Source: an uncultured Oscillospiraceae bacterium
GTDB lineage: Bacteria; Bacillota; Clostridia; Oscillospirales; Oscillospiraceae
Assembly: GCA_944385465.1 (NCBI GenBank)
Contig: CALWXH010000016.1
Span: 1-34,962 of the forward strand
Reading direction: 5' to 3'
Length of the DNA stretch: 34,962 nucleotides
The translations under genes and the position numbers were made by a program. A model generated the notes under the pieces. It saw only the letters and a list, made by a program, of their open reading frames with translations. It searched no databases and had not been told where the DNA came from. The number at the start of each line of letters is the position of its first letter. The first letter of the stretch is position 1. Shown piece after piece: positions 1 to 34,962 of this stretch.

Positions 1-1682
<1,682 letters not shown>

Positions 1683-1777
1683 ATGGATCTTCCCTCCTAA
1701 ATCAGGCCGGGGATGCCCCGGCCCGGAACTGTTGTTTGAGTTTATTATACCCTCCCCGTAGGATTTTTCATGAACTC

Positions 1778-1806
1778 ATTGTAAACAATTAGCACTCTCG
1801 TGTCAA
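1778..1806 (-). promoter_or_regulatory. clpB promoter interleaved with CIRCE
   Basis: On the minus strand TTGACA (1806-1801), a 17-base spacer and TACAAT (1783-1778) form a near-consensus SigA promoter. The -35 hexamer lies inside the 9-base CIRCE spacer and one CIRCE arm fills the upstream part of the -35/-10 spacer, so bound HrcA should block polymerase directly. A TATAAT at 1749-1744 has no matching -35 and probably lies in the 5' UTR. Confidence 0.88.
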
Positions 1807-1815
1807 GAGTGCTAA
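1789..1815. promoter_or_regulatory. CIRCE element (HrcA operator)
   Basis: A perfect match to the CIRCE consensus: TTAGCACTC (1789-1797), nine bases, GAGTGCTAA (1807-1815). HrcA is the known repressor of such sites, so clpB here should be induced by heat shock through HrcA rather than, or in addition to, CtsR. No CtsR-type heptad repeat was noticed nearby. Confidence 0.97.
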
Positions 1816-1839
1816 TTTTCTTTCTGTGGAATTTTCCCC

Positions 1840-1868
1840 GTGACACGGCGGGCAAAACGTAGTATGAT
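1840..1868 (+). promoter_or_regulatory. Promoter of the MATE gene
   Basis: GTGACA (1840-1845), 17 bases, TATGAT (1863-1868). It faces away from the clpB promoter and starts 25 bp beyond the CIRCE element, so HrcA is not expected to cover it, though an effect cannot be excluded. Confidence 0.6.
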
Positions 1869-1934
1869 AGGGGCCGCAATCTTCTCCGCAAAAACGCCGT
1901 TTTTTGCGGGTTTCCCGGAGCGTGAACCCTCCCC

Positions 1935-3317
1935 ATGACAAAAACCAAAGACCTGGGCCGGGCCCCCCTGCTGCCCCTGGTATTCAGCCTGGCCATCCCC
2001 ACCATGCTGGCCCAGTTTGTCAGCGTGCTCTACTCCATTGTGGACCGGATCTTCATCGGCAACATCCCGGAGATCGGCTCCATCGCCCTGGCCGGGGCGG
2101 GGGTGTGCGGCCCCATCGTCACCCTCATCTCCTCCTTCGCCACCCTGGTGGGGCTGGGCGGCTCCCCCCTGGTAGCCATGAAAATGGGCGCTGGGGACAA
2201 AAAGACCGCCCATCAGCTGCTGGCCAACTGCTTTGTGCTGCTATCCGGCCTGTCCGTGCTGCTCACCGCCCTGTTCCTGCTGTTCCGGGAGCCGCTGCTC
2301 ATGTGGTTCGGCGCCAGCCAGCAGTCCTTCCCCTACGCCAACACCTACCTCACCATCTACACCGCCGGCTCCTTCTTCGCCATGATGGCCACGGGAATGA
2401 ACAGCTTCCTCATCTGTCAGGGCTATTCAGGGCTGAGCATGGGGACCGTGGCCCTGGGCGCGGTGCTGAACATCATCCTGGATCCCATCTTCATCTTCGT
2501 CTTTGACCTGGGGGTGGCGGGCGCCGCCTGGGCCACCGTGCTGTCCCAGATGGCCTCCTGCGTGTTTGTGCTGGCCATGCTCCGGCGCAGGAGCATCCCC
2601 ATCCGGCTGGAACGGGACCAGCTCTCCCCCGCCCTGATGCGCAGCGTGCTCAGCTTCGGCCTGACCCCCTTCCTCACCATCTCCCTGGACAGCGTCATCC
2701 TCATCCTGCTCAACGCGGTGCTCCAGCGCCAGGGCGGGGCGCTGGGGGACGTGCTGGTGAGCTGCAACACCATTGTGCAAAGCTACATGCTCCTCATCAC
2801 CATGCCCATGGGGGGCATCACCGGGGGCTGCCAGCCCATCGCCAGCTACAACTACGGCGCCGGCAACATCCTGCGCATCCGCAGGGGCATCCGGTATGTG
2901 GCCCTGCTGTGCCTGGCCTTCACCGGGGTGATGACCCTGTGCACCTTCACCCTGTCCCCCCTCTTTGTCCGGCTGTTCACCCAGGACGGGGAGCTGGCGG
3001 CCCTGGCGGTGCGGTACATCCGGCGCTTCTGCCTGTGCGCCATCCCCCTGGCCCTGCAGTACACCGCGGTGGACATGTCCACCGCCCTGGGCCGCATCCG
3101 CCTGGCCCTGTTCTGCTCGGTGAACCGGAAGACCTGGTTCACCGTGCTCATCTTCGTCCTCCCCGCGGCGCTGGGGGCGGCGGACGCCGCCTTCTGGGCG
3201 GAGCCCATTGTGGATCTGGGCTGCGCCATTCTCACCAGCCTGCTGGTCTATACCACCCTGCCGGCATTTCTCCGCCACCGGGAGGTACACGCCGGGGCCC
3301 CGCAACATCCCGCCTGA
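1935..3317 (+). CDS. MATE family efflux transporter
   Basis: Na+- or H+-coupled multidrug/metabolite antiporter of the inner membrane, 460 aa, the usual length of the family. The N-terminus (LPLVFSLAIPTMLAQFVSVLYSI, with VDRIFIGN after it) is the family's first helix and P/D motif. The two-lobed layout of about 12 helices is visible, with the second lobe opening near residues 235-260 (LSFGLTPFLTISLDS) and the QPIASYNYGAGN motif near residue 300. The ATG at 1935 has only a weak ribosome site (CCGGAG at 1916-1921, somewhat distant). Substrate cannot be told from sequence. It stands alone between its own promoter and a bidirectional terminator shared with the converging glycosyltransferase gene. 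Confidence 0.93.
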   Translation: MTKTKDLGRAPLLPLVFSLAIPTMLAQFVSVLYSIVDRIFIGNIPEIGSIALAGAGVCGPIVTLISSFATLVGLGGSPLVAMKMGAGDKKTAHQLLANCFVLLSGLSVLLTALFLLFREPLLMWFGASQQSFPYANTYLTIYTAGSFFAMMATGMNSFLICQGYSGLSMGTVALGAVLNIILDPIFIFVFDLGVAGAAWATVLSQMASCVFVLAMLRRRSIPIRLERDQLSPALMRSVLSFGLTPFLTISLDSVILILLNAVLQRQGGALGDVLVSCNTIVQSYMLLITMPMGGITGGCQPIASYNYGAGNILRIRRGIRYVALLCLAFTGVMTLCTFTLSPLFVRLFTQDGELAALAVRYIRRFCLCAIPLALQYTAVDMSTALGRIRLALFCSVNRKTWFTVLIFVLPAALGAADAAFWAEPIVDLGCAILTSLLVYTTLPAFLRHREVHAGAPQHPA

Positions 3318-3336
3318 GCCGCCGCCCGCACCCAAA

Positions 3337-3374
3337 AAGCAAGCCCCAGGACCGCTCACGGCCCCGGGGCTTTT
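3337..3374. terminator. Bidirectional intrinsic terminator
   Basis: AAGCCCC (3341-3347) pairs with GGGGCTT (3366-3372). It is followed by T's on the plus strand and preceded by an A-run (3333-3338), which gives a U-tract on the minus strand. It serves both the MATE gene and the converging GT39 gene. Confidence 0.8.
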
Positions 3375-3376
3375 CT

Positions 3377-4960
3377 CTATTCTCTCCAGGCCACCAGATA
3401 GCCCTCAAACTGCCGGGTCTGCCAGCCGTCGCCGGCAAAGGCCGCCCCCTGCTCCACCGGGACCAGGTAGGTCGTATCCTCCTCCAGGGCGGTGTAGTCC
3501 ACCCCAAAGCGATACCGGCCAAAGCCCGCCAGATCGGTAAAGGCCGACGGCTCCCCCACATACTCCACGGTGTCCGCGTACACCTGGTGGGGCGTCTGGT
3601 CGTAGAAGAGGATCTGGGGGTAGTAGATACTGCGGTCCACCGCCACCTGGGAAAAATCCCGCTCCTGGATGAAGGCCACCGCCTCCCCCACCCCGGACCG
3701 GAAGACTTCGGATATCTGGTGGTTGTACCCGGTGAAGTACACCCCGGTAAAGAGCAGGAAACAGCAGGCATAGGCTGCCGCCACCAGGGGCGGCAGCCAC
3801 TTCAGCCGCTGGCCCCGGCGGCACAGCCCGACCAGCCAGTCCACCCCGGCGGCGATGAAGATCAGGGTGTACAGGTGCAGGGAGTTTGTCCGGTTGATGT
3901 TCCCCTCCACCAGCGCCAGGCACACCAGCACCGAACAGCCGGCGGCCAGCAGCACCAGACACTGCCAGCCATAGCGCCGCTCCCGGATAGACCGCACCGC
4001 ATCCATCAGCAGCCGCGCCGCCCCCAGCAACTGGAAGGGCAGGCTGATGAGGTAGAACATGCCGAAGCCGTCCATGGCGTTCCACAACAGGGAATCCCGC
4101 TGTAAAAAGACCAGAGTGCCCACCCCTCGCCAGGACTGGGCACTGAACAAGTTGGACAGCGACAGCTCGGACCCCCGCATAGCCACCATCCGGGGGATGG
4201 AGAACCAGGGGGTGACGATCTCCTCCATCACGTTGAGGTTCACCAGCACAAACAGCATCAGGGGCAGGGCCAGCAGGAACAGGATGACCCCCGCCCCCAG
4301 CAGGCACCGCCAGGAAAACCGCCGTCCGGAGAGGAGCAGATAGGCCCCGCACACGCACAGGGTGAGGGGCACCACCACCCAGTTGATGGCATAGGCGTAC
4401 AGAGAGATCCCGTAGGCTGCGGCGCTGAGCAGCAGAAACCGCTGATTTTCCAGTCCCCGCACCAGGAAATAAAACCCGAACAGTAAAAAGGCAGGGGCCA
4501 GGTTGGACTCCAGCCCCCACCGGCTGAGCATGATGTGCCAGGGGGAGATGGCCAGCAGCCCCAGCCCCACCAGGGCCAGGCGCCGGGAGGCCATGCGCCG
4601 CAGCAGATCATAGCACACCGGCAGGGACAGGCAGGCGCACAAAAACTGGGGCATGCGCAGGGCGGTGGCGGTACACCCCAGCAACGCCAGGAAGGGCATG
4701 GCCAGATAGCTCTCCAGGGCGTTCATCCCGCTGCCCCAGGCCACCAGATAGCAGGGGTAGGGATACCCCCAGGAGTCCACGCCGGAGGTGAGCAGCGACC
4801 AGGCCTCATAGCCGGCAAAGGCCTCATCCTGGTTCAGCCCGCCGGGCACCGCGCCCAGGGCCCAGCCCCGCACCAGCACCCCGATGAGGATCAGGGCCAG
4901 GGGCAGCCACCGCCCCCACCGGGCCGTCCGGTCCAGCCGGCTCTGGCGCGCCTCACCCAT
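3377..4960 (-). CDS. GT39-family membrane glycosyltransferase (PMT/ArnT-like)
   Basis: A 527-aa polytopic protein of the C-type glycosyltransferase superfamily, which moves sugars from polyprenyl-phosphate donors on the outer face of the membrane. After a short basic N-terminus and the first helix (about 17-38) comes VPGGLNQDEAFAGYEAW. The D45-E46 pair there is the family's catalytic acidic motif in the first extracytoplasmic loop. Around ten further hydrophobic segments follow, then a C-terminal soluble tail of about 120 residues. The start is the ATG at 4960; the frame is open further upstream, but that part overlaps the Rrf2 gene in another frame. ATG and the Rrf2 stop overlap by 8 bp, so translation is probably coupled. 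The acceptor (protein, teichoic acid or polysaccharide) is unknown. Confidence 0.85.
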   Translation of the reverse strand: MGEARQSRLDRTARWGRWLPLALILIGVLVRGWALGAVPGGLNQDEAFAGYEAWSLLTSGVDSWGYPYPCYLVAWGSGMNALESYLAMPFLALLGCTATALRMPQFLCACLSLPVCYDLLRRMASRRLALVGLGLLAISPWHIMLSRWGLESNLAPAFLLFGFYFLVRGLENQRFLLLSAAAYGISLYAYAINWVVVPLTLCVCGAYLLLSGRRFSWRCLLGAGVILFLLALPLMLFVLVNLNVMEEIVTPWFSIPRMVAMRGSELSLSNLFSAQSWRGVGTLVFLQRDSLLWNAMDGFGMFYLISLPFQLLGAARLLMDAVRSIRERRYGWQCLVLLAAGCSVLVCLALVEGNINRTNSLHLYTLIFIAAGVDWLVGLCRRGQRLKWLPPLVAAAYACCFLLFTGVYFTGYNHQISEVFRSGVGEAVAFIQERDFSQVAVDRSIYYPQILFYDQTPHQVYADTVEYVGEPSAFTDLAGFGRYRFGVDYTALEEDTTYLVPVEQGAAFAGDGWQTRQFEGYLVAWRE

Positions 4961-5384
4961 GCCCGTCCTGCCGTTTCCGGCGCTGCCGCTCCACCAGGTC
5001 GGCCAGGGTGGTGCCGTCCACCACCTGGGCCACCGCCCGGTGGATCTCCTGCCACAGCTCCAGGGTGACGCACTGGTCCGCCCGCTCGCAGAACCCCTCG
5101 TCGGTGGCGCACTCCACCGGGGCCAGATCCCCCTCCAGGGGGCGCAGGATGTCCCCCACCGTGTACTGCTCCGGCTCCCGGGTGAGCAGGTAGCCGCCGC
5201 CGGCCCCCCGTACCGAGCGCACCAGCCCCGCCCGGGACAGCGGGGTGACGATCTGCTCCAGGTACTTGTCACTCAGCTGCTGCCGGTGGGCCACATCCCG
5301 CAAGGACACCGGCTGCCCGCCGCCCGCCATGGCCAGATCCACCATCAGCCGCAGGGCATATCTTCCTTTTGTAGAAATCTTCAC
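4953..5384 (-). CDS. Rrf2-family transcriptional regulator with three cysteines
   Basis: A 143-aa winged-helix regulator. The N-terminus MKISTKGRYALRLMVDLA and the wing GAGGGYLL at 61-67 are diagnostic of Rrf2. Cysteines at 92, 99 and 105 (C-X6-C-X5-C) sit where IscR binds its [2Fe-2S] cluster, so Fe-S or redox sensing is likely; the spacing differs slightly from E. coli IscR (C-X5-C-X5-C). The start is GTG at 5384, preceded by AGAGGTGA at 5398-5391 with a six-base gap. The gene heads a two-gene operon with the GT39 glycosyltransferase and not with iscS/iscU, which is unusual. A direct repeat over its own -10 box suggests autoregulation. Confidence 0.92.
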   Translation of the reverse strand: MKISTKGRYALRLMVDLAMAGGGQPVSLRDVAHRQQLSDKYLEQIVTPLSRAGLVRSVRGAGGGYLLTREPEQYTVGDILRPLEGDLAPVECATDEGFCERADQCVTLELWQEIHRAVAQVVDGTTLADLVERQRRKRQDGHG

Positions 5385-5407
5385 GGGGGATCACCTCTGT
5401 TTCTCTT

Positions 5408-5443
5408 AATACCTAAAATACCACGGAAATTCTATGATTTCAA
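5408..5443 (-). promoter_or_regulatory. rrf2 promoter with overlapping direct repeat
   Basis: On the minus strand TTGAAA (5443-5438), 17 bases, TATTTT (5420-5415). The -10 box lies within a direct repeat of GGTATT, read on the minus strand (5422-5417 and 5413-5408, 9-bp period). The repeat is a candidate autoregulatory Rrf2 site; the assignment is inference. Confidence 0.6.
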
Positions 5444-5466
5444 GGGCATCTTTGTCCCGGATTCCA

Positions 5467-5495
5467 TTGCGCCGGCGGGAAAACTGTGGTATACT
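5467..5495 (+). promoter_or_regulatory. Promoter of the DEAD-box helicase gene
   Basis: TTGCGC (5467-5472), 17 bases, TATACT (5490-5495). Transcription should begin near 5502, which excludes the upstream in-frame start codons and supports the ATG at 5530. Confidence 0.72.
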
Positions 5496-5529
5496 GTCCT
5501 CGATTATGTGCAGGAAGGACACAGATACA

Positions 5530-6711
5530 ATGGAAATCAACGGAGAAGTGGTATCCGACATCTACTATTACAAGGACATGGACCTGTCCGAGGCCACCCG
5601 GAAAGCCCTGGACAAAAAGGGCTTCACCCAGGCCACCGCCATCCAGGGGGGCGCCATCCCCTATTTCATGCAGTGGCGGGACGTGGTGGCCAAGGCGCCC
5701 ACCGGCACCGGCAAGACCTACGCCTTCGGCATCCCCATGGTGGAGCACGTGGACCCGGAGTCCGACCAGGTGCAGGGCCTCATCCTGGCCCCCACCCGGG
5801 AGCTGGCCATCCAGATCCGGGATGAGCTGCGGGATTTATGCGCCTTCCGGGAGGGGGTGCGGGTGGTGTGCCTGTACGGCGGGCAGCCCATCGACAAGCA
5901 GATCACCCAGCTGAAAAACCGCCCCCAGATCGTGGTGGCCACCCCCGGCCGGCTCATGGACCACATGAAGCGGCGCACCGTCCGGCTGGACGGAGTGCTC
6001 ACCGTAGTGCTGGACGAGGCGGACCGGATGCTGGACATGGGCTTCATCCAGGATGTGACCCGTATTCTGGACCGGATTCCCCACCGGCGCAACCTGGGCC
6101 TGTTTTCCGCCACCATCAGCCGGGAGGTGATGGACATCTCCTGGGTGTACCAGCGCGACCCGGTGGAGATCACCGTCCGCCCGGTGGAGGAAAACCGCCC
6201 GGACATCCAGCAGTACGCCATCCAGCTCACCGGCCGGGAGGAGAAGCTGGACACCATGGTGGCCCTTTTGAACGCCGGGGGCTACGAGCGGGCCATCGCC
6301 TTCTGCAACACCAAAAACATGACCGACCGGCTGGCTGGCCTGCTGAAAATGCGGGGGATCTCCTGCCAGGCCATTCACGGGGACATCCAGCAGCGGGTGC
6401 GGGAGCAGACCCTGCAGAAGTTCAAGGAGGGGAAGCTGCGGGTGCTGGTGGCCACCGATGTGGCCGCCCGGGGACTGGACATCGACGATGTGGACGCGGT
6501 GTTCAACTATGACGTGCCCGACGAGCAGGAGTACTACATCCACCGCATCGGCCGCACCGGCCGGGCCAAGAAGCACGGGGTGGCCTACACCCTCATGGCC
6601 ACCGTCACCGAGGCGGTGAAGATGCGGGACATCGCCCGGAACACCCGCATCCAGATCCAGCTTTTGAAATACGACAAGGACGGCTGCCTGATGGAGGTGG
6701 AGCCGTCCTGA
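5530..6711 (+). CDS. DEAD-box ATP-dependent RNA helicase
   Basis: A 393-aa RNA helicase core with almost no C-terminal extension, likely acting in mRNA decay, ribosome assembly or cold adaptation. Seen in order: Q-motif region (GFTQATAIQ, 31-39), Walker A APTGTGKT (56-63), PTREL (88-92), TPGR (138-141), DEAD (162-165), SAT (193-195) and HRIGRTGR (338-345). It lacks the basic tail of CshA/DeaD and the RNA-binding domain of DbpA, so it is best called an RhlE/CshA-like minimal helicase. The start ATG follows AGGAAGGA (5512-5519). Upstream in-frame starts would precede the predicted transcription start. It is monocistronic, with a strong terminator right after the stop. Confidence 0.94.
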   Translation: MEINGEVVSDIYYYKDMDLSEATRKALDKKGFTQATAIQGGAIPYFMQWRDVVAKAPTGTGKTYAFGIPMVEHVDPESDQVQGLILAPTRELAIQIRDELRDLCAFREGVRVVCLYGGQPIDKQITQLKNRPQIVVATPGRLMDHMKRRTVRLDGVLTVVLDEADRMLDMGFIQDVTRILDRIPHRRNLGLFSATISREVMDISWVYQRDPVEITVRPVEENRPDIQQYAIQLTGREEKLDTMVALLNAGGYERAIAFCNTKNMTDRLAGLLKMRGISCQAIHGDIQQRVREQTLQKFKEGKLRVLVATDVAARGLDIDDVDAVFNYDVPDEQEYYIHRIGRTGRAKKHGVAYTLMATVTEAVKMRDIARNTRIQIQLLKYDKDGCLMEVEPS

Positions 6712-6715
6712 CCCC

Positions 6716-6748
6716 GGGGCAGGCAGGCCTTGCCTGCCCCGTTTTCTT
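6716..6748 (+). terminator. Terminator of the helicase gene
   Basis: GGGGCAGGCA (6716-6725) pairs perfectly with TGCCTGCCCC (6731-6740) around a five-base loop, followed by GTTTTCTTT. It begins four bases after the stop codon. Confidence 0.9.
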
Positions 6749-6827
6749 TGTGTGCCCTGCCGGTAGTGCGTCCCTTTTGCCGGAGGGTTCCGGCAGCCTC
6801 TTTGGGTTTTCGCCCCCAGGGCGACCT

Positions 6828-6849
6828 ACTTTCTGCGCGCGCAGAAAGT
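6828..6849. repeat. Perfect 22-bp palindrome
   Basis: ACTTTCTGCGC followed directly by GCGCAGAAAGT. It shares the CTTTC/GAAAG core with the two stem-loops at 6901-6928 and 7393-7420 and appears to belong to the same repeat family. Confidence 0.8.
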
Positions 6850-6900
6850 GGGCAAAGAGAATTTTGCCGCCTGCGGCGGCAGGGACGACGCTCCGCTGGG

Positions 6901-6928
6901 GTTACTTTCTCCTCGATGAGAAAGTAAC
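6901..6928. repeat. 11-bp stem-loop, GTTACTTTCTC type
   Basis: GTTACTTTCTC (6901-6911) and GAGAAAGTAAC (6918-6928) around a six-base loop. The geometry (11-bp stem, 6-base loop) is the same as at 7393-7420. Confidence 0.8.
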
Positions 6929-7392
6929 CAAAGAATCGCCCGAAGGGGGGCGTACCCCCCTTGGGTATCCCCCCGCTCAGTTGGAGTGCGCTCCTCTCTT
7001 TCCGGCGTCCTGGACTCGCGGCTGCGCAGGTTCCATCGACGGCCTCCGGCCTCCTGCATCCGTATGCTTTGGTGCCTGCGGCCCAGGCGGGGCGCCTGGA
7101 ATAGCGTAGCACTTCGGTGCCTGCGCTGTCAGAGGTGCAGACCGAAGGCTCGAACACCAAATGTAGGCGCCCATAGGCGGCGCAGGTGCTTCACAAGTTA
7201 CCTCCGCAAAAGGCCGGAGGCCGCCGTGCGTGGTAGGGAGTGTCAGTATGCGCGCGCCGGGAAGAGAAGCACGCACTGCTACTGACGCCCCCGTAGCCCT
7301 TTCGGGGGTTCTTAGGGGGTGGCCGACTGTGAGCGAGGCCCGCCCTTGGGGCCGAAGTCGAACCGGAGGCACACCCCCTAAGCCGCCCTTTG

Positions 7393-7420
7393 GTTCCTTT
7401 CGGGCGGTGCCGAAAGGAAC
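7393..7420. repeat. 11-bp stem-loop, GTTCCTTTCGG type
   Basis: GTTCCTTTCGG (7393-7403) and CCGAAAGGAAC (7410-7420) around a six-base loop. Base changes relative to 6901-6928 are compensated on both arms, as expected for a structure kept by selection or by a mobile palindrome family. Confidence 0.8.
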
Positions 7421-7441
7421 TCGCCCTCAGGCGAAACCTGA

Positions 7442-7463
7442 GACGCACCATCCGTGGTGCGTC
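7442..7463. repeat. 9-bp stem-loop upstream of ymdB
   Basis: GACGCACCA (7442-7450), TCCG loop, TGGTGCGTC (7455-7463). It has no T-run and lies 53 bases before the ymdB start. It could be an mRNA leader hairpin, an operator or the end of the repeat block. Confidence 0.55.
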
Positions 7464-7515
7464 ATCCGCCCGCCGGGGCGTCAACCGGCAAACAAAGAAA
7501 GAAGGAGGAACCCCC

Positions 7516-8292
7516 ATGCTTTTGCATATTCTGGCCGTGGGCGACGTGGTGGGCCAGCCCGGCCTGGACTTTCTCTGCCGCCACCTGCCCGCCCTGCGCA
7601 AACTCCACGGCGTCCACTTCACCGTGGTCAACGGGGAGAACGCCGCCTGCAACGGCCTGCTGCCCGAACAGGCGGAGGACATCTTCGCCGCCGGGGCGGA
7701 TGTGATCACCCTGGGCAACCACACCTGGGACAAGCGGCAGATTGTCCCCTATCTGGAGGACTGCCCCTACCTGCTGCGCCCGGCCAATTACACCCGCCGG
7801 GCCCCCGGCCGGGGCTGGGGGATCTTCGACGGCCCCCAGGGCCTGCGCATCCGGGTGGTCAGCCTCATCGGCCGGTGCGAGATGGACTCCAACTTTGACA
7901 ACCCCTTTTTCAAAATGGACAACATCCTGGCCCGGGAGGAGGCGGACCTCACCCTGGTGGATTTCCACGCCGAGGCCACCAGCGAGAAGCTCGCCCTGGC
8001 CTGGTATCTGGACGGCCGGGCCCAGGCCCTGTGGGGCACCCACACCCACGTGCCCACCGCCGACTGCCAGGTGCTGCCCCAGGGGCTGGGGCTGGTCACC
8101 GACCTGGGGATGACCGGGCCCAGCCAGTCGGTCATCGGCATCCGCCCCGAGCAGGCCATCAACCGCTTCCTGGGCGGCCTGCCCCAGCGGTTCCAGCCCG
8201 CCCCCGGCCCCTGCCGGATGGACGCGGTGCTCTTCACCTTCGACACCGCCCAGCGCCGGTGCGCCGGGGTGCAGCGGGTGGACATCTCCTGA
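7516..8292 (+). CDS. ymdB: YmdB-like metallophosphoesterase (TIGR00282 family)
   Basis: A 258-aa dimetal phosphodiesterase. In Bacillus subtilis YmdB hydrolyses cyclic nucleotides and influences biofilm and late adaptive gene expression. Metal ligands are visible: D10 (AVGDVVG), N39 and E41 (VVNGENAA), N68-H69 (LGNHTWD), H151 (DFHAEATSEK) and H176/H178 (GTHTHVPTAD). Length matches the family (about 260). The ATG at 7516 follows GAAGGAGGAA; the open frame upstream runs through the repeat block and is not credible. It is followed after 12 bases by the YhaO-like gene, so it probably leads a three-gene operon. Confidence 0.93.
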   Translation: MLLHILAVGDVVGQPGLDFLCRHLPALRKLHGVHFTVVNGENAACNGLLPEQAEDIFAAGADVITLGNHTWDKRQIVPYLEDCPYLLRPANYTRRAPGRGWGIFDGPQGLRIRVVSLIGRCEMDSNFDNPFFKMDNILAREEADLTLVDFHAEATSEKLALAWYLDGRAQALWGTHTHVPTADCQVLPQGLGLVTDLGMTGPSQSVIGIRPEQAINRFLGGLPQRFQPAPGPCRMDAVLFTFDTAQRRCAGVQRVDIS

Positions 8293-8304
8293 GGAGGTCT
8301 GTGT

Positions 8305-9378
8305 ATGAAACTGCTCCACGCCGCCGACTTTCATCTGGACGCCCCCTTCCGCCGCCTCCCCGCCCCCCAGGCCGCCCAGCGCCGCAGGGAGCTGCGCCAG
8401 CTCCCCGCCCGGCTGGCCGCCCTGGCCCGGGAGGAGGGGGTGGAGCTGGTGCTCCTACCCGGCGACCTGTTTGACGGGGAGCGGGTCTATCCCGAGACCC
8501 TCCGGGCTCTGGCGGACGCCCTGGGGGAGATCCCCGCCCCGGTGGTCATCGCCCCGGGCAACCACGACTTCTACCGGCCCGGCAGCCCCTATGACGCCGC
8601 GGCGTGGCCGGACAACGTGCACATCTTCACCACAGCGCAGCTCACCGCCCTGCCCCTGCCAAAGCTGGGGTGCGTCGTCCACGGCTGCGCCTTCACCGCC
8701 CCCCGGCGGGAGGACGACCCCCTGTCCGGCTTTTCCGCCCCGGCGGACGGGCGGCTGCACCTGCTGTGCCTCCACGGGGAGGTGACCGCCCCGGGCAGCG
8801 TATACGCCCCCATCTCCCCCGCCGCCCTGGCGCGCTCCGGCGTCTGCTACGCCGCCCTGGGCCACATCCACGCCTGCTCCGGCCTGCAGCGGGCCGGGCT
8901 GGTGCCCTGGGCCTACCCCGGCTGTCCCGAGGGCCGGGGCTTTGACGAGTGCGGGGAGAAGGGCGCCCTGCTGCTGGACCTGGACGCGTCGGGCGTCCGC
9001 GCCCGCTTCCTCCCCCTGTGCCGCCGGCAGTACCGGGTGGAGCGGGTGGAGCTGGGGGACTTTGACGCCGCCCTGGCCGCCTGCCCGCCGGAGGATCTGG
9101 TGCGGTGGGTACTCACCGGCCAGAGCGATACCCCGCCCGACCTGGCCGACCTGACCGCCCGGGCCCGGGCGCACAGCTTCTACGGCGAGGTGCGGGACGA
9201 GACCACCCTGCCCCAGTCCCTGTGGGCCCGGCAGAAGGAGGACTCCCTCACCGGCCTGTTCCTGCGGGAGATGGCCCGGCGGCTGGAGCAATGCGGGGAG
9301 GAAGACCGCCCCCGGTTGCTGCTGGCCGCCCGGTTCGGCCTGGCCGCCCTGGAGAGAGGGGAGGATATCCGCCCATGA
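8305..9378 (+). CDS. YhaO/SbcD-like DNA repair metallophosphoesterase
   Basis: A 357-aa Mre11-type nuclease subunit, predicted to process DNA ends together with the ATPase encoded next. Calcineurin-fold motifs are complete: HAADFHLD (5-12), GDLFDG (53-58), GNHD (85-88), CLHGE (156-160) and GHIH (186-189). A C-terminal capping/ATPase-binding region of about 150 residues follows. The ATG at 8305 is preceded by GAGGAGGT. Its stop overlaps the ATPase start (ATGA), the standard sbcD/sbcC or yhaO/yhaN arrangement. The separate SbcD branch is less likely given the short partner. Confidence 0.9.
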   Translation: MKLLHAADFHLDAPFRRLPAPQAAQRRRELRQLPARLAALAREEGVELVLLPGDLFDGERVYPETLRALADALGEIPAPVVIAPGNHDFYRPGSPYDAAAWPDNVHIFTTAQLTALPLPKLGCVVHGCAFTAPRREDDPLSGFSAPADGRLHLLCLHGEVTAPGSVYAPISPAALARSGVCYAALGHIHACSGLQRAGLVPWAYPGCPEGRGFDECGEKGALLLDLDASGVRARFLPLCRRQYRVERVELGDFDAALAACPPEDLVRWVLTGQSDTPPDLADLTARARAHSFYGEVRDETTLPQSLWARQKEDSLTGLFLREMARRLEQCGEEDRPRLLLAARFGLAALERGEDIRP

Positions 9379-11300
9379 AGTTCCGACACATGACCGCTGT
9401 CTTCGGTAAGCTCAACGGGGACACCCTGGCCCCCGGGCCGGGGCTCACCGTCATCACCGGCTCCAACGAGGCCGGCAAGTCCACCTGGTGCGCCTTTCTG
9501 CGGGCCATGCTCTACGGCCTGGACACCCGGGAGCGGGACAGGGCCGGCGCCCTGGCGGACAAAAACCGCTATCAGCCCTGGTCCGGCGCCCCCATGTCCG
9601 GCCAGCTGGAGCTGGAGTGGCAGGGCCGGGAGATTACCCTGCGGCGCTTCACCAACAAATCCGGGCCCTTCCAGGGCTTTGAGGGGGTGTACTCCGCCTC
9701 CGGCGACCCGGTGCCCGGCCTCACCGGGCAGAGCGCCGGCCAGACCCTGGTGGGGGCCGGCCGGGAGGTGTTCACCCGGTGCGCCTTCCTCCCCCAGCAC
9801 GGGGTGCCCGTCACCGCCGCGCCGGAGCTGGAGCAGCGCATCGCCTCCCTGGCCACCGCCGGACAGGAGGACACCTCCTTCTCCGCCGCCCAGCGCACCC
9901 TGAAGGACTGGCGCAACCACCGCCAGGCCAACCGCTCCGCCGGCCTCCTCCCCCAGCTGCGCCGGGAGCTGGAGGCGGCCCAGGCCCAGCTGGACAGCGC
10001 CGGGCAGGCCCGCGCCCTCCGGGATCAGGCCAGGGAACAGCTGGCCCGGCTGGAGGAGGAGCGGGCTGAGCTGGAGGGGGAGCTGTCCATCCACCGCCGC
10101 CTGGCCCAGAAGGAGCTGAACCGCCGCTACGCCCAGGCCTTAGATGAGCTGAATCAGGCCCAGGGAGAGCTGGACGCCCTGCCCCAACCCGACCCGGAGT
10201 TCGCCGGTCTCACCCCCCAGCAGGCCCTGGAGAAGGCCCGCCGGGCCATGGCCCCCGCCCCATCCCCCGCCGGGGGAGAGGAGCAGGCCCTGCGCCGCCG
10301 CCGGAAGGGGCTGGTGCAACTCACCGCCGTGCTGGTCCCCCTGCTGGGCTTCGGCGGCCTGGCCGGGGTCATCGCCGGCTTTCTCACCCGGGTGATCCCC
10401 GCGCTGGCGCTGGGCTTTGCCGGCATGTTTCTGGCGGTGTGCGCCGCCCTGCTGCTGGTCTCCCGGATGGGAGCCGTCGACCGGGCCCTTTCCCGGCTGG
10501 CCCGGGAACAGGCGGACCGCCCGAGCCCGGACGGCCCCAGCCCCCTGGACCGGGCCCAGGCCTATCTGAATTTGCTCAGCCGCCGGCAGCGGCTGGAGGA
10601 TGCAGTGCGCCATCTGGGCCAGCGCGCCGCCGATCTGAAGGCCCAGGGCGGCCGGGAGTTTGACACGCTGGAATTTCTCTGCCCCCCTGACCGCTCCCCG
10701 GAGGAGACCCGGCGCCTGCTGGATCAGAACCGGGGGGAGACCGCCCGGTGGCAGTCGCAGCTGGACCGGGCGGAGGGCGCTCTGTCCGCCGACCCCCTGG
10801 AGTTAGAGGCCCGCCGGGACCAGCTCCAGGCCCTGCTGGAGGCGCGGCAGGAGGAGTATGACGCCCTCTCCCTGGCCCTGGAGGGGCTGGAGGCGGCCAA
10901 CGGCCTGCTGCGGGAGCGGTTCTCCCCCGCCCTGAACCGGGAGGCGGCGGCGCTGTTTTCCCAGCTCACAGGCCAAACATACACCGCCCTCTCCCTCAGC
11001 CGGGACTTCTCCGCCCTGGCGGGGGCGGAGGGGGCGCTCCCCCGCTCCGCCCTGTACCTGTCCGCCGGCACCACCGGCCAGCTCTACCTGGCGGTGCGCC
11101 TGGCCCTGTGCCGGCTCACCCTGCCGGAGGTCCCCCTGGTGCTGGACGACGCCCTGGCCGACTTTGACGACCAACGGGCCGGGCTGGCTCTGGAGGTGCT
11201 GCTCCGGGAGTCTGAACAGCGGCAGGTGCTGCTCTTCTCCTGCCACCGCCGGGAGGCGGACTGGGCCCGGGCCCACGGCGTCCCCGTGATAGCACTGTGA
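9375..11300 (+). CDS. YhaN-like Rad50/SMC-type ATPase with central membrane segments
   Basis: A 641-aa ABC-type ATPase paired with the nuclease upstream. Walker A GSNEAGKST is at 29-37. Coiled coil runs about 195-270, and two hydrophobic helices at roughly 315-338 and 340-363 are followed by a second coiled coil (370-520). The signature LSAGTTGQL is at 562-570, Walker B PLVLDDALADFD at 587-598 and the switch region LLFSCHRRE near 620. Central hydrophobic helices instead of a zinc hook set YhaN apart from SbcC/Rad50. The protein is much shorter than B. subtilis YhaN (about 960 aa) because the coiled coils are short. The ATG at 9375 overlaps the upstream stop by four bases. It ends one base before a terminator. 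Confidence 0.88.
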   Translation: MKFRHMTAVFGKLNGDTLAPGPGLTVITGSNEAGKSTWCAFLRAMLYGLDTRERDRAGALADKNRYQPWSGAPMSGQLELEWQGREITLRRFTNKSGPFQGFEGVYSASGDPVPGLTGQSAGQTLVGAGREVFTRCAFLPQHGVPVTAAPELEQRIASLATAGQEDTSFSAAQRTLKDWRNHRQANRSAGLLPQLRRELEAAQAQLDSAGQARALRDQAREQLARLEEERAELEGELSIHRRLAQKELNRRYAQALDELNQAQGELDALPQPDPEFAGLTPQQALEKARRAMAPAPSPAGGEEQALRRRRKGLVQLTAVLVPLLGFGGLAGVIAGFLTRVIPALALGFAGMFLAVCAALLLVSRMGAVDRALSRLAREQADRPSPDGPSPLDRAQAYLNLLSRRQRLEDAVRHLGQRAADLKAQGGREFDTLEFLCPPDRSPEETRRLLDQNRGETARWQSQLDRAEGALSADPLELEARRDQLQALLEARQEEYDALSLALEGLEAANGLLRERFSPALNREAAALFSQLTGQTYTALSLSRDFSALAGAEGALPRSALYLSAGTTGQLYLAVRLALCRLTLPEVPLVLDDALADFDDQRAGLALEVLLRESEQRQVLLFSCHRREADWARAHGVPVIAL

Positions 11301-11338
11301 CAGACAGCCCCCGCCGGCGGCGGGGACTGTCTGCTTTG
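11301..11338 (+). terminator. Terminator of the ymdB operon
   Basis: CAGACAG (11301-11307) plus CCCCGCC pairs with GGCGGGG plus CTGTCTG (11319-11333). The stem starts directly after the stop codon; the T-run is short (CTTT). Confidence 0.72.
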
Positions 11339-11474
11339 GGGCCCAAGGGGTTCCCGGGCCGCCGCGCTTTTTCTAAAGTCCGTTTTATTGGACCTTCTTT
11401 CCGCTATTCTGTCCTCAGAAAGAGAACCACAGGAGGGGGCGGCAGCGCCGCCCCGCGAGGAAAGGAAGGTCACT

Positions 11475-11591
11475 ATGTACGAAGTGCGATTTGTGGGCGG
11501 TCATGTGGAGGTCTATCTGAACGGGCGGTTCTGCTTTTCAGCGGACACCCGGAGCGAGGCGGAGGCGGAAATCCGGGAGCTGTCCGCCTGA
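11475..11591 (+). CDS. Small hypothetical protein, 38 aa
   Basis: MYEVRFVGGHVEVYLNGRFC begins a 38-residue acidic protein with no signal or membrane segment. Support for it being real: ribosome site AGGAAGG (11463-11469) at good distance, start and stop tightly framed, and a perfect 14-bp terminator 29 bases after the stop. The N-terminal beta-strand pattern (YEVRFVGGHVEVYLNGRF) and the acidic helix after it look like a small folded domain. I do not recognise the family. A clean promoter was not found; TTGGAC (11388) and TATTCT (11405) are too close to each other. Confidence 0.6.
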   Translation: MYEVRFVGGHVEVYLNGRFCFSADTRSEAEAEIRELSA

Positions 11592-11614
11592 CCTGCCCCC
11601 GCAACCTGCGCCAA

Positions 11615-11657
11615 CAAAAACGCAGTGCCGCCCAGCGGGCGGCACTGCGTCTCTTTT
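11615..11657. terminator. Bidirectional terminator with 14-bp stem
   Basis: ACGCAGTGCCGCCC (11620-11633), three-base loop, GGGCGGCACTGCGT (11637-11650). The T-rich 3' flank serves the 38-aa gene. The AAAAA at 11616-11620 gives a U-tract for the converging permease gene. Confidence 0.92.
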
Positions 11658-11659
11658 GT

Positions 11660-14600
11660 TTATTCCACGGTCTTCAGGCTCTCCACCATATCCACTTTCT
11701 TCAGGCGGAAGTGGGCCGCGATGTTTACCACAACGGAGAACACCGCGGTGAGCACCGCCGCCAGCACATAGGCATAGGGCGGCGCGGTGCGGCCGAACAT
11801 GACGATGTCCACCTCCACCGTGACCACCATCCAGGCGTGGAGGAACCGGCCCAGCACCAGCCCCAGGATGATGCCGAAGGCGGTGAGGAAGATATTCTCC
11901 CGGTAGACATAGGCGGTGATCTCCCGGTCGTAGAAGCCCAGCACCTTCAGGGTGGCCAGCTCCCGCATCCGCTCGGTGATGTTGATGTTGGTCAGGTTGT
12001 ACAGCACCACAAAGGCCAGGGCGGCGGCGGCCAGAATGATGATGACCACCGCGTAGTTGATGGCGTTCATGCTGTCGGTGAAGGAGTCCCGGATGGTGGC
12101 GATGTAGGAGTAAGAGGTCACGGCGTCCATGGCCATCAGATCCGCAGACACCTGGTCAGACTGCGCCTGATCCACTGCGTCGGTATAGGCCACCAGAATG
12201 GTGCTGGCCTGGGGGGGCTGCCCGAACAGGCGCTGATAGCAGGCGTCGGTCATGTAGACATAGTGGTAGACGTAGTTCTCCACAATGTCTGCCACCTTCA
12301 CCTCTGCCCGCTTGTCTCCCTCCAGCACAATGGTATCCCCCACCTGGGCGTCCAGCAGCTCCGCCAGCTTTTCGGTGAGGATGACCCCCTCGTCGTCCAG
12401 GGTGACCGGCTGGTCGTCCAGCCGGTGGCGCAGCTGGATGAACTGTCCGAACTGCTGGATGTCTCCCACCGAGAAGAGGTAGACGCTCTGCGTGGCGCGG
12501 CCCAGGGACACATCTGCCGCCTCCTGATGGCACAGCAGATAGCGGTCCACCGCGTCGGACTGGGCCAGATAGTCCGTGACCCGGGCCAGCTCCTCCCCGG
12601 AGGGGTCCTCCTCCAGGCCGGCGGTGGCGTCATACAGGGAAATCTCGTCAAACTGTTTGTCCAGGATGTCAAAGATGGACTCGTGCAGGCCGAAGCCGGT
12701 AACAATGAGGGCGGTGCAGCCGCCGATGCCGATCACCGTCATCCAGAAGCGGCGCTGATACCGGAACAGGTTGCGCATGGTCACCTTCCAGGTGAAGGTC
12801 AGCTTGCCCCACAGGGGCTTGATATACTCCAGGAACACCCGGCGGCCGGGTTTGGGGGCCTTGGGCCGCATGAGATTGGCCGGGGTGTCGATGAGGGTGG
12901 ACAGGCAGGCCCACAGCGCCGCGCCGGTGGTGCAGGCCACCGCCGCCAGCACCGCCACCACGCAGATCACAGGCTGGAATTTATACTCCAGCTGGGGAAT
13001 GTTGTACATGATGTTGAAGGCGTTGGCGATCACCGCCGGGAACAGGGTGCAGCCCACCGCCAGCCCCAGCACGCCCCCTAGGAAGCTGGCCCAGAAGGCA
13101 TAGCCGATATATTTCCTGGAGATGGCAAACCGGGAGAACCCCAGGGCCTTCAGCGCGCCGATCTGGGTGCGCTGGTCCTCCACCATGCGGGTCATGGTGG
13201 TCAGGCAGGCCAGGGCGGCCACCAGGAAAAAGATCACCGGGAAAATGCTGGCCAGGTTGCCCACCCGCTCCGCGTCCTGGGAGTATCCAGAGAAACCGGC
13301 GTTGGTGGTGCGCCCCAGCACATACCAGTCGCAGCCATCCAGGGCGGCCAGCTCCTCCCGGGCGTCCGCCAGCTGCGCCTCGCCATCGGCGATTTCCTCT
13401 TCCGCCTCCGCCAGGCCGTCCTCATACTCCTGAAGGCCGTCGGCATACTGCGCCTCGCCGTCCTCCAGCTCTGCCAGGGCATCGGCCAGCTCCTGCCGGC
13501 CGTTTTGCTCCTCCCGGTCCAGGGTGGCCTGGCCGCTGTAATACTCGTTCCAGCCGCTGTCCAGCTCCGCCCGGGCGGCGGAGAGCTGGGCCGCGCTGTC
13601 ATCCAGCACCGCCTTGGTCTCATCCAGCACCGCCTTGCCCGCCTCCAGCTGGGCAAAGCCCTGGGTGAGCTGGGCCTGGGCGGCGTCCAGCTGGGCCTTT
13701 TGCGGGGCCAGCTGTTCCACCATGGCGTCGTAATAGGGCGTCCCCTTGTAGGGCGCCAGGGCGGCCTCATATTGGGCGTAGCCCTCGTCCACCTGCGCCT
13801 GCTGCTCCTGGAGCAGCGCCAGGTTGTCCTCATACTCCGCCAGTCCCTGCTGGTACTGCGCCAGGCCGTCCTGGTACTGGGTCTGGCCGTCGGCGTACTC
13901 CGCCTCCCCGCTGCGCAGCTGGGACAGGGCGTTGGCCAGGGTCTGCCGGGCATCGGCGATCTCCCGCTCCAGGGTGGTCCGGCCGTCGTAATACTGGGCC
14001 CAGCCGTCATCCAGCTCCGCCCGGGCGTCTTTCAGCTCCTGCTCCGCGTCAGCCAGCTGCTGCCGGGCGTCATCCAGCTCCTGCTGGCCCTCGTCGATCT
14101 CCTTCTGGGCGTCTGCCACCATGGTGTCATACCGCAGCTGGGCGCGCTCTTCCGCCAGGGGGTCCAGGGCGTCCAGGCCCTCCTCCAGCCGGTCCTCATA
14201 CTCCTGGCCGTAGCTGTCCAGCTGCGCCAGCCCGTCCAGGGCAAAATAGGCCTGGGTATAGTAGTCCATGTCAAAGTTCTCGCCGGGGATGAACACAAAG
14301 GCGTCCACGCTGCCGCCCCCCAGAGAGGAGCTGCCCCGGTCGGCCCCCACGTACAGCGGGCTGTCCGCCACACCCACGATGGTGTAGCTGGTGCGGCGCA
14401 GGCTGCCCTCGTCGTCCTCATCCAGCACAAGCTCCACCGTATCCCCGATTTCCAGCCCCAGCTCGATGAGGAGCAGGGACTCGGTGACACACTCGCCGGC
14501 CTCCTGGGGCAGGCGCCCCTGGGTGACCTCCAGCAGGTTGAGCCGTTCCGGCAGGGAGCGCACCGTGACCACCGCGTCCTGGGCAATGGCGTCCAGCGCC

Positions 14601-15049
14601 ATCTCCCCCTCCACCTGCGTCACACCGGGGGCGGAGGCCAGCGCGTCCAGATCCTCCTGGGTGAGGCCCAGGGTGGAGATCACATAGCCGTCCATCATGT
14701 GGGTGCGGTCATAGTAGTTGTCCGCGGTATACTCCATGTCCGGCGCGGTGGTGCGCAGTCCCGCCAGGAAGGCCACCGCCAGGGCGGCCAGCACCAAAAT
14801 GGAGAGAAAGCGGCTGAAGGTAAAGCGCACCTCCCGGGCCGCGTCGGTGGCCAGGCGGTTCTTCTTTCTCCCCCTCTGGCCCCGCCGGACGGGGGCCTCT
14901 GTCTCCCTTCCCTGCCGGGGCGAACGCAATTCGCCCTGCGCCGGGCTCTCGCCTCCGGGGAAATTCCCGTGCGCCGCATGTTCGGCGTCCCGGCTCCCGC
15001 CGGGGCCCTCCGGACGGTTTCCCCGGATGGGATCGTTTTCTGTTACCAT
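11660..15049 (-). CDS. FtsX-type ABC permease with long duplicated coiled coil
   Basis: A 1129-aa membrane protein, the permease partner of the ATPase upstream. Layout: charged cytoplasmic N-terminus (1-75), TM1 (about 80-98), periplasmic/extracellular domain, and an extracellular coiled coil at about 310-570. First FtsX domain helices lie near 600-720, a second N-terminal-type helix near 770-787, a second extracellular domain (790-995), and final FtsX helices at about 998-1018, 1050-1068 and 1095-1115. The Gln/Ala/Glu/Asp-rich coiled coil contains a 150-residue-offset internal repeat (342-398 versus 492-548). Two FtsX domains in one chain make it a MacB/LolCE-like mechanotransmission or export system; substrate unknown. 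ATG at 15049 overlaps the ATPase stop by 7 bp, so the two are coupled. Confidence 0.9.
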   Translation of the reverse strand: MVTENDPIRGNRPEGPGGSRDAEHAAHGNFPGGESPAQGELRSPRQGRETEAPVRRGQRGRKKNRLATDAAREVRFTFSRFLSILVLAALAVAFLAGLRTTAPDMEYTADNYYDRTHMMDGYVISTLGLTQEDLDALASAPGVTQVEGEMALDAIAQDAVVTVRSLPERLNLLEVTQGRLPQEAGECVTESLLLIELGLEIGDTVELVLDEDDEGSLRRTSYTIVGVADSPLYVGADRGSSSLGGGSVDAFVFIPGENFDMDYYTQAYFALDGLAQLDSYGQEYEDRLEEGLDALDPLAEERAQLRYDTMVADAQKEIDEGQQELDDARQQLADAEQELKDARAELDDGWAQYYDGRTTLEREIADARQTLANALSQLRSGEAEYADGQTQYQDGLAQYQQGLAEYEDNLALLQEQQAQVDEGYAQYEAALAPYKGTPYYDAMVEQLAPQKAQLDAAQAQLTQGFAQLEAGKAVLDETKAVLDDSAAQLSAARAELDSGWNEYYSGQATLDREEQNGRQELADALAELEDGEAQYADGLQEYEDGLAEAEEEIADGEAQLADAREELAALDGCDWYVLGRTTNAGFSGYSQDAERVGNLASIFPVIFFLVAALACLTTMTRMVEDQRTQIGALKALGFSRFAISRKYIGYAFWASFLGGVLGLAVGCTLFPAVIANAFNIMYNIPQLEYKFQPVICVVAVLAAVACTTGAALWACLSTLIDTPANLMRPKAPKPGRRVFLEYIKPLWGKLTFTWKVTMRNLFRYQRRFWMTVIGIGGCTALIVTGFGLHESIFDILDKQFDEISLYDATAGLEEDPSGEELARVTDYLAQSDAVDRYLLCHQEAADVSLGRATQSVYLFSVGDIQQFGQFIQLRHRLDDQPVTLDDEGVILTEKLAELLDAQVGDTIVLEGDKRAEVKVADIVENYVYHYVYMTDACYQRLFGQPPQASTILVAYTDAVDQAQSDQVSADLMAMDAVTSYSYIATIRDSFTDSMNAINYAVVIIILAAAALAFVVLYNLTNINITERMRELATLKVLGFYDREITAYVYRENIFLTAFGIILGLVLGRFLHAWMVVTVEVDIVMFGRTAPPYAYVLAAVLTAVFSVVVNIAAHFRLKKVDMVESLKTVE

Positions 15050-15744
15050 TCGATCTCCTCCACCGGGGTGGGCGCGTCATTGCGCTCCATCCGCTCCACT
15101 TTTCCGTTTTTGATGTGGATCACCCGATCCGCCATGGGGGTGAGGGCGGTGTTGTGGGTGATGACCACCACCGTCATGCCGTGCTGGCGGCAGGTGTCCT
15201 GCAGCAGCTTGAGAATCTGCTTGCCGGTGACATAGTCCAGGGCGCCGGTGGGCTCGTCGCACAGCAGCAGCTTGGGGTTCTTGGCCAGGGCCCGGGCAAT
15301 GGCCACCCGCTGCTGCTCTCCGCCGGAGAGCTGCGCGGGGAAGTTGTCCAGCCGGTGGCCCAGCCCCACATGCTCCAGCACCGAGGCGGCGTCCATGGGG
15401 TCGTCGCAGATCTGGGCGGCCAGCTCCACGTTTTCCAGGGCGGTGAGGTTCTGCACCAGGTTGTAGAACTGGAACACAAAGCCGATGTCGTGCCGGCGGT
15501 AGGTGGTGAGCTGCCTGGCGTTGTAGTCGCTGACCTTGGCCCCGTCCACGGTAATGGTGCCGCTGGTGCAGGCGTCCATCCCGCCCAGCATGTTCAGCAC
15601 CGTGGTCTTGCCCGCGCCGGAGGGGCCCACGATAATGGCGAACTCGCCCTTTTCGATGTCAAACGTGACCCCGTCCACCGCGTCGATGGTCACCTCGCCC
15701 ATCTGGTATACCTTGTGCACATCCTGAAAGGAGATATAGCTCAT
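15043..15744 (-). CDS. ABC transporter ATPase (LolD/MacB type)
   Basis: A 233-aa cytoplasmic ATPase, standard length. Walker A GPSGAGKT is at 40-47, the Q-loop sits near 92 ([13 protein letters not shown]), the signature LSGGEQQR is at 139-146, and Walker B with D-loop [12 protein letters not shown] is at 159-170. FQFYNL and the DEPTGALD ending are typical of the LolD/MacB/FtsE class that pairs with FtsX-type permeases. Start ATG at 15744 follows a GGAAGGATGGGGG stretch. It is first in a two-gene operon with the giant permease. Confidence 0.94.
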
Positions 15745-15783
15745 ATTCCCCCATCCTTCCGGTGAAAGATCTTCCTTTTTCCT

Positions 15784-15812
15784 ATGTTACTTCTTTCTTT
15801 TGCCGCAGGCAA
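15784..15812 (-). promoter_or_regulatory. Promoter of the ABC ATPase-permease operon
   Basis: On the minus strand TTGCCT (15812-15807), 17 bases, TAACAT (15789-15784). The -35 overlaps a short inverted repeat, CAGGCA/TGCCTG (15806-15819), a possible operator. It lies back to back with the mntP promoter. Confidence 0.55.
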
Positions 15813-15888
15813 CTGCCTGGGCGTAAAATTTATGATTTGTTCACGATTGTTGGTCAGAATTCCGGTCTTGTCAAACAGGATGTTGCTG

Positions 15889-15918
15889 TTGACTAACCGC
15901 TCGGTATCCCGGTACAAT
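15889..15918 (+). promoter_or_regulatory. mntP promoter
   Basis: TTGACT (15889-15894), 18 bases, TACAAT (15913-15918), placing the transcript start near 15925, directly before the riboswitch core. Confidence 0.75.
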
Positions 15919-15924
15919 CAGGTT

Positions 15925-16054
15925 TGTGATGAGGGAGTAATCGGCAGCGCCCCGGCGCTGCGGCCCGGTCAACATACTGGCGGCCCGCTGCCGCCTGGCC
16001 GGCCTTCGTGATGAGACTGATCCGCTTAGGGCGGGATTGGTCTCTCTTTTTTTG
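15925..16054 (+). ncRNA. yybP-ykoY manganese riboswitch with terminator
   Basis: The leader carries the two signature strings of the yybP-ykoY aptamer: GAGGGAGTA (15931-15939) and GTCAACATACT (15968-15978). They are separated by a 7-bp hairpin GCAGCGC/GCGCTGC (15944-15961), and a second GC-rich hairpin follows. The aptamer's 3' side contains GAGAC (16013-16017). The same GAGAC begins a terminator stem with GTCTC (16040-16044) and a run of seven T's, so ligand-bound aptamer and terminator should exclude each other. Known yybP-ykoY RNAs sense Mn2+ and switch on Mn exporters, which fits mntP immediately downstream. The exact P1 pairing could not be fixed by eye. Confidence 0.92.
16013..16053 (+). 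terminator. Riboswitch-controlled terminator of mntP
   Basis: GAGACTGATCCGC (16013-16025) pairs, with G-U wobbles and one bulge, to GCGGGATTGGTCTC (16031-16044). T's run from 16047 to 16053. This is the expression platform of the Mn2+ riboswitch. Confidence 0.85.
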
Positions 16055-16090
16055 CCCCCGGCACAATCCTTTGACACGGGATGTGGTACG

Positions 16091-16657
16091 ATGAGCAATC
16101 TGGAACTTTTCATTCTGGCGGTGGGCCTGGCCATGGACGCCTTTGCCGTGGCGGTGTGCAAGGGGCTGTCCATCCGGACGCTGAAGCTCCGGCAGGCCCT
16201 GCTGGTGGGGCTGTGGTTCGGCCTGTTTCAGGCCCTGATGCCCGCCCTGGGCTGGCTGCTGGGCTCCGCCTTCTCCGAGCTGGTGCAGTCGGTGGACCAC
16301 TGGATCGCCTTCCTCCTGCTGGCCATCATCGGCGGCAACATGATCCGGGAGGCCCTCCACGGGGACGAGGAGGATGTGGACCCCTCCCTGTCCTTCGGCG
16401 TCATGTTCCTGCTGGCGGTGGCCACCTCCATCGACGCGCTGGCCGTGGGCATCACCTTCGCCTTCCTCAGCGTGAACATCCTGGCCGCCGTGGCCTTCAT
16501 CGGCGTCATCACCTTCGCCATCTCTGCCGTGGGCGTCAAGCTGGGCAACCTGTTCGGCGCCCGGTACAAGTCCAAGGCGGAGTTCTTCGGCGGCGCGGTG
16601 CTCATCCTCATCGGCCTGAAGATCCTGCTGGAGCATCTGGGGGTTCTGCCCTTCTGA
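16091..16657 (+). CDS. mntP: Manganese efflux pump MntP
   Basis: A 188-aa inner-membrane exporter of Mn2+, the same length as E. coli MntP. Six hydrophobic helices are visible. The duplicated core motifs are GLAMDAFAVAV (12-22, D16) and ATSIDALAVG (111-120, D115), which hold conserved membrane acidic residues. The ATG at 16091 gives the expected N-terminus MSNLELFILAVGL; the frame is open upstream, but that part is the riboswitch terminator. The ribosome site is weak (GGGATG), so translation may be limited too. Transcription is gated by the Mn2+ riboswitch and ends at a strong terminator. Confidence 0.96.
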   Translation: MSNLELFILAVGLAMDAFAVAVCKGLSIRTLKLRQALLVGLWFGLFQALMPALGWLLGSAFSELVQSVDHWIAFLLLAIIGGNMIREALHGDEEDVDPSLSFGVMFLLAVATSIDALAVGITFAFLSVNILAAVAFIGVITFAISAVGVKLGNLFGARYKSKAEFFGGAVLILIGLKILLEHLGVLPF

Positions 16658-16663
16658 CAGATA

Positions 16664-16700
16664 CAAAGGGGGCGGCCGGTTGGGCCGCCCCCTCTTGTTT
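16664..16700 (+). terminator. mntP terminator
   Basis: GGGGGCGGCC (16668-16677), five-base loop, GGCCGCCCCC (16683-16692), then TCTTGTTT. It starts eleven bases after the stop. Confidence 0.88.
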
Positions 16701-16710
16701 GATAAAGTCC

Positions 16711-16739
16711 TTGCAAACAGTGCCACTTCCTGCTATAAT
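16711..16739 (+). promoter_or_regulatory. Promoter of the AT-rich island
   Basis: TTGCAA (16711-16716), exactly 17 bases, consensus TATAAT (16734-16739). It lies just after the mntP terminator and should drive a leader of about 150 bases ahead of the 28-aa and DUF4230 genes. Confidence 0.85.
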
Positions 16740-16764
16740 CGACATGAAAAACAAAAATGCGGCA

Positions 16765-16801
16765 GCTTGCGGGTGCGCCAACACCCGCAAGCCTGCGCAG
16801 G
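16765..16801 (+). repeat. Leader stem-loops in the AT-rich island
   Basis: GCTTGCGGGTG (16765-16775) and CACCCGCAAGC (16782-16792) form an 11-bp stem with a six-base loop. The 10-bp palindrome CCTGCGCAGG (16792-16801) follows. No T-run follows, so this is not a terminator. It sits GC-rich in an otherwise AT-rich leader and may be a stability or regulatory element. Confidence 0.5.
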
Positions 16802-16894
16802 TGCTGACACAATTTGTCAAGAGTATCAAGAACAATTTTATTAGACTTGTTATTTTGTACATTGTCCTATGATTTATAAAAAGGGAGAGCAACG

Positions 16895-16981
16895 ATGAAA
16901 AAATTTTTATCAATTCTTCTCGGATTTATTGCTCTCGTTGCGATTTTTTACCTCATCGTATTGATTACCGCATGGATTTAA
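16895..16981 (+). CDS. Small single-pass membrane peptide, 28 aa
   Basis: MKKFLSILLGFIALVAIFYL and eight more hydrophobic residues ending in AWI: two lysines, then one continuous transmembrane helix. The ribosome site AAAGGGAG (16880-16887) is well placed. It lies 15 bases upstream of the DUF4230 gene and behind the same promoter. The composition (hydrophobic helix, basic N-end) fits a small membrane regulator or a hydrophobic toxin-like peptide, but no antitoxin was found and no function is claimed. Confidence 0.62.
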   Translation: MKKFLSILLGFIALVAIFYLIVLITAWI

Positions 16982-16996
16982 TGTGGGAGGCATGTC

Positions 16997-17653
16997 ATGA
17001 CCAAAGTCCGAAAAACATTTTTTAGTACTATTGCCTCTCTTATCACCATTGCTCTGATATTTGGCATTGGTTTTTTTGTTGGCAAACATTATAGAAATGA
17101 AGCGGAAGTTATCGAAGATTCATCGGCTGAAGAATTTGATTTGAAATTACCTGGTGAGGCCGAAAAGCAGTTCATAACAGTAAGTGAGGTTGAATCAAGA
17201 CTTCTTGAAATTGGTCAGTTGTCCACCTATTCGGGCGAGTACTTCGTAACTTATGAGAAAGATTTTTCCAGGAGTTTCTTGGACGGAATCACAATTCCAG
17301 GAACCACAAACACCATTCACATCGAATGTGAAGGTCTTGTGAAAGTCGGGTATGACATAGAAAGCATAACCCCTACAGTTGACAATGAGAGCCAAAAGAT
17401 TTACATTGCTCTTCCGTCAGCTAAGATTCTTGACAACTATATTATCTGGGACACAGTGAAATGTCAGGAAAACAACACCATACTAAATCCCATTGATTTT
17501 TCACAATACCAATCTATGATTTCCGAAATTGAAATAAAAGGCTTAACTCAGGTGGAAAACGAGGGGATCTATGACAAAGCGGAAAATCACATCAAAATAA
17601 TCATTCAAAATTTTCTTGCTGGTTTTGATGAATTTGAGATTGTCTTCCTTTAA
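16997..17653 (+). CDS. DUF4230-type membrane-anchored protein
   Basis: A 218-aa protein. One N-terminal helix (about 10-29, FFSTIASLITIALIFGIGFF) anchors an extracellular domain that resembles DUF4230: the opening VSEVESRLLEIGQLSTYSGEY, then a beta-rich stretch (IHIECEGLVKVGYDIESITP) and a C-terminal amphipathic helix. The family has no known function. GGGAGG lies eight bases before the ATG. Base and codon use (AAA, ATT, GAA, TTT preferred) is very different from all neighbours, a sign of lateral transfer. It shares a transcript with the 28-aa peptide and ends at an 18-bp terminator. Confidence 0.75.
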   Translation: MTKVRKTFFSTIASLITIALIFGIGFFVGKHYRNEAEVIEDSSAEEFDLKLPGEAEKQFITVSEVESRLLEIGQLSTYSGEYFVTYEKDFSRSFLDGITIPGTTNTIHIECEGLVKVGYDIESITPTVDNESQKIYIALPSAKILDNYIIWDTVKCQENNTILNPIDFSQYQSMISEIEIKGLTQVENEGIYDKAENHIKIIIQNFLAGFDEFEIVFL

Positions 17654-17680
17654 TTCTATTATTCTTTATTGCTTATAGCT

Positions 17681-17721
17681 ATATAAATAGCCGCGACCCA
17701 ATTGGTCGCGGCTATTTATAT
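17681..17721. terminator. 18-bp bidirectional terminator
   Basis: ATATAAATAGCCGCGACC (17681-17698) pairs perfectly with its complement at 17704-17721 around CAATT. AT-rich flanks on both sides allow it to end the DUF4230 transcript and the converging cysS transcript, whose stop is four bases away. Confidence 0.9.
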
Positions 17722-17724
17722 CAA

Positions 17725-19170
17725 TTAAATCCGTTTCCACACCGCGCCACCGGGCACGTCGGTGACCTCGACGCCCTGCTGCTTCAGTTCCTCCCGGATG
17801 CGGTCGGCGGTGGCGAAGTCCTTGGCCTTCTTGGCCTGGGCCCGCTGGAGGACCAGCGCGTCGATGGCCGGGTCGCCCTCCCCCTGGATGGTGATGCCGC
17901 CGGCGCTGGCGGTCTGGGCCTGGGCGGCCTTCTCCCGCTCTGCCGCGGCCTTGTCCAGCAGGGACAGGGACAGCACCTGGTCGAAGTCGGCCAGGATGGC
18001 CAGCCGGGTGGCGTCGTTGGTCTTGGCCTTCAGCGCGTCGTACAGCAGGGTGACCCCCTGGGCGGTGTTCAGGTCGTTGCCCACCTGGGAGACAAACTTC
18101 TCCCGGTACTCCTGTACCACCGACTCGTCTACGCTCCCGTCCTCCGGCTTCAGGGCGGCGATGCGGCGGATGAGCTTCTGATAGGCGGTGGCGGCGTTGT
18201 CCAGGTTCTCCCAGGTGAACACCAGGGCCTTGCGGTAGTGGCTCTGCAGGCAGAAGAAGCGGTAGGCCAGGGGGTCGTACCCCTTCTCCTTCAGCAGGGA
18301 GACGGTGAGGAACTCCCCCTTGCTCTTGCTCATCTTGCCGGAGTTGGTGTTCAGGTGGTGGACGTGGAACCACTGCTCGCACCAGGGGTGGCCCAGATAG
18401 GCCTCCGACTGGGCGATCTCGTTGGTGTGGTGGGGGAAGGCGTTGTCGATGCCGCCGCAGTGCAGGTCCAGATACTCCCCGTTGTACTTCATGGAGATGC
18501 CGGAGCACTCGATGTGCCAGCCGGGGTAGCCCACCCCCCAGGGGGAGTCCCACTTCAGGGCCTGATCCTCGAACTTGGACTTGGTGAACCAGAGGACGAA
18601 GTCGTTCTTGTTGCGCTTGTTCTGGTCCTCCTCCACGCCCTCCCGGACGCCCACCGCCAGATCCTCCTCGTCGTGGTCGTGGAACACATAGTAGTGGTCC
18701 AGCTTGGAGGTGTCAAAGTACACGTTGCCCCCGGCGAAGTAGGCGTAACCCTTGTCCATGAGGGTGGAGACGATTTTGATATACTCGTCGATGAGGCCGG
18801 TGGCGGGCTGGACCACGTTGGGGGTCTTGATGTTCAGCTCCCGGCAGTCGTCGAAGAAGGCGTCGGTGTAGAACTTGGCGATCTCCATGACGCTCTTGTG
18901 CTCCCGCTTGGCCCCCTTGAGCATCTTGTCCTCGCCGGTGTCGGCGTCGGAGGCCAGGTGGCCCACGTCGGTGATGTTCATCACCCGGTTCACGTCGTAC
19001 CCCTCATAGCGCAGGTACTTCTCCAGCACGTCCTCCATGATGTAGGAGCGCAGGTTGCCGATGTGGGCGTAGTGGTACACCGTGGGGCCGCAGGTGTACA
19101 TCTCCACCCGGCCGGGGGTGTGGGTGTGGAACGGGTCTTTTTTATGGGTGGCTGAATTATAAAGCAGCAT
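17725..19170 (-). CDS. cysS: Cysteinyl-tRNA synthetase
   Basis: A 481-aa class I aminoacyl-tRNA synthetase that charges tRNA-Cys in the cytoplasm. The HIGH-type motif is HIGN (36-39) within CGPTVYHYAHIGN, and KMSKS is at 279-283. The zinc ligands are present as C27, C222 (WHIECSGIS), H247 and E251 (HHTNEIAQSE). Length is typical. The start ATG at 19170 is preceded by GGAGGT on the minus strand. It is the second gene after cysE behind a cysteine T-box. The 143-bp gap between the genes holds two twin-hairpin repeats. Confidence 0.97.
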   Translation of the reverse strand: MLLYNSATHKKDPFHTHTPGRVEMYTCGPTVYHYAHIGNLRSYIMEDVLEKYLRYEGYDVNRVMNITDVGHLASDADTGEDKMLKGAKREHKSVMEIAKFYTDAFFDDCRELNIKTPNVVQPATGLIDEYIKIVSTLMDKGYAYFAGGNVYFDTSKLDHYYVFHDHDEEDLAVGVREGVEEDQNKRNKNDFVLWFTKSKFEDQALKWDSPWGVGYPGWHIECSGISMKYNGEYLDLHCGGIDNAFPHHTNEIAQSEAYLGHPWCEQWFHVHHLNTNSGKMSKSKGEFLTVSLLKEKGYDPLAYRFFCLQSHYRKALVFTWENLDNAATAYQKLIRRIAALKPEDGSVDESVVQEYREKFVSQVGNDLNTAQGVTLLYDALKAKTNDATRLAILADFDQVLSLSLLDKAAAEREKAAQAQTASAGGITIQGEGDPAIDALVLQRAQAKKAKDFATADRIREELKQQGVEVTDVPGGAVWKRI

Positions 19171-19201
19171 GACAGATGACCTCCATTGTTGTTTTCTTCC
19201 G

Positions 19202-19254
19202 TAGGGGGCGATGGCCTCATCGCCCCCTGGGCCGGTGGGGACACCGGCCCCTAC
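19202..19254. repeat. Twin-hairpin intergenic repeat, copy 1
   Basis: Hairpin A is GGGGGCGATG/CATCGCCCCC (19204-19227). Hairpin B is GGGCCGGTG/CACCGGCCC (19229-19250). The whole is bounded by inverted TAGGGG and CCCCTA. It is nearly identical to the copy at 19269-19317 (offset 63 bp), so together they form a tandem array between cysE and cysS. Confidence 0.88.
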
Positions 19255-19268
19255 GCAGGTTATTTGCA

Positions 19269-19317
19269 GGGCGATGTCCTCATCGCCCCGCGGGCCGGTG
19301 GGGACACCGGCCCCTAT
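19269..19317. repeat. Twin-hairpin intergenic repeat, copy 2, overlapping the cysE stop
   Basis: Hairpin A is GGGCGATG/CATCGCCC (19269-19288). Hairpin B is GGGCCGGTG/CACCGGCCC (19292-19313). The terminal CCCCTA read on the minus strand gives TAGGGG, and this TAG is the stop codon of cysE (19316-19314). Confidence 0.88.
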
Positions 19318-19964
19318 GATTGTTCTCCCAAACCCTTCTCGTCCAGCAGCTTTTCCAGCAGCTCCACCCGCTGGGACAGGGCGTCCAGCCGCTGGGCCAT
19401 GGGGTTTTCCACGCTGGTCTGATCCACTTCGGCGGCGTAGTTCACTTTTTTCCCGTGGACCCGCACCACCTGGGCGGGCACCCCCACGGCGGTGGCCCCC
19501 GCCGGGATCTCGCTGAGCACCACCGCGTTGGCGGCGATGCGGGCCCCGTCCCCCACGGTGAAGGGCCCCAGCACCTTGGCCCCCGTGGAGATGAGCACAT
19601 TGTTCCCAATGGTGGGGTGGCGCTTGCCCTGGTCCTTGCCGGTGCCGCCCAGGGTGACGCCGTGGTAGATCAGGCAGTCGTCCCCCACCTCGGCGGTCTC
19701 GCCGATGACAATGCCCATGCCGTGGTCGATGACCAGCCGGCGGCCGATCTTGGCCCCCGGGTGGATCTCAATCCCCGTCCAGAACCGGCTCCACTGGGAC
19801 ACCAGCCGGGCCAGGAATTTCAGCCGGCGCCGGTAAAACCAGTGGGCCAGCCGGTGGTATAAGGTGGCGTGGACGCCGGGGTAGAGCAGGAAAATCTCCA
19901 GGCGGCTGCGGGCCGCCGGGTCCCGGGCCTGATAGGCCCGCAGGGTCTCCCCCAATCGGGTCAT
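19314..19964 (-). CDS. cysE: Serine O-acetyltransferase
   Basis: A 216-aa enzyme making O-acetylserine from serine and acetyl-CoA, the committed step of cysteine synthesis. A helical N-terminal part is followed by the left-handed beta-helix with hexapeptide repeats. Catalytic-site motifs are DHGMGIVIGETA (H81) and YHGVTLGGTG (H101). The last 35 residues (MAQRLDALSQRVELLEKLL) form a short coiled coil, an extension beyond the minimal SAT fold. The ATG at 19964 follows AGGAGGTATCCT. The TAG stop is contributed by the adjacent repeat element. It is first in the T-box-controlled cysE-cysS operon, as in B. subtilis where cysE and cysS are also neighbours. Confidence 0.95.
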   Translation of the reverse strand: MTRLGETLRAYQARDPAARSRLEIFLLYPGVHATLYHRLAHWFYRRRLKFLARLVSQWSRFWTGIEIHPGAKIGRRLVIDHGMGIVIGETAEVGDDCLIYHGVTLGGTGKDQGKRHPTIGNNVLISTGAKVLGPFTVGDGARIAANAVVLSEIPAGATAVGVPAQVVRVHGKKVNYAAEVDQTSVENPMAQRLDALSQRVELLEKLLDEKGLGEQS

Positions 19965-20010
19965 AGGATACCTCCTTTTCCAAAAAAGCCTGACGGAAAA
20001 CACCGGGAAA

Positions 20011-20250
20011 GAAAAAAACGCCTCCCATGTCCCAAGGACATGAGAGGCGAAATCAATTCCGCGGTTCCACTCTCGTTTTTCACTCAAGGCCGTATCGTGG
20101 CCGGACGGAGGGCGCCTGCGTCCCCCTCGCTCCCGCTTGCACTTCACATGGGGTTCCCCGAGCCCTGCTTTCAGCCGGTGACAGGACCTCTCTGACGGCA
20201 TCCGCCCATGCTACTCTCCGCGTTCACAGCGATATTCGGTTGATACTCCA
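20011..20250 (-). ncRNA. T-box leader, cysteine specifier
   Basis: The minus-strand leader has the parts of a T-box riboswitch. Stem I has an AGTA loop-E motif and AGAGAGG. The specifier loop reads GTGAAG-TGC-A, with TGC (Cys) at 20141-20139. The antiterminator T-box sequence GAGTGGAACCGCGG is at 20072-20059. The terminator is CGCCTC...GAGGCG (20049-20019) with one mismatch, followed by seven T's (20018-20012). Uncharged tRNA-Cys should stabilise the antiterminator and allow cysE-cysS transcription. The specifier agrees with the genes controlled. Confidence 0.95.
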
Positions 20251-20252
20251 GT

Positions 20253-20281
20253 ATATTATCATACCGGCCGGATGGTGTCAA
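20253..20281 (-). promoter_or_regulatory. Promoter of T-box-cysE-cysS
   Basis: On the minus strand consensus TTGACA (20281-20276), 17 bases, TAATAT (20258-20253). A TATGAT overlaps upstream but is too close to the -35. Confidence 0.8.
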
Positions 20282-20340
20282 TACAGGCCGTCTTTCGGAT
20301 TTCTTAAACATTTCCTCATACAATCCTAATCCCGGCCCCC

Positions 20341-20369
20341 TTGATTCCCCCTGTCCCCCGTGATAGGAT
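20341..20369 (+). promoter_or_regulatory. Promoter of the lipoprotein gene
   Basis: TTGATT (20341-20346), 17 bases, TAGGAT (20364-20369). The expected start point (about 20376) falls inside the inverted repeat listed next. Confidence 0.6.
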
Positions 20370-20372
20370 AAC

Positions 20373-20393
20373 TGTACCAAGCTGATTGGTACA
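20373..20393. promoter_or_regulatory. 8-bp inverted repeat at the transcription start (operator candidate)
   Basis: TGTACCAA (20373-20380), GCTGA, TTGGTACA (20386-20393). A perfect dyad right after the -10 box is a classic repressor position. The cognate regulator is unknown. Confidence 0.6.
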
Positions 20394-20415
20394 CTTTCAC
20401 CGGGGAGGTATCCGC

Positions 20416-20940
20416 ATGAAATCCAGATACAAAGCTCTCATCACCTTGGCCTTTGTCTGTTCCCTGTGCCTGGCCGCCCTGTCCGCCTGTACCGGCCAGG
20501 AGGGCCCGGACCACTCCGCCAGCCCCCGCCCGGAGCAGGAGCAGGGCGTGGTGGTGCTGGTCACCGTCCAGACCGAGGACAAACTGGCCGGCCTGCACTG
20601 CGAGTACACCATCAACGGCACACTGACCGGAGGTCAGGCCATCCAGCCCCTGAAGACGTTTACCCCGGGGGAAGAGGTGCCCATCTCCCTGCCCCCCGAC
20701 CCGGACCATCCGCCGGAGAGCGAGCCCTTTCCCTTTGGCCTGTATCTGGCGGCGGTCACCGAGGACGGCACGGAAATCCCCGTCCCCATGTACTACCAGT
20801 GGGAGGCCCGGCTGGATACCCCCCGCCGGTTCACCCTCCAGGGCAGCGCGGAGGCAGGGTATACCCTCACCCCTGAGGAGGCGGACGGGCTCACCGCCAC
20901 CCCCTTTGCCGAGCTGCCCGCGCAGGACCTTCCCTTCTGA
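20416..20940 (+). CDS. Predicted lipoprotein of unknown function
   Basis: A 174-aa secreted protein. The signal peptide MKSRYKALITLAFVCSLCLA ends in the lipobox LSAC with C25, so it is expected to be lipid-anchored. A Pro/Gln-rich linker and a compact beta-rich domain follow, with phrases like YYQWEARLDTPRRFTLQG. No family recognised. The ATG at 20416 follows GGGGAGGT (20402-20409); an upstream in-frame start at 20386 would lie in the operator. It has its own promoter with a dyad at +1, so expression is probably regulated. It may be co-regulated with the XRE gene 136 bases downstream, which has a separate promoter. Confidence 0.75.
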   Translation: MKSRYKALITLAFVCSLCLAALSACTGQEGPDHSASPRPEQEQGVVVLVTVQTEDKLAGLHCEYTINGTLTGGQAIQPLKTFTPGEEVPISLPPDPDHPPESEPFPFGLYLAAVTEDGTEIPVPMYYQWEARLDTPRRFTLQGSAEAGYTLTPEEADGLTATPFAELPAQDLPF

Positions 20941-20973
20941 CCGGCAGGCCGCTGTTTCCCCCGCTTTTTTCCC

Positions 20974-20994
20974 CTGTCAACCCCAGGTTGACAG
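20974..20994. promoter_or_regulatory. 9-bp inverted repeat upstream of the XRE gene
   Basis: CTGTCAACC (20974-20982), CCA, GGTTGACAG (20986-20994). No T-run follows, so it is a poor terminator. It lies 19 bases before the XRE -35 box and could be an operator, possibly autoregulatory. Confidence 0.5.
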
Positions 20995-21012
20995 AAAGAC
21001 AGCTTTCCTTTC

Positions 21013-21041
21013 TTGCCTGAAGCCCCTTATTTTGCTATACT
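21013..21041 (+). promoter_or_regulatory. Promoter of the XRE regulator
   Basis: TTGCCT (21013-21018), 17 bases, TATACT (21036-21041), leaving a short leader before the ATG at 21077. Confidence 0.75.
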
Positions 21042-21076
21042 GAGGGTGTAAATCAGACCAGAGAGGATGTGGAACC

Positions 21077-21787
21077 ATGGAACTGAAAGACCGAATCACC
21101 CTGGCCCGGAAACAGGCGGGGCTGTCCCAGGAGCAGCTGGGCGAACAGCTGGGCGTCTCCCGGCAGGCGGTGTCCAAATGGGAGTCCGGTCAGGCCAACC
21201 CCGACGTGGACTACCTCACCCGGATGTGCGCCCTGCTGGGGGTGTCCGCCGACTGGCTGCTGCTGGGCAAGGAGACCGGCGGCGGCGCCGCCCCCTCGGG
21301 CCGGCTGTGCCCCGCCTGCTCCGCTCCCGTGGGCCCCTCTGACGCCTTCTGCCCCGCCTGCGGGGCAAGTCTGACTTCCGAGGGCACCTACTGTCTCTAT
21401 CTCTCCAAATGTGATGAATTTACGGGAGCCCAGGTCTCCCGGCTGTTTCAGCTCCCCTACGCCCGCCCCGCCTTCCAGTGGACAGGAGGCGAGATCACCC
21501 CGGAGGCTGCCCGGTCCATTGTGAAGGCCGCTCCCATGGTCCTCTGCCGGGGGCTCACCCTGGAGCAGGCCAAGGAGGGCGCCAGAATTCTCAACTTCTA
21601 TGCCCCCCTGGTGGAGATCTACCGGGACGAGGATGTGGGGGACGACGGCCAGGGCAAGGAGGTCCCCCTGTTTGCCCCTTTTGTACCTGCGCCCCCCTCC
21701 CAAAAGGAGCCCATGGGGCCGGGGATGGTGTTCCTCATGGTGGTGCTGGGGGTCATCGCCGCCCTCGTCATCCTCTCCCTGTTCTGA
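21077..21787 (+). CDS. Membrane-anchored XRE regulator with zinc ribbon
   Basis: A 236-aa protein of three parts. An N-terminal HTH_XRE domain (1-63: LARKQAGLSQEQLGEQLGVS, SRQAVSKWE) is followed by a double-CxxC zinc ribbon with C78, C81, C92 and C95. A middle alpha/beta region (about 104-185) follows. It includes GLTLEQAKEGARI, which resembles the L7/L12 C-terminal fold often found behind zinc ribbons. One C-terminal helix (216-235) ends the protein. DNA binding while tethered to the membrane suggests signal sensing at the envelope. GAGAGG near 21060 is a plausible ribosome site. The stop overlaps the putative start of the next gene, and the partner may be that small membrane protein. Confidence 0.85.
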   Translation: MELKDRITLARKQAGLSQEQLGEQLGVSRQAVSKWESGQANPDVDYLTRMCALLGVSADWLLLGKETGGGAAPSGRLCPACSAPVGPSDAFCPACGASLTSEGTYCLYLSKCDEFTGAQVSRLFQLPYARPAFQWTGGEITPEAARSIVKAAPMVLCRGLTLEQAKEGARILNFYAPLVEIYRDEDVGDDGQGKEVPLFAPFVPAPPSQKEPMGPGMVFLMVVLGVIAALVILSLF

Positions 21788-22164
21788 CCTGTCCCTATGT
21801 CCTCCTGCTGGCCGGGGCGGCAGGGCTGTACTGGCTCAACCGCCTGTGGCTGCGCCAGGCCCTCCCCGGCCCGGCGGGGCTGTTCTGCCGGTGCTGGCTG
21901 GCGGACGTGCTGGCGGGGGTGATCCTCCCTGCGTGGACTGCCCTCCTCCTGCGGGCCGCCCGCCGTCCTCCCCTTCCCCCTCCGGCCGTCCTCCTCCTGA
22001 CGCTGGCCGCCGGCGGGGTGTGGGAAGGACTCTCCCCTCTTTGGAAGCCGGGGGCCGTCTTTGACCCGCTGGACTTTGCCGCCTACCTGGCGGGGGCGCT
22101 GCTCTTCCTGGCCCTCGAAAAAAAATCGGAAAAAACTCTTGACAGACGAGTTAGCATATGCTAA
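21784..22164 (+). CDS. Small polytopic membrane protein, start uncertain
   Basis: The frame encodes about 126 residues with three to four hydrophobic helices (YVLLLAGAAGLYWLNRLWLR, LADVLAGVILPAWTALLL, AVLLLTLAAGGVWEG) and an ending GAVFDPLDFAAYLAGALLF. This is a pattern seen in small VanZ-like or uncharacterised membrane proteins. There is no ATG, GTG or TTG in frame near the N-terminus. The best candidate is CTG at 21784, overlapping the XRE stop by four bases; alternatives are a frameshift from the XRE gene or a sequencing error. The coding look (third-position GC, hydrophobic periodicity) is good. The last codons run through the next promoter. Confidence 0.6.
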   Translation: MTCPYVLLLAGAAGLYWLNRLWLRQALPGPAGLFCRCWLADVLAGVILPAWTALLLRAARRPPLPPPAVLLLTLAAGGVWEGLSPLWKPGAVFDPLDFAAYLAGALLFLALEKKSEKTLDRRVSIC

Positions 22165-22192
22165 TATCATAGCAGAAGTTAGCTGTTGCTAA
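22139..22192 (+). promoter_or_regulatory. Strong promoter with two TTAGC-N4-GCTAA operators
   Basis: TTGACA (22139-22144), 17 bases, TAATAT (22162-22167). A 14-bp palindrome TTAGCATATGCTAA (22151-22164) fills the spacer and touches the -10. A second site, TTAGC-TGTT-GCTAA (22179-22192), lies 28 bp downstream, just past the start point. Two matching dyads spaced by almost three helical turns indicate cooperative repression. The half-site resembles those of MarR/SlyA- or DtxR-type regulators, which I cannot separate by eye. Confidence 0.85.
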
Positions 22193-22275
22193 CCTCCAAT
22201 GTGATCTCCTTCCATGTTTTGAACCAGGGACTTCAAACCGCCCGCGCCGGCTCTCCTCCGGCGCGGGCGGTTCCC
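22174..22275 (+). ncRNA. Candidate short regulated RNA or attenuated leader
   Basis: From the twin-operator promoter a transcript of about 100 bases would reach a strong hairpin, AACCGCCCGCGCCGG (22236-22250) with CCGGCGCGGGCGGTT (22258-22272). The flanking CCCTATTTT gives a modest U-tract. No ORF worth the name lies between (ATG at 22199 is followed at once by TGA). Either this is a free-standing small RNA, or it is an attenuator ahead of the exporter genes at 22487. The rest of the gap to 22487 shows only a weak promoter-like TATACT at 22419. Confidence 0.5.
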
Positions 22276-22486
22276 TATTTTCCCCGGTATCCGGGCTGTG
22301 TTCCCGCCCCGCCGCCGGGGAAACGCCCCGTCTGCTTTGATGCAAAATATCCCGGGATTTCTTCGCTCTTTTTTCTCTTTTTGTGGATTTACCCATTCCA
22401 TTTCCCTTTTAGAATGTGTATACTTATGCTTGCTATGATATGCGCTGTCCCCGAGAAGAAGATCATGTTGAGGAGAAAGGAAGACT

Positions 22487-24229
22487 ATGCTCAAGACACT
22501 CATCAAATCGATTGGTGAATACCGGAAGGCCACCATCCTGACCCCGGTATTGGTCACCGGCGAGGTGGTGGTGGAATGTTTCATTCCCTTCGTCATCTCA
22601 CGGCTGGTGGATCAGATCCAGGCCGGCTGCGAGCTGTCTGTCATCATGCAGTACAGCGGCCTGCTCATCCTCATGGCCGCCGTGGCCCTGCTGCTGGGCT
22701 GGGCCGCCGGCACCACCTGCTCCGCCGCCTCCACCGGGTTTGCCCGCAACCTGCGCAGGAATATGTTCTACGCCATCCAGGACTACTCCTTCGCCAACAT
22801 CGACAAATTTTCCACCTCGTCCCTGGTCACCCGGCTCACCACCGACGTGACCAACGTGCAGTTCGCCTTCATGATGGTCATCCGGGCCGCCATCCGCTGC
22901 CCGCTGATGCTCATCTTCGCCTTTACCATGTCCTATGTGATGGCGGGTTCCATGTCCTTTATCTTCCTGTTCACCATCCCGGTGCTCACCGTGGGCCTGA
23001 TCCTGGTCATCTGGCGGGCGATGCCCCTGTTCCGCAAGGTCTTCAAAAAGTATGACCGGCTGAACGAGTCCATCCAGGAGAACGTCCAGGCCATGCGGGT
23101 GGTGAAGTCCTATGTGCGGGAGGACTACGAGAAGCAGAAGTTTGAGACCGCCGCCCAGGACGTGTGCAATGACTTCACCCGGGCGGAGAAGATCCTGGCC
23201 ATCAACTCCCCCCTGATGCAGTTCTGCGTGTACTCCGCCTCCACCCTCATCATGGGCGTGGGCTCCTATGTGATCATCACCACCCGGGGCGTCCAGATGA
23301 ACGTGGGCCAGCTGTCCGCGCTGTTCACCTACTCCATCCAGATCCTCATGAGCCTGATGATGCTGTCCATGGTCTTCGTCATGATCACCATGGCCTTTGA
23401 GTCCGCCCACCGTATCGCGGAAGTGCTCCAGGAGAAGAGCAGCCTCACCTCTCCCCCCAACGCCATCACCGAGGTGAAGGACGGCTCCATCGACTTTGAC
23501 CATGTGAACTTCCGCTACTCCGAGCACGCCGAGCGCATGGCCCTGTCCAATGTGGATCTCCACATCCGCTCCGGCGAGACCATCGGCATTCTGGGCGGCA
23601 CCGGCTCCTCCAAGACCTCCCTCATCCAGCTCATCCCCCGCCTGTACGACGTCACCGAGGGGTGCGTGAAGGTGGGCGGCGTGGACGTGCGGGACTACGA
23701 CCTGGAGGTGCTGCGCAACCAGGTGGCCGTGGTGCTGCAGAAGAACGTGCTGTTCTCCGGCACCATCAAGGAGAACCTGCGCTGGGGCGACCTCAACGCC
23801 ACCGACGAGGAGCTGGTCCACGCCTGCCAGCTGGCCCAGGCCGACGAGTTCATCCAGCAGTTCCCCAACGGGTACGACACCTATATCGAGCAGGGCGGCA
23901 CCAACGTCTCCGGCGGTCAGAAGCAGCGGCTGTGTATCGCCCGGGCCCTGCTCAAGCACCCCAAGATCCTGATCCTGGACGACTCCACCTCCGCGGTGGA
24001 CACCAAGACCGACGCCCTCATCCGCAAGGCCTTCCGGGAATACCTGCCTGAGACCACCAAGATCATCGTGGCCCAGCGCGTGGCCTCGGTGGAGGACGCC
24101 GACCGCATCCTCATCATGGACGGCGGCCAGATTGTGGCCATCGGCAACCACCAGGAGCTGCTGGCCTCCAATCCCATCTACCAGGAGATCTACGAATCTC
24201 AGAACAAGGGAGGGAAGACGGATGAATAA
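22487..24229 (+). CDS. Heterodimeric ABC exporter, subunit 1 (degenerate site)
   Basis: A 580-aa half-transporter: about six helices (1-320), then an ATPase domain. Walker A reads GGTGSSKT (370-377), a variant common in this exporter group. The signature VSGGQKQR begins near residue 474. Walker B is LILDDSTSAVD, with Asp in place of the catalytic Glu at residue 499. The partner encoded next has the canonical Glu, so the pair forms one active and one degenerate ATP site, as in BmrCD or TM287/288. The ATG at 22487 follows AGGAGAAAGGAAG. Drugs, lipids or peptides are possible substrates. Overlaps subunit 2 by 8 bp. Confidence 0.93.
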   Translation: MLKTLIKSIGEYRKATILTPVLVTGEVVVECFIPFVISRLVDQIQAGCELSVIMQYSGLLILMAAVALLLGWAAGTTCSAASTGFARNLRRNMFYAIQDYSFANIDKFSTSSLVTRLTTDVTNVQFAFMMVIRAAIRCPLMLIFAFTMSYVMAGSMSFIFLFTIPVLTVGLILVIWRAMPLFRKVFKKYDRLNESIQENVQAMRVVKSYVREDYEKQKFETAAQDVCNDFTRAEKILAINSPLMQFCVYSASTLIMGVGSYVIITTRGVQMNVGQLSALFTYSIQILMSLMMLSMVFVMITMAFESAHRIAEVLQEKSSLTSPPNAITEVKDGSIDFDHVNFRYSEHAERMALSNVDLHIRSGETIGILGGTGSSKTSLIQLIPRLYDVTEGCVKVGGVDVRDYDLEVLRNQVAVVLQKNVLFSGTIKENLRWGDLNATDEELVHACQLAQADEFIQQFPNGYDTYIEQGGTNVSGGQKQRLCIARALLKHPKILILDDSTSAVDTKTDALIRKAFREYLPETTKIIVAQRVASVEDADRILIMDGGQIVAIGNHQELLASNPIYQEIYESQNKGGKTDE

Positions 24230-26102
24230 CAAAGGCACCCTGGGGCGCCTGCTGCGCACCATTGTAGAGTTCTATCCTGTCATGGCCCCCCTCACCCTGC
24301 TGTGCATCCTGTTCAACGCCGTGGTCAACGCCCTGCCCTCCCTGTTCATGCAGCAGATCATCTCCCTGATCGAGGAGAGCTGGCAGGCCGGCGACTGGAA
24401 CGCCGTGGCCGGTCAGATCCTCCGTCTGGTGGGCACCCTGGTGGCCATCTACGTGGTCTCCCTCGTCAGCGTGTTTATCTGGACCCGGCTGATGGCCATC
24501 ATGACCCAGGGCCTGCTGAAAAAGCTGCGCTGCAAGATGTTCAACGGCATGCAGGACCTGCCCATCAAGTATTTCGACACCCACAACCACGGCGATATCA
24601 TGAGCTACTACACCAACGACATCGACACCCTGCGCCAGCTGGTGTCCCAGAGCATTCCCCAGCTCATCAGCTCCGGCGTGGTGGTGTGTACCGCCCTGGC
24701 CATCATGCTCTACTTCAGCATCTGGCTCACCCTGGTGGTGGTGGCGGGCGTGCTGTGCATGCTGATGGTCACCAAGAAGGTGGGCGGCGGCTCCGCCCGG
24801 TTCTTCCGCCGGCAGCAGATCTCCATGGGCAAGATGGAGGGCTTCGTGGAGGAGCTGATGAACGGCCAGAAAGTGGTCAAGGTGTTCTGCCACGAGGAGG
24901 AGACCGGCAAGGACTTCGACCGGGTGAACGACGCGCTGTTCTCCGACTCCAAAAAGGCCAACACCTACGCCAATACCCTGATGCCCATCCTGAACAACAT
25001 GGGCAACGTGCTCTACGCCGTGGTGGCCATGGCGGGCGGCCTGCTTCTGCTGCTGCAGGTGCCCAACCTCTCCATTTCCGGCATGGCCATCAGCATCAGC
25101 ATTGTGGTCCCCTTCCTGAACATGACCAAGCAGTTCTCCGGCAACATCGGCCAGGTGTCCCAGCAGGTGAACTCGGTGGTCATGGGTATGGCCGGCGCGC
25201 ACCGGATCTTTGAGCTGATGGATCAGCAGCCCGAGGCCGACGAGGGCACCATTACCCTGGTGAATGTGAAGGAGCAGGCCGACGGCTCTCTGGCGGAGTG
25301 CCAGGAGCGCACCAACGTGTGGGCCTGGAAAAATCCCCACGCCAAGCCCGAGGCGCGCTACACCAAGCTGCAGGGCGACGTGCGCATGGAGCATGTGGAC
25401 TTCGGCTACGACCCCAAGAAGACCGTGCTCCACGACATCACGCTGTTTGCCAAGCCCGGCCAGAAGGTGGCCTTTGTGGGCGCCACCGGCGCGGGCAAGA
25501 CCACCATCACCAACCTCATCAACCGCTTCTATGACATCAGCAGCGGCAAGATCCTCTACGACGGCATCGACATCATGAACATCAAAAAAGCGGACCTGCG
25601 CCGCTCCCTGGGCATCGTGCTCCAGGACACCAACCTGTTCACCGGCACCGTCATGGACAACATCCGCTACGGCAACCTGGACGCCTGCGATGAGGAGTGC
25701 ATCGCCGCCGCCCAGCTGGCCGGCGCCCACGACTTTATCACCCGCCTGCCCGACGGCTACAACACCATGCTCACCAGCAACGGCACCAACCTGTCCCAGG
25801 GCCAGCGCCAGCTGCTGGCCATCGCCCGGGCGGCGGTGGCCGATCCCCCGGTGATGATCCTGGACGAGGCCACCTCCTCCATCGACACCCGCACCGAGGC
25901 CATCGTCCAGCAGGGTATGGACGCGCTGATGTGCAACCGCACCGTGTTTGTCATCGCCCACCGCCTGTCCACCGTGAAGAACTCCGACGTCATCATGGTG
26001 CTGGAGCACGGCGTCATCATCGAGCGGGGCAGCCACGAGGAGCTCATCGCCAAGAAGGGCAAGTACTATCAGCTGTATACCGGCGCCTTCGAACTGGAGT
26101 AA
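24222..26102 (+). CDS. Heterodimeric ABC exporter, subunit 2 (canonical site)
   Basis: A 626-aa half-transporter with six helices (about 15-320) and a linker insertion (about 350-385, KEQADGSLAECQERTNVWAW) before the ATPase domain, typical of the larger subunit of this exporter class. Walker A GATGAGKT begins at residue 420. The signature is LSQGQRQ, a Gly-to-Gln change from LSGGQ that is common in this family. Walker B is VMILDEATSSID with catalytic Glu 549, followed by the H-loop IAHRLST. The start ATG at 24222 lies in AAGACGGATGAATAA, where the upstream gene stops. The two subunits should be made in equal amounts by coupled translation. Confidence 0.94.
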   Translation: MNNKGTLGRLLRTIVEFYPVMAPLTLLCILFNAVVNALPSLFMQQIISLIEESWQAGDWNAVAGQILRLVGTLVAIYVVSLVSVFIWTRLMAIMTQGLLKKLRCKMFNGMQDLPIKYFDTHNHGDIMSYYTNDIDTLRQLVSQSIPQLISSGVVVCTALAIMLYFSIWLTLVVVAGVLCMLMVTKKVGGGSARFFRRQQISMGKMEGFVEELMNGQKVVKVFCHEEETGKDFDRVNDALFSDSKKANTYANTLMPILNNMGNVLYAVVAMAGGLLLLLQVPNLSISGMAISISIVVPFLNMTKQFSGNIGQVSQQVNSVVMGMAGAHRIFELMDQQPEADEGTITLVNVKEQADGSLAECQERTNVWAWKNPHAKPEARYTKLQGDVRMEHVDFGYDPKKTVLHDITLFAKPGQKVAFVGATGAGKTTITNLINRFYDISSGKILYDGIDIMNIKKADLRRSLGIVLQDTNLFTGTVMDNIRYGNLDACDEECIAAAQLAGAHDFITRLPDGYNTMLTSNGTNLSQGQRQLLAIARAAVADPPVMILDEATSSIDTRTEAIVQQGMDALMCNRTVFVIAHRLSTVKNSDVIMVLEHGVIIERGSHEELIAKKGKYYQLYTGAFELE

Positions 26103-26142
26103 AACCGGCCCGGAAAAAGCGCAAAATGCCAATTCAAAAAGA

Positions 26143-26221
26143 CGTTCCCGGCGCACCTTGCGGTGCGCCGGGAACGCTGTGAGGCCGAAAAGGGCACCGC
26201 CGCCGGCGGTGCCCTTTCTTT
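26143..26221. terminator. Two strong hairpins between convergent operons
   Basis: The first stem is CGTTCCCGGCGCACC/GGTGCGCCGGGAACG (26143-26157/26162-26176) with no T-run. The second is AAAGGGCACCGCC/GGCGGTGCCCTTT (26189-26201/26205-26217) followed by CTTTCTTTAT. The second ends the exporter transcript and, with its A-run, may also end the converging Trp importer transcript. The first may protect mRNA ends. Confidence 0.8.
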
Positions 26222-26238
26222 ATAGTCTTATCGTTGCA

Positions 26239-27039
26239 TCAATCGGAGAGCAGCATCCGGTCGTTGTCCAGCGCCCGGCCGGTCCCCTCCCGGAATTTTC
26301 GCAGCAGGTCGTCCACCGTCATGGCCCCGCGCTCCGCCCCAGACACGTCCAGCACGATGCCGCCGTCGGCCATCATCAGGGTGCGGCTGCCCAGGGTCAG
26401 GGCCTGGGACATATTGTGGGTGACCATCAGGCAGGTGATCTTCTCCCGGGCCACCACCTGCCGGGTGAGCTCCAGAACCTTGTCGGCGGCGCCCGGATCC
26501 AAGGCGGCGGTGTGTTCGTCCAGCAGCAGCAGCTCCGGCGTAGTGAGGGTGGCCATGAGCAGGGTCAACGCCTGGCGCTGGCCGCCGGAGAGCAGGCCCA
26601 CCGGCTGGGTCATCCGGTCCTCCAGTCCCATGTCCAGCAGGGCCAGCTTCTCCCGGAACTGCTCCTTGTCCCGCCGGGAGATCCGGCTGAAGGGGTTGCT
26701 CTTCCGGGTGGTGCGCAGGAAGGCCAGGGCCAGGTTCTCCTCAATGGTCATGGTGGGGGCGGTGCCCTTCAGGGGATCCTGGAACAGCCGGCCGATGACC
26801 TGGCTGCGCCGGTGCTCCGGCTGGAAGGTGATGTCCTTCTCCCCCAGGGTGATGCGCCCCTGGTCCACATAGAACACCCCGGCCACCGCATTGAGCAGGG
26901 TGGATTTTCCCGCCCCGTTGGAGCCGATGATGGTGACGAATTCCCCCGCCTCCAGGTGGAGGGACAGCCCGGACAGGGCCTGTTTCTCATTCACCGTGCC
27001 GGGGTTGAAGGTCTTGGAGATGTTCTGGATGTCCAGCAT
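26239..27039 (-). CDS. trpZ: TrpXYZ-type importer, ATPase subunit
   Basis: A 266-aa ABC ATPase. Walker A GSNGAGKST is at 39-47, Q-loop FQDPLKGT near 86-93, signature LSGGQRQAL at 150-158, Walker B LLLLDEH at 170-176 and H-loop MVTHN. It energises uptake together with the permease and the lipoprotein encoded upstream. The stop of the permease gene and this ATG are one base apart (27041 and 27039), so translation is coupled. The family resembles branched-chain amino-acid type ATPases. The Trp assignment rests on gene order plus the T-box and not on the ATPase itself. Confidence 0.85.
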   Translation of the reverse strand: MLDIQNISKTFNPGTVNEKQALSGLSLHLEAGEFVTIIGSNGAGKSTLLNAVAGVFYVDQGRITLGEKDITFQPEHRRSQVIGRLFQDPLKGTAPTMTIEENLALAFLRTTRKSNPFSRISRRDKEQFREKLALLDMGLEDRMTQPVGLLSGGQRQALTLLMATLTTPELLLLDEHTAALDPGAADKVLELTRQVVAREKITCLMVTHNMSQALTLGSRTLMMADGGIVLDVSGAERGAMTVDDLLRKFREGTGRALDNDRMLLSD

Positions 27040-27040
27040 G

Positions 27041-27961
27041 TCACACGCCCTCCTTCCGGCCTGCCGCCAGCTTGCGCCGCTGGAACATGGCCCACTTTTT
27101 GATGCTGGGGGCGGCGATGGCCAGGCCCACGATGACGGCGGTGAGCAGCTTCAGGCAGTCCACCGGCACCACCCGGGTGTAGAACACAATGGCGTAGATG
27201 AAGCGGTAGATGATGGAGCCCACCATGACGGCGATGACCCCCTTGAGCACCGTGCGGCGGCCCAGCACCGTCTCGCCGATGATGAGGCAGGCCAGGCCGA
27301 TGACCACGATGCCGGTGCCGGCGTTGATGTCCACCGTCTTCTGGTACTGGCCCACCATGGCCCCGGACAGGGCGGTGAGGGCGTTGGCGATGCACAGCCC
27401 CACGGTGATGGTGAAGGTGGGGTTCACCGAGGAGGCCCGCACCATGTCCCGGTTGTCCCCGGTGGCCCGGATGGACAGGCCCAGCCGGGTGCCCAAAAAC
27501 CAGTAGAGCACCACCCCCGCCAGGATGGTCACCACGGCGGCCAGCAGCAAGTCGCACCAGGCGCCGTCCACGCCGGCCCCCTCCACCGCCCCCTTCAGCA
27601 GGGAGAAGATGGTGTCCACCCCCAGCAGGCTGGAGTTGGACCGCCAGCCCATGGCCATGAGGTTGACGGTGTACAGCCCCGTGTTGGTGACGATGCCCGC
27701 CAGGATGGAGGGCACCCCCAGCCGGGTCTGCAAAAAGGCGGTGACGAAGCCGGCGCAGGCCCCGGCGGCCATGGCCGCCGGGATGGCCAGGAAGGGGTGG
27801 CCCGCCGCCGTCAGGGTGACGGACACCGCCGCCCCCAGCACAAAGCAGCCGTCGGTGGTCAGGTCGGCGATGTCCAGGATGCGGTAGCTCAAAAACAGGG
27901 CCATGGCCACCAGGGCATACAGGAAGCCCAGCTCCAGGGCTGTCTGGGTGATGAGCAGCAT
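27041..27961 (-). CDS. trpY: TrpXYZ-type importer, permease subunit
   Basis: A 306-aa permease of the BPD_transp_2 (branched-chain amino acid/ribose) class, with eight to ten hydrophobic helices. The N-terminus is MLLITQTALELGFLYALVAM, followed by the conserved SYRILDIADLTTDGCFVLGAA block. The cytoplasmic loop ATGDNRDMVRASSVN, which contacts the ATPase, is present. Such permeases travel with ABC_sub_bind lipoproteins in Firmicutes. The ATG at 27961 is preceded by GAGGAGGAAG on the minus strand. A stable hairpin separates it from the lipoprotein gene. Confidence 0.87.
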   Translation of the reverse strand: MLLITQTALELGFLYALVAMALFLSYRILDIADLTTDGCFVLGAAVSVTLTAAGHPFLAIPAAMAAGACAGFVTAFLQTRLGVPSILAGIVTNTGLYTVNLMAMGWRSNSSLLGVDTIFSLLKGAVEGAGVDGAWCDLLLAAVVTILAGVVLYWFLGTRLGLSIRATGDNRDMVRASSVNPTFTITVGLCIANALTALSGAMVGQYQKTVDINAGTGIVVIGLACLIIGETVLGRRTVLKGVIAVMVGSIIYRFIYAIVFYTRVVPVDCLKLLTAVIVGLAIAAPSIKKWAMFQRRKLAAGRKEGV

Positions 27962-28021
27962 AGTGTTTCTTCCTCCTCACAGCCCGGCCGGAGCCGGGCA
28001 CATACGAACGCTCGCGCCGCC

Positions 28022-28045
28022 GCCCCGGTCCCCAGGGACCGGGGC
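28022..28045. other. Intercistronic hairpin between trpX and trpY
   Basis: GCCCCGGTCCC (28022-28032), CA, GGGACCGGGGC (28035-28045). On the coding (minus) strand no U-tract follows, so read-through is expected. Such hairpins often stabilise the upstream mRNA part and give more binding protein than permease. Confidence 0.65.
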
Positions 28046-28092
28046 GCGGCCTTTTGGATCAGGATCTGGCAGGGCCGTTTTCCTCGGGTGTC

Positions 28093-29169
28093 TCACTCCT
28101 TGGTGGTGGTGACCTCCACCAGGTTGGCCGCCATCCCCTCAAACATGGAGTAGTCCGCACCCAGAGCCCCGGCGGTCTCGGTATTCACGGTGATGGTGTC
28201 CCCGGGGAGCTGGTAGACCTCCTCCATACTGTCCATGCCCTGGGTGATGGCCTGGTAGGCCAGGTCGGCGGTCTGGGCGCCCAGGTTGGTGTAGTTTACG
28301 CCGCAGGCGGCAAAGGCGCCGTTGCGGACAAAGGAGTCGGCCCCGGTGTAGTGGGGAATGCCGGCGTCGGCCAGGTCCTCATAGATGGCCAGCTCGGCGG
28401 CCATGATGATGTTGTCGGTGGGGGTGAAGATGGCGTCCACCCCGGCGGCCACCAGGGCGGAGGCGGCGGCGATGACCTCGTCGTTGGTGGCGGCGGTCTG
28501 CTCAATGTAGGAGATGCCCTTGCCGTCCAGGTACTCCTTGGCCTCGGCGATGGGCACCTCGGAGTTGGGCTCGGACAGGGAGTAGAGCAGGCCCACGCTG
28601 GCCACGTCCGGGTCCTGGGCCAGCATCATGTCCAGGATGAGCTGGGTGTCCAGGGCGTCGCTGGTGCCGGTGACATAGTCGATGCCGGTGAGGTTGGCCG
28701 TCTCCGGGTAGGAGATGGCGGCGTACACCACCGGGGTCTGGCTGTCCTCGGCGGAGACGGCGGCCACCTGGGCGGCGGTGGTGGCGATGGGGATGATGGC
28801 GTCCACCCCGTCGGCGATGGCCTGATCGGCCAGCTGCTTCAGGATGGTCTGATCCCCCTGGCCGGAGGTGGTGGTGTATTCGATGGTCACGCCGTTCTCC
28901 GCGGCGATCTCGTCCAGCCGGGCCTCGATGGCGGCGGCGATCTCGTCCAGGGAGGCGTGGTCCATCTGCTTGATGATGGCCACCTGATAGCTCTCCCCGG
29001 CAGGGGTATTCTCCTCCCCGGCGGAGCTGGCGGGGGGCTGGCTGTCCTCTCCCTCCTGGGACTGCTGGGTGTTCTGTGCCGAGGGGTCGGAGCAGGCGGC
29101 CAAGGACAGACACAGGGCGGCCGTAGCGGCCAGGGCAAAGAACTTCTTCATCACGTTGCGCTTTTTCAT
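28093..29169 (-). CDS. trpX: TrpXYZ-type importer, substrate-binding lipoprotein
   Basis: A 358-aa ABC_sub_bind (periplasmic-binding-like type I) lipoprotein. The signal sequence MKKRNVMKKFFALAATAALC ends in the lipobox LAAC with C26. An acidic/Ser-rich linker (27-55) is followed by the binding fold, which opens with YQVAIIKQMDHASLDEIAAA and contains GVDAIIPIATTAAQ and GVDAIFTPTDNIIMA. These are hallmarks of the family. The start at 29169 is favoured by GGAGGA upstream; an internal Met at residue 7 is possible. First gene of the operon behind the T-box. If the specifier is read correctly, the ligand is tryptophan. Confidence 0.88.
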   Translation of the reverse strand: MKKRNVMKKFFALAATAALCLSLAACSDPSAQNTQQSQEGEDSQPPASSAGEENTPAGESYQVAIIKQMDHASLDEIAAAIEARLDEIAAENGVTIEYTTTSGQGDQTILKQLADQAIADGVDAIIPIATTAAQVAAVSAEDSQTPVVYAAISYPETANLTGIDYVTGTSDALDTQLILDMMLAQDPDVASVGLLYSLSEPNSEVPIAEAKEYLDGKGISYIEQTAATNDEVIAAASALVAAGVDAIFTPTDNIIMAAELAIYEDLADAGIPHYTGADSFVRNGAFAACGVNYTNLGAQTADLAYQAITQGMDSMEEVYQLPGDTITVNTETAGALGADYSMFEGMAANLVEVTTTKE

Positions 29170-29278
29170 GGATAGATCCTCCTTTGATGTTGTTTGGGCG
29201 GCAGATGACCCGGACCTTGCCAGGGGCCCGGAGGAGGTTTAGGAGACATCCGGCCCTGTCCAAACCTTGGAGGGCAAA

Positions 29279-29560
29279 CAAAAAAGTCTTTGCCCTCCAT
29301 GGGACAAAGACTGCTGTCTCTGCGATACCACCCAAATTGACGTCGTGAGACGTCCGCTCGCTTACGCGTACCATCATACGCGCCCCGATGGATAACGGGT
29401 GGGATACCCGTCGGTCCCTACTTGGCCGTGCCGTTCGGTCCGCCCTCCGAAGTCCATTCACCGGCCGCGCCCCGCCCCGATTCCACCATCCGGGACTCTC
29501 TGAAGGTTTGCCGCACCGGCTACTTCTCTCCGTCACAGGTTTGAAGAATATTTCCTTGTT
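29279..29560 (-). ncRNA. T-box leader, tryptophan specifier
   Basis: The minus-strand leader shows the stem I loop-E half AAGTAGCC, the AGAGAG motif, and a specifier loop GTGAA-TGG-A with TGG (Trp) at 29456-29454. The T-box proper, GGGTGGTATCGCAG, is at 29333-29320. The terminator AGTCTTTG/CAAAGACT (29312-29285) ends in a T-run. In the closely similar Cys leader at 20.1 kb one extra base lies between GAA and the codon, so GGA (Gly) is a less likely alternative reading. TGG followed by a purine, the lower-stem pairing CGGAG/CTTCG and the TrpXYZ-type genes favour Trp. Confidence 0.9.
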
Positions 29561-29566
29561 GTGGTC

Positions 29567-29595
29567 ATTATACGCACCCGGCGGGCAAATGTCAA
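29567..29595 (-). promoter_or_regulatory. Promoter of T-box-trpXYZ
   Basis: On the minus strand a fully consensus pair: TTGACA (29595-29590), 17 bases, TATAAT (29572-29567). Confidence 0.92.
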
Positions 29596-29721
29596 CCCCT
29601 TGGGGATCAAAATTTTTCAGCGCGCTAAAGCAGTGGGGCAAAAATATTTTCCCTCCCGTGGGTTTTCTTTCCGGCCGGTGTATGATAAAGTGAAGGCAGA
29701 AGAGAGAGAGGAGGGGGCGCC

Positions 29722-30285
29722 ATGCACAACGACCGGGAAATCCGGGCCCTGATTGCCGCCATGGAGCGGGGCGAGCCGGACGCCCTGGAGCGGTTCCGGA
29801 CGCTCTACACCCCCCTGCTGCGCTACATCATCGCCCCCATCCTCTCCGATCCCCGGGACCGGGAGGAGTGCCTGGCCGATGCCATTCACCGGGCCTGGGA
29901 GAAGATCCACAGCTATGAGACCGCCCGGGGGAATTTCTCCACCTGGCTGTCCGCCATCGCCCGCAACGCCGCCCTGAACCGCCTGCGGGAGCTGGGCCGC
30001 CAGCCCCAGTGGGAGCCCCTGGAGGACCACGCCCACCATCTGGCCGACCCGTCGGAGGGGCCGGAACAGGTTCTGCTGCGCAACGAGCTGGCCGCCGCCC
30101 TGAACCGGGCCCTGTCCCAGCTGAGCCAGCGGGACCGGGACATCTTCCTGCGCAAGTATTACTATTATCAGTCCACCGCCCAGATCGCCGCCGAGCTGGG
30201 GCTCACCCTGCGGGGGGCGGAGGGGCGGCTGTACCGCATCCGGAAACGTCTGCAAAAAGACCTGGGAGGTGAGTGGCATGACTGA
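29722..30285 (+). CDS. ECF-type RNA polymerase sigma factor
   Basis: A 187-aa sigma-70 family factor with only regions 2 and 4. Region 2 spans about 20-92 (ALERFRTLYTPLLRYI; DAIHRAWEKIHSYE; NFSTWLSAIARNAALNRLR). Region 4 spans about 125-180 (LSQLSQRDRDIFLRKYYYYQ; TAQIAAELGLTLRGAEGRLY). The DRDIFLRKYYY...S..IA pattern belongs to a Clostridia ECF group that is usually followed by a large membrane protein. The ATG at 29722 follows GAGGAGGGGG. TATGAT at 29681 may be its -10, without a clear -35. Its stop overlaps the next start by 8 bp, so the membrane protein, a likely anti-sigma factor, is made in step with it. Confidence 0.94.
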   Translation: MHNDREIRALIAAMERGEPDALERFRTLYTPLLRYIIAPILSDPRDREECLADAIHRAWEKIHSYETARGNFSTWLSAIARNAALNRLRELGRQPQWEPLEDHAHHLADPSEGPEQVLLRNELAAALNRALSQLSQRDRDIFLRKYYYYQSTAQIAAELGLTLRGAEGRLYRIRKRLQKDLGGEWHD

Positions 30286-31714
30286 CCGGGACTTTGATCA
30301 GCTGCTCTATCAGCGTGTCTCCTATCTGCCGCCGGAGCCCATCTCCGGCCCCTGGCGCCGCGCCCTGGGCTGCATCTGCTGGGGGCTGATCCTCATCACC
30401 GTCACCCTGAGCGTCCTCTCGCTCCAGTATATCCTGCCCGCCGTGGGCAGCCTGCTGCTGTATCTGGGCTTCCGCCCCCTGCGCAAGGCCGGCCCCTGGC
30501 TGACCCTGGGCTATATCCTGTCCATCGTCCAGGCGCTGTATCAGGCCGCCGTCATCCTGCTGCTGGCCACCCCCGCGGGCCCTGTGCTCACCGCCCAGCC
30601 CCTCTCCTTCCGGCTGGGCCTGTTGGCCTACCTGCTGCGGACCCTGCTGGTATTCGCCCTGTGGCTGGGGCTGCGGGGCGTCTTCCGCCGGGCGGGGCAG
30701 CGGCCCAGAACGGCGGCCGCCGCCGGCGTGGCGGCGTGCTATGTGCTCATGCTCCTGCTGGCCCTGGGAGAGACCCAGGGCGCCCTGCCGCTGCTGGGCT
30801 TTCTCCTGCTGTTCCTGTGCGCCGTGGCCGGACTGTTTCACATCAGCGCCACCCTGGAACAGGCGGGCTACGCCATCCCCTTCGCCCCGGTGCGGGTGAG
30901 CACCTGGCTGGTGTCCCTGCTCTATCTGGGCATCCTGGCCGTGGCCGTCCCCCTGCTGCTGTTCCACTTCAACCACGTCCCCTTGGACGCCTCCCCCGCC
31001 CAGGCGGAGACCGGCCAGGCGCAGTTGCGGCAGGAGCTGGTGGAGCTGGGCTTCCCGGAAGAGGTGCTGGCCGACCTGACGGACAGTGAGGTGGCCGCCC
31101 TGGAGGGGGCGCAGGAAATCTACGCCGCCCGCTCCCCCCAGGAGGGGGAAGTCTCCTCCGACTTCAGGCCCTCTGTCACCTACTTCATCCAGGTGAATCT
31201 GCCCGGCGATCTGGCCCGCTATTACCTGTGGTTTTCCCAGAGCGATTTCCCGGAGCACGGGCTCCGGGAGAGCCTGGAGGTGGACCCCCTGACGGAGTTC
31301 TCCCAGACCCGCCCCGGCTGCGACCTTCAGGGCCGCCTGCTGTGGGAGGAGGGGGGCCAGCTGTACCAGTTCCCCCTGTCCACGCAGTTGAAATCCCCCT
31401 CCCTCACCGGTTCCGGGGGCTCCACCCCCTCCTGCTCCTATGTCGTGGACTTCTCCCTGCCCCGGCAGGGGGAACACGTCCGGGGCTATGTCTCCTATGA
31501 GGCCCAGCTCCTGGCCGACTATGCCGACTCCATCGAGGACATCCATGTCGCCATGGTCTACTTTCACCGCCCGGCCACCTGGCTGGACTACCCCTGGAAG
31601 TCCCCGGAGCAGTACCAGGCGGCGGGCCTGGCCCACGCCTCCACAAAGTACAGCTCCTATCAGAACATCGTCCGGTACTTCCACACGGACGGACTCTATT
31701 GGAACGGAGTCTGA
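30278..31714 (+). CDS. Polytopic putative anti-sigma/sensor protein, copy 1
   Basis: A 478-aa protein. A 26-residue cytoplasmic N-terminus (MTDRDFDQLLYQRVSYLPPE) precedes about seven helices (28-48, 50-66, 75-97, 110-133, 148-166, 170-188, 208-229). An extracellular region of 250 residues follows. It begins with ETGQAQLRQELVELGFP and ADLTDSEVAALEGA (244-278) and continues as a beta-rich domain (FSLPRQGEHVRGYVSYEA) ending near a YPW motif. I know no functional data for the family. Position directly after, and overlapping, an ECF sigma gene suggests that the N-terminus binds the sigma factor and the outer domain senses a signal. This role is inference. ATG at 30278 follows GGGAGGT. Confidence 0.8.
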   Translation: MTDRDFDQLLYQRVSYLPPEPISGPWRRALGCICWGLILITVTLSVLSLQYILPAVGSLLLYLGFRPLRKAGPWLTLGYILSIVQALYQAAVILLLATPAGPVLTAQPLSFRLGLLAYLLRTLLVFALWLGLRGVFRRAGQRPRTAAAAGVAACYVLMLLLALGETQGALPLLGFLLLFLCAVAGLFHISATLEQAGYAIPFAPVRVSTWLVSLLYLGILAVAVPLLLFHFNHVPLDASPAQAETGQAQLRQELVELGFPEEVLADLTDSEVAALEGAQEIYAARSPQEGEVSSDFRPSVTYFIQVNLPGDLARYYLWFSQSDFPEHGLRESLEVDPLTEFSQTRPGCDLQGRLLWEEGGQLYQFPLSTQLKSPSLTGSGGSTPSCSYVVDFSLPRQGEHVRGYVSYEAQLLADYADSIEDIHVAMVYFHRPATWLDYPWKSPEQYQAAGLAHASTKYSSYQNIVRYFHTDGLYWNGV

Positions 31715-31754
31715 ACGCGAGTCGTCCCATCTGTGAAAAGAGGAGGTTGCAATC

Positions 31755-33191
31755 ATGAACCCTGACCAGGAAATTAATCTTCCCAGCGCCGCCGTACAGC
31801 AGGGCGAGCCGGACGCCCTGGCGCAGCCCCAGACGCTCTGGCGCTATGCCCTGGCCCGGATCTGCTGGGGGCTGGTTCTCACCACCATTACGCTGAATTT
31901 TTTCTATCTCCAGTACCTGCTCCCCGCCGTGGGCTGCGTCCTGATCTACCTGGGGCTGCGCTCCCTCCGGAAGGCCAACCGGTGGCTGGGGGCGTGCCAT
32001 GGGCTGTCTGTCGCCCTGCTGGTGCTGCGGGCGGCCATCCTGCTGCTGGATGCCACCCCCGCGTGGTGGGCCCTCCCCGATTCCGCAGGCTTCTGGACAG
32101 GCGTGCTTGCCTTCCTGCTGGTCTTTCTGCTGCTCTTTGCCCTGTGGCGGGGTTTGAAGGAAATATTCCGCCAGGCCGGGCAGCCGCCGAAAACCGGTTC
32201 CGCCGGCGCCCTGGTGATCTGCTGGGTGCTGATCTTTCTGCTGGGCCTGATGGAGACCAGCATCTGGCTGGTCACCCTGCCCGTCCTCATCCTGTGGATC
32301 TGCCTGGTCGTGGGCGTGTTCAAGATCAATGGTGCGCTGGAGCAGGCGGGATACACCATCATCCCCGCCCCGGTGCGGGTGGTGGGCTGGCATCTGGGCC
32401 TGTTCTACCTCGTGGCCTTGGCGGCTGGGATCCTGATCTGCCTGCTCTGCTTCAGCCGCCGGCCGGTGGCTGCCGTCCCAGCCGCCCCCCAGACCGGCCA
32501 GACACAGCTGCGGCAGGAGCTGGCGGAGCTGGGCTTCCCGGCGGAACTGCTGGCCGATCTGCCCGATGAGGAGGTGGCACGGTTGGAAGGGGCCAGCGGC
32601 GTGGAGCAGAAGGATATTTGGGGTTGGAACACTGCCGATCACTTGGAGGGGCTGGACTGTCAGGTCTTCCAGGTGACCCTCCCCGGGGAAAACACCCTGC
32701 GGTTCTACTATTTCTTCCAGTGGCGTACCCCTCCGGAACAACGCTATCGCTATCTGGACGGGGTGGAGCTCATCCCCGCCCACAGCTTCAACAGCCTGTC
32801 CATGGAGGTGGAATCCCCCCGTGGCAGCCTGCTCTGGGAGGAGGACGGCCAGACGCTGGAGATGGAGCTGACTGCCACAGCTCCCCAGGTCTATCACGAC
32901 ACCTGGTCGCTGGGGACCCTTACCTCCGTCTCCTCCTATTCCTATTGCGATATGGTCTTCTCCCTTCCGAAGGAGGGGGAAAACCTCCGGGGCTATGTGA
33001 CCTGGGGCGTCTCCAATCTCCGGGAGGAGAACTTCGTCACCTCTTGCATCACCTACATCCACCAGCTCTCCCCCCTCTCCTATCCCTGGGCGGATCCCTG
33101 TCAGGCCCAGCGGCTGGGACGGGCCGCTGACGAGCAGGATCCCTTCTGCAGCCTGGGCGTCTGGTGTGACGCTCACTACACAGAGCAATGA
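31755..33191 (+). CDS. Polytopic putative sensor protein, copy 2, with sigma-derived N-terminus
   Basis: A 478-aa paralogue of the preceding protein with the same layout. Seven helices begin at RYALARICWGLVLTTITLNF. The conserved block TGQTQLRQELAELGFPAELL and ADLPDEEVARLEGA (247-280) follows, then a beta-rich outer domain (FSLPKEGENLRGYVTWG) and a YPW motif. Its first 29 residues do not match copy 1. Instead they align without gaps to residues 1-29 of the ECF sigma factor (shared GEPDAL, TL and others), and the DNA shares a 20-base identical block. The two outer domains have diverged much more than the membrane part, as if they sense different signals. ATG follows AGGAGGTTGCAATC, 40 bases after copy 1. 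Confidence 0.82.
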   Translation: MNPDQEINLPSAAVQQGEPDALAQPQTLWRYALARICWGLVLTTITLNFFYLQYLLPAVGCVLIYLGLRSLRKANRWLGACHGLSVALLVLRAAILLLDATPAWWALPDSAGFWTGVLAFLLVFLLLFALWRGLKEIFRQAGQPPKTGSAGALVICWVLIFLLGLMETSIWLVTLPVLILWICLVVGVFKINGALEQAGYTIIPAPVRVVGWHLGLFYLVALAAGILICLLCFSRRPVAAVPAAPQTGQTQLRQELAELGFPAELLADLPDEEVARLEGASGVEQKDIWGWNTADHLEGLDCQVFQVTLPGENTLRFYYFFQWRTPPEQRYRYLDGVELIPAHSFNSLSMEVESPRGSLLWEEDGQTLEMELTATAPQVYHDTWSLGTLTSVSSYSYCDMVFSLPKEGENLRGYVTWGVSNLREENFVTSCITYIHQLSPLSYPWADPCQAQRLGRAADEQDPFCSLGVWCDAHYTEQ

Positions 33192-33196
33192 CCCAC

Positions 33197-33236
33197 CCCG
33201 GAGGGGGAGCTGTGGCTCCCCCTCCGGGATTTTTTT
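33197..33236 (+). terminator. Terminator of the ECF sigma operon
   Basis: CCCGGAGGGGGAGC (33197-33210), TGTG, GCTCCCCCTCCGGG (33215-33228), A, then seven T's. A textbook intrinsic terminator. Confidence 0.96.
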
Positions 33237-33297
33237 GCCGGACAGGCAACGGGGACAGCCACCGGCGCATACCCTCTCCCCATAGGGGGTGAGAGGG

Positions 33298-34470
33298 ATG
33301 CTCCATATTCTCCGGCTGCGGTGGCTGCGGGAACTGCTGGCCACCATCGCGGTGCTGGTGGCCGGCTTTGCCCTGGTGGCGGCACCGGAACAGGCCATTC
33401 AGGGCGGGAAAAACGGACTGCTGCTGTGCTTCAACGTCATCATTCCCTCCCTGTTCCCCTTTTTTGTGCTCTCCTCCCTGGTGGTGGACCTGGGGCTGGC
33501 GTCCTGCCTGGGCAGCGCCATGGGGCCCTTGATGCGCCCCCTGTTCCGGGTGAACGGCAGCTGCTCGGCGGCAGTGGTGCTGGGCTTCATCGGCGGCTAC
33601 CCCGTGGGCGCCCGCACCGCCCTGCAGCTGTACCAGCAGGGATTGTGCTCCAAGGCGGAGGCGGAGCGGCTGCTGGCCTTCTGCAACAACTCCGGCCCCG
33701 CCTTCATTTTCGGCGTGGTGGGGGCCGGCGTCTTTGGCGACGGGCGGGTGGGGCTGCTGCTCTACCTCACCCACACCCTGGCCTCCATCCTGGTGGGCAT
33801 TCTGTTCCGGTTCCACGGCGGCGGCTGCGCCGGCGCCCCTTCCCAGAATCAGAAGCCCATCGGCACCATCACGGTCCCGGCGGCCTTCACCGGGGCGGTG
33901 ACCCGCTCCTTTCAGAGCACGATGAACATCTGCGCCTTCGTGGTGTTCTTCTCCGTGGTGCTCCAGATGCTCACCGCCTGGGGGGCCCTGTCCGCCCTGG
34001 CGGACGCGCTGGGCGTGCTGGGGCTCAGTCCGGAGTGGGCCCACCGGCTGGTGGCCGGGCTGCTGGAGCTGTCCTCCGGCGTATCCTCCCTCAGCGGCGG
34101 CACCGGGCTGGCCGGCCGGGCGTCCATGGCCGCCTTCATGCTGGGCTGGGCCGGACTGTCGGTACACTGTCAGGTGCTCTCCTTTCTGCTGGACAGCGGC
34201 CTGTCCGTGCGCACCTACCTGGCGGGCAAGCTGTGCCACGCGCTGCTGGCCGCCGCCCTCACCTGGCTGTGCGCCCAGGTGATCCCCATCTCCCAGTCCG
34301 TATCCCACTATCTGATCCAGCAGACCGAGACCATTGCCGCGCTGGATTTCTCCACAGCCCTCACCATCTCAGCGGGGGCCGCCGCAGGCTGCTGGCTGCT
34401 GCTGTGCGCCCTGGGCGCCGCGCTGGTGAGAAAAAAGTGTGGAAAAGGCCGCCGCAATCGTGTATACTGA
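33298..34470 (+). CDS. ylbJ: YlbJ-like sporulation integral membrane protein
   Basis: A 390-aa membrane protein with nucleoside-recognition (Gate) domains; in B. subtilis ylbJ is a SigE-regulated sporulation gene. Visible hallmarks are NVIIPSLFPFFVLSSLVVDL, GFIGGYPVGARTA, LLAFCNNSGPAFIFGVVGAG and, in the second half, FTGAVTRSFQSTMNICAFVV and SSGVSSLSG. About nine helices. ATG at 33298 is favoured by GGGGGTGAG just upstream; GTG at 33289 is an alternative. The match to the FCNNSGPAF signature supports a spore-forming host. Confidence 0.88.
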   Translation: MLHILRLRWLRELLATIAVLVAGFALVAAPEQAIQGGKNGLLLCFNVIIPSLFPFFVLSSLVVDLGLASCLGSAMGPLMRPLFRVNGSCSAAVVLGFIGGYPVGARTALQLYQQGLCSKAEAERLLAFCNNSGPAFIFGVVGAGVFGDGRVGLLLYLTHTLASILVGILFRFHGGGCAGAPSQNQKPIGTITVPAAFTGAVTRSFQSTMNICAFVVFFSVVLQMLTAWGALSALADALGVLGLSPEWAHRLVAGLLELSSGVSSLSGGTGLAGRASMAAFMLGWAGLSVHCQVLSFLLDSGLSVRTYLAGKLCHALLAAALTWLCAQVIPISQSVSHYLIQQTETIAALDFSTALTISAGAAAGCWLLLCALGAALVRKKCGKGRRNRVY

Positions 34471-34501
34471 AGAGGTAAACTCCCTGGGAGAAGGTGTGGT
34501 T

Positions 34502-34711
34502 ATGCTTTTTGAAAAGAATATGGAAGCCCGCTGTTCCTACTGCAAGCGCAGCGCGCCCCTGGACCGGGAAACCGTGATGTGCCCGAAGCGGGGCGTCATG
34601 TCCGCCTCCGACTCCTGCCGGCAGTTCCGGTACGACCCCCTGAAGCGGGTGCCCCCCAAGCCGGCGGCGGCGGATTTTTCCCACCTGAAAGACGAGGATT
34701 TTACCCTGTAA
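34502..34711 (+). CDS. Small cysteine-rich (CxxC) protein, 69 aa
   Basis: MLFEKNMEARCSYCKRSAPL starts a 69-aa protein with four cysteines in a zinc-ribbon-like order: CSYC, then VMCPKRG and SCRQFRYDPLKRVPP, ending in the acidic DFSHLKDEDFTL. I recall near-identical small proteins in many Oscillospiraceae and no assigned function; a metal-binding adaptor is a guess. The ribosome site GGGAGAAGGTG precedes the ATG at 34502. The frame is open upstream to 34439, but the extension overlaps ylbJ. TATACT at 34463-34468 may be its own -10 inside the ylbJ end. It is followed by a clear terminator. Confidence 0.82.
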   Translation: MLFEKNMEARCSYCKRSAPLDRETVMCPKRGVMSASDSCRQFRYDPLKRVPPKPAAADFSHLKDEDFTL

Positions 34712-34716
34712 CACAA

Positions 34717-34751
34717 AAGGCATGACCTGTCCCGGTCATGCCTTCTTTTTT
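34717..34751 (+). terminator. Terminator of the CxxC protein gene
   Basis: AAGGCATGACC (34717-34727), six-base loop, GGTCATGCCTT (34734-34744), then CTTTTTTT. Confidence 0.94.
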
Positions 34752-34850
34752 TCCGCTGGAAACTCTCACGCGCCCTGGCCCACCGTTCCGGCTGCCCCCA
34801 GGGACATGGAAGCGGCAGCATCTCCGAGTGTCGCGATGCTGCGGCGCAAC

Positions 34851-34880
34851 AAAAAAGCAGACAACCCAACGGTTGTCTGC
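34851..34880 (-). terminator. Terminator of the rRNA operon
   Basis: On the minus strand GCAGACAACC (34880-34871), loop, GGTTGTCTGC (34866-34857), then six T's (34856-34851), a few bases beyond the 5S rRNA 3' end. Between here and 34751 only a weaker imperfect inverted repeat (34815-34842) is seen. Confidence 0.9.
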
Positions 34881-34888
34881 TTCTTTGT

Positions 34889-34962
34889 GTTGGCACTACC
34901 TATCTTTCCGGGCCGTCACCAGCCAAGTATTTTCGGCGCGAGTGAGCTTAACTGCCGTGTTC
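34889..34962 (-). rRNA. rrf: 5S ribosomal RNA, 3' part (cut by window edge)
   Basis: Read on the minus strand from the window edge, GAACACGGCAGTTAAG is the universal 5S motif (GAACACGG-N-AGTTAAG). It is followed by GCCGAAAATACTTGG and an ending in GTGCCA. The 3' end is estimated at about 34889 and could be off by a few bases. The rest of the 5S gene, and presumably 23S and 16S, lie to the right of the window. Confidence 0.92.

Follow-up and report, generated by a model that had tools for sequence, protein, structure and literature searches.

Chimaeric genes at a sigma-factor locus are known from Staphylococcus aureus, where tandem duplications with short junctions create them at sigH (PMC3486894; here and below, as far as the excerpt of that report goes). 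These chimaeras arise at low frequency, are easily lost again, and were found by a selection screen (PMC3486894). Class I anti-sigma factors have domains of 101 ± 33 residues, about 65% of them contain at least one membrane helix, and they are often encoded beside the sigma gene (PMC7406223, likewise in excerpt). Among the titles and abstract beginnings of the literature matches listed, none dealt with a sigma start fused to a membrane partner.

The window analysed here, a stretch of 34,962 nucleotides from an uncultured Oscillospiraceae bacterium, contains an operon-like row of an ECF sigma gene, two membrane-protein genes (m1 and m2), and a terminator-like hairpin:

29658 to 29687, plus strand: promoter-like element GTGGG...TATGATA upstream of the sigma gene, by pattern match
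29709 to 29714, plus strand: AGGAGG ribosome-binding site of the sigma gene, read from the sequence
29722 to 30285, plus strand: ECF sigma factor gene, 187 aa (TIGR02937, Sigma70_r2, r4_2)
29722 to 29808, plus strand: source stretch, sigma codons 1 to 29, by alignment and genome search
30278 to 31714, plus strand: m1, membrane protein copy 1, 478 aa, with the family tail as residues 1 to 24
30284 to 30325, plus strand: m1 tail helix, residues 3 to 16 (DRDFDQLLYQRVSY), predicted with modest confidence (block pLDDT 70 and 53)
31741 to 31746, plus strand: AGGAGG ribosome-binding site of m2, read from the sequence
31755 to 33191, plus strand: m2, chimaeric copy 2 of the membrane protein, 478 aa
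31755 to 31838, plus strand: sigma-derived start of m2, codons 1 to 28, by alignment, genome search and profiles
31833 to 32450, plus strand: m2 residues 27 to 232, seven predicted membrane helices
32472 to 33188, plus strand: m2 residues 240 to 478, beta-rich domain, placed outside the membrane from loop charges
33197 to 33228, plus strand: strong terminator-like hairpin after m2

We regard it as likely that m2 is a chimaera of the sigma start and a paralogue of m1, in which the family tail, itself a likely sigma-holding segment, was replaced by the start of the sigma gene. Like the sigH chimaeras, it would combine tandem duplication, an in-frame fusion, and a borrowed ribosome-binding site and start codon (PMC3486894). 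The difference is that in Staphylococcus aureus the sigma body was kept and gained a foreign start (PMC3486894), whereas in m2 the sigma start was donated. Judged by the excerpt, the sigH chimaeras are the nearest precedent found for a chimaera at a sigma locus (PMC3486894) but, unlike them, the m2 fusion has been kept long enough to diverge. It shows clearly, in a natural genome, how the start of a regulator can pass to the membrane protein that partners it, with source and copy about 2 kb apart. The nearest functional likeness of m1 would be to the class I and class II anti-sigma factors such as CnrY, because m1 is a membrane protein encoded behind a sigma gene and has a short cytoplasmic N-terminus (PMC7406223, in excerpt). 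However, only 24 residues precede the first membrane helix of m1, against the domain length given above for class I (PMC7406223), m1 has a large outer domain besides its seven membrane helices, and m2 has no such tail at all. The m1 tail is much shorter than a class I anti-sigma domain, and its sigma binding is putative. Membership in the anti-sigma factors is not claimed because no anti-sigma family reaches its cut-off.

The product of 29722-30285 has the sigma-2 and sigma-4 regions of an ECF sigma factor, with all matches above the cut-offs (TIGR02937 E 4.9e-25, PF04542 E 1.8e-13, PF08281 E 1e-10). The first 8 bases of m1 lie within the 3' end of the sigma gene, the start codon of m2 lies 40 bases past m1 behind its own AGGAGG, and the hairpin is likely the end of the sigma-m1-m2 operon. 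A genome-wide search with the promoter pattern found the sigma gene's own site as the sole match, and the regulon can therefore not be named. The assembly (2.12 Mb in 108 contigs, 96.9% complete) shows no further member of the m1/m2 family; the chimaera is known from this one assembly. Both proteins share the seven-helix body and the beta-rich C-terminal part that define this family, and the charges between the helices agree with a tail in the cytoplasm and a beta-rich domain on the outer side. Neither m1 nor m2 matches any Pfam or NCBIfam family at the cut-off (weak matches only, best E 0.14), a Pfam search of 22 family members gave only four weak matches in one member each, and a profile search of PDB sequences gave two matches with E 0.06 and 0.99. 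Structural candidates were rejected as well. Among the best 50 of 1100 Foldseek matches of the m2 model, the 27 PDB matches with E <=0.001 to staphylococcal leukocidins and similar pore-formers superimpose with TM 0.13-0.26 and rmsd 13-21 A, and adhesins and others in the later rows reach a target-normalised TM of up to 0.44 and share no fold.

The sequence-only reading had aligned codons 1-29 of m2 without gaps to codons 1-29 of the sigma gene. This alignment is confirmed with 60 of 87 bases identical, and its coordinates, reading frames, and counts are exact (43 identities over the last 54 bases, an identical run of 20 bases). At the protein level 14 of the 29 residues agree, a number of in-register identities that was reached by 0 of 200000 residue shuffles of m2. 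The pairwise nucleotide alignment that had been suggested as a check scores 59 (+2/-3), above all shuffles and all random window pairs: 500 codon shuffles of sigma scored at most 32, and 1421 random pairs of real stretches from the window at most 44. When the window was compared with itself, the two starts formed the eighth of 90 matches, with the m1/m2 body and six further repeats ranking above them. Across the genome, the m2 start has a single strong non-self match, the sigma start (E 8.9e-9, next non-self match E 0.004, searched with 107 bases including those upstream of the start codon), which matches at the same codon numbers. The identities are unevenly distributed, with 17/33 bases in codons 1-11, of which codons 4-7 contribute 10/12 and codons 8-11 only 2/12, and with 42/51 bases in codons 12-28. 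It is very improbable that the resemblance arose by chance or convergence, or that it is an artefact of assembly. The GC-rich codon usage does lift the background, as the score of 44 in other window pairs illustrates, and a single genome carries the fusion, but the rank and E-value in the whole genome, the in-register start, and the shuffles all speak against these explanations, and the likeness continues with differences past both sides of the exact 20-base block, unlike a mis-join at a repeat.

The direction of the transfer was read from two profiles, one built from the sigma starts of 17 relatives with the window's sigma left out, the other from the membrane-protein starts of 22 relatives. 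The first gives 43.9 bits for the window's sigma and 14.9 bits for m2, the second 36.9 bits for m1 and 0.4 bits for m2. The likeness is therefore inherited and runs from sigma to m2; the start of m2 is of sigma origin. The N-terminus of m1 had been called unrelated to sigma, in agreement with the -1.0 bits of its tail on the sigma-start profile, and the statement that m2 matches m1 from Trp29 on is borne out by 44% amino acid identity over the aligned part. One end of m2 thus corresponds to one gene and the rest, in frame, to another.

Relatives in named records were found by an alignment-based contig search, while a search with m2 alone found none. Relatives are present at E 0.001 in 20 of the 41 other genomes of the genus, and a draw of 400 genomes of the bacterial family contained 41 with a relative at E 1e-30, the window's own included; 12 weaker matches of this draw were given no locus and stand outside the survey of starts. 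The survey of tails comprises 52 loci and excludes L102 and L107 (which repeat L026 and L019), L023 (the second piece of the gene in genome G015), and the named-record loci L080-L100, which are mostly the same contigs as surveyed loci, although at least L091, L093, L095, L096, L097, and L100 differ. A sigma-like start was seen in none of the 21 relatives in named records, one of which is cut by a contig end, and by eye in none of the 51 survey loci with a printed tail, L022 being without a tail in the open frame. Homologues of m2 with the same N-terminus and no ECF sigma gene nearby, which the sequence-only reading had named as a refutation, were accordingly not found among the relatives examined. 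The G468 protein seemed at first to share the m2 start, as it aligned to m2 from residue 3, but it carries a normal family tail and follows a sigma gene of its own. Relatives with a visible start, for example in Candidatus Enterenecus stercoripullorum and Pseudoflavonifractor sp. An85 (both Oscillospiraceae), begin with a tail of the form 'FDxLL...LPP...PW' or with an eroded version, and in most of them an ECF sigma gene lies immediately upstream; this arrangement is usual, not universal, in the m1/m2 family. On the tail profile m1 scores 34.0 bits and m2, which lacks this motif, -0.5 bits. The conserved columns of the body are kept to a similar extent in m2 (72/88) and m1 (70/88), those of the tail in 1/6 and 5/6 cases, respectively. 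Hence m2 has lost the family tail, while its frame is intact and its body residues are retained. Its body places m2 with the relatives of m1, but their visible starts are the family tail or its eroded form, and the sigma start was seen in m2 alone. The membrane-gene locus occupies the same chromosomal place in G041, G020, G019, and G005, and in the first three ABC transporter genes on the other strand are followed by the sigma gene, the membrane gene, and two more genes.

In the m1/m2 family as a whole, the tail tends to accompany the sigma gene. The median tail-profile score is 44.5 at 45 loci beside a sigma gene or its broken pieces and 18.1 at the 6 scored loci without sigma gene, with a one-sided p of 0.0004, or of 0.0009 if each assumed loss lineage contributes a single value, and these p-values are rough because the loci are related. 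The locus classes were revised after the first count by moving L043 and L029 to the sigma-bearing side; with both left on the sigma-less side the one-sided p is 0.00015. In these two loci the sigma gene appears to be broken into two frames, either by decay or by an assembly error, and the adjoining tail is partly to fairly intact. L022 could not be scored (no tail in the open frame), and L006 has little upstream sequence, so that the absence of its sigma gene was taken from the genome search. The spreads of the two classes overlap, with 35.5 in the sigma-less G015 and 5.9 at one sigma-bearing locus. Genomes G005 (L054), G017 (L053), and G015 (L055) have no sigma gene ahead of the membrane gene and a promoter-like element directly before it, and none of the three contains a close copy of the sigma gene elsewhere (best other matches 29%, 26%, and 35% identity); the contig of G017 starts about 230 bases upstream of the membrane gene. 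The ECF sigma gene is thus gone in two lineages of the genus, in which promoter-like element and membrane gene were kept and joined. Between G017 and G005 the membrane gene has a dN/dS of 0.20 and is under purifying selection in both sigma-less genomes. Their tails have a dN/dS of 2.94 on 27 codons. This contrast was dropped as strong evidence and has weak weight, since the tail-rate ratio of 1.91 ranks second in a control of 16 pairs, in which one sigma-bearing pair reaches 2.11. The tail tends to erode where sigma was lost and the membrane gene kept. Both the tail scores and the persistence of the body without sigma fit a tail that binds sigma and a body that is used for something else. The tail thus seems linked to the sigma gene, and the body to serve a purpose that outlasts it. 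Together with the losses of sigma in sister lineages, m2 opens an evolutionary approach to this receptor-like family, which is uncharacterised.

It is most likely that the cytoplasmic FDxLL...LPP...PW tail keeps the sigma factor encoded beside it at the membrane in the fashion of an anti-sigma factor. In m2, whose codons 1-28, probably together with the ribosome-binding region, come from the neighbouring ECF sigma gene, and which from Trp29 on is an m1 paralogue with seven membrane helices and a beta-rich outer domain, the tail has been exchanged for sigma's own start. If the family tail binds sigma, m2 would no longer do so. The sigma piece would act as translation start and flexible linker and not as a working part of a sigma factor, and m2, a receptor paralogue presumably cut loose from sigma, might sense a signal uncoupled from sigma, serve as a sink for ligand, or tune m1 as its partner. 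That the sigma fragment could still bind something, as had been suggested, is weakened by its changes: in 16 codons it differs from its source, 15 of these change the amino acid, all five Arg are gone, and Pro was gained at positions 10 and 25 (L10P, F25P). We therefore consider it improbable that the sigma-derived tail is a functional mimic of sigma that binds the m1 tail or RNA polymerase and tunes the release of sigma. GEPDAL and TL are retained, the piece is the start of the sigma-2 domain, and it was kept in frame, but besides the lost Arg and the two Pro the hydrophobic L10, I11, and F25 have disappeared, and the m2 tail is predicted to be disordered (residues 1-23 mostly with pLDDT < 50), whereas residues 3-16 of m1 are predicted helical. 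Equally doubtful is an operon with two receptors, in which m1 would hold sigma and the sigma piece of m2 would be a decoy or competitor setting the threshold of release. No positive charge precedes residue 30 of m2. Of the five Arg codons in the sigma start, four went from CGG to CAG and the fifth to AAT (31755-31841). At position 26, m2 has a Gln like 15 of the 17 relatives, where the window's sigma has Arg. In this one point the fragment looks older than the present sigma gene, which could be a coincidence given that CGG became CAG in four of the five cases.

Concerning the age of the chimaera, the 43 identities between fragment and window sigma over the last 54 bases compare with 33 between the window sigma and each of the G041 and G020 sigma genes, and with 26 and 27 between the fragment and these two. 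Therefore, the copying of the sigma start probably postdates the split from G041 and G020, the nearest sigma-bearing relatives. By the upstream transporter genes G015 is the nearest fetched genome, while G041 and G020 are slightly closer for the two downstream genes; the G015 locus has one frameshifted membrane gene and no sigma gene. In a tree without the tail columns, m1 groups with G015 (86/94), and m2 finds no firm place among long branches. The best tree has m2 weakly outside m1 and G015 and does not join m1 and m2, yet a clade of both is only 3.8 log units worse and is not rejected (AU p 0.36). An earlier tree, which included the tail columns and more distant rows, had placed m2 with G019, G017, and G005 (90/94), but this support falls to 51/40 once the tail columns are dropped.

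Two histories of the one chimaera share the odds. The one put forward in the sequence-only reading, a tandem duplication of the sigma-membrane pair followed by an in-frame deletion from codon 29 of the second sigma gene to just before Trp29, has about an even chance. Its starting points, the sigma-derived N-terminus and the body of an m1 paralogue, stand, and two ordinary steps would account for the start and its ribosome-binding region as well as for the gene order sigma-m1-m2. Judged by the excerpt on sigH (PMC3486894), the order of parts in m2 would need both duplication and deletion, unlike the chimaeras there, which took one duplication. The share of changed synonymous sites between sigma and fragment over codons 1-28 (0.30) is near that in two m1/m2 blocks (22.1/64.9, 0.34, and 13.5/30.2, 0.45), the clade of m1 and m2 is not rejected, and the pair can probably double, since G024 (L024) contains a second sigma gene followed by the beginning of another membrane gene, which the contig end truncates. 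Against this history, no intact sigma2-m2 pair or other tandem pair was seen as an intermediate in the 41 other genomes of the genus, the best tree keeps m1 and m2 apart, and codons 12-28 appear younger than the body. The start signals were said to have been kept, which may hold for the ribosome-binding region but not for the promoter, which is not copied: upstream of the two starts the likeness fades at about -20. With a chance somewhat below even, the membrane gene was duplicated alone, or m2 is a more ancient copy, with the sigma start captured later by short-homology recombination or template switching. In favour of such a capture, over codons 12-28 only 0.5/13.7 synonymous sites (0.04) have changed, far fewer than in the m1/m2 blocks, and the weak position of m2 outside m1 and G015 would agree with it. 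However, codons 12-28 were picked after the data were seen, and homology at the junction is by eye not clear beyond a few bases.

On the minus strand and divergent from the sigma operon lies a T-box leader (29297-29545, RF00230, 97.9 bits) whose promoter at 29595-29567 (minus) is a perfect TTGACA-17-TATAAT, and it precedes minus-strand genes that resemble the substrate-binding protein, permease, and ATPase of a transporter. These transporter genes hold the same place beside the locus in relatives. In G015, about 4.8 kb of other sequence (L055:8370-13190) separate the promoter-like element of the membrane gene from the transporter side of the locus.
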